This document shows positions 1 through 45,201 of a stretch of DNA of 45,201 bases, in pieces. This DNA is from Terriglobia bacterium (GTDB taxonomy: Bacteria > Acidobacteriota > Terriglobia > Acidiferrales > UBA7541). The stretch lies in NCBI GenBank assembly GCA_020072765.1, contig JAIQGD010000044.1:1-45201 (forward strand). Direction: 5' to 3'. The notes under the pieces were generated by a model, which was not told the DNA's origin, did no database searches, and was given only the letters and a program-made list of their open reading frames with translations. Each line of letters begins with the position of its first letter. The first letter of the stretch is position 1. The translations under genes and the position numbers were made by a program.

Positions 1-123
1 GAGAGGTGTTCTCGCCTCCGGGGTTGTTTGAACTGGCCGGTACCTGCGGCCCAGTACGACATCGCATCGCATGGGGCACGCGCTGGGGGTGTGCCGGACG
101 CAGGTAAATCAGCGAATGAGTGT

Positions 124-2178
124 ATGTCCGAGGGCGTGATGACACCGGAAGCGAAACTGCGCGTGGAGGCCGCAACCAGCGGCGGAACTGCGCCTGCCAG
201 TGCCGCTTCGAGCCGCAACGCAGCTCCGCTGATCGAACAGGCAATTCACCGCACCGTGGAATGGTTGTTGTCCGCACAGAACCAGACGGGTTACTGGTGG
301 GCCGAACTGGAAGCGGATACCACCCTGGCATCCGATTACGTCCTGTTCCATCACATTCTGGATCAGTTGCAATCGGCAAAAATCCCGAAGCTGGCCAAGC
401 ATATCCGGGACCGGCAGCTCCCCGACGGCGGCTGGAACATCTTCTACGAGGGGCCGGCGGATCTGAACGCGACGGTCAAAGCGTGGTTTGCCCTGCGCCT
501 GGCCGGCGATCCCGCGGGAGCTCCGCACATGGAGCGCGCCCGGAAAAAGATCCACGAACTGGGCGGACTGGAAGCCACCAATTCCTACGTGCGTTTTTAC
601 CTCGCCATGGTGGGTGCGATCGACTGGAGCCATGTCCCGGCCATACCGCCCGAGTTGGTCCTTTGGCCGAACTGGTTTCCGGTGAATATTTACGAGATGT
701 CGTCCTGGACGCGCGCCATTGTGATTCCGCTGGCGATCCTGTATGCCGAGAAGCCCAGATGGGGGTTGCCCGAGGGCGTCACCGTGGACGAACTGTTCAA
801 GCGCCCCGGCTCGAAGCCGCAGTCGCTCACCTGGGACGGCCGAGTTGTCTCTTGGAAGAATTTTTTTCTGTTGCTGGACCGCGGCGCGAGGCTGTATGAA
901 AGCCTGCCGTGGAAGCCATTCCGCAAGATGGCCGTCGCGCGGGCGCGGAACTGGATGCTCGAGCGTCTGGAGCGCAGCGAGGGCCTGTGCACGATCTATC
1001 CGGCGATGATGAATTCGATCTTCGCGCTTCTGGCTCAGGGCGGTGAAGCGACCGACCCTTTGGTCGCGCGGCAAATCGAATTTCTGGCGCGCTACGAGAT
1101 CGCGGATTCCGATTCGCTGCACGTGCAGCCCTGCATCTCCCCGCTGTGGGACACCGCCATTGCCATGGTCTCGCTGGAAGAAGCGGGACTCGATCCGGCG
1201 CATCCCTCGCTTCTGGCCGCCTCGCGCTGGCTGGTGGACAACCAGATTCTGGGCCCCGGCGACTGGCAGGTGAAGAATCCCCATGCCGAGCCGGGCGGGT
1301 GGGCGTTTGAATTCCGCAACGATTTTTATCCCGATGTGGACGATACCGCCTTTGTCCTGATGGCCTTGAGCCGCGTGGCGGATCCCGAACCGGTGCGCCT
1401 GCACGCAGCGATTCGCCGCGGGCTCGCCTGGCTGATGAGCATGCAGAATAGCGACGGCGGATGGGGCGCGTTCGACCACGAAAACAACCTCGACTTTCTC
1501 AGCCACGTGCCCTTTGCCGACCACAATGCCATGCTCGATCCCTCGACCGCCGACGTGACCGCGCGGGCTGTCGAGTGCCTCGGCCACATGGGTTGGCCGG
1601 CCACGCATCCGGTGATCGAGCGCGCTTGCGCCTTCCTGCGGCACGATCAGACGGCCGACGGATCATGGTTTGGGCGCTGGGGCGTGAATTATGTTTACGG
1701 GACCAGCGGCGTGCTGCGCGCCCTGGAAACCGTGGGGCTGGCGTCTCATCCGGATGCGCGCCGCGCGGCCGATTGGCTGCGCTCGGTTCAGAACCCCGAC
1801 GGCGGCTTCGGCGAGTCGGTCTTCTCCTACTACGACGAGTCGCGCAAGGGCATCGGGAAGAGCACCGCATCGCAAACGGCCTGGGGGTTGATCGGCCTGC
1901 TGGCTGTTTTCGGCCCGGCGGCCATCGGCGATCCGGCCGTGGAACGCGCCGTCGCCTGGCTGGTTTCCCACCAGAACGCCGACGGAACCTGGGACGAAAA
2001 CGAATTCACGGGCACGGGTTTTCCCTGCGTGTTCTACATGAAGTACCACCTGTACCGAATCTCCTTTCCGCTCTACGCCCTGGCGCGCTACCATAACTTA
2101 CACAAGGGCGTGCCGCGATTCATGGGCACGCAGATCCCTGCAAACGAGATCGAGCATCTAAACGGATATTGGGGGTAA
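124..2178 (+). CDS. shc: Squalene-hopene cyclase
   Basis: Cyclises squalene to hopene/hopanol in the inner leaflet of the cytoplasmic membrane, the committed step of hopanoid synthesis. The protein (684 aa from this start) shows the catalytic Asp motif DVDDTA at about residues 404-409 and repeated QW motifs such as QNSDGGWG, QNPDGGFG and QNADGTWD, with the usual C-terminal GTGFPCVFY segment. Length fits the family (about 630-720 aa). The start is uncertain: the frame stays open to a TTG at 28, and ATG at 124 and ATG at 139 are both possible. The 139 start has a GAGGG just upstream. The first roughly 35 residues are low complexity and outside the conserved fold. hpnH follows after 3 bp, so this is the first visible gene of the operon. 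Family assignment is firm. Confidence 0.95.
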   Translation: MSEGVMTPEAKLRVEAATSGGTAPASAASSRNAAPLIEQAIHRTVEWLLSAQNQTGYWWAELEADTTLASDYVLFHHILDQLQSAKIPKLAKHIRDRQLPDGGWNIFYEGPADLNATVKAWFALRLAGDPAGAPHMERARKKIHELGGLEATNSYVRFYLAMVGAIDWSHVPAIPPELVLWPNWFPVNIYEMSSWTRAIVIPLAILYAEKPRWGLPEGVTVDELFKRPGSKPQSLTWDGRVVSWKNFFLLLDRGARLYESLPWKPFRKMAVARARNWMLERLERSEGLCTIYPAMMNSIFALLAQGGEATDPLVARQIEFLARYEIADSDSLHVQPCISPLWDTAIAMVSLEEAGLDPAHPSLLAASRWLVDNQILGPGDWQVKNPHAEPGGWAFEFRNDFYPDVDDTAFVLMALSRVADPEPVRLHAAIRRGLAWLMSMQNSDGGWGAFDHENNLDFLSHVPFADHNAMLDPSTADVTARAVECLGHMGWPATHPVIERACAFLRHDQTADGSWFGRWGVNYVYGTSGVLRALETVGLASHPDARRAADWLRSVQNPDGGFGESVFSYYDESRKGIGKSTASQTAWGLIGLLAVFGPAAIGDPAVERAVAWLVSHQNADGTWDENEFTGTGFPCVFYMKYHLYRISFPLYALARYHNLHKGVPRFMGTQIPANEIEHLNGYWG

Positions 2179-2181
2179 TGG

Positions 2182-3363
2182 ATGAGAGTTCCTTGGAGTA
2201 TGACCACCAGCATGGCGGGCTACCTGACGCGCAAGGGATTGAGCGGCCAGGAAAAATACCCGCTCGTGATGATGCTCGAGCCGCTGCACACCTGCAATCT
2301 CACGTGCACCGGCTGCGGCCGCATTCGCGAATACAAGTCGACCATTGACGAGATTCTCCCGGTCGAGCAGTGCCTGAAGGCCGTCGAGGAATGCGGCGCC
2401 CCAATCGTTTCGATCTGCGGCGGCGAACCCTTGATGTACCCGGAAATCGGCCGCCTGGCTGGCGAAATCCTGAAGCGCAAGAAGCACATCTATCTGTGCA
2501 CCAACGGCATCTTCCTGCGCAAGCGCCTGCACGATTTCAAGCCCACCTCGCGCTTCTTCTTCAACGTCCATCTGGACGGACTGGAGAAGACCCACGACAT
2601 TTGCGTCGAGCGCGACGGCGTGTTCCGCGAGGCCGTCGAAGGCATCAAGGCCGCCAAGGCTGCCGGGTTCCTGGTGGCCTCCAACACCACCATCTACAAG
2701 GAAACCGATATCGAGGAAATCGCCGAGTTGTTCGCTTATCTGCAAACGCTCGGCGTGGACGGGCACATGCTCTCGCCCGCCTATTCCTACTCGTCCGTCA
2801 TGACTCAGGACATTTTTATGTCGCGCCAGGAGATCCAGGAGAAATTTCGCCTGGCCAGCCAGTTGCTGGAGCGCTACAACATCGTCACCTCGCCCATCTA
2901 CATGGAGTTTCTCCGCGGCGAACGCGAACTGATGTGCACCGCCTGGGGCAACCCCACCTACAACCCCCGCGGCTGGAAGGGGCCCTGCTATCTCATCACC
3001 GACGCGCACCACGAAACCTTTAAGGGGCTGATCGAAAATACCCAGTGGGATAAATACGGCCACGGCCGCGATCCCCGCTGCGAGAACTGCATGGTCCACG
3101 CGGGTTACGAAGCCTCGGCCGTGCTCGGCGGCAACAAGAAGCTGGGCGACACCTGGAAGATGCTCCAGTGGACTTTTTCGGGAAAGATGGGTGGTCTCTC
3201 CAACGGCAAGGCTGCCAAGGTCAACGGAAACGGCCACGCCAACGGCAACGGCAAGGGAAAGGCCGCGACGCCTGCTCATGCCGGAAACGGCGCCGGGACA
3301 TCCCAGGTGGCCGCAGGTCCCGCGCAGGAGCCGAAGGAGAACGAGGTGTTCCGGATTTTATGA
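2182..3363 (+). CDS. hpnH: Adenosyl-hopene transferase HpnH (radical SAM)
   Basis: Radical SAM enzyme that joins the 5'-deoxyadenosyl group to hopene, giving adenosylhopane, the first C35 hopanoid. The cluster-binding CxxxCxxC motif is visible as C38, C42 and C45 (HTCNLTCTGC), followed by the SAM-binding CGGEP at about residue 80. Length is 393 aa, slightly long because of a C-terminal tail (about residues 340-380) rich in Asn, Gly, Lys and Ala that looks disordered. It starts 3 bp after the cyclase stop and its stop overlaps the hpnA start (ATGA at 3360-3363), so translation is probably coupled. Confidence 0.95.
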   Translation: MRVPWSMTTSMAGYLTRKGLSGQEKYPLVMMLEPLHTCNLTCTGCGRIREYKSTIDEILPVEQCLKAVEECGAPIVSICGGEPLMYPEIGRLAGEILKRKKHIYLCTNGIFLRKRLHDFKPTSRFFFNVHLDGLEKTHDICVERDGVFREAVEGIKAAKAAGFLVASNTTIYKETDIEEIAELFAYLQTLGVDGHMLSPAYSYSSVMTQDIFMSRQEIQEKFRLASQLLERYNIVTSPIYMEFLRGERELMCTAWGNPTYNPRGWKGPCYLITDAHHETFKGLIENTQWDKYGHGRDPRCENCMVHAGYEASAVLGGNKKLGDTWKMLQWTFSGKMGGLSNGKAAKVNGNGHANGNGKGKAATPAHAGNGAGTSQVAAGPAQEPKENEVFRIL

Positions 3364-4391
3364 CCACGCTCGTCACCGGAGCGACGGGTTTCGTGGGAAG
3401 CCACGTGGCCCGGCAGCTCCTCGCCGCAGGTCATTCGGTGCGCGTCCTGGTGCGCCGTTCCAGCAACCAGCAGGCGCTCGAGGGCTTGGCGGTGGAACGT
3501 GCGGAAGGTGATTTGCGCGACCTGCTTTCCCTGGGCCGCGCGATGAAGGGCGTCCGCTGGCTGTTCCACGTGGCCGCCGACTATCGCCTCTGGACGAAAG
3601 ACCCCGGCGAGATCTACCAGACCAACGTCGAGGGCACGCGGCGTCTGTTTGAGGTTGCGGCGGAATCCGGCGTCGAGCGCATCGTATACACCAGCACGGT
3701 GGCGACCATCGCCATCCCGACCCATGATGGTGCGCTTCCCACCGAAGATACGCACGCCACCATCGAACAGATGGTCGGCCATTACAAACGTTCGAAATTT
3801 CTGGCCGAGGTCGAAGCCATCCGCGCCGCGGCCGCTGGCGTTCCGGTCGTGATCGTCAATCCCACCGCGCCCGTCGGACCGGGTGACTGGAAGCCGACGC
3901 CCACCGGCCGGATTCTCGTCGATTTCCTGAATGGCAGAATGCCCGCTTACGTGGACACCGGCCTGAATGTGGTGGCCGTCGAAGACGTCGCGGCGGGGCA
4001 TCTTCTGGCCGCCGAAAAGGGCCGCATCGGGGAGCGCTACATTCTGGGCGCCCGCAACATGGCCCTGAAGCAGATTCTGGACGCGCTGGCTCCCATCGCG
4101 CATCGCCCGGCGCCGCGCATCCGGCTGCCGCATGCCGTCGCGCTGGCGGCTGGGTATGCGGATGAGTTGTTTTCACGGCTCGTTGGCCGCGAGCCGCGGA
4201 TTCCGCTGGAAGGCGTGCGGATGTCGCGCCATCGGATGTTCGTGGCGAGCGACAAGGCCGAGCGGGAACTCGGTTACCGTCCCGGCTCGGTGGAAGCCGC
4301 GCTGGAACGCGCCGTGCGCTGGTATCAGGCGCACGGATACGTTAGCGGGAATGCGCCGACCAAACCGGCCGTGCATGCCGCGGCGGCCTAG
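3360..4391 (+). CDS. hpnA: Hopanoid-associated NAD-dependent epimerase/dehydratase HpnA
   Basis: Extended short-chain dehydrogenase of the sugar epimerase type found in hopanoid clusters; its exact substrate is not settled. From the ATG at 3360 the protein is 343 aa with an N-terminal Rossmann motif GATGFVG (7-13), a YTSTVAT strand carrying the catalytic Ser/Thr, and a YKRSK motif that matches the YxxxK catalytic pair. The reading frame is open upstream of 3360, but the Rossmann fold begins at this ATG and the ATG overlaps the hpnH stop, so the longer version is not supported. hpnG follows after 8 bp. Confidence 0.93.
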   Translation: MTTLVTGATGFVGSHVARQLLAAGHSVRVLVRRSSNQQALEGLAVERAEGDLRDLLSLGRAMKGVRWLFHVAADYRLWTKDPGEIYQTNVEGTRRLFEVAAESGVERIVYTSTVATIAIPTHDGALPTEDTHATIEQMVGHYKRSKFLAEVEAIRAAAAGVPVVIVNPTAPVGPGDWKPTPTGRILVDFLNGRMPAYVDTGLNVVAVEDVAAGHLLAAEKGRIGERYILGARNMALKQILDALAPIAHRPAPRIRLPHAVALAAGYADELFSRLVGREPRIPLEGVRMSRHRMFVASDKAERELGYRPGSVEAALERAVRWYQAHGYVSGNAPTKPAVHAAAA

Positions 4392-4399
4392 GAATCGCT

Positions 4400-5227
4400 G
4401 TGCACATTCTGGTCACATTCGCGCTCGACGCGGAATTCGCCCCTTGGCGCAACTCGCGCCTCTTTCGTCCCGGAAAATGGGGTTTGGCGGACGCGCATTG
4501 GACCGAGATCGGCGGCGCAAAAGTGGGCGTCGTCTTGACCGGCATCGGCCCCCGCCAAGCCGCTCTCAAGGCTTCGGAGATCGTTTGGGAAAGCAACGAA
4601 CCGGTCCGAGTTTGCATCTCAGCAGGGTTGGCCGGTGCGTTGCGCCCCGAATATAAGCTGGCCGACGTGCTGGCGGCCCGCGCGGTTTCTTCCGGCGGCG
4701 CTCCGCGCGCTCGGGAGTTGCGGGTCATCGATTGTGATCCCTCGCTGGTGGCGCTGGCCGGAGAATGCGGCGCGAGAATCGCGGCCGGTATCCACACCGC
4801 CGATCGCGTGATTTCCACCGCCGCTGAAAAGCAGGTGTTGGCCGCCGCAGCCGATGCCGTCGAGATGGAGAGTTTTGAGGTCGTGAAGCAATCCAGGGCC
4901 TACGGGGTCCGATCGGTGGTCATCCGCGCGATCAGTGACACCGCGGAAGAGGACCTCCCGCTCGATATGGACCGCATCCTCACCGCCGATGGGCGCGTGA
5001 GCACGGCACGAGTCCTGGGCCAGTTGCTGCGACGTCCGGGGGCTTTGCCGGGGTTGTTGCGGCTGGGATCTCGGAGCAAGCGCGCTGCGGAGGCGCTCGC
5101 ACATTTTCTCGACGCCTACGTCACCGCGCTGGCCCGGCAGACCAGTCCGGTGACCGCGCGGAGTTCGGCGGGCGAGCATGGCTGGAATGCCGTGCTGGAG
5201 AACGAAGTTGAAAAGAGGCCGGCGTGA
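4400..5227 (+). CDS. hpnG: Hopanoid-associated nucleoside phosphorylase HpnG
   Basis: Member of the purine nucleoside phosphorylase / MTA-SAH nucleosidase fold. HpnG removes adenine from adenosylhopane to give (phospho)ribosylhopane. Visible signatures are the N-terminal strand ILVTFALDAEF, GIGPRQAA (phosphate/ribose side), VEMESFE (the nucleoside-binding ME.E motif) and RAISDTAEEDLP (catalytic Asp loop). It starts with GTG at 4400; no better start lies nearby. The last 40 residues or so, after FLDAYVTALA, are outside the fold. It is the last gene of the first block; about 180 bp with a candidate promoter separate it from the dehydrogenases. Confidence 0.92.
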   Translation: MHILVTFALDAEFAPWRNSRLFRPGKWGLADAHWTEIGGAKVGVVLTGIGPRQAALKASEIVWESNEPVRVCISAGLAGALRPEYKLADVLAARAVSSGGAPRARELRVIDCDPSLVALAGECGARIAAGIHTADRVISTAAEKQVLAAAADAVEMESFEVVKQSRAYGVRSVVIRAISDTAEEDLPLDMDRILTADGRVSTARVLGQLLRRPGALPGLLRLGSRSKRAAEALAHFLDAYVTALARQTSPVTARSSAGEHGWNAVLENEVEKRPA

Positions 5228-5340
5228 TGGCCGCCAGGCAGTTCGGGCAGCAGTTGGCTGGCCGGCGAGGCACGGATAAGCCGTGGAGTGCCACTGTTTC
5301 TAATCGATACACATCTGGAAACAAGAATTCAGCTAACTCC

Positions 5341-5368
5341 TTGAAAACACGATATAGAGGACTATGCT
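5341..5368 (+). promoter_or_regulatory. Candidate sigma-70 type promoter for the dehydrogenase/hpnCD/hpnE block
   Basis: TTGAAA (5341-5346), a 16-bp spacer and TATGCT (5363-5368) lie 40 bp upstream of the GTG at 5408. This is the only noticeably AT-rich stretch in the 180-bp gap after hpnG. Inferred from hexamer similarity only. Confidence 0.4.
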
Positions 5369-5407
5369 AATCACTACAATACCGGACTTGGGGGCGGTAA
5401 CCCGATC

Positions 5408-6514
5408 GTGAGTCACCTCACCACAGAAATCGATTCAACGCAGGCCGGCAATCCGTCGGCCGGACAGATGCGCGCCGGTGTCTATCGCGGGAAGGGAAGC
5501 GTAGTCGTGGAGCGCGTGCCCATTCCGGAGATTGGCGAAGGCGAGGTGTTGTTCCGCGTGGCGGCGTGCGGCATTTGCGGAACCGACATCAAGAAAATTC
5601 ATCACGGCTTCATCGCCCCGCCCCAGATTCTGGGCCACGAACTCGCCGGCACGATCGTAAAAACCGGCCGCGGCGTGACGAAATTCAAGCCCGGCGACCG
5701 CGTCATGAGTTTTCACCACATTCCCTGCGGCGCCTGCTTTTACTGCGAGAGAAAACTCTTCTCGCAGTGCCCGGGCTACAAGCGCACCGGGTTGACGGCG
5801 GGCTTCGATCCCAACGGCGGCGGATTTGCCGAATACGTGCGCGCGATGCCGTGGATCGTCCAGCGCGGCATGTTGGCGCTGCCGGCCGATGTGACCTTCG
5901 AGGAAGCGACGTTTGTTGAGCCGGTGAACACGTGCCTGAAAGCGGTCCGCAAGGCGCGCGTGGCTCCCGGCGAATCCGTGCTGGTGATCGGCCAGGGGCC
6001 GATTGGAATGCTCCTCGCCATTCTCGCCAAGCACGAAGGCGCCCGCGTGTATGCCAGCGATCCGATGGCCGGACGCCGGGCCGCCAGTCTTCGCTTTGGC
6101 GTGTCGGAAGCGTTTGATCCCTCGGCCGTGAATTTGTCCGAGGAAATCCGGCGGCGAACCGAGGGTCGCGGAGCCGACGCCGTGCTGGTGGCGGTGCCGA
6201 GTCCCGCGTTGGTCCCGGAGGCTCTGGCCCTCGCGCGACCGGGTGGCCGCGTGCTATTGTTTGCCCATAACGATCCCATCCTGCGGCTGGAATTCCCGGC
6301 GGCGGCCGTGGGCATCGAGGAGAAGGAAATTCTCGGCAGTTACAGCGCTTCGGTGGACGACCAGGAAGAATCGGCGGCGCTGGTTTTTGAGCGGCGCTTG
6401 CCGGTGCGCGAGCTGATCTCGCATCGGTTTCCGCTCGAGCGCATCGCGGACGCCATTGCATTGGCGGCGCATCCGCAGGATACTACCCTGAAAGTAGTGA
6501 TTACACACGCATGA
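5408..6514 (+). CDS. Zinc-dependent medium-chain alcohol dehydrogenase 1 of the hopanoid cluster
   Basis: Medium-chain dehydrogenase/reductase of the sorbitol/threonine dehydrogenase type (368 aa). The catalytic zinc ligands are visible in CGICGTD (C54/C57) and GHE (H77, E78). Four structural-zinc cysteines are at C107, C110, C113 and C121. The NAD(P)-binding GQGPIG is at about 198-203. The GTG start at 5408 gives a 20-residue extension before the conserved MRAGVY; an ATG at 5468 is an alternative. Its stop overlaps the start of the next dehydrogenase (ATGA). The substrate is not known; its place between hpnG and hpnCD suggests oxidation or reduction of a hopanoid side-chain sugar or aldehyde, which is inference. 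Confidence 0.88.
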   Translation: MSHLTTEIDSTQAGNPSAGQMRAGVYRGKGSVVVERVPIPEIGEGEVLFRVAACGICGTDIKKIHHGFIAPPQILGHELAGTIVKTGRGVTKFKPGDRVMSFHHIPCGACFYCERKLFSQCPGYKRTGLTAGFDPNGGGFAEYVRAMPWIVQRGMLALPADVTFEEATFVEPVNTCLKAVRKARVAPGESVLVIGQGPIGMLLAILAKHEGARVYASDPMAGRRAASLRFGVSEAFDPSAVNLSEEIRRRTEGRGADAVLVAVPSPALVPEALALARPGGRVLLFAHNDPILRLEFPAAAVGIEEKEILGSYSASVDDQEESAALVFERRLPVRELISHRFPLERIADAIALAAHPQDTTLKVVITHA

Positions 6515-7572
6515 GCAAGGCGATCAAGAACGGCCACATGACCGCGGCGGTCCTGTACGGCCGCGAGGATGTGAAGATCGAACGCGTCGAACTTCCCGCG
6601 CTCGGCGAGGACGAGGTTCTGGTGCGCGTCCAGGTGGCGCTGACCTGCGGCACCGACCTGAAAGTATGGAAGCAGGGATTCCACGCGCGGATGATCAAGC
6701 CGCCTTCGCTGTTCGGCCATGAACTCGCGGGCATCGTCGAGGAAAAGGGCAGCGCCGTCAACGGCGGCGTGCACAAGGGAATGCGCGTGGTGCCGGCCAA
6801 CTCCGCGCCGTGCAACCAGTGCTTCTTTTGCCGCAAGGGCCAGCCCAACCTGTGCGAGGACTTGCTGTTCAACAACGGCGCGTACGCCGAATTTATCCGC
6901 ATTCCCGGCCGGATCGTCCGCGACAACATGCTCGAGATTCCGGCGGAGGTTTCGTTTCTCGATGCGGCCATGGTCGAGCCGCTGGCCTGCGTGCTGCGGG
7001 GCGTTCATGAAACCGGCATCCAGCCCGGCGAGACCGCGGTGGTGATCGGCTGCGGGCCGATCGGTCTGGGCTTCATCCGCGTTCTGTCGGCGCGAGGGGT
7101 GCGCGTGCTCGCGATTGGCAAGCGCTCCAGCCAGATGCGCGCGGCCGAGCGCCTGGGCGCGGTGGCCACATTCGACGCGGCGGAGATCGAGAACCCCGTA
7201 CCCCTGGTGAAACAGTTGACCGATGGCGGGCGCGGCGCTGATGCCGTCATTGAAGCCGCGGGACAGCCGCTGACCTGGCAATGGGCTATGGAATTGGTGC
7301 GAAAGGGCGGCACCGTCAACCTGTTCGCCGGATGCGCCAAGGGCACCGAGGTCAAGATCGATCCTTGGGCGCTCCATTACTCGGAAATCAGCATCAAATC
7401 CAGCTTTCACCACACGCCGCGATTCATCCGCGCAGCATTGGACGCGATCACGCGCGGCGAAATTCATGCGAGCGACTTCATCACCGGCGAAGTCCCGCTC
7501 GCGGATCTGCCTCGATTGTTCGAGCAGATGAAGAACCGGAACGGCACGCTCAAGACCGCCGTCATTCCCTGA
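6511..7572 (+). CDS. Zinc-dependent medium-chain alcohol dehydrogenase 2 of the hopanoid cluster
   Basis: A second, diverged member of the same family (353 aa), overlapping the first by 4 bp. Catalytic-zinc residues are in LTCGTDLK (C46) and FGHE (H70, E71). The structural-zinc cysteines are C101, C104, C107 and C115; the Rossmann motif is GCGPIG. The two paralogues differ in the substrate-side loops, so they may carry out consecutive or opposite redox steps. hpnCD begins 21 bp downstream. Substrate unknown; involvement in hopanoid side-chain tailoring is inferred from position. Confidence 0.88.
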   Translation: MSKAIKNGHMTAAVLYGREDVKIERVELPALGEDEVLVRVQVALTCGTDLKVWKQGFHARMIKPPSLFGHELAGIVEEKGSAVNGGVHKGMRVVPANSAPCNQCFFCRKGQPNLCEDLLFNNGAYAEFIRIPGRIVRDNMLEIPAEVSFLDAAMVEPLACVLRGVHETGIQPGETAVVIGCGPIGLGFIRVLSARGVRVLAIGKRSSQMRAAERLGAVATFDAAEIENPVPLVKQLTDGGRGADAVIEAAGQPLTWQWAMELVRKGGTVNLFAGCAKGTEVKIDPWALHYSEISIKSSFHHTPRFIRAALDAITRGEIHASDFITGEVPLADLPRLFEQMKNRNGTLKTAVIP

Positions 7573-7593
7573 GCGCCGTTTTCGCCGGGCCCC

Positions 7594-9573
7594 ATGCTGC
7601 CCACTCCTGAACTGGAAATCGCGCGCAACCTTCCGCCCGAGGGCTGCACCGTCGAGCAGGCTCAGCGCTACACGCGCTGGCTGGCGACGCACCACTACGA
7701 GAATTTCAATGTCGTTTCCTGGCTCCTCCCGCGCCCGCTCCATCAGCATTTCTACAACGTCTATGCCTATTGCCGCTGGTCCGACGATCTGGGCGACGAA
7801 GTCCCGGTCGCCGCTCGCGCTCTGCACCTTCTCGATGCCTGGGAGCAGGGACTCCGCCTGGTCTGGGAGCCCGGTGGTTCGCCGGCGCATCCGGTTCTGA
7901 TTGCCCTCCGGGAAACAACCCGCGCCAAGAACATTCCCATCGAGCCGTTCCGCGACCTGCTGCGCGCCTTCCGGCAGGATCAGACGGTGCATCGCTACGC
8001 CACCTGGGCCGATGTTCTCGACTACTGCGTCTATTCGGCCAATCCCGTGGGCCGGATCGTGCTCTACTTGTGCGGTTACCGCGACCAGGAGCGCCAGCGG
8101 CTCTCCGACTTCACCTGCACCGCGTTGCAACTCGCCAATTTCTGGCAGGATGTCTCGCGCGACCTCGAAAAGGGCCGCATCTACATTCCGCTGGATGCTC
8201 TCGCCGCGTACGGATTGACCGAAACGGACATTACTCAGCGCCGCTTCGATCGCCGTTACGTCGCGCTCATGAAGTGGCTGATCGAGCGCACGCGCGAGTT
8301 GTTTGCCGTGGGCCTTCCGCTGGCCGCGCGCGTGGACAAGACGCTACGGACCGACATCGAGCTGTTCAGCCGCGGCGGCCTGGCGATTCTCGACGCCGTC
8401 GAGAAGGCCGGCTACAACACGCTGGAGCATCGCCCCTCGCTGACCAAATGGACGCAAGTGACCCTGCTGGCCCGGGCCCTGGGCTCGCGCATGTGGCTCC
8501 AGGCCAGCCGCGACGAATCGGGCGCTGTCGCGCAACCCCCGCGGCCGGCGGCGCACGGCGCAGGGAGCACGGAAACCCCGGCAGTGGCGCCGGCCCAGTC
8601 CGCAAGCGCGGCTTCCGCCTCTGCGGCCAACAACGCCGAGGCCGTGCGCGCCTCCTACGCGGAATGCCACCGCATCACGCGCGCGGCGCACAGCAGCTTC
8701 TATCTCGCCTTCTACGGCCTGCCTAAGGAGAAGCGGCAAGCGCTTTGCGCGCTCTATGCGTTCATGCGCTTGGTGGACGATGTGTCGGACGAGCCAGGCG
8801 ACATCGAATCGAAGCGCCGCGGGCTGGCGCGCTGGCGCGCCCTGCTCGATGAGGCCGTGTCCGGACAGGCCCATGGCCATGCCGTTCTTCCCGCGCTGGC
8901 CGATACCATCGCGCGCTTCCGGATTCCCACTCGCTATTTTCACGACCTGATCCTGGGCGCGGAGATGGATCTGACGGTCGCGTCCTATGCCACCTTCGAG
9001 CAGTTGTCGGAATATTGTTACCGCGTGGCCGGCACGGTCGGGCTCACCTGCCTGTACGTCTTCGGCTTCCGCGATCCGCGTTCTCCGGATCTGGCCGAGC
9101 GCCTGGGGCTCGCCTTTCAGCTGACCAATATCATCCGCGACGCCGGCAGCGACTGGGCCATGGGCCGCGTCTATTTGCCGCAGGAAGATCTGCAGCGTTT
9201 CGGCGTGCGCCCGGAGGATTTGCGCGGCCCGCTGACGCCGGCGCTGCGCGATCTGCTGGCGTTCGAAGCGGATCGCGCGTGGCGGCTATATGAAGAGGGT
9301 GCGCCGCTCCTGGCGAATGTGGATGCCGACAGCCGGGCCACGCTCGCGGCCCTGACGCGCACCTACAGCAGCCTGCTGGCGCGGATTGAGGAGCACGGAT
9401 TCGACGTGTTCTCCTCGCGGATTTCGGTTTCGGCTGCCGAGAAACTTCATTATCTTTTGACCGCAGGTTTGACGGCAAAAACGCGCGGCTGGTGGAAAAG
9501 CGATGCCCTCGCAAAGCGTTCTGGTGATCGGCGGTGGTCTGGCGGGCCTCGCCTCCGCCGTCGTGCTGGCTGA
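7594..9573 (+). CDS. hpnCD: Fused HpnC-HpnD squalene synthase
   Basis: Two trans-isoprenyl diphosphate synthase domains in one 659-aa chain. In hopanoid bacteria, HpnD condenses two farnesyl diphosphates to presqualene diphosphate and HpnC converts it to hydroxysqualene, normally as separate proteins of about 280-300 aa. Domain 1 (about 1-305, HpnC-like) has the Asp motifs SDDLGDE (D64-D68) and DVSRD (D186-D190). Domain 2 (about 350-640, HpnD-like) has VDDVSDE (D395-D399) and DAGSD (D516-D520). Between them (about 306-348) is an Ala/Pro/Ser-rich linker. No stop or frame change lies between the domains, so the fusion is directly seen. The 3' end overlaps hpnE by 71 bp. Confidence 0.93.
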   Translation: MLPTPELEIARNLPPEGCTVEQAQRYTRWLATHHYENFNVVSWLLPRPLHQHFYNVYAYCRWSDDLGDEVPVAARALHLLDAWEQGLRLVWEPGGSPAHPVLIALRETTRAKNIPIEPFRDLLRAFRQDQTVHRYATWADVLDYCVYSANPVGRIVLYLCGYRDQERQRLSDFTCTALQLANFWQDVSRDLEKGRIYIPLDALAAYGLTETDITQRRFDRRYVALMKWLIERTRELFAVGLPLAARVDKTLRTDIELFSRGGLAILDAVEKAGYNTLEHRPSLTKWTQVTLLARALGSRMWLQASRDESGAVAQPPRPAAHGAGSTETPAVAPAQSASAASASAANNAEAVRASYAECHRITRAAHSSFYLAFYGLPKEKRQALCALYAFMRLVDDVSDEPGDIESKRRGLARWRALLDEAVSGQAHGHAVLPALADTIARFRIPTRYFHDLILGAEMDLTVASYATFEQLSEYCYRVAGTVGLTCLYVFGFRDPRSPDLAERLGLAFQLTNIIRDAGSDWAMGRVYLPQEDLQRFGVRPEDLRGPLTPALRDLLAFEADRAWRLYEEGAPLLANVDADSRATLAALTRTYSSLLARIEEHGFDVFSSRISVSAAEKLHYLLTAGLTAKTRGWWKSDALAKRSGDRRWSGGPRLRRRAG

Positions 9574-10984
9574 AGCCGGCCTGGAAGTCCGCGTGTTGGA
9601 GAAGCGTCCCCACCTCGGCGGGCGCGCGACCTCCTATACACTGCCCGACGGCAGTGAGGTGGACAACTGCCAGCACGTGACGCTGCGTTGCTGCACGAAC
9701 CTGGCGGATTTCTATCGTCGCGTGGGAGCCGAAGGCAAGGTCCGCTTCTACGACCGGCTCTGTTTCGTGGACCGCCACGGCCGCCGCTCGGCCATGCAGG
9801 CGTCGCTGCTTCCTCCGCCGCTGCACATGGCCATGTCGTTCGTGTCCTTTGGCGCGCTGACGCTGGCCGACAAGCACTCCATCGCGCGCGCCATGCTCGC
9901 GATTGCTCGGGCCGGCGGCGCGCCTCCGGACATCGACGGCATCTCGATGCTCGACTGGCTGCACCGGATGAAGCAGACGCCCGGCGCCATCGAGCGCCTG
10001 TGGCGCGTCGTCCTGGTGAGCGCGCTCAATGAGGAGCTCGCGCGCCTGGATGCGCGCTATGGCATCGAGGTGTTCTGGAAGGGATTTCTGGCCAACCGCA
10101 CCGGCTATCAATTGGGCATTCCTTCGGTGCCGCTGGGTGAGTTGTATGAAGGTTGCCGCGACGCGGTGATTCGCCGGGGAGGGCAAGTGCGCTTGCGCTG
10201 CGGCGTCCGCAGCATCGCCGTGCGCGAGAATCGCTTTGCGGGCGCGCTGCTGGAAGACGGCACCGAAGTCTCCGCCGACGCCTGCATCGCCGCCGTGCCG
10301 CACGACGCGCTGCTGGATATGGCCCCGGAGGAGTTGTCTGGAAGCGGCGGCCCGCTCGAAGGGTTGCGCCATATCCGGACCTCGCCCATCACCGGGGTGC
10401 ATCTGTGGTTTGACCGCACGGTGATGACCGAGCCATTCTTCGCGCTGCTGGACCACACCACGCAGTGGGTGTTCAATAAGTCGCTGCTCTATGCGCCCGT
10501 AGAGGGAAGCGGACCGGCGGAGAAGAGACGAACGGCAGCGAGCCGGGCGGAAGGCGGCAACGGGCAGTACCTCCAGTTGGTCATCAGCGCGTCGTACGAT
10601 TTGGTGCCGCGCTCGCGGCAGGAGATCATCGATCTGTGCCGCCGCGAACTGGCGGAGATCCTGCCCGCCACGCGCGAAGCCAAGCTGGAAAAGGCCACGG
10701 TCATCAAGGAAGTGAACGCGACGTTTTCTCCCGAGCCGGGTGTGGACCGCTGGCGCCCAAAACAGGAGACCGGCGTGCGCCACCTGTTTCTCGCGGGGGA
10801 TTGGACGCGCACGGGATGGCCAGCTACGATGGAAGGAGCGGTACGCAGCGGCTATCTGGCGGCCGAGGCGGCCCTGGCGGCCTTGCGGCCCGCGGAGCCG
10901 CCGCGGAAGTTCCTGCAGCCGGATCTGCCCTGCGAAGGCCTTTCGAGCTGGTGGGCGAAGCGGCGGGAAAAGGCCACGCCGTAG
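9503..10984 (+). CDS. hpnE: Hydroxysqualene dehydroxylase HpnE
   Basis: FAD-dependent amine-oxidase-fold enzyme that reduces hydroxysqualene to squalene, the last step before SHC. The dinucleotide-binding motif VIGGGLAGLASA lies at residues 8-19, followed by EKRPHLGGRATSY, and the C-terminal FAD motif reads LFLAGDWTRTGWPATMEGA. Length 493 aa is slightly long; an insertion around residues 335-350 (GPAEKRRTAASRAEGG) looks like a variable loop. It starts inside the end of hpnCD, so the two are almost certainly cotranslated. Last gene of the hopanoid block. Confidence 0.94.
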   Translation: MPSQSVLVIGGGLAGLASAVVLAEAGLEVRVLEKRPHLGGRATSYTLPDGSEVDNCQHVTLRCCTNLADFYRRVGAEGKVRFYDRLCFVDRHGRRSAMQASLLPPPLHMAMSFVSFGALTLADKHSIARAMLAIARAGGAPPDIDGISMLDWLHRMKQTPGAIERLWRVVLVSALNEELARLDARYGIEVFWKGFLANRTGYQLGIPSVPLGELYEGCRDAVIRRGGQVRLRCGVRSIAVRENRFAGALLEDGTEVSADACIAAVPHDALLDMAPEELSGSGGPLEGLRHIRTSPITGVHLWFDRTVMTEPFFALLDHTTQWVFNKSLLYAPVEGSGPAEKRRTAASRAEGGNGQYLQLVISASYDLVPRSRQEIIDLCRRELAEILPATREAKLEKATVIKEVNATFSPEPGVDRWRPKQETGVRHLFLAGDWTRTGWPATMEGAVRSGYLAAEAALAALRPAEPPRKFLQPDLPCEGLSSWWAKRREKATP

Positions 10985-11135
10985 GGAACCGGCCGGCCCT
11001 CCCATCCGTCGAACCTTCAGGACCGCGGATTGACTTCCACCAGGTTCGTCGGCGGAGTGAAGCAGTTGCCTTGGGTTCCCGATGGACCGTTCTGCAACGT
11101 ATCAGAAGAAGCCCTTTACCCGGGACGTTTGGGAG

Positions 11136-11160
11136 TATGATGTAAGCAATCCCCCAGGAG
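11136..11160 (+). promoter_or_regulatory. -10 box and ribosome binding site of the zinc-ribbon gene
   Basis: TATGAT (11136-11141) and, 13 bp on, AGGAGG (11155-11160), seven bases before the ATG at 11167. A poor -35 match (TTTACC, 11115-11120) precedes. The layout implies a leader of about 20 nt. Confidence 0.4.
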
Positions 11161-11166
11161 GTATGC

Positions 11167-11637
11167 ATGGACCGGAAGTATAAGCAAAAGGGTTACCACG
11201 ACCGCGAATCCGAGGATCGGAAGCGGGAGCGGACGCCCGAGCGCCCCAGCGAGCCGCGCCCGAAGCAGGATCTGCTCGGACCGCGCACGCCGCGGATGGT
11301 CGGGACCGTCATGCGAGCGCGCTGCTCGAATTGCGGCGCCGTGCTCGCGCCCGGGTTCGATCCGAAGACCCAGTGCCCTCGCTGCCAGTCGGAAATCCAC
11401 AGCTGCAAGCAGTGCGTTCATTTCGATACGGGCAAGCAATTTGAGTGCACCCAGCCGATTACAGAGCGGGTGGGGAAGAAAGACGCGAAGAACGAGTGCA
11501 CATTTTTTGAGCTCCGCATGACCGTCGAGAAGGATACGTCGCCCGTGTCGTATGCGACGTCGGCGACACCGACCGCGACGACCACCGCCGGGCCCAGCAA
11601 CGCGCGCAAGGCTTTCGAAGACCTCTTCAAGAAGTAG
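11167..11637 (+). CDS. Zinc-ribbon protein of unknown function
   Basis: A 156-aa soluble protein. The first 50 residues are highly charged (Lys/Arg/Glu) and likely disordered. The middle has a zinc-ribbon pair, CSNC (with ARC before it) and CPRC, followed by further cysteines in HSCKQCVHFDTGKQFECTQP and NECTFFEL. The end is Thr/Ala-rich with a final helix KAFEDLFKK. The strong AGGAGG fixes the start. I do not recognise a named family; the metal-binding pattern suggests a nucleic-acid or protein-interaction role, which is inference. It stands alone between the hopanoid genes and a MITE-like repeat. Confidence 0.8.
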   Translation: MDRKYKQKGYHDRESEDRKRERTPERPSEPRPKQDLLGPRTPRMVGTVMRARCSNCGAVLAPGFDPKTQCPRCQSEIHSCKQCVHFDTGKQFECTQPITERVGKKDAKNECTFFELRMTVEKDTSPVSYATSATPTATTTAGPSNARKAFEDLFKK

Positions 11638-11723
11638 TTTCCCTCAAAGAACCGGCGAGCCGCGCTCGCAACGCCCGGAAGATCAGCGCAGTCAGGCTGA
11701 ATCGGATGCGCCGAAGTTGTGTC

Positions 11724-11882
11724 TAGCAGAATGCGAAAAAACCCCCGAGAGCTTTGTGGGTCGCGGCTTTAGCGCGCCGTTTGCGTCCCGGACAGCAGTC
11801 GGGACCGCGACATAAGTTCCGCAAAACGAGAACGGCTTTAGCCGCCGAAGTTCCCTGAGGAGTCTTTTGCAGCACCCTGCTA
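11724..11882. mobile_element. MITE-like repeat, TA-flanked, family 2
   Basis: A 159-bp non-coding unit with imperfect terminal inverted repeats: the left end reads TAGCAGAATGC and the reverse complement of the right end reads TAGCAGGGTGC (9 of 11 match). Each end begins with TA, as expected for a TA target duplication (IS630/mariner type). Inside are GGCTTTAGC palindrome cores at two places and a longer inverted pair around GTCCCGGAC / GTCGGGAC. It lies between the zinc-ribbon stop and the DUF72 stop, so it may also act as a two-way terminator. Copy number in the genome cannot be judged here. Confidence 0.55.
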
Positions 11883-11888
11883 AATGCC

Positions 11889-12827
11889 TCACGCCTGCGG
11901 CGGTGGCAGCGGGAACAGCGTGGGCTCGGCGGACGGCTCGCTCGCAATGGTCTCCAGTTGCGCGTAGCGGTGCCGCAGCGTTTCGGGAACCTTCACCGGG
12001 GCGTGCGTGAGCATGTGAATCAGCTGCAGCGCGTTGACGATGCTCTTGCCCTCGAAGTGATTGTTGGCCACCACGAAGGTGGTCTCCGTATGCGCGGCCA
12101 CGCGGCGGATGCGCTCGGCCCACGGTTCCAGCTCCTGCTCGGAATAGAGATAGTTGTAGCGTTCGTGGCTGGCAAGTTCGGGGTCGTCGCTGAACCAGGT
12201 ATCCGCGCGGCGCCCGTGCAGGCGAACGTAGCCCCGCGCGGAGGTGGCGCGGGCGCCCGGCTGGATCGAGCGGCCGATCAGCGGCTGGTCGATGTTGCAG
12301 ATGCCGGCGCCGTGCTCGTGCAGGAATTTGTAAAACTCCGGCTGCGCCCACGACGCATGGCGGACCTCGACGACCAGAGCGTAATCGCGAAACGTTTTCA
12401 GCAGGCGTTCCAGGCGCGCCAGGTTCTCGGGCGTGTGGTGGAACGAAAAAGGGAACTGGAGCAGAACGGCGCCCAGCCGCCCCGCGCCCTGCAGCACGTC
12501 AAAGCCCCGGCGGACGGCCTCGGCGTCTTCGGCCGTCGCTCCCTCCTCGTGCGTGAATCGCTGCCACAGCTTGGCCGTGAACAAGAATCGCGGGTTCGCG
12601 GCGATGCGGCCGAGCCATTGCGTGGCCAGCCGGGGCTGGAGCGGGCTGTAAAACGACGTGTTGATCTCGATGGTGTCGAAAAACTCGGCCAGATACGCGG
12701 CCTCGTGAAAGCCCCGCGGGCGCCGCGCCGGGTAGACGATGCCGTGCCAGTCGGCGTAGGACCAGCCCGCCGGGCCAACCAGAATCCGGCCGGTTTGGGC
12801 GGGGTGGGAAGAGGTTTCGCGCGTCAT
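11889..12827 (-). CDS. DUF72 family protein (YecE-like)
   Basis: A 312-aa protein of the DUF72 TIM-barrel family. Typical segments are VGPAGWSYADWHGIVYP near the N terminus, FFDTIEINTSFYSP, PFSFHHTPENL, LVVEVRHASW, YVRLHGRR and FVVANNHFEGKSIVNALQL towards the C terminus. The family's reaction is not established. Start is the ATG at 12827; the C terminus is Pro-rich. It is convergent with the zinc-ribbon gene, separated by the MITE-like repeat, and has no obvious operon partner. Confidence 0.88.
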   Translation of the reverse strand: MTRETSSHPAQTGRILVGPAGWSYADWHGIVYPARRPRGFHEAAYLAEFFDTIEINTSFYSPLQPRLATQWLGRIAANPRFLFTAKLWQRFTHEEGATAEDAEAVRRGFDVLQGAGRLGAVLLQFPFSFHHTPENLARLERLLKTFRDYALVVEVRHASWAQPEFYKFLHEHGAGICNIDQPLIGRSIQPGARATSARGYVRLHGRRADTWFSDDPELASHERYNYLYSEQELEPWAERIRRVAAHTETTFVVANNHFEGKSIVNALQLIHMLTHAPVKVPETLRHRYAQLETIASEPSAEPTLFPLPPPQA

Positions 12828-12960
12828 CAGCGGCTTCTCTCGGCCTTCCTAGGCAGCGTAGGGTGTATTTCGCCCGGTGTCAATTCGCGCGGGTTGGGCG
12901 GTCCGCGCGGCGTATGGGTGACGACGAGGGCGGGTGTTCGAAAATGTTACTAGGAGGGGC

Positions 12961-12990
12961 TTGCAACTGCCCGCCCGACGGCGCTATCCT
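12961..12990 (+). promoter_or_regulatory. Candidate promoter of the hibernation factor gene
   Basis: TTGCAA (12961-12966), an 18-bp spacer and TATCCT (12985-12990), giving a leader of about 55 nt before the ATG at 13053. Four of six matches in each hexamer; low certainty. Confidence 0.3.
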
Positions 12991-13052
12991 GAGCCCACTT
13001 TCCATGCCAAGGCTTCTCCAGGTTGTCGATCCGGTTGTCACAAGGTGCCCAA

Positions 13053-13421
13053 ATGAAAATCACCTACAGCCATATCGATGTACAGGTTCGCGAAGCGGTC
13101 GAGGATGAAGTTGCCCATCAGGTTGAAAAGCTGAATCGTCTGCTGCAGCAATACGACGGCGATTCGGTCCAGCTCCACGGCTCCCTGGAAAAAACGCCCC
13201 GGCGGGAGGAGTTTTGCCTCTCCCTGAAACTCACCCTGCCCAACGGCGTGCTCCACGCCACCGGCCGGGCCGCCGACGTGCGCAACAGCGCCAAGGCGGC
13301 GTTCGCCGAAATCGAAGTGCAGGTGAAAAAACACCAGCACAAGATGCGCAAGGACCACGTCTGGAAACGCCGGCGCGCCCGCGGCATGTTCAAGCCGGGC
13401 GAAATGCTGCTCGCCGATTGA
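13053..13421 (+). CDS. hpf: Ribosome hibernation-promoting factor (HPF/RaiA, short form)
   Basis: Binds the decoding region of the 30S subunit and inactivates or dimerises ribosomes in stationary phase. The 122-aa sequence covers the whole S30AE fold: MKITYSHIDV, EDEVAHQVEKLNRLL, then PNGVLHATGRAADVRNSAKAAFAEIEVQVKKHQHKMR, with a basic end KRRRARG. It has no long-form C-terminal dimerisation domain. The ATG at 13053 is preceded by AAGGTG, while the frame upstream (to TTG 13023) adds residues outside the fold. It is the last host gene left of the integrated element. Confidence 0.9.
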   Translation: MKITYSHIDVQVREAVEDEVAHQVEKLNRLLQQYDGDSVQLHGSLEKTPRREEFCLSLKLTLPNGVLHATGRAADVRNSAKAAFAEIEVQVKKHQHKMRKDHVWKRRRARGMFKPGEMLLAD

Positions 13422-13598
13422 ACCACCCTTGAAAATGGAGCCGGCCCGCGGCCGGTCCGCGGCGCCTCCCGCGCTGGTTGCTCGTTTCGCGCGCGCACGC
13501 TAGAATCAACGGACGCGAAAAATAGACGCGGAATCGTTCGTGCCAGTCTGCCAAGCCCGCTACTTCGGGCGCCGCAACAGCACGCGCCTCCACGCCTC
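13422..13598. other. Host region upstream of the interrupted tRNA-Lys
   Basis: 177 bp without a gene. It holds a very GC-rich stretch after the hpf stop (possible hairpin of GGCCCGCGGCC type), the candidate tRNA promoter at 13478-13506, and a small hairpin GCCCGCTACTTCGGGC near 13554. Nothing else is recognised. Confidence 0.5.
13478..13506 (+). promoter_or_regulatory. Probable original promoter of tRNA-Lys, now stranded
   Basis: TTGCTC (13478-13483), exactly 17 bp, then TAGAAT (13501-13506). It points at the truncated tRNA copy at 13599, with a leader of about 85 nt. Before integration this sequence would have stood in front of the complete tRNA gene. Confidence 0.45.
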
Positions 13599-13638
13599 AG
13601 GGGCGTAGCTCAGTGGTAGAGCAGCGGCCTTTTAAGCC
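13599..13638 (+). repeat. attL: 40-bp 5' fragment of tRNA-Lys(UUU)
   Basis: Perfect 40-bp copy of the first 40 bases of the tRNA gene at 19785: acceptor strand, D arm, anticodon loop CTTTTAA and part of the anticodon 3' stem. After AAGCC it departs into element sequence, so no T arm or acceptor 3' strand follows and this copy cannot make a tRNA. The repeat marks the left end of the integrated element. Confidence 0.92.
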
Positions 13639-13887
13639 AACTTGAGCGCCCCGCAACGCAACGCACCAAAACGCAGCACAGCGAAAACAGCCCTTGTGTA
13701 TAGGCCTTTGGTGAGTTTTCATCGCGCAGTGCCGCGCACCGTGGCGAAGCAAAACGAAAAGCCAACCGACACCACTACCGACACCAACGTGGCGCGTTAC
13801 AGGGCGTTTTGGGTAAGCTGAGGCTTGTCACGCCGGTAAGACCGCCCTACGGGCTTCCTGTGCGTGAAAAGGGGCAATCGCCGCGCA
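13639..13887. other. Left-end non-coding region of the element
   Basis: About 250 bp between attL and the first gene. It contains one copy of a 22-bp repeat also present near attR (candidate integrase arm site) and a GCCCTACGGGC hairpin around 13845 that could end the leftward operon. A short open frame across the repeat reads like the tail of the integrase (PTDTTTDT), so a gene remnant is also possible. Confidence 0.5.
13764..13785 (+). repeat. Left copy of 22-bp repeat (candidate integrase arm sites)
   Basis: Two copies of the nonamer ACCGACACC separated by ACT, identical over 22 bp to 19685-19706. It lies 126 bp inside the left core repeat. Paired short direct repeats flanking the core are typical of arm-type sites of tyrosine integrases. 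Confidence 0.6.
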
Positions 13888-14544
13888 TCACTGTTGCGGT
13901 TGCGCGGTGCGCGGAATGAACGTGAAGGCGTTACGTTCCACTTTCTTGACTTTGCATTTTCCCCAATCTATGTCCTTGGGTCCAAAGTCCTCGGATTCGC
14001 CCACGATGCGCTCCAAGGATACAGTGCTCAGTATTGCATGGGTTTTGAGCGAGCAGGTTTTGTTCTTGCGGAACATTTGCTGTTCGGAAAAACGAGAAAC
14101 ATTCAAATAATCGAGGCAGTCCCAGATTCCGGGAGATGTTCCTGGGGCGCATTCCATACTGCCCGACCAATTTGCGCCAGGCGGCACGATTCTAAAGATG
14201 TAGATGTGATCGTCGGACATGCGGACATGGTAGGAGTTGCCCGATTTGACGCTTACCCAGGCATCATGCGAAGACAACTCGGCAGTGAAGCGATCCACAT
14301 CGCGACGCATAGCCTCGGCTGCGGCTCGATTGCGCTCCGCAATGAGCATCGCCACTTGGGGAGTCACTAGTGGCGTCTGGGGAGTTGGCGGCGGTACGTA
14401 GAGTGGCGCAAAGGGAGGCGCGGTTTGCGTCGTGGACTGGCAACTGATTTGATTCCCAATCACCGTACAATTGGTATTGGTGGTTTGAGCCTTCGCGGGG
14501 GCGATGACGACCAGAAGCGCGAAAATGAACACGATATGTTTCAT
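13888..14544 (-). CDS. Secreted protein of unknown function (element cargo)
   Basis: A 218-aa protein from the ATG at 14544, preceded by a good GGAGG (complement of 14550-14554). It opens with a classical signal peptide, MKHIVFIFALLVVIAPAKA, probably cleaved at AKA|Q. After a short Thr/Asn/Cys stretch and a Pro-rich linker (PPFAPLYVPPPTPQTP) comes a mixed domain with conserved-looking cysteines (MECAPG, WDCLDYL, KTCSLKT, GKCKVKK). I do not recognise the family. It is the last gene of the leftward operon and looks like cargo rather than replication machinery. A start 16 codons upstream is possible but would bury the signal peptide. Confidence 0.7.
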   Translation of the reverse strand: MKHIVFIFALLVVIAPAKAQTTNTNCTVIGNQISCQSTTQTAPPFAPLYVPPPTPQTPLVTPQVAMLIAERNRAAAEAMRRDVDRFTAELSSHDAWVSVKSGNSYHVRMSDDHIYIFRIVPPGANWSGSMECAPGTSPGIWDCLDYLNVSRFSEQQMFRKNKTCSLKTHAILSTVSLERIVGESEDFGPKDIDWGKCKVKKVERNAFTFIPRTAQPQQ

Positions 14545-14621
14545 GGCGTCCTCCGTCGAGGCCATTCTCCTACCCCGATGAGCGCAAGGCAAGAACTACG
14601 CTTCCTTCTCCGCCAGTTCCC

Positions 14622-14954
14622 TCAACCGCCGCATGTCGCTGCTTCTCCGCTGTTCTCAGCGAGTGAATGTTCACTGTTTTGAGAGGCCCTCTCACTGGAT
14701 TCGCTTCCAACATTAGCTTTTGTTGATAGTCCCAACTTGATTCCCACATAGAAAAGTTCCGCCTTGGCCCGTGCTTCGCGCTCGATCAACTGCGCCGCTT
14801 CCTTCGGGAGCCTCTTGAGTATCCCTTTCAGCGTGGTGGGTTTGCGGCCCGCGCCTTCGCGTCTCCCGCCGTGGTTCGTCCATGCACACTCGTCCAGGGG
14901 GAGCTTCCTGGCGCGTCTCATTCGCTCGCAATTCAAACAAACGTCGTTTTCCAT
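14622..14954 (-). CDS. Small basic protein with GGxREGAGRKP motif
   Basis: About 110 aa from the ATG at 14954, which has GAGG eight bases upstream; an ATG at 14978 adds eight residues without a clear ribosome site. The N terminus has CLNC and a third Cys (DEC), followed by NHGGRREGAGRKPTT, a glycine/basic motif common in small phage and plasmid DNA-binding proteins. A helical region (LKRLPKEAAQLIEREARAKAELF) and a Ser-rich tail follow. Function unknown; a DNA-packaging or regulatory role is only a guess from the motif. It lies about 70 bp beyond the TubC-N-like gene in the same direction. Confidence 0.6.
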   Translation of the reverse strand: MENDVCLNCERMRRARKLPLDECAWTNHGGRREGAGRKPTTLKGILKRLPKEAAQLIEREARAKAELFYVGIKLGLSTKANVGSESSERASQNSEHSLAENSGEAATCGG

Positions 14955-15024
14955 CTTTCTTGCCTCAAACTGCCCCATCCGATGCTCGAAATGCCTGTTT
15001 CGTTCCTGTTAGCAGGCATTCCGC

Positions 15025-15321
15025 TCATTGCGGTCTGCCTTTCCCTTCCAGCCACGCCCGCCAGCGCAGGAAAGCCTCGCCACAGCGGGGCGGGTGAATC
15101 TTCCGGCCCTCTCCCACGTCGTAGCATCCGGCGCAATAGGGCGAGCCGCAGGGGGCCAGTTCCCGAAGAGCGGCAATCACTTCCTCGCGGCGGGCGCGTA
15201 GTTGCTCGACAAGTCGAGGCGCGTCAGGGATGCGGGGTAGCCGGAAGTGGATGCGTTCCCCGCGAAGGGTAAGCTCCCCGCCTATCTCCCTCACGCTGGC
15301 AATCAACTCCTGGGTGTTCAT
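15025..15321 (-). CDS. Small TubC-N-like protein with cysteine-rich tail
   Basis: A 98-aa protein. The first 55 residues (TQELIASVREIGGELTLRG...) have the spacing of the TubC N-terminal docking-domain family, often found next to primase/helicase genes of mobile elements. The second half has a zinc-finger-like cluster, CGSPYCAGCYDV followed by HPPRC. Its ATG overlaps the stop of the DUF3631 gene (ATGA at 15318-15321), so it is translationally coupled. Role unknown; coupling suggests it acts with the replication proteins. The family match is from memory and should be checked by profile search. Confidence 0.65.
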   Translation of the reverse strand: MNTQELIASVREIGGELTLRGERIHFRLPRIPDAPRLVEQLRARREEVIAALRELAPCGSPYCAGCYDVGEGRKIHPPRCGEAFLRWRAWLEGKGRPQ

Positions 15322-16736
15322 AGCTCCCCCTCCAGAGTCCCCTCCTTACCCTCTTCAGTCCCCCTAATAGGGGTCAAAAGTGTCACAACGTCACAACGCC
15401 CGTCAGTATTGGCGATTTCGCATTTTTGAGCCGTCACGTCCGTTTCCGCGTGATACTTTGAAAAATCGCTGGAAGGCCCGTAAACATTAGCTTGTGACGC
15501 TGTGACGTTTTGAAGGCCGATACGAGGAAGATAGCGGGTCCAGGCATCCTCGAAGTCGGTTCGCTCATACCCCCGCTGGTTTGGACTCCCCGCGATGCGC
15601 TTGACGGTGGGGGTGATTCCGAAACGGGACAGGAGGCGGGCCAGCTTCGCGGGCGTCAGTGGTTTCCCCTTCGACCATTCGCCCCACGGGGAGGTTTCGA
15701 TCTTACCCAGTGCCTCCGCTAAGTCCGCCGAGGAGATACGCTCGCGCCGGGGGTTCTCTTCGTCGCCGCCCAAAACAGCGCGAATGTCGGCCAGAAGCCG
15801 CACCCCCACCGACTCATCCCCTTGCGCAGCCCCGAAGATTTCCAACAGGGCCGCCTGAGACTCTTTCGGCCATTCCCCACCTGCCGCGTCCGCAATGGCT
15901 AGGAGCGGTTCCACCACGTCCTGCTGACGGTCGGAAAGGCAGTCGGGGAGCAAGGGACGGGCTTGCGCGAGTGAGTCAACAACCATGGAGGACCATTTCT
16001 CAATTCGCTCGCGGAGTGGCGCTACTTCGCTTTCCACATTGCGCCGCCTGAATCGCGCAACAACTTCTCCTGGCGCGGCCCTTCTGAGCCGAATGGGGAT
16101 CGAACGGTCTTCCACTGTGTCAGGGAGCTTTCCAATTCCGGCAATCGCCTTTGGGCAGAATGTCGAGAAGTCCTTGAACGTGATTTGCGCACCTTGTCCC
16201 ACACACAAAGATGCCTTGCCATCGCCCAGATAGCCGGTATTCAAGATTCCGCGTAGGGCCTCGGCGTACTCTTTTTCGCCGTTAAATGCCGCATCGCTTT
16301 CGTCCAGCAGCAGCGTAGGATGCTCGGCGTCCACCTTGCGGACAAGCACCGCCGCCGTCACCCGCCCCGTCATCCACGGATTGGCGACCGTGATCTTCAG
16401 GACTTCCAGCAGTCGGGTTTTTCCACATTGCTTCTCGGCGGAATTGATATTCAGGTAGGGCGTCACATCGAAGGAAGAAATAACGTGCGTGTGTAGAATC
16501 CAGAGCGCGAGTGCGGTTGCCTGGGCATGAGACAACACAACGTACCGCTGCACAAAAGAGCGCAAGTCGCGGAGAAGTCCGGCCCCGTCTTCGGCTGGCC
16601 GTGGCCGCTCGATTGCGCGTGACGGAAGCGAGAGATGGGCGTCCACTTCGGCGCGAAGCTCGGGATGCTCGCGGAGCGTTTCGCGGGCTTCGAACATGCG
16701 CTTGCGTTCCAACGCGGCGAAGGGATTTGAAGTCAT
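15318..16736 (-). CDS. DUF3631 P-loop ATPase / replicative helicase-like protein
   Basis: A 472-aa protein with a P-loop core: Walker A NSAEKQCGKTRLLE (K106, T107), Walker B TLLLDESDAAF (D145, E146), and motifs SFDVTPYLNI before and STFCPKAIAGIGKLPDTVEDRSIPIRL after, all typical of DUF3631 proteins of phages and integrative elements. These are thought to act as replication helicases with a primase partner. The C-terminal third (about 330-472) looks like a winged-helix/DNA-binding region and a variable tail. The ATG at 16736 overlaps the stop of the CHC2 gene (ATGA); the frame is open 10 codons further, but that start is less likely. Confidence 0.85.
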   Translation of the reverse strand: MTSNPFAALERKRMFEARETLREHPELRAEVDAHLSLPSRAIERPRPAEDGAGLLRDLRSFVQRYVVLSHAQATALALWILHTHVISSFDVTPYLNINSAEKQCGKTRLLEVLKITVANPWMTGRVTAAVLVRKVDAEHPTLLLDESDAAFNGEKEYAEALRGILNTGYLGDGKASLCVGQGAQITFKDFSTFCPKAIAGIGKLPDTVEDRSIPIRLRRAAPGEVVARFRRRNVESEVAPLRERIEKWSSMVVDSLAQARPLLPDCLSDRQQDVVEPLLAIADAAGGEWPKESQAALLEIFGAAQGDESVGVRLLADIRAVLGGDEENPRRERISSADLAEALGKIETSPWGEWSKGKPLTPAKLARLLSRFGITPTVKRIAGSPNQRGYERTDFEDAWTRYLPRIGLQNVTASQANVYGPSSDFSKYHAETDVTAQKCEIANTDGRCDVVTLLTPIRGTEEGKEGTLEGEL

Positions 16737-17395
16737 TGGCCGGGCACCTCGAAGCGATAACCGCATTCATCGGCGACAAAGCCGTCCTCAAGGGCGGCGT
16801 CAATTAACGCAGGGCGCAACTCAGGATGCAGCGCGAACCGTGCCCGAACGGAAGGCGCAGCGAACGCAATCAGCGCATAAGCCGCATCAGCCCTGCGCAG
16901 CGCGCCACAGGCGAACCGCAAGCCATCTTCCGCGATGCTGGATTTTGGTCCCGGCGGTTCCAGCATGGCGATTGCCGCGCGCCAGATTTTGCGAAGCGAT
17001 TCAAGTTCGTCCGCCAACTCAAGCAGGAGGCCGTGCTCCGCGTGGGCGAGCAAATCGGCGGCGTGCTCTTCGGCCTGGCGCTCTTGCCGCAATCGCTCGG
17101 TGTCGGCCCGTTTGTCTTGTTCAAACTCGACGCCTGCCAGGCTGGCAAGGAATCGGAGTGCTTCGCCGAACGAGCAACTGCGAACTGCCCGAATGAGCGC
17201 GATTCGATCTCCGCCTGCGCCGCACGAATGGCAGCGCCATAGCCCAGAATCCGTCCACGCGAATGCGGATGGATTCGAGCCGCCGTGTAGGGTGCAGGCG
17301 CAGCGTCGTGTTCGCTCGTTCACGACGAAGCCAAGCGACGCGAGTAAGCGCGGCATCGCCACGAGCGCCGTGATTTCGCGGGCGTCACCGTGCAT
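16733..17395 (-). CDS. CHC2 zinc-finger primase-like protein without visible TOPRIM
   Basis: A 220-aa protein. Residues about 30-65 form a DnaG-type CHC2 zinc finger: C34-x2-H37 and C55-x2-C58, with the usual HGGSNPSAF and CGAGGDRIAL surroundings. A long helical, Glu/Arg-rich region (95-140) and a C-terminal domain of unknown type follow. No TOPRIM catalytic motif (EG..D..) is evident, so it may deliver the template-binding part only, with catalysis elsewhere or lost. It overlaps the HTH gene by 11 bp and the DUF3631 gene by 4 bp. Confidence 0.82.
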   Translation of the reverse strand: MHGDAREITALVAMPRLLASLGFVVNERTRRCACTLHGGSNPSAFAWTDSGLWRCHSCGAGGDRIALIRAVRSCSFGEALRFLASLAGVEFEQDKRADTERLRQERQAEEHAADLLAHAEHGLLLELADELESLRKIWRAAIAMLEPPGPKSSIAEDGLRFACGALRRADAAYALIAFAAPSVRARFALHPELRPALIDAALEDGFVADECGYRFEVPGQ

Positions 17396-17603
17396 CGCCG
17401 TTACCGCCTGGCTTGGAGACAGGTGAGGGTTGGTCTGACCGCAAGAAGCTTTCTAGTGCGCGGATGGGTACGATGGTTCTGCGGCCCAGCTTCCGGGCCG
17501 GAAGAAGTTTTGCGGCGATGTAGTTTTGGACGGAGCGAGGCGAAATGCTGAGCATCGCCGCTGCCTCGCGAACGCTGACGGCGATCTTGTTGGTTTGTCC
17601 CAT
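17385..17603 (-). CDS. Excisionase/AlpA-like helix-turn-helix protein
   Basis: A 72-aa protein with a MerR-type HTH_17 domain: VSVREAAAMLSISPRSVQNYIAAKLLPARKLGRRTIVPIRALESFL. This matches excisionase/AlpA-like regulators, which bend att DNA or switch element operons. It is the first gene of the leftward replication operon. A TATCCT box ends seven bases before its ATG (complement of about 17611-17616), so this mRNA could also lack a leader. The tail after residue 60 is Ser/Pro/Gly-rich. Confidence 0.82.
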   Translation of the reverse strand: MGQTNKIAVSVREAAAMLSISPRSVQNYIAAKLLPARKLGRRTIVPIRALESFLRSDQPSPVSKPGGNGDAR

Positions 17604-17674
17604 GACGTGCAGGATAAAGCTCCGGCACGCATGATGAACATAGCGCGAGGCAAACCGTTTTCGGCAGGAAAGTG

Positions 17675-18379
17675 CTATCTCTTGGGAACTTTGCGTTTTT
17701 GGCGGAAGCGGGCGTCGATAAGGGTCTGCACGTCAAACCGTGGCTCGCCGTCGCGCTCGCCATTCAGCGCTAGGTCCACAGCGTCCAGAAGACCCAACAC
17801 TTCCGCGTCACAGACGTGTCCTGTGAGGGCTTTCACACGCCCTGACAGGTGGACCTTCCATTGCCGACGCTCGCTGCGCTTCACCCGATGCGCGAAGAAT
17901 GGAGTTCTCTTGATCCGCGATTCCAGCCAACCAGCATAGTCACGAAGGTCTGGGGGAAGTGGCCAGAATCGTCTCGCGTCCTTCTGGCCGAACCAGTCAT
18001 GGCAAAGCAACGTTTGCAGCTCAGCGGCCATTTTGCGAATGCGTTCGGGAAAGCCTTTCAGCTGCTTCCACGATTTTCCCGTGCCCGAGGCCCACGCCTC
18101 CTCCCAATCCGCGCTCCGCACCGGCATTCCGGCAGGCGATTTTCCCACAGCGGCGGCGGCCCACAGGCATACTTCATTCGCCATCGCGGGAGAAGCACCT
18201 CGTGAACTTCGCCGCGCCCATAACTCGGCGAGCGCTTTACGCACTCCGGGTTCACGCACAAGGTTACGAAGATCAAGCCCGAGCGAAAGCGCAACAAGCG
18301 CTGCAAGTCGGTCCTGGTCGGCATGTGCGACCGAATCGATTTGTGCTGTCTTGCGTTGGGTGCGCTTGCGTGCGGTCAT
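17675..18379 (-). CDS. Unknown protein of the integrative element
   Basis: A 234-aa basic, largely helical protein with no signal peptide or membrane segment. Visible features are a Lys/Arg-rich N terminus (MTARKRTQRKTAQ), a Trp-rich middle (ADWEEAWASGTGKSWKQLKGF, WFGQKDARRFWPLPPDLRDYAGWL) and a C-terminal helix followed by a basic end (RFRQKRKVPKR). I do not recognise the family. It diverges from the integrase module from a shared promoter region, and its ATG lies where transcription from the TTGTCA/TAGAAT promoter should begin, implying a leaderless mRNA. It could be a regulator or accessory factor; this is not shown by the sequence. Confidence 0.7.
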   Translation of the reverse strand: MTARKRTQRKTAQIDSVAHADQDRLAALVALSLGLDLRNLVREPGVRKALAELWARRSSRGASPAMANEVCLWAAAAVGKSPAGMPVRSADWEEAWASGTGKSWKQLKGFPERIRKMAAELQTLLCHDWFGQKDARRFWPLPPDLRDYAGWLESRIKRTPFFAHRVKRSERRQWKVHLSGRVKALTGHVCDAEVLGLLDAVDLALNGERDGEPRFDVQTLIDARFRQKRKVPKR

Positions 18380-18385
18380 GTGCGG

Positions 18386-18414
18386 ATTCTAGCACCTCTT
18401 CTTCTCCTTGACAA
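18386..18414 (-). promoter_or_regulatory. Leftward promoter of the unknown element gene
   Basis: On the - strand: TTGTCA (18414-18409), exactly 17 bp, TAGAAT (18391-18386). The expected transcription start, seven bases on, is the A of the ATG at 18379. Its -35 box overlaps the -35 box of the rightward promoter almost base for base. Confidence 0.65.
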
Positions 18415-18436
18415 CCCATCGCGTTAGGTTTATTGT
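18408..18436 (+). promoter_or_regulatory. Rightward promoter of the small zinc-finger gene and integrase
   Basis: TTGACA (18408-18413), exactly 17 bp, TATTGT (18431-18436). The expected transcription start is at about 18443, the A of the first ATG of the small upstream gene, so that gene would be read from a leaderless mRNA. Confidence 0.65.
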
Positions 18437-18442
18437 TGCTTC

Positions 18443-18592
18443 ATGCGATGCCCGGTTCACAACGTGAGACTGGTTTGTTTCTGCCCGGCCTGCCGAGGCT
18501 CGGCGCGCTCCAAGCAGAAGGCCAAGGCATCCCGGCGCAATGGCAGGCTCGGCGGACGCCCGTCGCAGAAAGGAAAGCACCATGCAAACTGA
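18443..18592 (+). CDS. 49-residue zinc-finger-like protein upstream of the integrase
   Basis: A short frame of 49 codons starting at the ATG placed at the predicted transcript 5' end. The protein begins MRCPVHNVRLVCFCPACRG, a compact C-x2-H and C-x-C-x2-C metal-binding pattern, followed by a very basic tail (SKQKAKASRRNGRLGGRPSQKGK) that would bind nucleic acid. It ends 11 bp inside the integrase gene, so the two are probably coupled. Possible roles are recombination directionality or autoregulation; neither is proved. Its composition and promoter placement argue that it is real. Confidence 0.6.
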   Translation: MRCPVHNVRLVCFCPACRGSARSKQKAKASRRNGRLGGRPSQKGKHHAN

Positions 18593-19751
18593 CACTGCGG
18601 CTCTCCCAATAGGGAAGACGGCAAGCAAGGAACGGCGCAGGCAGCGCGGCGTGTTCGAGAAAGTGCCCGGCTCAAGCACCTGGTGGATTCGCTACACCGA
18701 CGCCGAAGGACGCTTCCGGCGCGAGAAGGCGGGGACGAAAAGCGCCGCGATTGACCTCTACCGCAAGCGCAAGACGGATGCCCTCATCGGGAAGAAGCTC
18801 CCCGAAAAGCTCCGCCGCGCGACCGTCACGTTCGCCGACATTGCGCGTGACGCGCTGGCTTACTCAAAAGCGCACAAGCGCACCTTCGGGGACGATGTTG
18901 CCAGAATGGAGAGGATTCTTGGCTGGTTCCGCGACCGCTCCGCCGAGTCCGTCACCCCACAGGAGATTGAGCGTCACTTCGAGGAATGTATCGAGGTCGA
19001 GGAGTGGGCACCGTCCACGGTGAATCACTACCGCTCGCTGCTTTCGCTCACCTATCGGCTGGCCATTCGCAACGGGAAGGCTTCGAGCAATCCTGCCCGC
19101 GCGACACGGCACCGCAGGGAAGACAACAGCCGGGTGCGGTACCTGACCGATGCCGAGGACGGGAAGCTGCGGAACGCGATTGCCGAGGACTGGCCGGAGC
19201 ATATGCCGGAGCTAGACCTGGCCTTGCACACGGGGCTACGCCTCTCCGAGATGTACGGGCTGGACTGGCAGGACGTTGACCTAGCGCGGCGATTGCTGCT
19301 GGTGCGCCGGGGCAAGAACGGCCAGGCTCGCTACGCCCGGCTCAACTCCGTGGCGCTGAAGGCGCTCGGTGAATTGCGAAAGCGCAGCTACGGCACGGGG
19401 CCTGTGATTCGGAATCTCGCGGGTGAACCGCTCTGCGGGCCGCGCTACTGGTTCGAGAAGGCCATCCGCAAGGCCGGACTCGCCGACTTTCACTGGCACG
19501 ATCTCCGGCACACGTTCGCCTCGCGGCTGACGATGGCCGGGGTAGGCTTGCGCGCGGTCCAGGACGCCCTGGGGCACAAGAGCATTGCCATGACGGTACG
19601 CTATTCCCACCTCTCACCCGACTTCCTATTCGACGTTGTGGAGAAGCTCGTTCCACGGCCAGCTGACACCGTCTCTGCCGAGCGAACCGACACCACTACC
19701 GACACCGGGGCGCATCTGCCAGTAAACACCCAAGCGGTGCATGTGCAGTAA
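18582..19751 (+). CDS. int: Tyrosine recombinase (integrase)
   Basis: A 389-aa phage-type integrase. Residues about 20-60 look like an arm-binding/AP2-like N domain (STWWIRYTDAEGRFRREKAG). Residues about 80-170 form the SAM-like core-binding domain. The catalytic domain has the Arg in HTGLRLSEMYGLDW, the HxxR box HDLRHTFASRL, the second His in DALGHKSIAMT and the Tyr in VRYSHLSPDF. The ATG at 18582 has AAAGGA just upstream; the frame runs 14 codons further up but without such a site. The C-terminal tail (about 355-389) is encoded by DNA containing the right copy of the 22-bp repeat. The gene ends 33 bp before attR and reads towards the tRNA. Confidence 0.93.
   Translation: MQTDTAALPIGKTASKERRRQRGVFEKVPGSSTWWIRYTDAEGRFRREKAGTKSAAIDLYRKRKTDALIGKKLPEKLRRATVTFADIARDALAYSKAHKRTFGDDVARMERILGWFRDRSAESVTPQEIERHFEECIEVEEWAPSTVNHYRSLLSLTYRLAIRNGKASSNPARATRHRREDNSRVRYLTDAEDGKLRNAIAEDWPEHMPELDLALHTGLRLSEMYGLDWQDVDLARRLLLVRRGKNGQARYARLNSVALKALGELRKRSYGTGPVIRNLAGEPLCGPRYWFEKAIRKAGLADFHWHDLRHTFASRLTMAGVGLRAVQDALGHKSIAMTVRYSHLSPDFLFDVVEKLVPRPADTVSAERTDTTTDTGAHLPVNTQAVHVQ
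19685..19706 (+). repeat. Right copy of 22-bp repeat inside the integrase gene
   Basis: Identical over 22 bp to 13764-13785; two ACCGACACC nonamers spaced by ACT. A degenerate third copy (GCTGACACC) lies at 19662-19670. It is 78 bp from attR and encodes RTDTTTDT in the integrase tail. Candidate arm-type binding sites. Confidence 0.6.
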
Positions 19752-19784
19752 GTTCAATTCGTGTAAGATGTTATGAATGATTTT

Positions 19785-19824
19785 AGGGGCGTAGCTCAGT
19801 GGTAGAGCAGCGGCCTTTTAAGCC
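19785..19824 (+). repeat. attR: 40-bp repeat, 5' part of tRNA-Lys
   Basis: Perfect copy of 13599-13638, forming the 5' part of the intact tRNA gene. In this copy everything upstream of the tRNA, including any promoter, is element DNA. Confidence 0.92.
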
Positions 19825-19859
19825 GAAGGTCGTGGGTTCGATCCCCACCGCCCCTACCA
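19785..19859 (+). tRNA. tRNA-Lys (anticodon UUU)
   Basis: A complete 75-base gene with encoded CCA. The acceptor stem AGGGGCG pairs fully with CGCCCCT. The D arm is GCTC/GAGC, the anticodon loop CTTTTAA gives UUU, and the T arm has the GGTTCGATCC loop. The anticodon stem has four pairs plus a G-A at its base. The gene was rebuilt by integration: its first 40 bases come from the element's copy. A TAAGAT box at 19764-19769 is the nearest promoter-like sequence; readthrough from int is an alternative source of transcription. Confidence 0.96.
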
Positions 19860-20128
19860 AAATCTCTCATTCACACTATCCTAGCCGGCCGATTTTCTAC
19901 GGCATCACGTTGTTGGTCGCCAATGACGTGAGCGGTAGATACCCAGCGTAATCCGTGGGTCACTGTGCCGCACTCTGTCACTGCAACTGGTACAAAAACT
20001 CGGGCTGGTCAAACTTCGCGCTTACGAAATCCTTAGGTCTCCCTTATTTCTTCCTGATCTTGGCGGAGTAGGCTGAATCATGAGACTCGCCCAGGGCAAG
20101 TTAACAAGACGCCGGGCGAACGTGTTCA
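19860..20128. other. Region between tRNA-Lys and the kdp genes
   Basis: About 270 bp. No open frame with convincing content and no recognised riboswitch. It must hold the kdp promoter and any KdpE site, but I cannot point to one with confidence. Confidence 0.4.
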
Positions 20129-20413
20129 ATGAGATTCGAAGTGATGCTGTTCATCACACTGGTGCTGGGACCGGCGTGCATGTTTCTTCTATACGTGTTG
20201 TTCCAGCTCCAGCGCGAGGCGAGGCGACCGGCCCGCCAGTATCCGAGGCGATCGGCGCGCGTCGTGACCTTCGTCACAGCGCCCGCTTCCCGCCCGGATG
20301 CTGTAGTCGATCCTCCGGGCAGATCAGCGGAAGAGTCGGCGTCGAGCAGCCGCCGGTCGGTCGCAATGTTCCCGGGTGCGGCCAAGCGGTCCGCCCCGCG
20401 AGAAGTGGGTTAG
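20129..20413 (+). CDS. Small membrane protein upstream of kdpF
   Basis: A 94-aa open frame with one N-terminal hydrophobic helix (MLFITLVLGPACMFLLYVLFQL) followed by an Arg/Pro/Ser-rich cytoplasmic tail. I do not recognise the family. Its position just upstream of two 28-residue membrane peptides and KdpA suggests an accessory of the K+ pump, which is inference. An overlapping frame (20080-20511) lacks such features in its first 110 codons and is less likely. Confidence 0.5.
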   Translation: MRFEVMLFITLVLGPACMFLLYVLFQLQREARRPARQYPRRSARVVTFVTAPASRPDAVVDPPGRSAEESASSSRRSVAMFPGAAKRSAPREVG

Positions 20414-20424
20414 GAGTAACTCGA

Positions 20425-20511
20425 ATGCGAGACCTTGTGTTTGTCATTTGCACGGTTGTTTTCTTCATGGTGTCCATTGCATACGTGTGGGCCTGTGATC
20501 GGCTGAAGTAG
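20425..20511 (+). CDS. 28-residue membrane peptide upstream of kdpF
   Basis: Short gene with its own AGGAG ribosome site. The product MRDLVFVICTVVFFMVSIAY... is a single membrane helix ending in a polar WACDRLK. Peptides of this shape recur in front of kdpF in some kdp operons, as far as I recall, but have no assigned function. It ends 13 bp before kdpF. Confidence 0.65.
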   Translation: MRDLVFVICTVVFFMVSIAYVWACDRLK

Positions 20512-20524
20512 GGAGCGAGATCAA

Positions 20525-20611
20525 ATGATAGGCGACAGCGTTCTATTGGGAATCAGCGTTCTGATGTTCGGGTACCTTCTGGCGGCGCTGCTCTGGCCGG
20601 AGAGGTTCTGA
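20525..20611 (+). CDS. kdpF: KdpF, small subunit of the K+-transporting ATPase
   Basis: A 28-residue single-helix peptide (MIGDSVLLGISVLMFGYLLAALLWPERF). The ending YLLAALLWPERF is characteristic of KdpF, which stabilises the KdpABC complex in the membrane. It stops 2 bp before the kdpA start. Confidence 0.88.
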   Translation: MIGDSVLLGISVLMFGYLLAALLWPERF

Positions 20612-20613
20612 CG

Positions 20614-22337
20614 ATGACCGCAAACGGTTGGCTGCAAATTGCGTTGTTCTTCGTGGTTCTCCTGGCCGTCACGAAGCCGCTGGGCGTCTTCATGGCGCGC
20701 GTATTTTCCGGCGAGAAAACGTTTCTCGACCCTGCCCTGCGGCCCATCGAGCGCTTGCTCTACCGGACGACGGGAATCGATGAAAAGCGTGAGATGGACT
20801 GGAAGGAATACAGCGTCGCGATGCTGCTCTTCAGCGGCGTGTCGATGTTGCTGCTCTACCTGATCCAGCGCGTGCAGCAGTGGCTGCCGTGGAACCCGCA
20901 ACATCTGCCCGCCGTGGCGCCCGATCTCGCGTTCAACACCGCCGCCTCGTTCACCTCGAATACCAACTGGCAGAACTACGCCGGCGAATCGACAATGAGC
21001 TATTTCACGCAGATGGCGGGACTGGCTTACCACAACTTCGCGTCCGCGGGTGTGGGCATCGCGCTCGCCATCGCCGTCATCCGCGGCATCGCCCGGCGGG
21101 AATCGAAAACCATCGGCAACTTCTGGGTGGATCTCACGCGATGCATGCTGTGGGTTCTGCTTCCGGCTTGCCTGCTGATTACACGGCCAGGCTGGTGAAT
21201 CCTCAGACGGTGCAAACCACGGGATCGGATGGCAAAACTACAACGCAAACGATCACCGATCAAGTGATCGCCCAAGGGCCGGTCGCTTCGCAGGAAGCGA
21301 TCAAGATTCTCGGAACCAATGGCGGCGGTTTTTTCAACGCCAACAGCGCCCACCCATTCGAGAACCCGACTCCCCTGACCGATTTCATGCAGATCGTCAT
21401 GATGCTCGCGCTCGGATCGGGCCTCACGTACACGCTGGGCCGGATGACGGGTTCACAGCGTCATGGCTGGGCCGTGTGGGCCGCGATGGCGATTTTGTGC
21501 CTCGTGGGCGTCACGGTGGCGTATGCCATGGAATCTCGTGGCAACCCTCTGCTGCACGGAATTGACCAACACACCGCCGCCATGCAGCCGGGCGGCAATA
21601 TGGAGGGCAAGGAAGTCCGCTTTGGGATTGCACCGACGGCGCTCTTCGCGACCACGACCACGGATGCGAGTTGCGGCGCGGTCAACGGGATGCATGATTC
21701 GTTCACGCCGATCGGCGGGCTGGTTCCGCTGGTCAACATCATGCTCGGGGAAGTGGTGTTCGGCGGCGTCGGCTCAGGGCTTTACGGTATGGTGGTTTTC
21801 ATCGTTCTCGCGGTCTTCATCGCTGGGCTGATGGTCGGCCGGACGCCGGAATATCTCGGGAAGAAGATCGAAGCGTACGACGTGAAGATGGCCATGTTGA
21901 CGGTCCTGATTTTCTGTCTCGTGATTCTCGTCTTTACGGCCGTCGCCGTGGCTTCATCCTTCGGCACCTCGTCCATTTCGAATCCCGGTCCGCACGGCCT
22001 CGCGCAAGTCTTGTACGCTTACACCTCCACGGCGGGGAATAACGGTTCGGCGTTCGCCGGGCTGAACGGGAATACGCTTTGGTACAACGTGAGCCTTGGC
22101 TTCAATACATTGCTAGGGCGGTTTCTAATGATCATTCCAGTGCTTGCCCTCGCCGGGAATCTGGCGCGCAAGAAACTCGTGCCGGAATCGGCGGGCACGT
22201 TTCCGGTGACGACGCCGCTCTTCACGATGCTCCTAATTTCCGTGATCCTGATTGTCAGCGCACTTACATTTTTCCCGGCGCTCAGCCTGGGCCCGATCCT
22301 CGAGCACCTGCTGATGCACGCCGGAAAGGTTTTCTGA
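20614..22337 (+). pseudogene. kdpA: kdpA, K+ channel subunit, interrupted by a frameshifting deletion
   Basis: KdpA is the channel-like K+-binding subunit of KdpFABC. All four selectivity-loop regions can be read: [47 protein letters not shown] and [10 protein letters not shown]. But the first lies in one frame (20614-21198, ending LLPACLLI then stop) and the rest in another, resuming at about 21177 with [15 protein letters not shown]. Family members have roughly 15-17 more residues here (a ..FLVSQG..QNF.P.. segment), so a deletion of a length that is 1 mod 3 (about 46 or 49 bp) explains both the gap and the shift. Either the pump is broken in this genome, or this is an assembly error. Confidence 0.85.
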
Positions 22338-22344
22338 GGCCACC

Positions 22345-24387
22345 ATGAGCAGACGAGAAAGAAGGAAAGCACTCTGGACTTGGGGAATCGTCGGCGGCGC
22401 GGTGCGGGACTCCATCATCAAACTCAACCCGCGCACGCTGATGAAGAACCCGGTGATGTTCGTGGTCGAAATCGGCGCGGTCGTGACCACCGTCGAGCTC
22501 GTGCGCGATCACGTGCTGCACGCCAACGGCTTCGGATTCGAGCTTCAGATCACGCTGTGGCTGTGGTTCACCGTGCTATTTGCAAACTTCGCCGAAGCCA
22601 TGGCCGAAGGCCGCGGCAAGGCCCAGGCCGACACGCTGCGCAAGGCTCGCGCCGAGACCATGGCCCACCGCATCAAGCCCGGCGGTGGGATTGAGGACGT
22701 GGCGGGCTCGAAGCTGCGCACGGGCGACCTCGTGAAGGTCGCGGCGGGCGAATTCATCCCCGGCGACGGCGAGGTGGCGGAAGGCGTTGCCTCGGTGGAC
22801 GAATCCGCGATCACCGGGGAATCGGCGCCCGTGATCCGCGAATCGGGCGGCGACCGCTCGGCCGTCACCGGCGGGACGCGCGTGCTCTCGGACGAAATCA
22901 TCATCCGCATCACCTCGAATCCCGGCGAAACATTCCTCGATCGCATGATCAAGCTGGTGGAAGGGGCGGAACGCCAGAAGACGCCGAATGAGATCGCGCT
23001 GAACATTCTTCTCGCCGGCCTGACGATTATCTTTCTTCTCGCGGTGGTGACGCTGCAGCCGATGGCCATCTACTCCGGCGCGCCGCAGTCCATTTTCGTG
23101 CTTATTGCGCTGCTGGTTTGCCTGATTCCCACGACGATCGGAGGCCTGCTTTCCGCCATCGGAATTGCGGGGATGGACCGCGTGGTGCAAAGGAACGTGC
23201 TGGCCATGTCGGGCCGCGCAGTGGAAGCCGCGGGCGATGTAAACACGCTGCTGCTCGATAAGACTGGAACGATCACGCTCGGCAATCGCCGTGCCACCGA
23301 GTTTGTCCCGGCGCCGAACATCACCGAAGCGGAACTTGCCGATGCGGCGCAGCTCGCCTCGCTCTCCGACGAAACCCCGGAAGGACGCTCGATCGTCGTG
23401 CTGGCAAAAGAGAAGTACGGCCTGCGGGGCCGGGAACTCTCCGCCTACGCCGCCACGTTTATTCCCTTCACCGCCGTGACGCGGATGTCCGGCGTGGATC
23501 TCGACGGCCGCGCGATTCGGAAAGGCGCGTTCGACGCCATCGCCGCCTACTGCGCGGAGAAGGGCAACCACGTGCCGCCGGAAGTCGAGGAGGCGGTAAA
23601 AAGAATCTCCAATGCGGGCGGGACGCCCCTGCTCGTGGCGGAAGATTTTCGCGTGCTGGGCGCGATCCATCTGAAGGACATCATCAAGGGCGGCATGCGC
23701 GAACGCTTCGACCAGTTGCGCGCCATGGGGATTCGCACCGTGATGATCACGGGTGACAATCCGCTGACGGCAGCGGCCATTGCGCGCGAAGCAGGCCTCG
23801 ACGATTTCCTCGCGCAGGCGAAACCCGAGGACAAACTTGCGCTGATCCGCCAGGAACAGGCCAAAGGCAAACTCGTCGCCATGACCGGGGATGGCACCAA
23901 CGACGCGCCGGCGCTCGCGCAAGCCGACGTGGGCCTGGCCATGAACGCCGGCACGCAGGCGGCCAAGGAAGCCGGCAACATGGTGGATCTCGACTCGAAT
24001 CCCACCAAGCTGATCGAGGTCGTGGAGATCGGGAAGCAGCTCCTGATCACGCGCGGCGCCCTGACGACGTTTTCGGTGGCGAACGATGTGGCGAAATATT
24101 TCGCCATTATTCCGGCCATGTTTGCCGGGGCGTTTCCCCAGCTCAATCTTCTGAATGTCATGCGCTTGAAGACGCCGGAGTCGGCGATTCTGTCTGCCGT
24201 GATCTTCAACGCGCTGATCATCATCGCGCTCGTGCCGCTCGCTCTGCGCGGCGTGCGTTATCGCCCGCTGGGCGCCTCGGCCCTGCTGCGGTGGAACCTG
24301 CTCATTTACGGCCTGGGCGGCATCATTGCGCCGTTCATCGGGATCAAGCTGATCGATCTGATCGTTACGCACATTGGCTTGGCATGA
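22345..24387 (+). CDS. kdpB: KdpB, catalytic P-type ATPase subunit of the K+ pump
   Basis: A 680-aa intact KdpB. The phosphorylation motif DKTGTIT is at about D305. The actuator TGESAP, the nucleotide-domain KGAFDAI, the hinge [18 protein letters not shown] and the transmembrane segments flanking [21 protein letters not shown] are all present. Length matches the family. It starts 7 bp after the kdpA end. The gene is undamaged, in contrast to kdpA. Confidence 0.96.
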
Positions 24388-24436
24388 GGGGGGAGCAAGT
24401 GATCGTATCGATGGAAACGAAGGCAGGTTATGCGGG

Positions 24437-24679
24437 ATGACTCCTCTCAACTTGTTCGGCCTGTTGGCGGTTTCGGCCATGGTGGTCAGCTACACCTTAG
24501 AAAATCGCCACACCATTTTTATCCTGGCGTTCGCCGGCGCATGCGTGCTGGGATCGATCTACGGCTTCCTGCAAGGAGCGTGGCCGTTTGGGTTGGTGGA
24601 AGCCGTCTGGTCGATCATCGCAGCGAAGCGCTGGTGGGCTGCCATCCGGCATCCACGCCGGCCAACTGCGGTGCTCTGA
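24437..24679 (+). CDS. Small membrane protein between kdpB and kdpC
   Basis: An 80-aa protein with three hydrophobic stretches (LFGLLAVSAMVVSYTL, IFILAFAGACVLGSIYGFL, PFGLVEAVWSIIAAKRWW). It resembles the small CBU_0592-like membrane proteins, from memory. The ATG at 24437 sits after GCGGG; the longer frame adds nothing conserved. Lying inside kdp, it may be an extra subunit or assembly factor; function unknown. Confidence 0.65.
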   Translation: MTPLNLFGLLAVSAMVVSYTLENRHTIFILAFAGACVLGSIYGFLQGAWPFGLVEAVWSIIAAKRWWAAIRHPRRPTAVL

Positions 24680-24711
24680 GTCATTTGTTCTGGTGTTAGT
24701 GCGAGGAAAAC

Positions 24712-25287
24712 ATGAAGAAGAACTTTCTGATCTCGATCTGGTTTACTCTGGCGACGGCGTTGTTGTTCGGAATCATCTACCCGCTGGTGGTAACCGGTCT
24801 CGCGCAAGTGTTGTTTCCCAAACAGGCCAACGGCGAGCTGATCCGAAAGGACGGAAACCTCGTCGGGTCGCATTTGATCGGCCAGCCTTTCACCGCATCC
24901 GGGTACTTTTACTCGCGGCCTTCCGCGGCCGGCACGGCGGGATACGATCCCACTGCATCGGGGGGCTCGAACCTCGGCCCGACAAATAAGGCTCTGATTG
25001 ACCGCGTTAATGCCAGCGTCCAGCAACTGCAGGCGACCAATCCGAACGTGACTGTGCCGGTCGATCTCGTCACGACGTCGGGCTCGGGGCTCGATCCCGA
25101 TATCTCTCCGGCATCCGCGGATTTCCAGGTTCCGCGCGTGGCCCGCGAACGCGGCATGAGCGAGCACGATCTCCGCGCGGTCGTGGCCAACCACACGAAA
25201 GGGCGCCAGTTCGGAATACTCGGCGAGCCTCGGGTCAACGTTCTCGACCTGAACCTCGACCTCGACACCATGCACCCGAGGCGCTAA
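24712..25287 (+). CDS. kdpC: KdpC subunit of the K+-transporting ATPase
   Basis: A 191-aa protein with one N-terminal membrane helix (LISIWFTLATALLFGIIYPLVVTGLAQ) and the family signatures GSHLIGQPF, YFYSRPSAAGTAGYDPTASGGSNLGPTN, VPVDLVTTSGSGLDPDISPASA and NVLDLNLDLD. It lies in the external/periplasmic part of the pump and aids nucleotide binding and stability. The last gene of kdpFABC, convergent with kdpE. Confidence 0.95.
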   Translation: MKKNFLISIWFTLATALLFGIIYPLVVTGLAQVLFPKQANGELIRKDGNLVGSHLIGQPFTASGYFYSRPSAAGTAGYDPTASGGSNLGPTNKALIDRVNASVQQLQATNPNVTVPVDLVTTSGSGLDPDISPASADFQVPRVARERGMSEHDLRAVVANHTKGRQFGILGEPRVNVLDLNLDLDTMHPRR

Positions 25288-25338
25288 TTGGGCTACAAGA
25301 TGGTGCAAGAAGCCGGTTGGATTAAACGACCGGGGTAC

Positions 25339-26055
25339 TTACTTTTCCAGGCGGCCGGAACGGGTCCTCTCGTGCGCGTGCTCGAAGCGGTAGCCGACCC
25401 AGGGTTCGGTGTGGATGTAGCGCGGGTGATGCGGGTCCGGCTCGATCTTCTTGCGAAGCTGGTTGATGAAGACGCGGAGATACTCGGTCTCGTCGCCGTA
25501 GTCCGGACCCCAAACCGCCTGCAACAAGCGGCGATGGCTGAGCGCCTTCCCTTGATTGGCGACGAGCTGGCGGAGCAATTCGAATTCCTTTGGCGTGAGC
25601 CGGACGAGGTGCCCGCGGACCGTGACGGCGCGCTTTTCGAAGTCGATCTTGAGGTCTGTCGAAACAAACGGCGGAATGGCTTCCGCGGGAGCGGCCCGGC
25701 GCAGCGCGGCGCGGATGCGGGCCATCAACTCCTCGGACCCGAAGGGTTTGACGACGTAATCGTCGGCGCCGGCGTCGAGGGCCTGCACTTTGTCGCGCTC
25801 CGTGTTGCGCACCGTGAGCATGATAATGGGAATGTCGCTCGTGCCGCGGATCTCGTGGCAGACTTCGAGCCCCGAGCGGCCCGGCATGTTGACGTCCAGA
25901 AGAATCAGATCGGGGCGTTCTTCGCGGATCTGTTCGAGCGCCTCGTCGCCGTTCTTCGCTTCGGCTACGGTGTAGCCTTGTGACGTCAGCGTCGTGCGCA
26001 GCACGCGCCGGATTTGCGGCTCGTCGTCAACGATCAGGATTTTTGCCGAGCTCAT
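25339..26055 (-). CDS. kdpE: KdpE response regulator
   Basis: A 238-aa OmpR/PhoB-type regulator. The receiver domain shows D10/D11, the phosphorylated D54 (LLDVNMPG), and K103 (VVKPFG). The winged-helix DNA-binding domain follows from about residue 130 (LTPKEFELLRQLVANQGKALSHRRLLQAVWGPDY) with the terminal TEPWVGYRF typical of KdpE. It overlaps the kinase gene by 4 bp. It should control the kdp operon that converges on it. Confidence 0.95.
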   Translation of the reverse strand: MSSAKILIVDDEPQIRRVLRTTLTSQGYTVAEAKNGDEALEQIREERPDLILLDVNMPGRSGLEVCHEIRGTSDIPIIMLTVRNTERDKVQALDAGADDYVVKPFGSEELMARIRAALRRAAPAEAIPPFVSTDLKIDFEKRAVTVRGHLVRLTPKEFELLRQLVANQGKALSHRRLLQAVWGPDYGDETEYLRVFINQLRKKIEPDPHHPRYIHTEPWVGYRFEHAHERTRSGRLEK

Positions 26056-27512
26056 GCTGGTCCGGGACGGCCGCGGTCGATGGGCAGCGTGAAGGAGAAG
26101 ACCGAGCCATGACCGAGCTGGCTGGTCAGACTGATGGTGCCGCCGTGCGCTTCAATGATCGCCTTCGCGATGGGCAAGCCCATCCCCGTTCCCTCGACGT
26201 TGTAGCGCTGGCCCCTGCCACGATAAAACTTCTCGAAGACGAGAGGTTGTTCCTGATCATCAATGCCAGGCCCGCGGTCGGCGACGCTCGTGACGACGAA
26301 AGTGCCGTTTGTCTCCGCCGTGATCGTAATGGGCTGATCGGGCGGCGAATACTGGTTGGCGTTCTCGATCAGTTGCACAAGCGCCTCCCGGGCCCGGTCC
26401 ACGTCCACGCGGACCATGGGCAAGCGTTCCGCGATCTTGACGTTCACGACGCGGTTCCCGAGCGAACTCCGGCAGTGTTCCAGCGCGGCGGTAATTACAT
26501 GCCCGATGGGATGCGGCTCAAGCTTCAACGCGACCTCGCCGGCGTCGAGCTGGGCCATCTCGGCTGCGTCGCCGACGAGCCGGTTCAGGCGGTCGCTTTC
26601 CTCGTTGATGATCGTCAGCAGTTCGTTCCTCTGGCTGTCGGTCAATCCGGGGTTGGAGAGCAGGTTCGTGACCGAGGCTTTGATCGAAGTGAGCGGGGTG
26701 CGCAGCGCGTGGGTCACCGCATCGAGCAGCGCCGTCCGAAGTTGCTCGCTTTGCCGCACGGCCTCGTTCTGGCCGAGCTGTTCGACCGCGCGCGCGTGCT
26801 CCATGGCGATGGCGAGAAGCGTCGCAACCGCCTCCAGTGTCTGCAGCGGGAGCACCGTGCCGGAAATCCCCAGGCTGCCGATCGGGCGCACCCCCAGGCG
26901 CACGGGAATAAAGCACAGGCTGTTCGCAATGTCGATCTGCGGTTCCTCGCGGGCCATGACGGATTTCAGCATTTCGGTATCGAGCTGCGCGATTACCGGC
27001 CCGGAGCGATAGACTTTCTGCTTGTCAGCGAGGAAAAGCGCGGCGGCGCCCACTTCGAAAATATCGACAATCTGGGCGGGGATTCGGTTGAGCAGCTCCA
27101 TGACGTTGCCGGATTCGAGCAAGCCTTGGCTGAACTTATAGAGCTTTTCGATGTCGCGCTGCCGGGCCGAAGCATCCGCGGCACGCTGGCGCGCGCGGGT
27201 AGCTAGCTGGCTGGCAAGCACGGAGACCACGAGAAAGGCAAGCAGCGCCACCCAGTTCTGCGGATCGGCGATCGTGAGCGTGCCAATCGGCGGGAGAAAA
27301 AAGTAGTTGAAGGCCAGCATGGCGGCAACAGACATCGCGATCGAGACCGCCATGCCCCAAATCGCCGAAACGACTAAAATAGCAAGCAGGAACGTGAGCG
27401 CGACGGTGGTGGCATTGACCGGAAGGACTTTGCGGTAGAAAAGCGTAATGGCAACGACGGTGGCCAGAGCACCTGCAAACTGCAGGACGCGGTTCAGAAT
27501 CGGAGAGCGCAC
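26052..27512 (-). CDS. kdpD: KdpD C-terminal half: membrane sensor histidine kinase
   Basis: A 486-aa kinase with a four-helix DUF4118 membrane unit (about 10-105), a GAF-like domain (about 130-240), HisKA with the phosphoaccepting H268 in VTHALRTPLTS, and an HATPase with ENANQYSPP, DRGPGID and GTGMGLPIAKAII. It lacks the cytoplasmic N-terminal KdpD and Usp domains, which instead sit on a separate, divergent gene (27563-28690). The H-box has THALR instead of the usual SHELR. Cotranscribed with kdpE. Confidence 0.93.
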   Translation of the reverse strand: MRSPILNRVLQFAGALATVVAITLFYRKVLPVNATTVALTFLLAILVVSAIWGMAVSIAMSVAAMLAFNYFFLPPIGTLTIADPQNWVALLAFLVVSVLASQLATRARQRAADASARQRDIEKLYKFSQGLLESGNVMELLNRIPAQIVDIFEVGAAALFLADKQKVYRSGPVIAQLDTEMLKSVMAREEPQIDIANSLCFIPVRLGVRPIGSLGISGTVLPLQTLEAVATLLAIAMEHARAVEQLGQNEAVRQSEQLRTALLDAVTHALRTPLTSIKASVTNLLSNPGLTDSQRNELLTIINEESDRLNRLVGDAAEMAQLDAGEVALKLEPHPIGHVITAALEHCRSSLGNRVVNVKIAERLPMVRVDVDRAREALVQLIENANQYSPPDQPITITAETNGTFVVTSVADRGPGIDDQEQPLVFEKFYRGRGQRYNVEGTGMGLPIAKAIIEAHGGTISLTSQLGHGSVFSFTLPIDRGRPGPA

Positions 27513-27562
27513 GGCGCTATTCTACCGTAGCTTTCCGGCCACCCATAAAAGAGAATAACTCC

Positions 27563-28690
27563 ATGCCCAAAACTCCCGAACAGTGGCTGGCGGCTGTATC
27601 GCCTCCGCCCGAAAAGACCAAAGGCGCGCTGAAGCTGTTTCTTGGGTTCGCGCCCGGCGTCGGCAAGACCTACAGCATGCTGAGCGAGGCCATCCGGCGG
27701 CACAGCCGCGGCGAGGACATTATTATTGGTCTGGTCGAGACCCACGGCCGAAAGGGCATTGCCGAGCTTTTGCCGCAACTGGAAGCCGTGCCGCGCAAGA
27801 AGATGGAATATAAGGGCACGACCTTCGAAGAGATGGACGTGGACGCGATCAAAACGCGGCACCCCCAGGTGGTCCTGGTGGACGAGCTCGCGCACACCAA
27901 CATCCCCGGCAGCAAGCACCGCAAAAGATACGAAGACGTGCTCGAACTTCTCGACGCCAAGATCGACGTGCTCTCCACCGTGAATATTCAGCACATCGAG
28001 AGCATCGCGCCAACGGTGAACGCGATCACCGGAGTCGTCGTGCGCGAAACCGTGCCGGACTGGGTGCTGCAGATGGCGCAGGAAACCGTCATGGTCGACC
28101 TGACGCCGGAAGCGCTCCAGAACCGCATGCGGCGCGGCGACATTTACGGCGCGGAGAAGGTCGAGCAGGCCCTTAAGAACTTTTTCCGCCGCGGAAATCT
28201 GATCGCGCTGCGCGAGCTGGCCCTGCGCCAAGTGGCCGAACAGGTGGACCGAAGCCTCTCGTCCTACATGGACGAAAAGGAAATCCAGGAAACCTGGGCG
28301 GTCCGCGAACGCATCGCCGTGTGCATCAGCTCACATCCGCGGTCGCAATACTTGCTGGCGCGGGCGGCTCGCATGGCCCGGCGCATCGACGCCGAACTCT
28401 ATGCGGTGTATGTGGACCTTGCTCAAGACACCAGCGACGAAGATCAAAAAACGCTGGAGGCGAACCTGCAATTCGCGGGCAGCTTGGGTGCCACAGTCAT
28501 GCGCCTGCAGGGCGCCAATGTTGCGGATCCTGTGGCGGCTTTCGCGCGCGACAAGCACATCACGCAAGTAATTTTCGGACGGTCCGCAGTCGATGGCTGG
28601 AGAAACTTTCGTTATCTGTCGGCCATCAATCGCTTCCTTCGCCAGGCACCCGCAGTGGATGTGCACATCGTCACCCAAGAACCGGATTGA
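27563..28690 (+). CDS. kdpD: KdpD N-terminal half: KdpD sensor domain plus Usp domain
   Basis: A 375-aa soluble protein equal to the N-terminal part of KdpD. The P-loop GFAPGVGKTY is at 28-37, with VETHGRKG, VDELAHTNIPGSKHRKRYEDV, DVLSTVNIQHIES, and a universal-stress-protein domain from about residue 245 (RIAVCISSHPRSQYLL to VIFGRSAVDGWR). It ends at the point where a complete KdpD would enter the membrane domain. The 50-bp gap to the divergent kinase gene must hold both promoters. Confidence 0.92.
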   Translation: MPKTPEQWLAAVSPPPEKTKGALKLFLGFAPGVGKTYSMLSEAIRRHSRGEDIIIGLVETHGRKGIAELLPQLEAVPRKKMEYKGTTFEEMDVDAIKTRHPQVVLVDELAHTNIPGSKHRKRYEDVLELLDAKIDVLSTVNIQHIESIAPTVNAITGVVVRETVPDWVLQMAQETVMVDLTPEALQNRMRRGDIYGAEKVEQALKNFFRRGNLIALRELALRQVAEQVDRSLSSYMDEKEIQETWAVRERIAVCISSHPRSQYLLARAARMARRIDAELYAVYVDLAQDTSDEDQKTLEANLQFAGSLGATVMRLQGANVADPVAAFARDKHITQVIFGRSAVDGWRNFRYLSAINRFLRQAPAVDVHIVTQEPD

Positions 28691-28910
28691 GACCGCAGCC
28701 AATCTCGGTTCGGGACCGCACGGTCGTTGCTTCAACTCGGCCCGCCCCTTGCCAGAGCTGTGGCGGGTGGCCCAGCCTTTCGCCTTTGATCCGGCGGGTG
28801 CCCCATCCTTCGCGTTTTGTGCGAAGGGTGGGGTCTTTGTCTGACAGTCTCGACGCCGCGAAATCAAGCGAGCCGTTTCAATTCAGCGGGTCGATGCCGA
28901 TTTGTCATTC
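28691..28910. other. Gap with interspersed palindromic repeat sequence
   Basis: 220 bp between two convergent genes. It contains GGCGGGTGGCCCAGCC-like sequence and the strong hairpin at 28801-28833; no open frame of interest. Confidence 0.5.
28801..28833. terminator. Strong hairpin, possible bidirectional terminator / repeat unit
   Basis: A 13-bp stem (CCCCATCCTTCGC with GCGAAGGGTGGGG, one G-T pair) and a 7-base loop, followed by TCTTTGT. It is placed between the ends of the convergent kdpD N-half and the hypothetical gene. The flanking text suggests it is part of a dispersed repeat. Confidence 0.5.
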
Positions 28911-29456
28911 TCATCCGATTTCGGCGTCGGCGCCCAGTTGGTCGACCAGGTAATCGCGGTAGGGGCCGCTGGTGAGGAAGAGTAAAAACGTTTCGTGGAC
29001 CAGGTGGATGAGTCTCTGCAGGGCGTATGCGTAGTCACCGTCGCGGACGGTCATGGTCAGAGAGACGCTGCCGCGGTGGTGGGCGCAGCGGACGCGCGCC
29101 TTAGTTCTTTCGATGCGCCGGTGATCGGGCAAACTCGCCGCATGGTGCCCCGCGACGAAGGCCTTGAAATCCCTGTACAGCGGAGAGCGGGACGGCACGG
29201 CCGGCAGCACCACGGGAATCCGCAGGGTCTTCTTTTGCGTGTCGACGATGAGATCGAAGACGCGGTCGCGATGCCAAATCATGCGGAAGGCCGCCACGCC
29301 ATGGCGTACCGGCAGCGCGTGGAACCCGCGGAAGACGCCGCGCTTGGCATAATCTTCCATCAGGGCGCGAACCGCGGATAATGCCACCTGTGTTTTGCCT
29401 GGGGCCAAACGTTTCCACTCCCGCCAGAAGAATGAACTCGGCCAGTCGCGCCACAC
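28911..29456 (-). CDS. Conserved-looking hypothetical protein downstream of the TPP enzyme
   Basis: A 181-aa soluble protein starting with GTG at 29456, the only start in the frame, 33 bp after the TPP-enzyme stop. Central segments such as GVAAFRMIWHRDRVFDLIVDTQKKTLRIPVVLP and PLYRDFKAFVAGHHAASLPDHRRI look like a compact alpha/beta domain, ending with a hydrophobic helix (LIHLVHETFLLFL). No signal peptide and no motif that I recognise. It is probably in the same transcript as the TPP enzyme, though a link in function is not shown. Confidence 0.6.
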   Translation of the reverse strand: MWRDWPSSFFWREWKRLAPGKTQVALSAVRALMEDYAKRGVFRGFHALPVRHGVAAFRMIWHRDRVFDLIVDTQKKTLRIPVVLPAVPSRSPLYRDFKAFVAGHHAASLPDHRRIERTKARVRCAHHRGSVSLTMTVRDGDYAYALQRLIHLVHETFLLFLTSGPYRDYLVDQLGADAEIG

Positions 29457-29489
29457 CGTGCAGCGCCCGACCCGGCCGAGGCTGCGCGT

Positions 29490-31460
29490 TCAGTGACTCA
29501 CGGCTCCGACGCCGGGCTCGGGCGCGAAGCTGGGGGCCGGAGGATAGAGCTTGTCGATATTGAACTCCATCAGCCCCTGGCAGTTGATCAGCGTCGAATA
29601 CCCCTGCTTGGCGGCCGCATCGTAGCTGCGCTTCAGGGCGGCGCGCAACTCTTCGGGCGTGCGCACGTACTCGCCGCGGGCGCCGAGATGCTCCGCCATT
29701 TTGTCGTAGCGCAGATTTTCCTGGAACAGGTACATGTGCAGGGCGCGCGGCGTGTTCATGCCCAACGCAAACGGGAACGTGCCCCACGAATTATTGTTGT
29801 ACACAATGCAGATCACGGGGATTTTGTATTTCACGAAGGTATCGAGTTCCAGCAGGCTGAAGCCCATGCCGGCGTCTCCGGTCACCACCACGACCGGCGC
29901 GCCCTGGTAGGCGGCCTGCGGGCCGATGCCTCGCTGAACGGCCACGCCCGCTCCCATCATCATGGCCAGATCCGGGCCCATGGGGCCGAACTGGTACACC
30001 ACGGGAATCTCCTGCGCGGGACGATTGGCGCGCAACCAGCGCATCGAGGCGAACCCGATCATGTTGCCGCCCCAGCCCGTGACCGTCTGCTTGGGGTCGA
30101 TATCGCCTTTATACAGAAAATCGTGAACTTCCTTGCCCAGAACCCACGGATGAAGAGCGTTCGTGTCGCGGCTATATTTGAGATAGCGCTCGTTCAGCGC
30201 GAGATTGGCCTGCTCGCGCTTCTGCTTGTCCGCGGCGACTTCATCGACCCAGCTTGGCCGCTTCTTGGGCGGGAGGCCATTGGCCAGCGCCTCCAGAAAT
30301 ACTTTTTCATCGCTCACAATGCCCAGGTCGACGGGCCAGTTCCGCCCCAAATCTTCCTGCACCGGATGAACGCGGATGGTTTTCACTCCCGGCGGCAGAG
30401 TCCATTCCCCGACCGTCGGCATGAGGTACTGGCCGACGAAGATCACCAGGTCCGCGCTCATCAGCGCGTCGTTGGACATGCTTCCCGACAGCCGGTGATC
30501 GTCGGGGAAGTGCCCGCGCACCGGCCCCGACCCGACCACGACCATCTCATGCTTCTCGGCGGCCTGCAGCAGGGCGTCCCAGGCCTTGCGCACGAAGACG
30601 CCGTGCCCGGCGATCAGGACCGGGCGCTCGGCCTTGCCGATCATGTCAATGGCCTGCTGGAGTTCCTTCGAGCCGGGGTAGGCCCGGGATTCGCTGCGGT
30701 AGCGTTCCTTGCCGTAAAACGAGCCGATCTTCGAGGGGTCCTGAAAGCGCTCGGTGGCCACGTCGAGCGGGAAGTCGAGGTGCACGACGTTGGGCACGCC
30801 GGATTTCAAGTTGCGGAAGGCGTAGGCGCCGTACTCATAGACGCGGTTCGGCACCGTGATCCGCTTGCCGTATTTTTTCAGGCCTTCGGTGGTCGGCTGC
30901 TGATACATGAACTGGATGCGCTTCCAGCTGTCCTCCTGCTGGATGGATTGATTGCTGGCGAGCACCAGCACCGGGCTATTGGCAAAGTGCGCCGTGGCGA
31001 TGTTCATGATCATGTGCGTGAATCCCGGCCCCTCGGTTCCCGAACAGGCCGCGACCTCTCCCGTGGCGCGGGTAAAACCGTCGGCGGCCGCGCACATTCC
31101 TCCTTCGGTCCGCCCGCCGTAGCAGGGAATGCCGACCTGCGCGATTTCGTTGATGATGTGATAATTTCCGGCCGCGCAGAACAGCGCCGCCAGCTCTTCG
31201 TCCTTGCAGAGGTTGGCGAAAACCTGCGCTCCGGTTATGCCCGTGCCGGAAAAGTCCGCGCGGCGGGGCGGCGCGGCCAGGGATTCGGTCACCGCCTTGG
31301 GAATGCGGATCGAGGGAATCGCCGTGTCGCCAAACAGGGGCTGCGTCTTCAGCAGCGCCCCCGCGGCCGTGGCGGCGGCGACGGCGCCCAGAAATGCCCG
31401 GCGCGGCGTCCGGCCTTTCTTCTCGCCCGGTGTTTTGTCCGTCCGAGGATGATTGCGCAT
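29490..31460 (-). CDS. Tat-signal thiamine-diphosphate-dependent enzyme (acetolactate-synthase-like fold)
   Basis: A 656-aa protein with the three-domain POX/AHAS fold. The catalytic Glu that activates TPP is E119 in GGRTEGGMCAAADGF. The central domain is at about 240-390. The TPP/Mg motif is GDAGMGF followed by NNNSWG in the C-terminal domain. Unusually, it begins with a twin-arginine signal: R20-R21 in TPRRAFLGAVAAATAAGALL. The ATG at 31460 has AAGGGGG six bases upstream; a TTG seven codons earlier is less likely. The family covers carboligases and decarboxylases, so the substrate cannot be named. Export of a TPP enzyme would need folding with cofactor inside the cell, which is what the Tat route allows. 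Confidence 0.88.
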   Translation of the reverse strand: MRNHPRTDKTPGEKKGRTPRRAFLGAVAAATAAGALLKTQPLFGDTAIPSIRIPKAVTESLAAPPRRADFSGTGITGAQVFANLCKDEELAALFCAAGNYHIINEIAQVGIPCYGGRTEGGMCAAADGFTRATGEVAACSGTEGPGFTHMIMNIATAHFANSPVLVLASNQSIQQEDSWKRIQFMYQQPTTEGLKKYGKRITVPNRVYEYGAYAFRNLKSGVPNVVHLDFPLDVATERFQDPSKIGSFYGKERYRSESRAYPGSKELQQAIDMIGKAERPVLIAGHGVFVRKAWDALLQAAEKHEMVVVGSGPVRGHFPDDHRLSGSMSNDALMSADLVIFVGQYLMPTVGEWTLPPGVKTIRVHPVQEDLGRNWPVDLGIVSDEKVFLEALANGLPPKKRPSWVDEVAADKQKREQANLALNERYLKYSRDTNALHPWVLGKEVHDFLYKGDIDPKQTVTGWGGNMIGFASMRWLRANRPAQEIPVVYQFGPMGPDLAMMMGAGVAVQRGIGPQAAYQGAPVVVVTGDAGMGFSLLELDTFVKYKIPVICIVYNNNSWGTFPFALGMNTPRALHMYLFQENLRYDKMAEHLGARGEYVRTPEELRAALKRSYDAAAKQGYSTLINCQGLMEFNIDKLYPPAPSFAPEPGVGAVSH

Positions 31461-31692
31461 GAACAACCCCCTTGGCTGCAATTTCTATTTTGGCTGGCGG
31501 TACGCCCGGCAACATACAACCGCGCATCTCGGAATGCAATGGGTTGCTCTGCGCTGGCTCTGTGGCCTTGGCGGCCGCGCCGTTTCCGCACACCAGAATC
31601 CGAAGCCGAGCCGCAGAACGCACTTGGCCGGAGTTTTCTCCGGTGCTAGTCTTCGCGGTGGCCTATTTTCTTCCGGAGCGAACTGAGGCAAC
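31461..31692. other. Divergent promoter region between the TPP enzyme and cofE
   Basis: About 230 bp, no convincing gene. A weak TTGGCC (31624), 17 bp, TAGTCT (31647) with an upstream TG could serve cofE. Nothing stronger is seen. Confidence 0.35.
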
Positions 31693-32475
31693 GTGCCAGA
31701 GTCGGAAACACAGAAGAATCTGAATCGGCCTGCGGTGAGAATCCTGCCCTTGGCGGGACTTCCCGAGGTCGCGTCGGGCGACGATCTCGGCGCGCTGATC
31801 ATGCAAGCCGCCCGCAAGCAGGGCGTTGGGTGCGCCGCGGGCGATGTCTTTGTCGTCGCGCAGAAGATTGTGTCCAAGGCCGAGGGAAGGAGCGTTCGTC
31901 TTGATTCGGTCGAACCTTCCGAGCGAGCGCGGCGCTGGGCCGCCGAATTTCAGAAAGATCCGCGGGTGATCGAGCTGGTGTTGCGCGAATCGAGCGGCAT
32001 CGTGCGGATGGAGCGCGGCGTGATTGTCGCCCGCACGCGCCACGGTTTCGTCTGCGCCAACGCCGGCGTCGATGTGTCCAATACGCGCGAGGGAACCGCC
32101 CTGTTGTTGCCGGAGGATCCCGACGGCTCCGCGCGCAAGCTTCAGGAGCAGCTCGCGCGGGCGTTCGGCTGCCACGTGGGCGTCATCGTCTCCGACACGT
32201 TTGGGCGGCCCTGGCGGGAAGGCCTCGTCAACGTGGCCCTGGGCGTGGCCGGGATGTCGCCGCTCGCCGATTATCGCGGCCAGCGCGATGCGCACGGAAG
32301 AGTGATGCAGGCGACGATCATCGCCGTGGCCGATGAGCTCGCCGCCGCGGCCGGCCTCGTGATGGGCAAGCTCGAGCGCATGCCCGTGGTGATTGTCCAC
32401 GGCGTCGCCCTGGAAAAGGGCACGGGGAGCGGACGCGACCTCATCCGGCCCGCGGAACGGGATCTATTTCGATGA
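31693..32475 (+). CDS. cofE: Coenzyme F420-0:L-glutamate ligase (CofE)
   Basis: Adds gamma-linked glutamates to F420-0 using GTP. The 260-aa sequence has the family blocks GDVFVVAQKIVSKAEGR, VLRESSGIVRMERGVIVARTRHGFVCANAGVDVSN, LLPEDPDGSARKL and VIVSDTFGRPWREGLVNVALGVAG, the last two forming the metal/GTP site. The GTG at 31693 is the only suitable start. It is a stand-alone CofE without the FbiB nitroreductase-like domain. No other F420 gene is in the window. The selenoprotein gene follows after 74 bp in the same direction and may share its transcript. Confidence 0.92.
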   Translation: MPESETQKNLNRPAVRILPLAGLPEVASGDDLGALIMQAARKQGVGCAAGDVFVVAQKIVSKAEGRSVRLDSVEPSERARRWAAEFQKDPRVIELVLRESSGIVRMERGVIVARTRHGFVCANAGVDVSNTREGTALLLPEDPDGSARKLQEQLARAFGCHVGVIVSDTFGRPWREGLVNVALGVAGMSPLADYRGQRDAHGRVMQATIIAVADELAAAAGLVMGKLERMPVVIVHGVALEKGTGSGRDLIRPAERDLFR

Positions 32476-32549
32476 GCTCCATTCTCTCATCCGTGCTATT
32501 TTGAGTGGCGCGCATCTCGCGGGGTGTGGTGACATCAGGAGCGGACACG

Positions 32550-34343
32550 ATGAGTGACGGAAAAAATCTCCCGCAGGAATCCGTGGTTTCCCTCTCCGTC
32601 CTTCGCGCGTCGGGCGCGGTGACGCTGGAGGCGCTCAACCCGCGCGGCGAGATTCCTCCTCCGCCGACCGTGGGAATCAGGCCGCGCGTGCAGGACCTGG
32701 CCGGGAAGAAGATCGGGCTGTGCGACAACGGCAAATTCGGCGCCCACCATTTTCTGGAAGCCTTGGAAACCATGCTGAAGCAGCGCTACCCGGCCGCCAC
32801 GATTCTCCGGCTTCCCAAGCCTGCGGCGCAAACCATCACGTTGACCGAAGGCTGGTACCCGGAAGTGGCCGCGCAGGTCGATACCTTCGTTTTTGCCACC
32901 GGGGATTGAGGGTCCTGCACGTGGTGGGGTTCCCACGACACGATTGAAATCGAAAAAGCAGGCATACCGGGCGTCTACGTCACCATCTCCGAATTCCTGG
33001 GCGACGCGAGATCCGCGGCCGCCGATCGGGGCATGCCGGGGCTGCGCATCGTGGCCCTGCCGGCCGAGCAATACTACAAGGCACGCCCCAGCCTGAGCGA
33101 GATGCAGCCCCTCGCCGCGGGTGCGTTCCCCCAGATTGTCGATCATCTACTGCGCCCCTTGACCGCGGAAGAAGCGGCGCCTCGGCAAATTCAGCGCGAG
33201 CCGCAGCGGGAGGCCATCCGCGTCGCTGGCGCCGATTACAACGACGCGGCCGAGCAGCTCAACCAGTTGTTTCTGGAAAATCTGTGGGCCGATGGACTGC
33301 CGGTTGTGCCGCCCACCGAACGCGCCGTGAAGTGGATGCTGTCCGGAACCACGCGTGCGCCCGGCGAAATCATCGGGCAGGTGGCTCCCAAGGGCGGCAC
33401 GGCGACGGTCGAAAAGATCGCCATCAATGCCGTGATGGCGGGGGCCCGGCCCGAGCATTTGCCGGTGATCCTCGCGGCCATGGAAGGCTTCACGGATCCG
33501 AACTTCGACCTCACGCACATGCAGGCTTCCACCGGCTCGTTCACGCCCGTGGTGATCGTCAACGGGCCGATCGCCCAGGAGTTGAAGTTCAATTCCGGGA
33601 TTGGGCTGCTGGGCCACGGATGGCGCGCCAACAGCACCGTCGGCCGCGCCCTGCGCCTATGCCTGCTCAACTTGGGCCAGACCTGGCCGGCCATCAACGA
33701 CATGTCGCTGACCGGCCGCCTGGAGTCCTACACGTTTTACACCTTCGCCGAAAACCAGGAGGCCAGCCCGTGGGAACCCTGCCATGTGAGCCTCGGCTTC
33801 CGGCCTGAAGACAGCACAGTGACCGTGGCGACCACCGGGAACCCCATGATGTTCGGAGGGGGCGCCGTCACCGCGTGGTCCGGGCAGGGAATTCTCGACA
33901 GCATGGTGGCCCGAATCAGCAGTGTGGGATTTAGCTGGTTTCATTCCCAAACCTACATCCTCGTGCTGCACCCGGATTGTGCCGTCGAGTTGGCCAAGCT
34001 CGGCTACACGCGCAAGAGTTTGCAGGAATGGCTCTACGAACATGCGCGCATACCCTACGAGATGCTGGCTTCGGCCACCGTCGGGTTTTCGCATGCCGCC
34101 GTGATCGACTTCACCCGCCAGACCATCGCCGACGGCCGGATTCGTCCTGAGCACGCCGCAACGTTTCGCGAGGCTCTGAAGCCGGGAGGAAGGATTCCGG
34201 CGGTCCAAGGCCCCGAGGATTTCCACATCTTCGTCGCCGGTGGCTCTCCCGGCTACGACTTGCTCTTCAGCTATCCGGGACCCAACCAGGCCCACCAGAC
34301 CAAGCGGATCGCCGGCGCCACACTCACCCACGCCGGGCGCTAG
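32550..34343 (+). CDS. UGSC-family selenoprotein, read through an in-frame UGA
   Basis: One 597-residue protein if the TGA at 32907-32909 is read as selenocysteine (residue 120). Before it the frame reads VDTFVFATGD, and after it GSCTWWGSHDTIEIEKAGIPGVYVTISEF, so the active-site motif is U-G-S-C, the signature for which the family is named. The frame continues without a shift to 34343. Residues about 1-215 form the UGSC domain (KIGLCDNGKFG near residue 55). The remaining roughly 380 residues, starting DAAEQLNQLFLENLWADGLPVVPPTE, form a second domain I do not recognise. The ATG at 32550 has AGGAG upstream. Function unknown; a thiol/selenol redox role is inference. Confidence 0.85.
32907..32942 (+). 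promoter_or_regulatory. Selenocysteine UGA with SECIS-like hairpin
   Basis: Directly after the UGA the mRNA can fold: CGUG (32920-32923) with CACG (32939-32942), a two-base GA bulge, then GUGGG (32924-32928) with CCCAC (32932-32936) closing a GUU loop. The loop begins 20 nt after the UGA, within the distance used by bacterial SECIS elements. An alternative fold exposes GGUUC, similar to the GGUC loop of known elements. Confidence 0.65.
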
Positions 34344-34481
34344 TGTCCTGAGTCGTAAGTTCATTGGGTGGTTCTTAGGAGGCCGGGGCTTTAGCCCCGG
34401 CGTTAAGGTATTTGTTTTCCTGGGGCTTTAGCCCCTGAAGCTCCCTTTGATTATGCAAGGCACTTCTGATTCAGGACACTA
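34341..34481. mobile_element. MITE (IS630/mariner type, TA target) between convergent genes
   Basis: Ends are TA-GTGTCCTGAGTC at the left and GATTCAGGACAC-TA at the right: a 12-bp inverted repeat with one mismatch, extending to about 16 of 20. The 137-bp body has two exact copies of the palindrome GGGGCTTTAGCCCC (34385-34398, 34422-34435). TA flanks both ends as a target duplication. No transposase inside. The left TA plus the first G makes the TAG stop of the selenoprotein; the right CTA is the TAG stop of the cytochrome gene on the other strand. Confidence 0.8.
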
Positions 34482-36050
34482 GCTGCCCGCGCCGCTGTGG
34501 CAGGTTGTGCACGGCGTTCCCGCCAGGGCGCTGAAATCGACAGGATGTTTGAACGGTTCGCTATGCCCGGCGTTTTTCGTTGGGCGGGCGGAGGCGGCAT
34601 TCAAAAAGGAATGGCAAGTCGTGCAGTCATTCGATAGGACGCGGCCGTCCGCGCTGACGTGCTGGCCGTCGTGGCACCGGAAACAGCCCGGATAGTACAG
34701 ATGCCCGATATTGTCGGGATGCGTTCGCCAATCGGCGTTCATGCCGGGGAAAATGTTGTTCACATAGATGGCCTGAGTCGTGGCAATGGCCTGCTTGATC
34801 TGCGCTTGCTTCTCGGCATACGCCTTGGCGTAGCTGCCGTGGTAAAAGCCGTCCAAGCCCGTGGCGATTCCTTCTGCCGCGGCCTCGTTGGAGGAATAGG
34901 GGCCGGCCAGCACCTTCACCGCCTGCTGCTTGAGGAAAGGGAGCGAAGGATCCAATTTGCCTGCCGCAAAGGCCTCGTCCACGGCCTGGTCGGGCGGCCG
35001 GAACCGGTGCGACGGCCGGCTGTGGCACGTCACGCACTCCACCAACTGCCTGGGCAGGGCGGCGATCTGCTGGGGGGTGAGCGCGCCATCCTTGGCGACG
35101 TATTCGGTGACCCGGCCGTCCTCGGTCTCCATTCTCACCCAGGGAATCGTCTGCTGCTGCTTGTCGGTGGCAACAAACCAGACCTTATTGGAAATAGCCA
35201 TGTGCCAGTGAATGCCGGTGGCCCGGCCGTGCTCGGCGCTGCCTCCGCCGATGTCAATCAACATGGGAATCTGCGTCGGCGTGTTCTTCTCATCCGCGGC
35301 GAAATGCGTGAACACCTTGAACTGCGCGCCGTAAAACTTCTCCGGCCAGTGGCAGCGTTCGCATCCCTCCCGCACCGGGCGCAGCGCCCGGATGGGCGTC
35401 GTGATCGGCCTGGGAAACGTGGTCGATAGAACCGCGTAGACCTGGTATAGGCCGGAAAACTTCGAGCGCACGTACCACGAGGCTCCCGGCCCCACATGGC
35501 ACGCCACGCACGGCACGCGCGCATGGGGCGAGTCCTTGTAGGCGATGAATTCCGGCTTCATCGGTGTGTGGCAGAGCTGGCCGCAGAACGTCACCGAATC
35601 GGTGAAATGATAGGCCTGATAGGTGGCCACGATGGTCAGAACGAGGAAAAAACTGGACATGCCGGCCACGACGAACAGTCCGCGCCGCGCGGAGCTCAGG
35701 TTGAGGTCGATCCGTGGGTAGGTGGGAACTTCTCCGGGAGCCAGCTTGCGCCGCCGGCGACGCTCCCAGAGCATCCCGACGGGCACCAGGATCAAACCGA
35801 GCAGGGCAATCGCCGGGAAGAGGATGTAAACCAGCAGCCCAAAGTACGGGTTCGGTTCCACCCCCAGCAGCGTGACCAGCAGGGCAAACAGCGTGTAGGC
35901 CAGCGCCAGCGCGATGAAGACCAGGCCGGCCAAACTCACCCAGTTGCGCAGCAGGCTCGGCGCCCGCGGGCCTGCTGGTTCGTAACCAGGAACCGAGCGC
36001 GGACCTTCGGTATCGGGCGCCTTGGGCTCCTCATCATTCGGGGCGGTCAT
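34479..36050 (-). CDS. Membrane-anchored heptahaem cytochrome c (NapC/NirT-related N terminus)
   Basis: A 523-aa protein with two N-terminal membrane helices (about 38-60 and 68-92), a basic loop, a third helix (GLFVVAGMSSFFLVLTIVATY), then a large extracytoplasmic haem domain. Haem motifs in order: CGQLCH (a CX3CH site, followed by TPM as in NapC/NrfH), CVACH, CERCH, CVTCH, CFRCH, CTTCH and CTTCH. It would carry electrons between the quinone pool and periplasmic partners. GGAGG lies eight bases before the ATG. It follows the monohaem cytochrome gene by 54 bp and probably shares its transcript. The stop codon now belongs to the MITE end. Confidence 0.9.
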   Translation of the reverse strand: MTAPNDEEPKAPDTEGPRSVPGYEPAGPRAPSLLRNWVSLAGLVFIALALAYTLFALLVTLLGVEPNPYFGLLVYILFPAIALLGLILVPVGMLWERRRRRKLAPGEVPTYPRIDLNLSSARRGLFVVAGMSSFFLVLTIVATYQAYHFTDSVTFCGQLCHTPMKPEFIAYKDSPHARVPCVACHVGPGASWYVRSKFSGLYQVYAVLSTTFPRPITTPIRALRPVREGCERCHWPEKFYGAQFKVFTHFAADEKNTPTQIPMLIDIGGGSAEHGRATGIHWHMAISNKVWFVATDKQQQTIPWVRMETEDGRVTEYVAKDGALTPQQIAALPRQLVECVTCHSRPSHRFRPPDQAVDEAFAAGKLDPSLPFLKQQAVKVLAGPYSSNEAAAEGIATGLDGFYHGSYAKAYAEKQAQIKQAIATTQAIYVNNIFPGMNADWRTHPDNIGHLYYPGCFRCHDGQHVSADGRVLSNDCTTCHSFLNAASARPTKNAGHSEPFKHPVDFSALAGTPCTTCHSGAGS

Positions 36051-36104
36051 CTCGCCAGCCTCCGTTCATTCATCGGGTGGCGCAGCCTGTCGGGTGGTCG
36101 CGGC

Positions 36105-36446
36105 CTATTTCTTTTTGCCCAGCTCGCGGATGTAAGCCACGACTTCCTTGATCTGCGCGGCGCTCAAACTCTTTTCGTAGCCCGGCATCTTGTTTTTCCC
36201 CTTGGTGGTGATCTCGATCAGTTGGGCGTCAGTCATCTTCTGTGCTGCCGGAGAGGTGAGATCGGACGAGCCCATGGCCTTCGCGGCCAGCGTGGCGGCC
36301 TTGCCGTCCGCTCCGTGGCATACGGCGCATTTTGATTTGTACAGCGCCGCTCCGTCGCCATCGGCGCGAACCGGCGCACCGGCGAGCAACGCCAGCGCCA
36401 GCATGATGAGTACAGCACTACCCCTGCGCAGCAAAGAATGATTCAT
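36105..36446 (-). CDS. Small periplasmic class I cytochrome c
   Basis: A 113-aa protein with a signal peptide (LIMLALALLAGAPVRA, cleavage likely before DGDG), one haem site CAVCH at about residues 40-44, and a methionine ligand in KNKMPGYEKSLS, ending with the typical helix IKEVVAYIRELGKKK. It is a mobile electron carrier. AAGGAGG is six bases before the ATG, and a 7-bp hairpin (36464-36482) sits just in front of that site. First gene of the leftward cytochrome pair, divergent from the hydrogenase operon. Confidence 0.92.
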   Translation of the reverse strand: MNHSLLRRGSAVLIMLALALLAGAPVRADGDGAALYKSKCAVCHGADGKAATLAAKAMGSSDLTSPAAQKMTDAQLIEITTKGKNKMPGYEKSLSAAQIKEVVAYIRELGKKK

Positions 36447-36964
36447 CGCTTCCTCCTTGGCGGCAATGGTTTTGCCATTGCGATTTTACTGGTTCAACAC
36501 CGGCGACGCGTTGCGTGTGCATTGGTCGTCAACATCTAGTTGCCATGATCGGGCGAGTGGCTACGGTGATGTGGCTCACCCGCGAATGTGACCCGGGTCA
36601 CAGCATCGGCGTCTAGCGCACTCGCATACTGCCCTCCGTGTTAGGTGCGGCTGAGTCCGGCGAACTCGCGCGGGGTCGGCGCGGGCCGATGATTCCCGGC
36701 CGCGGACGAGCCGAGGCTCTCTGGGGTGTGTCGTTCCCTTCGTGCCACCGGGCCTTCCTAACCAGCCGGACGGTGGTCAGGTTCTCCCTCTCACAGAGTT
36801 GGCCTTCGGGCCCCGCGACTCGGCCGGAGGGAGCTTCTGAGCGGCACGTAGATGCGCTGCCGCAGATACGCAATCAAACAGCCTGTTTGTCCGGCCGGTC
36901 CAGGACATCCCCAGGACCGGCGGCGGCAGCACAGCGATGGGCTAACCATTCCGAGAGGTGAACG
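36447..36964. other. 518-bp control region between cytochromes and hydrogenase
   Basis: No convincing gene. From left to right: ribosome site and hairpin of the cytochrome gene, the CRP-type palindrome at 36587-36602, then about 350 bp of very GC-rich sequence that can form strong hairpins, including GGCC-TTCG-GGCC at 36801-36812 with outer GAGT/ACTC pairing. The hydrogenase ribosome site GAGAGGTG is at its right edge. The long leader could be a structured regulatory RNA; I cannot match it to a known class. Confidence 0.5.
36587..36602. promoter_or_regulatory. Perfect CRP/FNR-family operator palindrome
   Basis: TGTGACCCGGGTCACA is a perfect 16-bp palindrome and fits TGTGA-N6-TCACA, the CRP consensus, exactly. 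It lies 141 bp before the cytochrome start and 363 bp before the hydrogenase start, so either or both could be controlled. Confidence 0.6.
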
Positions 36965-38086
36965 ATGGGCTCACTGGATCAGCAGACGTTGCCGGCAGCG
37001 CTCAAGGCTCGCGGCGTTTCGCGCCGCCAATTCGTGAAATTCTGCAGCACCATGGTGGCCACGCTGGCGCTGCCTCCTCGCTACCTCGGTGCGGTGGTCA
37101 AGGCCATGGAGAGCGCCCGGCGCCCCGTGCTGGTCTGGCTGGAGTTCCAGGATTGCGCGGGTAACTCCGAATCGATGCTGCGCACCAGCAACCCCACGGT
37201 CACCGAATTCGTGCTCGATCTGCTCTCCTGGGAGTATCACGAAACCATTATGGCGGGTGCGGGCAAGCAGGCCGAAGCCGCCCTGGAACGCGTCGTGCGT
37301 GAGCACAAAGGCGAGTACATCGCCGTGGTCGAGGGCGCCATCCCCACGGCGGACGACGGTGTGTACTGCACGATTGCCGGACGGACGGCCCTGGAAATCG
37401 CCCGCCACGTTTGCAGCAGTGCGGCGGCGAGCATCGCCGTCGGCGCCTGCGCCTGGGACGGCGGGCTGGTGCGTGCGAATCCCAATCCGACCGGCGCGGT
37501 CGGCCTGCAGGAAGCGGTGCCGGGAATCAAGGTGGTGAATCTGGGAGGCTGCCCTCACAATCCCGCCAACACGGCGGCGGTCCTGGTCCACTATCTGACC
37601 TTCCATGAAATGCCGGCGCTCGATCAATACAACCGGCCGCTGTTCGCCTACGGCAACATCATCCACGATCAGTGCGAGCGCCGCGCGCATTACGATGCCG
37701 GCCGCTACGTCGAGGAATGGGGCGACGAAGGCCATCGCAAGGGCTGGTGCCTGTACAAGATGGGCTGCAAGGGCCCGGAGGCCACCTTCAACTGCCCGGT
37801 GGTTCGCTGGAACGACGGCACCAGTTGGCCGGTGAAGTCCGGCCACGGCTGCATCGCCTGCGCCTCTCACCGCTTCTGGGACAACAAATCGCCTTTCTAC
37901 AAGCGCCTGCCGCAGGTGCCGGGCTTCGGGGTGGATGTCACGGCCGAGAAGATTGGATGGGTGGCGCTGGGGGCCATGGCCGGGGCCGCGGCGGCGCAGG
38001 CCATCGGCAGCACCATTCGCAAGAAGGTGCGCCCCCCGGAGGCCAGCGAAGGTCCGACAAAACCATCTTCATCGCCGGAAGCATAG
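36965..38086 (+). CDS. hyaA: [NiFe] hydrogenase small subunit (uptake, group 1 type)
   Basis: A 373-aa iron-sulfur subunit exported by the Tat system (SRRQFVKFC, residues 19-27) and anchored by a C-terminal helix (IGWVALGAMAGAAAAQAIGS). Distal cluster ligands are visible in HDQCERR and GWCLYKMGC, medial ones in FNCPV and GCIACAS. The proximal cluster motif is C64-A-G-N67, where most enzymes have CxxC; the other two Cys are in VGAC and GGCP. The extra cysteines of oxygen-tolerant [4Fe-3S] enzymes are absent. Sequence blocks such as RRAHYDAGRYV and MGCKGPEATFNC resemble HyaA-type proteins. First gene of the operon; hyaB follows after 9 bp. Confidence 0.94.
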   Translation: MGSLDQQTLPAALKARGVSRRQFVKFCSTMVATLALPPRYLGAVVKAMESARRPVLVWLEFQDCAGNSESMLRTSNPTVTEFVLDLLSWEYHETIMAGAGKQAEAALERVVREHKGEYIAVVEGAIPTADDGVYCTIAGRTALEIARHVCSSAAASIAVGACAWDGGLVRANPNPTGAVGLQEAVPGIKVVNLGGCPHNPANTAAVLVHYLTFHEMPALDQYNRPLFAYGNIIHDQCERRAHYDAGRYVEEWGDEGHRKGWCLYKMGCKGPEATFNCPVVRWNDGTSWPVKSGHGCIACASHRFWDNKSPFYKRLPQVPGFGVDVTAEKIGWVALGAMAGAAAAQAIGSTIRKKVRPPEASEGPTKPSSSPEA

Positions 38087-38095
38087 GAGGTTTCG

Positions 38096-39814
38096 ATGGC
38101 GCGCATCGTAGTGGATCCCGTGACACGCATTGAAGGGCATTTGCGGATCGAAGCCCAGGTCGAAGGCGGAGCCATTGCCGACGCCTGGAGCTCCGGCACG
38201 ATGTTTCGCGGCATCGAGTTGATTCTGCGCGGCCGCGACCCGCGCGAAGCGTGGATCTGGGCGCAGCGGATCTGCGGCGTTTGCACCATGGTGCATGCGC
38301 TCACGTCGGTGAATGCGGTCGAGGACGCTCTCGGCATCGAGGTGCCCGACAACGCCCGGTTGGTCCGCAACATCATCGCGGCCACGCAAACCGTGCAGGA
38401 CCACGTGGTCCACTTCTATCATCTCCACGCCCTCGACTGGGTCGATCTGGTCTCCGCGCTCCAGGCGGACCCAGTAAAAACCTCGCAGCTGGCCCAGTCC
38501 ATTTCCGACTGGCCCAAATCGAATCCGAAATATTTCAAGGGGATTCAGGAGCGCGTCAAGGCGCTGGTGGAGAGCCGTCAGTTGAGCCTTTTCGGCGCGG
38601 GCTATTGGGGCCATCCCGCCTATCATTTGCCGCCGGAAGCAAATTTGATGGCGGTGGCGCACTACATCGAGGCGCTGGCGTTCCAGAAGGACTTCATCCG
38701 CATCCACGCCGTGCTCGGCGGCAAAAATCCGCATTTGCAGACGTTCTTGGTCGGCGGCATGGCCACTTCGCTCGATCCCAACGAGCCCGGAGCGACGATC
38801 AACCCGGAACGCATCGATTTTCTGCTCCAGACGGCCAAGTCCGCGCTGGAATTCGTGGATCAAGTGTATATCCCGGACGTTCTCGCCGTGGCGGGCTTCT
38901 ACCGCGACTGGTTCGGGCGCGGCGAGGGACTGGGGAATTTCATGTCCTACGGAGCTTATCCGCAGGGCAGCATCAAGAACCCGTCGCGCTTCTTTCTGCA
39001 GCAGGGAATCATCCTCAACCGCGACCTTTCGAAAGTTTATCCGCTCGATCCGGCGAACATCACCGAGTACGTCACCCACTCCTGGTACGACTACGCCGGC
39101 GGAGATGCCGCGGCCAAGCATCCCTCCCAGGGCGAGACCAGCCCGCGGTATGCCGGGCCCAAGCCGCCGTATGAATTCCTCGATGTGGACAAGAAATATT
39201 CCTGGCTCAAGGCTCCTCGTTATCAGGACAAGCCCATGGAAGTCGGGCCGCTCGCGCGGCTCCTGGTGGCTTATGCCTCGGGACATGAGGAGGTCAAGAG
39301 CCTCGTCAACGGCACGCTGGCGAAACTGAACGCTCCCCCGGCGGCTTTGTTCTCCACGCTCGGCCGCGTCGCGGCGCGGGCGCTCGAAACGCGCCTGCTC
39401 GCCAGCCACCTGGTCGAATGGATTCAGGCCCTCTCGAACAATCTGGCCAGCGGCGACCTGCGGATTCACAACGGCGAGAAATGGGACCCGCGGACTTGGC
39501 CGAGGAGCGCGCGGGGCTTCGGTTTCTTCGAAGCGCCGCGGGGCTCGCTGGGGCACTGGGTGGAGATCGAGGACGCGGCGATCAAGAATTACCAGGCCGT
39601 GGTGCCCTCGACATGGAACGCCGGCCCGCGCGACGGCCACGGCCAGCGCGGCGCCTACGAGGCGGCTCTGTTGAAGACTCCGGTGGCCGATCCGGAGCGC
39701 CCGCTGGAAATCCTGCGCACCATCCATTCGTTTGATCCCTGCCTGGCCTGCGCCGTGCACGTCGTGGACGCGCGCGGGCACACCTACGCCCGGGCGACGG
39801 CTGCGGCGGGCTGA
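38096..39814 (+). CDS. hyaB: [NiFe] hydrogenase large (catalytic) subunit
   Basis: A 572-aa NiFe-site subunit. The N-terminal motif is RIEGH with RICGVC (C60, C63) and the C-terminal motif is DPCLACAVH (C549, C552), giving the four nickel ligands; all are cysteine, none selenocysteine. After H555 come 17 residues that the maturation protease should remove. It has no export signal and travels with the small subunit. The ATG at 38096 has a clear AGGAGG. Size and motifs fit membrane-bound uptake hydrogenases of group 1; the exact subgroup would need a tree. Confidence 0.96.
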   Translation: MARIVVDPVTRIEGHLRIEAQVEGGAIADAWSSGTMFRGIELILRGRDPREAWIWAQRICGVCTMVHALTSVNAVEDALGIEVPDNARLVRNIIAATQTVQDHVVHFYHLHALDWVDLVSALQADPVKTSQLAQSISDWPKSNPKYFKGIQERVKALVESRQLSLFGAGYWGHPAYHLPPEANLMAVAHYIEALAFQKDFIRIHAVLGGKNPHLQTFLVGGMATSLDPNEPGATINPERIDFLLQTAKSALEFVDQVYIPDVLAVAGFYRDWFGRGEGLGNFMSYGAYPQGSIKNPSRFFLQQGIILNRDLSKVYPLDPANITEYVTHSWYDYAGGDAAAKHPSQGETSPRYAGPKPPYEFLDVDKKYSWLKAPRYQDKPMEVGPLARLLVAYASGHEEVKSLVNGTLAKLNAPPAALFSTLGRVAARALETRLLASHLVEWIQALSNNLASGDLRIHNGEKWDPRTWPRSARGFGFFEAPRGSLGHWVEIEDAAIKNYQAVVPSTWNAGPRDGHGQRGAYEAALLKTPVADPERPLEILRTIHSFDPCLACAVHVVDARGHTYARATAAAG

Positions 39815-39828
39815 AACGGAGAGGGAAT

Positions 39829-40626
39829 ATGACGGAAATGCACGGCGGCTCCCGGCAAATATCCGGGCCTTATCAACTTGCCCCGGGCCGCACCCGAATT
39901 TATGTGTGGGAGAAGCCGGTGCGGTTCGCGCACTGGTTGCTGGTGCTCTCGCTGGTCGTCCTCAGCGTGACCGGCTACTACATCTATAACCCCTTCGTCA
40001 TCAGCCGCGGAAGAGCCGCCTATGTGATGGGCACGGCGCGCTTCATTCATTTGGTTGCGGCGTGGGCTTTCATCGCGGCTATTTTGGTCCGCTTCTATTG
40101 GTTCTTCCGGGGCAACCGCTGGGCGCGGATCAACCAGTTTATTCCCACGAGGCGAGAGCGATGGCAGGACGCGGTTGAAACCGTCAAATACTACATGTTC
40201 CGGCGCTGGAACCCCACTCCTCGGATTGGTCACAACGCGCTGGCAGGCGCGACCTATACGCTAATTTTCGGAATCGCGGTGATCGAGATTATCACTGGCC
40301 TGGCGCTTTACAACAATGTGGTGCACAGCAAGTGTTTGGGATTGTTGGTCGGATGGGTTCCGCGGCTGGCGGATATCCAGTGGCTTCGGGAAATCCATTT
40401 CCTGGTGATGTTCGCTCTCTGGTTCTTTTTTATTCACCACATGTACAGCGTGTTGTTGGCCGCCAGTGAAGAGAAGAACGGTTGTGTCGAAGGCATGGTC
40501 AGCGGCTATAAGTTTGTCACCCAAGCAGACCTGCAAAGAGAATTCGGCACTCGGCCGGGCGGCGAAAAGTCCGAGCCGGTGCGCGCCGTGCGGCAAACTC
40601 CCGCCGCCGGAAAGGTCTCTGGCTGA
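39829..40626 (+). CDS. hyaC: Ni/Fe-hydrogenase b-type cytochrome subunit
   Basis: A 265-aa membrane cytochrome b linking the hydrogenase to the quinone pool. Four helices are visible: HWLLVLSLVVLSVTGYYIY, FIHLVAAWAFIAAILVRFYWF, ATYTLIFGIAVIEIITGLALY and IHFLVMFALWFFFIHHMYSVLL. Histidines in the first, second and fourth helices are candidate haem ligands. Residues after about 220 form a cytoplasmic tail. It begins 14 bp after hyaB. Confidence 0.94.
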   Translation: MTEMHGGSRQISGPYQLAPGRTRIYVWEKPVRFAHWLLVLSLVVLSVTGYYIYNPFVISRGRAAYVMGTARFIHLVAAWAFIAAILVRFYWFFRGNRWARINQFIPTRRERWQDAVETVKYYMFRRWNPTPRIGHNALAGATYTLIFGIAVIEIITGLALYNNVVHSKCLGLLVGWVPRLADIQWLREIHFLVMFALWFFFIHHMYSVLLAASEEKNGCVEGMVSGYKFVTQADLQREFGTRPGGEKSEPVRAVRQTPAAGKVSG

Positions 40627-40636
40627 AGGCGTGCGC

Positions 40637-41191
40637 ATGCCGATACCGCAAGCGTCCCAAATCGTGGTGCTGGGCCTGGGCAACACCATCCTTTCCGACG
40701 ATGGCGCCGGCATCCGCGCCGTGGAAGCGCTGCGGCGCGATCCGAGGACGCCTCCGGATGTGGAGCTGATCGACGGCGGGACGAAGGGTCTCGAGTTGGC
40801 CTGCTTCGCCTCCGATGCTTCGAAGTTGCTGCTGCTCGACGCGGTGGACGTGGGCGAGGCTCCGGGAATGGTGGTTCGCATCCGTGGCGCCGACTTGCTG
40901 GGCTTGCCGGCGGGAAAGACCGTCCACGAATTGGGCCTGGCCGACCTGCTGGCCACGTTGCATCTGGTGGCCGAGCAACCTATCGAGATTGTGCTGCTGG
41001 GCGTCCAGCCGGCCGCCACCGCGTTGGGCACGGCGCTGTCCCCCGCGGTGGAAGCGGCCATCGAGGTGCTGGTCGAGGAAGCGCTTGCGCAACTGGTTCG
41101 GTGGACGCAGTCACCCGCGGCAGTTTTCGAAGCCGCGGCCCCCGGCACTGCCGCGCAGTCTTCTTCGAGAGTTTGTATGAGACCTGTCTGA
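40637..41191 (+). CDS. hyaD: Hydrogenase maturation endopeptidase (HyaD/HybD family)
   Basis: Cleaves the C-terminal peptide of the large subunit after nickel insertion. The 184-aa product shows VVLGLGNTILSDDGAGIRAVEAL at the start (with the nickel-sensing acidic residue in SDDG), LIDGGTKGLEL and LLLLDAVDVGEAPG in the middle. Start is ATG 40637 or GTG 40631; GAAGG precedes both. The frame is open upstream inside hyaC but carries nothing of the family. The C-terminal 25 residues are poorly conserved. Confidence 0.9.
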   Translation: MPIPQASQIVVLGLGNTILSDDGAGIRAVEALRRDPRTPPDVELIDGGTKGLELACFASDASKLLLLDAVDVGEAPGMVVRIRGADLLGLPAGKTVHELGLADLLATLHLVAEQPIEIVLLGVQPAATALGTALSPAVEAAIEVLVEEALAQLVRWTQSPAAVFEAAAPGTAAQSSSRVCMRPV

Positions 41192-41207
41192 GGCAAGGAG
41201 AGCGCCC

Positions 41208-41513
41208 GTGTGCCTGGCGATACCCGGAAAGCTTTTGACGGCGGAAGAACACAACGGCGTTCGGATCGGCCGCGTGCAGTTCGGCGGCATCACGCGCGAG
41301 GCGTGTCTGGATTTTCTGCCCGAGGCGTCGGTGGGCGATTACGTCATCGTCCACGTGGGCTTCGCCCTCAGCCGCGTGGACCGCGAGGAGGCGGAGCGGA
41401 GTTACGCCCTGCTGGAATCGATGGGCCTGCTGGAGGGCGAGCTGCAATCCGACCTGCACGATTCGGAATCCAGCCCGGGCGGTCGCGCCGGCGCCGGCGG
41501 GAGGCCGTTGTGA
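41208..41513 (+). CDS. hypC: Hydrogenase assembly chaperone HypC
   Basis: A 101-aa chaperone carrying the Fe(CN)2CO unit between HypD and the large subunit. It begins with GTG, so the product reads [10 protein letters not shown]; the essential Cys is residue 2. The strands [41 protein letters not shown] are typical. The tail (from about 80) is Gly/Ala-rich. Its TGA overlaps the GTG of hypD. Confidence 0.94.
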
Positions 41514-42619
41514 AATACCTCGACGAATATCGCGATGAGCGCATCGCGCGCAATCTGGCGGCGGAAATCGGCCGGCGCGCCCGCCGTCCCTGGACGCTGA
41601 TGGAGATTTGCGGCGGCCAGACGCACACGCTGATGCGGTTTGGCATCGACGAAGTCCTGCCGCCGGGAATCGAAATGGTGCACGGCCCGGGATGCCCGGT
41701 ATGCGTGACGTCGCTGGAGACCATCGACAAGGCCATTGCCATTGCCTCGCGGCCCGCCGCCATCCTGGTGTCCTACGGCGACATGCTGCGCGTGCCCGGT
41801 TCGCGCACCGACTTGTTTCACGTCAAGGCCAGCGGCGGAGACGTCCGCGTGGTCTATTCGCCGGTAGAGGCCCTGAAAGTTGCGCGCGCACACCCGAATC
41901 GGCCCGTGGTCTTCTTCGCCGTGGGATTTGAAACCACCGCCCCGGCCAACGCCATGGCCATCTGGCAGGCGAAGCGCGAGGGCTTGGCGAATTTCTCGAT
42001 GCTCGCCTCCCACGTGCTGGTGCCGCCGGCGATCCGCGCGCTGCTCAGCTCTCCCCACAACCGCGTGCAGGGATTTATCGGGCCGGGCCACGTCTGCACG
42101 GTGATGGGTTGCCGCGAATACGAACAACTCGCGCGCGAATTCCGCGTCCCCATCGTCGTGGGCGGCTTCGAGCCCATGGACCTTCTGGAGGCGATTCTCA
42201 TGCTGGTGACCCAGCTCGAGCAAGGGCGCGCCGAGGTCGAAAATCAGTACGTGCGCTCGGTCACCTACGAGGGAAACCGGCTCGCCCAGAAGGTTCTGGG
42301 CGAGGTGTTCGAGGTCTGCGACCGCAAGTGGCGCGGAATCGGCCAAATTCCGGCCAGTGGCCTAAGCATCCGGCGGGAATATGCCGATTTTGATGCTGAC
42401 ACCATCTTCGACTTCGAAGGATTTACCGTGCCCGAACCGGCCGAGTGCATCAGCGCCCTGGTGCTGCAAGGGCGGAAAAAACCGACCGACTGCCCGGTTT
42501 TTGCGGCGCGCTGCACGCCGGAGCATCCCCTGGGCGCGCCCATGGTTTCCTCCGAGGGAGCTTGCGCGGCCTACTACCAGTACCGGCGGCACATGGTGGC
42601 CGGGGCGGGAGCAAACTGA
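41510..42619 (+). CDS. hypD: Hydrogenase expression/formation protein HypD
   Basis: A 369-aa scaffold protein with a [4Fe-4S] cluster on which the Fe(CN)2CO group is built. Conserved blocks: [58 protein letters not shown], and C-terminal cysteines in [29 protein letters not shown]. The GTG at 41510 overlaps the hypC stop, and the conserved region begins only a few residues later; the frame upstream is the shadow of hypC. Its stop overlaps the ATG of hypE. Confidence 0.95.
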
Positions 42620-43680
42620 TGGCGCCGGCGGCGAAAATGCAGCCTGGGCTGGCGTGCCCGGTTCCGATTCCGGCGCGGGACTTCGTGGTCTTGGGACACG
42701 GCAGCGGCGGCCGCATGAGCGCCGACCTGCTGCGGAACCTGATTCTGCCGGCCCTGCAGAATCCCGTGCTGGCGCAGCTCAACGATCAAGCCGTGGTCGA
42801 AGTGAAGGGCAGCCGCCTGGCGTTTACCACGGATTCCTTCGTGGTCAAGCCGCTGTTCTTCCCGGGCGGCGATATCGGATCGCTGGCGGTCAATGGCACG
42901 GTCAACGATCTGGCCATGGGTGGCGCGGTGCCGCTGTTTCTGAGCCTGGCGTTCATCCTGGAGGAAGGGCTCCCCATGGAAGTGCTGCGCCGCGTCGTCG
43001 AATCGATTCAGCGGGCGGCGGCGCAGGCCGGCGTGGTGGTCGTAACCGGCGACACCAAGGTGGTGGAGAAGGGCAGCGGCGATGGGCTGTTCGTCAACAC
43101 CTCCGGCATTGGACTGGTTCCCGCCGATGTGCGGCTGTCCGCCGATCAGGCGCGCCCCGGCGATCGCGTGCTGCTCAGCGGTTCGATCGGCGACCACGGC
43201 ATCACCATTCTTTCGCAGCGGGAAGGGCTGGCGTTTGACACCGGCCTGCAGAGCGACACGGCGGCGTTGCACACCCTGGTCGCGGACATGCTCGGCGCGA
43301 GCCAGGCGATCCGCTGCCTGCGCGATCCCACGCGCGGCGGATTATCCAGCGCGCTCAATGAGATTGCGGAGCGCTCCGGCGTGGGGATCGAGCTGCAGGA
43401 GAGCGCGATTCCGGTGCGCGAAGAGGTGCAGGGTGCCTGCGAGATGCTGGGGCTCGATCCGCTGTACGTGGCCAACGAGGGCAAGCTGATCGCCATCGTG
43501 GATCCCGCCGCCGCCGAGCCGCTGCTCGACGCCATGCGGCGCCATCCGCTGGGCCGCGAGGCGCGCATGATTGGCACGGTCGGCGGCGCTCGCCCCGGGA
43601 TGGTCACGATGCGCACGCGGCTGGGAACGTCGCGCATTGTGGACCTTCTGGCGGGAGACCAGTTGCCGCGCATTTGTTAG
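42619..43680 (+). CDS. hypE: Hydrogenase expression/formation protein HypE
   Basis: A 353-aa ATP-dependent dehydratase of the AIR-synthase/PurM fold that makes the thiocyanate donor on its C-terminal cysteine. Visible are LGHGSGGRMSADL, FTTDSFVVKPLFFPGGDIGSLAVNGTVNDLAMGGA, VVTGDTKVVEKG, CLRDPTRGGLSSALNEIA and the terminal PRIC, with the acceptor C353 as last residue. The ATG at 42619 shares bases with the hypD stop. Confidence 0.95.
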   Translation: MAPAAKMQPGLACPVPIPARDFVVLGHGSGGRMSADLLRNLILPALQNPVLAQLNDQAVVEVKGSRLAFTTDSFVVKPLFFPGGDIGSLAVNGTVNDLAMGGAVPLFLSLAFILEEGLPMEVLRRVVESIQRAAAQAGVVVVTGDTKVVEKGSGDGLFVNTSGIGLVPADVRLSADQARPGDRVLLSGSIGDHGITILSQREGLAFDTGLQSDTAALHTLVADMLGASQAIRCLRDPTRGGLSSALNEIAERSGVGIELQESAIPVREEVQGACEMLGLDPLYVANEGKLIAIVDPAAAEPLLDAMRRHPLGREARMIGTVGGARPGMVTMRTRLGTSRIVDLLAGDQLPRIC

Positions 43681-43689
43681 GGCACGTTC

Positions 43690-44055
43690 ATGCACGAAAT
43701 GGGCATCGTCAATTCGGTTCTCGATGCGGTCCGCGCCGAAGCGGGGCGTTTTCCAGGCGGACACATTTGCAAGGTCGGCCTGCGCGTTGGGGAACTGGCC
43801 GGCGTGGCCCCGGAGGCCATGAGCTTCTGCTTCGAAGCGCTGGTGCGCGGCAGCGAATTCGAGCCCCTGGAACTGGAGATCGAATACTGCCCCCGGCGCC
43901 ACCGCTGCGCGGCCTGCGGGAAATTGTTTGGCGCGACGGCGGATGGCGCGGAGTGCCCGGATTGCGGCGCCGGCGGCGCGCGGTTTGCCGGCGGCGACGA
44001 ACTCGAAATTGCCTATTGGGAGGTTGAAGATGGAGCGAGTGCCGGTCGAACGTAA
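43690..44055 (+). CDS. hypA: Nickel-delivery protein HypA
   Basis: A 121-aa protein that brings nickel to the large subunit with HypB. It starts MHEMGIV (the His-2 nickel ligand is present) and has a zinc site of two CxxC pairs, RCAACGK and ECPDCGA. Length is normal. hypB starts 26 bp before its end. Confidence 0.94.
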   Translation: MHEMGIVNSVLDAVRAEAGRFPGGHICKVGLRVGELAGVAPEAMSFCFEALVRGSEFEPLELEIEYCPRRHRCAACGKLFGATADGAECPDCGAGGARFAGGDELEIAYWEVEDGASAGRT

Positions 44056-44707
44056 GGTGCTGAACGAGAATGAGCGCGTCGCGGCGACGCTGCGCGCGCG
44101 CTTCGCGGAACACAATATTCTCTGCTTGAATCTCATCAGTTCGCCCGGCTCGGGCAAGACCACGCTGCTCGAGCGCACGCTCGCCAGTTTTCCTCCCGGC
44201 GAGCGCGTGGCCGTGCTTACCGGCGATATCCAGACGGAGAACGACGCGCGGCGCCTGGCGCGCTTCGGATTCCCCGTCCGGCAGATCACCACGGGCGGCA
44301 CGTGCCATCTGGACGCGCGCATGATTGAACGCGCCCTCGCCGATTGGCGGCTCGAGGAGATCGAGCTGCTGCTCATCGAGAACGTCGGCAATCTGGTTTG
44401 CCCGTCCAGCTACGACCTGGGCGAGGCCGCCAAGATCGTGCTGCTGAGCGTCACCGAAGGAGAAGACAAGCCGCTGAAGTATCCCTCGATCTTCTTCAAG
44501 TCGGAGTTGCTCGCGCTGACCAAGACCGACCTGCTGCCGCATCTGCGCTACGACATCCGCGCCGCCGAGGAAAACGCGCGCAAGATTCAGAGCGGCATCC
44601 GCATCGTCCGCACGTCCTGCCTGTCTCGCGAAGGCTTGCAGGAGTGGTTCGGCTGGCTCGACGCGCGCCGCCGCGCGTTCAGCGCGCCTCCGGTAGCGGT
44701 TTTCTGA
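44030..44707 (+). CDS. hypB: Nickel-inserting GTPase HypB
   Basis: A 225-aa SIMIBI-class GTPase. The P-loop is SSPGSGKTTL (37-46), with TGDIQTENDA, TTGGTCHLDARM (metal-site Cys-His), LLIENVGNLVCPSSYDLG and NKxD-like LTKTDLLPH. The N terminus lacks both the CxxCGC high-affinity site and a His-rich stretch, so this form can hardly store nickel. The ATG at 44030 has GGGAGG seven bases upstream; the earlier frame is the shadow of hypA. Confidence 0.94.
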   Translation: MERVPVERKVLNENERVAATLRARFAEHNILCLNLISSPGSGKTTLLERTLASFPPGERVAVLTGDIQTENDARRLARFGFPVRQITTGGTCHLDARMIERALADWRLEEIELLLIENVGNLVCPSSYDLGEAAKIVLLSVTEGEDKPLKYPSIFFKSELLALTKTDLLPHLRYDIRAAEENARKIQSGIRIVRTSCLSREGLQEWFGWLDARRRAFSAPPVAVF

Positions 44708-44713
44708 AGCGCC

Positions 44714-45201
44714 ATGGAAGTCCGCAAGGAAATCCGCGTGGCCGGCATCGTGCAGGGCGTCGGATTTCGTCCCTACGTCTACCGGCTGGCGACGGACCGG
44801 AAGCTTTCCGGCAGCATCCGCAACACGCCGGCGGGCGTCACGATCCAGGTGCAGGGCCCGGCCGGGTTGGTCGACGATTTCGTCTCCCGCCTGCCGGCGG
44901 AAGCCCCGGTGCTCGCCCGGATTACCGGCGTGGTGATTCGCGAGCTTCCCTGCGACGCGGAGCGCGACTTTCTGATCGAGTCGAGCCGGCGCGGCGAACG
45001 CGTGCGCACGCTGATTTCCCCCGACGTCGCCGTGTGCGACGACTGCCTGCGCGAGCTGTTCGACCGCCGCGACCGCCGCTACCTCTATCCGTTCATCAAC
45101 TGCACCAATTGCGGGCCGCGCTTTACCATTATCCGCGACATCCCCTACGACCGGCCGCGCACGTCGATGGCGGGCTTCCCGATGTGCGCGCGATGCCTGG
45201 C
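44714..45201 (+). CDS. hypF: Carbamoyltransferase HypF, N-terminal part (cut by window end)
   Basis: The first 162 codons of hypF, open to the last base. The acylphosphatase domain is recognisable from RVAGIVQGVGFRPYVYRLA, then the zinc-finger region VAVCDDCLRELFDRRDRRYLYPFINCTNCGPRFTI and MCARC. HypF makes the carbamoyl group that becomes the cyanide ligands of the NiFe site. The start ATG at 44714 lies 6 bp after the hypB stop. The rest of the gene is outside the window. Confidence 0.92.
   Translation, partial: MEVRKEIRVAGIVQGVGFRPYVYRLATDRKLSGSIRNTPAGVTIQVQGPAGLVDDFVSRLPAEAPVLARITGVVIRELPCDAERDFLIESSRRGERVRTLISPDVAVCDDCLRELFDRRDRRYLYPFINCTNCGPRFTIIRDIPYDRPRTSMAGFPMCARCL

Follow-up and report, generated by a model that had tools for sequence, protein, structure and literature searches.

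A tRNA-Lys(UUU) gene of a Terriglobia soil bacterium very probably carries, in its anticodon arm, an integrative element that rebuilds the tRNA, strands the host promoter and probably supplies a promoter of its own. The window, i.e. the whole stretch of 45,201 nucleotides analysed (GCA_020072765.1 JAIQGD010000044.1:1-45201), is contig C78 of the host genome G000, a MAG of 3.78 Mb in 152 contigs that is 96.6% complete. Confidence is high for the element structure, the empty site and the promoter displacement alike.

Structure of the element at tRNA-Lys(UUU)

The element is 6,186 bp long and is bounded by an exact direct repeat of 40 bp (13599-13638 and 19785-19824, spacing 6186 bp), by far the longest direct repeat found by scanning 12500-21000. 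This repeat corresponds to nucleotides 1-40 of tRNA-Lys(UUU): it begins exactly at nucleotide 1 and extends through the anticodon stem-loop. ARAGORN detects a single tRNA in the window, tRNA-Lys(ttt) at 19785-19859 (plus strand; RF00005 score of 75 bits), which constitutes attR and is made up of element DNA up to nucleotide 40 and of host DNA in its 3' part. The copy at 13599-13638 (plus strand), which forms the left end of the element (attL), has no 3' half and is dead. Both the 40-bp duplication of the tRNA 5' part and the restriction of the intact gene to the integrase-proximal end, as claimed in the original prediction, were thus recovered exactly. Precedent, and the points at which the repeats end in relatives, suggest that recombination took place in the anticodon stem-loop portion of the 40 bp.

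A same-strand 5' fragment upstream of the intact tDNA, with the integrase between them, is the arrangement of the 5' tDNA islands (Islander class). No displaced 3' tDNA fragment was found around the element, which is therefore not a 3' tDNA island; nor does regulated gene integrity, in which the target is inactive while the element is integrated, describe this locus, as the integrated state rebuilds an intact tRNA. The hexamer CGCCCC that follows the dead half is complementary to the acceptor 5' strand, and a pseudo-tRNA at attL was considered; it was rejected because this feature is absent from the other six verified elements and its fold has a z of -1.2 versus shuffles.

The lysine tRNA had been proposed as one that may be essential. 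Typing with ARAGORN and a search with a tRNA-Lys query gave 49 tRNA matches in G000, including a single Lys(ttt), which is the window's own gene, and a single Lys(ctt), on contig C133. The target of the element is, consequently, the only AAA-reading tRNA found in a MAG that is about 97% complete, and is apparently indispensable.

Empty site and displaced native promoter

The empty site that the original prediction would lead one to expect in relatives is present in G001, a genome of the same genus, in which HpnE, DUF72, HPF and tRNA-Lys are uninterrupted and follow the same gene order as in the window. Once the window flanks were joined, they aligned to G001 across the junction (669 bp, 68.8%), in agreement with the 40-bp att repeats of an element mobilised by a tyrosine recombinase.

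In front of the dead half there is a promoter-like sequence, TTGCTC (13478-13483) N17 TAGAAT (13501-13506), on the plus strand at 13478-13506, just as first described. G007 shares it as TTGCTCGTTTnGCGCnCGCACGCTAGAATCAA, and part of it is also conserved at the G001 empty site, where it has the equivalent position; both genomes carry an unchanged copy of its -10 region, GCACGCTAGAATCAA. The local alignment of the stranded leader with G001 scores 46 (shuffle maximum of 19). G007 harbours a different 5'-type insertion, of 9.0 kb, in the same tRNA, and the same native promoter is stranded there. The match of this promoter to G001 and G007 in sequence and position therefore indicates that it is the native tRNA-Lys(UUU) promoter, displaced by the insertion. 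The DNA upstream of 19785 is element DNA and, since the insertion lies in the front half of the tRNA gene, the gene's own promoter has been replaced, and the tRNA would have to be produced from element DNA.

Genes carried by the element

The integrase gene (int) reads rightward toward the tRNA, while the excisionase candidate, the primase and the DUF3631 protein are encoded in a leftward block. The leftward genes are, on the minus strand: an ORF of 234 aa without family (13888-14592; ORF calling, Pfam and phrog searches); an ORF of 118 aa with a weak match to phrog_8312 (14622-14978); an ORF of 98 aa, TubC_N-like (15025-15321; a weak Pfam match under the cut-off), with relatives in the loci L109, L153, L064 and L067; a DUF3631 protein of 482 aa (15318-16766; PF12307, E=2.3e-48), likely related to replication; a CHC2 zinc-finger primase of 220 aa (16733-17395; PF01807, E=2.4e-9; phrog_360 DNA primase, E=3.4e-14); an HTH_17/AlpA-like protein, the putative excisionase (17385-17603; PF12728, E=6.3e-12; phrog_66 excisionase, E=2.2e-5); and a second ORF of 234 aa without family in the Pfam search (17675-18379). 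The tyrosine integrase, of 403 aa, is encoded at 18540-19751 on the plus strand (PF00589, E=4.5e-30), and its catalytic residues R234, K259, H320, R323 and Y355 are invariant across 14 relatives, in agreement with the R-K-H-R-(H)-Y pattern. The two directions of transcription are separated by a divergent promoter-like pair at 18386-18436, TTGTCA-17-TAGAAT for the leftward genes (minus strand) and TTGACA-17-TATTGT for int (plus strand); these are the only two consensus matches in 13420-20100, a number that alone is not significant (shuffle mean of 1.6).

A 26-bp repeat is present at both ends of the element, at 13760-13785 (AACCGACACCACTACCGACACC) and at 19681-19706, both on the plus strand and 96% matching; the right copy lies inside int and encodes its conserved TDTTTDT tail. 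By similarity, the repeat is a putative arm-type site for the integrase and the HTH_17/AlpA-like ORF a putative excisionase; most integrase relatives also have a similar HTH_17/AlpA-like protein near int. The attP circle junction had no match in IMG/VR, and no close relative in phages or plasmids was found among the matches listed, all of them under about 32% identity.

Orientation of the integrase family

Relatives of the integrase were searched for in 61 genomes and in GTDB contigs, and duplicates were removed; nearly all of the best 80 belong to Acidobacteriota. The gene reads into the 5' end of a tRNA gene, on the same strand, in 46 non-redundant loci, most of them assigned to the 5' type by orientation and spacing, without a verified repeat. 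The gap has a median of 23.5 nt (range -10 to 161), and the targets comprise 13 anticodon classes: Lys, Met, three Leu, two Arg, Asn, Asp, Phe, SeC and two Ser. The opposite, usual orientation was found in 9 loci. Compared with the Islander rate, the 46:9 split has a binomial p of about 4e-55, a value that ignores the relatedness of the loci. Both orientations are interleaved on a quick tree of the integrases, having switched five times or more.

The far copy of the tRNA 5' half was verified in seven loci including the window (35-36 of 36 positions matching; controls, 23/36 at most), as well as in G007. These seven are among the 29 loci of the 5' type that have 3 kb or more of upstream sequence; in the others, the element may be longer, cut or decayed. 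The repeat identity of the verified loci starts at tRNA nucleotides -3 to 1, at the 5' end of the gene, and ends at nucleotides 33-41, within the anticodon loop or slightly beyond it, and six of the seven have a near-identical arm-type repeat, located at -98 to -105 (-73 in L068) on the right and at +113 to +129 on the left; the right one lies within int in the relatives too, encoding a conserved TDTxTDT tail. Judged from the sequences of these loci, 5' insertion is a habit of the integrase family rather than a single event.

Element-type promoters at tRNA-Lys genes

Element DNA precedes nucleotide 1 of the tRNA in every verified case. In the window, the TAAGAT previously noted near 19764 is indeed present at 19764-19769, and forms, together with TGTGCA in the last int codons (19742-19747) and a 16-nt spacer, a candidate element-borne tRNA promoter at 19742-19769 (plus strand). 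Its -35 is weak, and it was not matched in a simple consensus scan of 13420-20100. A PWM was built from 13 elements, 12 at non-Lys tRNAs and one at a different tRNA-Lys; with this PWM the candidate scores 13.6 at the expected offset, and the leaders of 30 native tRNA genes of G000 reach a maximum of 9.7 (median of -4.7).

The PWM also recognised tRNA-Lys leaders beside which no integrase of the family was found on the 5' side: G008 (18.7), G004 and G019 (17.0), G029 (15.2), G034 (12.2), G025 (11.9) and G005 (10.8). The block is at -31 to -34 in all these leaders, the same position as in the elements; native-type tRNA-Lys leaders scored below zero, except that of G033 (5.6). A remnant of the integrase tail (HVQ* or RVQ*) was found directly before the promoter, without the int body, in G008 and in a displaced leader of G014. 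Given this remnant and the PWM score of the displaced leader (21.0), G014 apparently harbours an old scar, next to which a 10.7-kb element inserted more recently. It is conceivable, at somewhat less than even chances, that the element-type promoters at tRNA-Lys genes without integrase are, as their sequences suggest, scars of decayed elements.

Alternatively, an ancestral element may have captured the promoter from a host tRNA-Lys gene, the similar promoters found elsewhere being native. G003, G006 and G015 have CATGTG..TAAGAT-like tRNA-Lys promoters in an ordinary chromosomal context, and in G004 and G019 the element-type promoter adjoins HPF, the ancestral place, both of which fit such a capture. 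Against it, the promoters of G003, G006 and G015 score negative with the element PWM, other genera of the family use TTGCGG..TACAAT-type promoters, the shared block takes in the int stop region and recurs in elements inserted in tRNA genes for Asn, Arg, Asp, Leu and Met, and int-tail codons are retained in G008 and G014. We consider this capture fairly unlikely.

The conserved C-terminal VQ* of the integrase might itself be constrained by the tRNA promoter; this was rejected as the sole cause, because relatives in the opposite orientation share the same ending.

Transcription of the integrated tRNA

The positions of -10-like hexamers in the 46 loci argue for a dedicated promoter at the element end. 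They amount to 2.12 per position at -20 to -12 (shuffled, 0.36, sd 0.23) and to 1.00 per position at -30 to -20 (shuffled, 0.38, sd 0.23), and are rare elsewhere; in 30 native tRNA genes of G000 the hexamers peak at the same positions. A predicted -35/-10 pair together with this positional enrichment is what would be expected of an element-supplied promoter of the dusA/SXT type, and the element-borne promoter is probably the main source of tRNA transcription.

In the other reading, the element is an ordinary tRNA-targeted island whose 5' orientation has no significance, and read-through from int produces the tRNA, without a dedicated promoter. The integrase gene of the window ends at 19751, 33 nt upstream of the tRNA start; in nearly all relatives the interval between the two genes is 0-70 nt, and in L068 they abut. 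The integrase gene is preceded by TTGACA-17-TATTGT, and a search for terminator-like sites in the interval before the tRNA gave none, so that read-through could contribute; it may matter more in some relatives, whose gap is too short for a whole promoter after int. By contrast, -10-like hexamers in element DNA cluster strongly 12-30 nt ahead of the tRNA, just as they do at native tRNA genes, which points to a dedicated promoter, and an essential tRNA that relied on transcripts running on from an integrase gene would presumably be poorly and precariously supplied. Read-through as the only source seems rather improbable. The original claim that tRNA-Lys is transcribed from element DNA is therefore sustained as regards the layout (displaced native promoter, element DNA directly upstream and a promoter-like sequence at the element end), while transcription itself stays a prediction, and control of the tRNA by the element in a regulatory sense, as originally proposed, a hypothesis.

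The element would enter tRNA genes by recombination at the anticodon stem-loop, its attP carrying the 5' half of the tRNA. Integration joins the 5' half carried by the element with the 3' half of the host, creating an intact tRNA at the int end and stranding the host promoter and the dead 5' half at the other end, as the sequence and the empty site show. The tRNA would then be transcribed from element DNA, most likely from a promoter within the element's terminal 50 bp, whose -35 falls in the final int codons and whose -10 lies some 15 nt upstream of the tRNA; int read-through may add to it. Since no other tRNA that reads AAA was found in the MAG, the host should not tolerate deletions that take away the right end of the element; integrase-mediated excision, in turn, would restore the native promoter. 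When the element decays, the int tail and the promoter would tend to persist as a scar driving the tRNA, as several relatives suggest. More tentatively, this lineage might turn over the promoters of essential tRNAs in Acidobacteriota, through a swap to a promoter embedded in the end of the integrase gene, host dependence on that end, a lasting scar of promoter and int tail, and horizontal spread of tRNA promoters.

An assembly chimera or misbinning, making the element or the repeat an artefact of a MAG in 152 contigs in which repeats are typical misassembly points, is highly improbable, as the same architecture, with conserved arm-site geometry, occurs in independent MAGs and other organisms and at many tRNA genes, and both window flanks together match the uninterrupted G001 locus.

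Comparison with known systems

Mobile elements often settle in tRNA genes; by the common view they enter from the 3' side and do not affect tRNA expression. SXT is known to insert at the 5' end of prfC. The integrase family described here mostly reverses the usual 3' habit and would supply a promoter, so that a housekeeping gene would come to require the element as part of its regulation. Promoter supply would offer a simple route to stable retention of the element, and a means, open to testing, by which tRNA promoters could pass from one species to another.

The Islander survey, in the part available (PMC4383910), counts 159 islands with a 5' tDNA fragment versus 3,760 with a 3' fragment. The element shares with that 5' class the intact tDNA beside the island, the 5' fragment at the far end and the integrase inside; it differs from what that part of the survey and its counts describe in having an integrase family devoted to the 5' side, an embedded, predicted tRNA promoter, and putative promoter scars. 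The dusA islands also replace the region upstream of their target, with putative -10/-35 sequences before and after insertion (PMC4482086). As in these islands and in the SXT/R391 ICEs, the 5' end of the target is replaced and a new upstream region comes with the element; unlike in them, where the targets are protein genes, the target here is a tRNA that is rebuilt exactly, so that only the promoter and the leader change and the product is unaltered. In ICEKp1, a 3'-end tRNA island, int is co-transcribed with the tRNA from the host promoter (PMC13023037). Both elements have a tRNA target and a tyrosine integrase beside the intact tRNA, but the present one is the mirror image of ICEKp1: the tRNA lies downstream of int and of element DNA, both oriented to read into it, so that the element would serve the tRNA, the opposite of ICEKp1.

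In a literature search that did not extend to the key papers of the Williams group, neither a 5'-favouring integrase family with a promoter at the int end nor promoter scars were found. Insertion in the 5' half of tRNA genes is known but rare, and a lineage specialised in the 5' side and supplying the promoter may perhaps be new. As both orientations occur on one tree, the family can show what flips the side that integrases take at the anticodon loop.

Target side within the integrase family and gene order around the tRNA genes

Most integrases related to that of the window read into the 5' end of a tRNA gene, and close relatives at four loci (L067 on contig C62 of genome G055, L071, L069 and L118) lie in the usual 3' orientation, the repeat of the tRNA 3' half being confirmed in L067; comparison of these sequences therefore indicates that the targeted side of the anticodon loop has switched within the integrase family. 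The C-terminus is VQ* or a near variant in most integrases of the family, whichever their orientation to the tRNA (integrase alignment A1), and also in that of the window (19743-19751). Integrases as much as 47% identical to that of the window are also encoded on viral contigs of IMG/VR (L189-L266).

At locus L061 (G038:C255), a family integrase lies immediately upstream of a tRNA-Arg(tct) (oriented coordinates 3425-3500) whose 3' half (nt 32-76) is exactly repeated 8.4 kb downstream (oriented 11839), suggesting that each half of this gene may derive from a different element, two in all. The displaced leader of locus L076 (G014:C72, 7540-7660), to the left of a 10.7-kb element, carries both an integrase-tail remnant (RVQ*) and an element-type promoter, and HPF lies 5.2 kb farther upstream; this arrangement is apparently an old scar adjoining a younger element.

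Upstream of tRNA-Lys in three relatives, G003 (L279), G006 (L276) and G015 (L277), rph, rdgB and EgtB/EgtD-like genes (names assigned by eye from the ORFs) replace HPF, gene order thus indicating that the tRNA-Lys gene has moved chromosomally within the genus. Downstream of tRNA-Lys(UUU) in the window, kdpA (20614-22337) begins after 0.8 kb and is seemingly divided over two frames, one represented by ORF 20614-21198 and the other by the C-terminal portion of ORF 20880-22337; the split, near 21190, appears to be a frameshift or an assembly error.

Follow-up and report, generated by a model that had tools for sequence, protein, structure and literature searches.

A two-domain UGSC selenoprotein gene from a Terriglobia bacterium and the multiplication of its family into many selenocysteine enzymes, most of them apparently exported

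UGSC proteins are named among the commonest selenoprotein families in the accessible passages of two papers on marine surveys (PMC2398784; PMC9402790), and the accessible text of a 2026 review describes the functions of these selenoprotein families as largely uncharacterised (PMC13188914). In 2008, Zhang and Gladyshev described, from the Global Ocean Sampling survey, a fusion of UGSC with a domain called 'Unknown_1' (PMC2398784), and the fusion architecture itself is thus not new; the same paper, in the passages accessible, considered a Trx-like fold likely for UGSC proteins. The largest bacterial selenoproteome quoted in 2016 comprised at least 39 genes, all families together (PMC5029168, accessible part).

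Glycine reductase and D-proline reductase, with their selenoprotein subunits GrdB and PrdB (PF07355 and TIGR04483, the latter by name in PMC9312934), are the other described systems with which this locus was compared. GrdB and PrdB act with a separate partner polypeptide. In D-proline reductase, the selenolate has been proposed to attack a carbon, after which a neighbouring cysteine releases the product and a selenenylsulfide is formed.

The fusion gene and its two domains

The window, that is, the whole stretch of 45,201 nucleotides analysed here (contig C78; the genome measures 3.78 Mb and is 96.6% complete), contains a gene that, judging from its sequence, almost certainly encodes one selenoprotein. 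Its features are the following.

32537 to 32541, plus strand: AGGAG, a probable ribosome-binding site 8 nt before ATG 32550 (from the sequence)
32550 to 34343, plus strand: gene for a UGSC/partner-domain fusion selenoprotein, 597 residues with UGA read as Sec (from the frame, Pfam UGSC and full-length relatives)
32634 to 33149, plus strand: UGSC domain PF24696, residues 29-200 (Pfam); Rossmann-like in the model, with Sec at a helix start after a strand
32907 to 32909, plus strand: in-frame UGA, Sec120 (from frame translation and UGA or Cys in relatives)
32916 to 32918, plus strand: Cys123, the likely resolving partner of Sec120 in a UxxC motif (residue conservation)
32921 to 32939, plus strand: bacterial SECIS-like hairpin with loop GUU at 32929-32931 (comparative hairpin test)
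33222 to 34340, plus strand: partner domain, residues 225-597 (outside any Pfam family; polar residues conserved, but no Cys)

A frame opening at ATG 32550, meeting TGA at 32907 and ending at 34343 had been described in the sequence-only reading, and translation confirmed both the coordinates and the description. The 597-residue frame closes at TAG 34341-34343 and holds a single UGA, at codon 120 (TGA read as Sec), in the context FATGD-U-GSC-TWWG. As had also been foreseen, ordinary gene calling splits the gene, since table 11 gives instead two ORFs, one at 32505-32909, which starts with GTG and encodes 134 aa, and one of 436 aa at 33033-34343. Full-length relatives of the fusion protein from the same genus share 62-72% identity with it. 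Cys123 is invariant in one alignment (A1, 22 rows) and conserved at 91% in a second (A4, 58 rows), for which 66 fused sequences were listed and 57 plus the window protein were used, four with extra in-frame UGAs and four others being excluded.

Membership of the UGSC family, suggested earlier from the motif, was borne out by Pfam, residues 29-200 matching PF24696 with 113.7 bits against a gathering threshold of 25, and the same profile gave zero matches in 14 control genomes. The NCBIfam equivalog NF041046, 'UGSC family (seleno)protein', scored 92.4 bits, below its cut-off of 125, and the protein is therefore filed only in the wider Pfam family and not as an equivalog. When the Sec site was compared by hhalign with GrdB and PrdB, using GrdB and PrdB-like profile sequences taken from other genomes, the probabilities were 89.8 (target alignment of 2 rows) and 87.6 (target alignment of 3 rows), respectively. 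A weak GrdB-family match in NCBIfam covered the same Sec-site residues (E 0.0036), and the window protein fell far under the cut-offs of TIGR01917 (16.3 of 602 bits) and TIGR01918 (13.0 of 65 bits). These profile comparisons are suggestive, not decisive, of homology between the Sec site and that of GrdB/PrdB.

The AlphaFold2 models reached a pLDDT of 90.1 and a pTM of 0.91 for the fusion, and 92.7 and 0.93 for the partner domain. The Sec domain is predicted to consist of alternating strands and helices in a Rossmann-like arrangement, Sec120 lying between strand 112-118 and helix 121-136. Its structural matches were mostly of the Rossmann, flavodoxin or lumazine-synthase types, the best row of a second look (Z 10.1) being a designed protein, and a search of the sequences of solved structures with the window protein returned none at E up to 10.

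The extra domain of about 380 residues noted earlier is indeed present (residues 225-597), but it is not peculiar to the window protein, as UGSC is usually accompanied by it, either in the same chain or as the product of an adjacent gene. Searched against Pfam, these residues matched no family at a meaningful level. D248, T256, T286, N293, N361, R366 and N374 are near-invariant in the partner domain, E401 and W408 are invariant, and no conserved Cys was found in the alignment; the partner-domain alignment (A5) holds 84 of 110 partner domains plus that of the window. A GrdE-like nature was rejected (probability 0.4 against 2 GrdE sequences), and a GrdB-like one was likewise rejected by profile comparison. 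As the partner is unlike GrdE and contains no conserved Cys, the GrdB analogy is limited to the Sec half.

The best Foldseek match of the partner domain (E 1.3e-4) was chain A of a two-subunit fumarate hydratase, which in a second look gave Z 4.9 and an rmsd of 5.1 over 186 aligned residues, below a meaningful level. Cyclic amide hydrolases and MmgE/PrpD types were also among the fold matches, and no relation is claimed to any of them. No clear structural relative of the partner domain was found, and the absence of relatives is not claimed.

A separate partner gene lies beside a stand-alone UGSC gene in Chloroflexota, Pseudomonadota, Rokubacteria, haloarchaea, one same-genus genome and one same-class genome, the adjacent pairs including those of Paracoccus, Natrinema, Variovorax and sister genomes. 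Being fused or adjacent to UGSC, the partner domain appears to be its functional partner, and the fusion one arrangement of a widespread pair. It is very probable that the partner domain holds the substrate and that both domains make up a single enzyme, joined in one chain in this protein and split between neighbouring genes in other genomes.

On plasmid pFER4 of Paracoccus ferrooxidans, the UGSC/partner pair is located between selA and selB, in a stretch (L147) where cysteine desulfurase, DsrE and TusA-like proteins also surround it and which has the look of a mobile island for selenocysteine. Genes of this kind are cut short by standard annotation; the P. ferrooxidans UGSC gene, for example, appears in its record as a short hypothetical protein terminating at the UGA (residue 96).

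The explanation that we favour overall is that of a GrdB/PrdB-like Sec enzyme with a substrate-holding partner domain, which we consider probable. For the UGSC domain itself, a GrdB/PrdB-like nature, with Sec120 at the start of a helix and Cys123 nearby as resolving thiol, seems a little more probable still. By analogy with D-proline reductase, we tentatively put forward substrate attack by the selenolate and release via Cys123 as the most likely chemistry. The partner domain would bind an organic substrate, the selenolate of Sec120 would attack an activated carbon in it, and a leaving group would depart. Cys123 would then free the product by forming a Sec120-Cys123 selenenylsulfide, which a reductant would re-open, and the many paralogues would differ in substrate.

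It is rather unlikely that the selenoprotein is instead a general thiol/selenol redox enzyme with thioredoxin-like, disulfide, peroxide or quinone chemistry. The UxxC resembles a redox motif, a Trx-like fold was called likely for UGSC in the accessible part of the 2008 paper (PMC2398784), and thioredoxin-reductase-like flavoproteins adjoin a few copies; however, the model is Rossmann-like, with matches mostly of the types given above, and the near-invariant polar residues of a 370-residue partner, together with 15-29 paralogues per genome, better fit substrate diversity.

Paralogues, export and gene neighbourhoods

The window gene is one of about 15 in its own genome, among which the only constant motif is UxxC, not UGSC. 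The whole protein had 16 matches there, 15 of them placed as fusion genes with one UGA each at the motif, and PF24696 alone had 14, all with one UGA. The motif variants are UGSC, USTC, UGGC, UDGC, UNGC, UHGC and UPGC. Twelve of the 19 other same-genus genomes have 2-19 matches and seven have none; two of the remaining 41 relatives match, both of the same class, for a total of 15 of 61 genomes. Across the phylum, the family was found in 41 of 396 genomes, the own genome included. A second genus of the phylum had 29, 28, 18 and 19 matches in the four genomes examined, fragments included, and the UGA was present in 21 of 29 rows in one of its genomes (G177) and in 18 of 19 in another (G186).

A signal-like N-terminus, often with a twin arginine, was seen in 12 of the 15 own-genome copies, as judged by eye and with a hydrophobicity window (two of the 12 resting on partial N-termini); the three copies lacking one include that of the window. 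About 15 of the 19 copies of one genome of the second genus also look exported. From these N-termini, most own-genome paralogues would act outside the cytoplasm, and the window copy would be cytoplasmic. In a quick tree, the window clade contained 15 rows, three from the own genome and 12 from sister species (SH-aLRT 100), and the remaining 12 own copies belonged to a second clade, in which copies from 'Acidobacteria bacterium palsa_295' (L137) are intermingled with copies from the genus; from this the organism is probably an acidobacterium. The unexpected feature is this multiplication of a known family into many Sec enzymes, most of which look exported. A literature search through titles, abstract starts and passages, with most subscription papers outside its reach, found no account of UGSC paralogue expansion, export, PQQ linkage or GrdB relation.

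Neighbour frequencies were counted at UGSC loci only, with genes taken as greedy long ORFs, and a false neighbour family of 33 members, consisting of antisense ORFs over fusion genes, was removed by eye. In the own genome, seven of the 15 copies have a PQQ dehydrogenase gene no more than 3 kb away, 0.83 being expected; with contigs taken as blocks, five of 10 are near such a gene (P 0.0002 by random placement). For this count, 24 PQQ genes of the own genome were hand-grouped from 49 match pieces, weak members included. In the window's genus, 30 PQQ dehydrogenase genes occur in 16 of 26 loci, at least one of them counted twice (L056 and L057 overlap). Other recurrent neighbours in these 26 loci are cytochrome c (8 loci), rhodanese (5) and a protein of about 640 residues without a Pfam match (7 loci, for example L158:6183-8090 and L053:5696-7771). 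A single 24-kb contig of the own genome (C96, loci L056 and L057) carries four UGSC fusion genes and four PQQ dehydrogenases.

The exported paralogues might serve PQQ-dependent alcohol oxidation, processing the dehydrogenase product or passing electrons to cytochrome c. The recurrence of PQQ dehydrogenase, cytochrome c and rhodanese beside the fusions, and the excess over random placement, are in line with such a role. However, in the second genus, with 18-29 matches per genome, PQQ-dehydrogenase matches were absent from two of three genomes and limited to three weak ones in the third (best 28 bits), the 17 loci of one genome had no common neighbour family at the threshold used, and no PQQ dehydrogenase was found among the ten scanned neighbours of the window copy. 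PQQ dehydrogenase as a general partner was rejected on account of the second genus, and we judge the role in PQQ-dependent oxidation improbable.

In other phyla, among the best 80 of 573 loci, solute-binding proteins occurred at 22, MmgE/PrpD at 10 and TPP enzymes at 7. A representative of the solute-binding family had no Pfam match, and three of its plasmid members are annotated as tripartite-tricarboxylate-transporter substrate-binding proteins. Such neighbours point to organic acids being catabolised.

At 4 of 80 and 3 of 10 UGSC loci there is a thioredoxin-reductase-like flavoprotein, all 7 members of which match Pyr_redox_2, and in L066, L076 and L111 it directly adjoins the fusion gene on the same strand, an adjacency that would suit re-reduction of the UxxC pair. 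It is too rare to be a general partner, and none was seen among the scanned neighbours of the window copy. The neighbour in Natrinema is not a flavoprotein of this kind but of the F420/NADP-oxidoreductase or hydroxyacid-dehydrogenase type, and an apparent UGSC-partner-flavoprotein triple fusion in L076 was rejected, since the flavoprotein has its own frame, beginning where the fusion gene ends. Across UGSC loci, no one electron donor recurs constantly.

At the window locus itself, a gene for F420-0:gamma-glutamyl ligase (PF01996, E 8e-76) lies at 31693-32475, 74 bases upstream of the selenoprotein gene. It was dismissed as a functional partner, as no similar gene was found at the two closest orthologues, one of which (L153) is on a contig of only 5.3 kb and is weak in this respect; indeed, none of the window copy's neighbour genes had a similar one found at these two loci. 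Downstream, a multihaem cytochrome c is encoded on the other strand (34479-36050, minus), and 36965-43680 encodes the small and large subunits of a NiFe hydrogenase, cytochrome b, HypD and an AIRS-type (HypE-like) protein.

A broader picture can be sketched, with considerable doubt as to its truth. The family may form a lineage-specific, mainly exported selenoenzyme superfamily built of Sec-nucleophile and substrate-binding modules. Two genera of one phylum would have multiplied it to 15-29 copies per genome, every copy adapted to its own organic substrate, and in the genus of the window the copies would be linked to periplasmic PQQ-dehydrogenase/cytochrome c pathways. If true, catabolism outside the cytoplasm would here be based on selenium, a kind of system that did not turn up in the literature searched. 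Bacteria with 15-29 copies, mostly exported where inspected, make a substrate screen practical.

Decoding of the in-frame UGA

The UGA at 32907 would, with near certainty, be decoded as Sec by means of SelB, tRNA-Sec and the downstream hairpin. A search of the same genome for sel genes had been proposed, and the best matches all exceed the cut-offs: selA with 568 bits (cut-off 268), selB with 373 (242), selD with 371 (125) and tRNA-Sec with 69 (47), a second tRNA scoring 48.

Homologues align through the UGA with either Sec or Cys at the site, as the sequence-only reading had anticipated. In the survey of other genomes, the best 80 of 573 confirmed loci contained 108 UGSC domains, of which 75 share a chain with the partner domain; the aligned Sec site was UGA in 94 of the 108, Cys in five and another residue in nine. 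The CxxC is kept in only two of the five Cys-bearing domains, and together with the nine that have neither Sec nor Cys, this suggests that some relatives manage without Sec/Cys chemistry. Four paralogues in two sister genomes of the window's genus have TGC (Cys), one of the motifs being without the second Cys, and CGSC is encoded on a Variovorax plasmid. At L067, L068, L069 and L102, fusion paralogues were observed in which Leu, Asn, Met, Ser or Ala takes the place of Sec, two or three of them together in each of the first three loci; they are apparently non-redox relatives with the same architecture.

A hairpin had been noted where a bacterial SECIS should be, and it is present at 32921-32939, its GUU loop 19 nt past the UGA. 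The energy of this single hairpin was no better than that of shuffles (z +0.43 for 44 nt, z -1.72 for 64 nt) and was discarded as SECIS evidence; as it was uninformative, a comparative test of copies was used. To be counted, a hairpin needed a stem of 4 pairs or more (6 when its extension is included), a GU among the first three bases of the loop, and a distance of 15-25 nt between UGA and loop; 200 codon-resampled sets served as controls for each group. Of 50 distinct copies, 47 of which are rows from the window's genus and three from same-class genomes, such a hairpin was found in 47 (resampled mean 6.7, maximum 13), and it was found in 71 of 90 copies of other named genomes (resampled mean 10.9, maximum 19), and is thus conserved far above the controls. 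An energy-based version was weaker, 7 of 40 copies beating all 12 resampled controls with 3.1 expected. The stems differ by main clade (GUGGG-GUU-CCCAC versus GACC-GUC-GGUC), the architecture being constant. Rfam matched a single element in the window, a tRNA (tRNA-Lys).

That the UGA is a true stop, whether between two distinct proteins, through decay of the gene or through a fault in the assembly, is extremely improbable: table 11 does give two ORFs and the window hairpin is energetically unremarkable, but one UGA is found in all 14 PF24696 matches of the own genome and in most listed sister-species copies, the conserved domain continues downstream of it in the copies, Cys stands at the site in some relatives, and the SECIS-like hairpin recurs in 47 of 50. 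Sec insertion is strongly supported, as well as sequence alone permits.

Comparison with known selenoproteins

With the UGSC family (PF24696, NF041046), the window protein shares the sequence of the Sec domain, the UxxC motif, a UGA-encoded Sec and a SECIS-like hairpin. It differs in carrying the partner domain in the same chain, and its own-genome paralogues mostly have USTC, UGGC, UDGC, UNGC, UHGC or UPGC in place of UGSC. The UGSC/Unknown_1 fusion, which is known here by its description only, likewise joins UGSC to a conserved domain of unknown function, whereas paralogue expansion, export and PQQ linkage were not found in the accessible passages of that paper (PMC2398784).

With GrdB/PrdB, the likeness consists of a strand, Sec, a helix and a conserved E..GIP segment. 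In contrast, the partner domain of the window protein is unrelated to GrdE by profile comparison. In our reading, the Sec domain of GrdB and PrdB has a third branch, the UGSC domain, whose substrate-binding partner is unrelated to theirs. The UGSC family thereby gains a usual partner, and a Sec site that is likely of the GrdB/PrdB type, not of the thioredoxin type.
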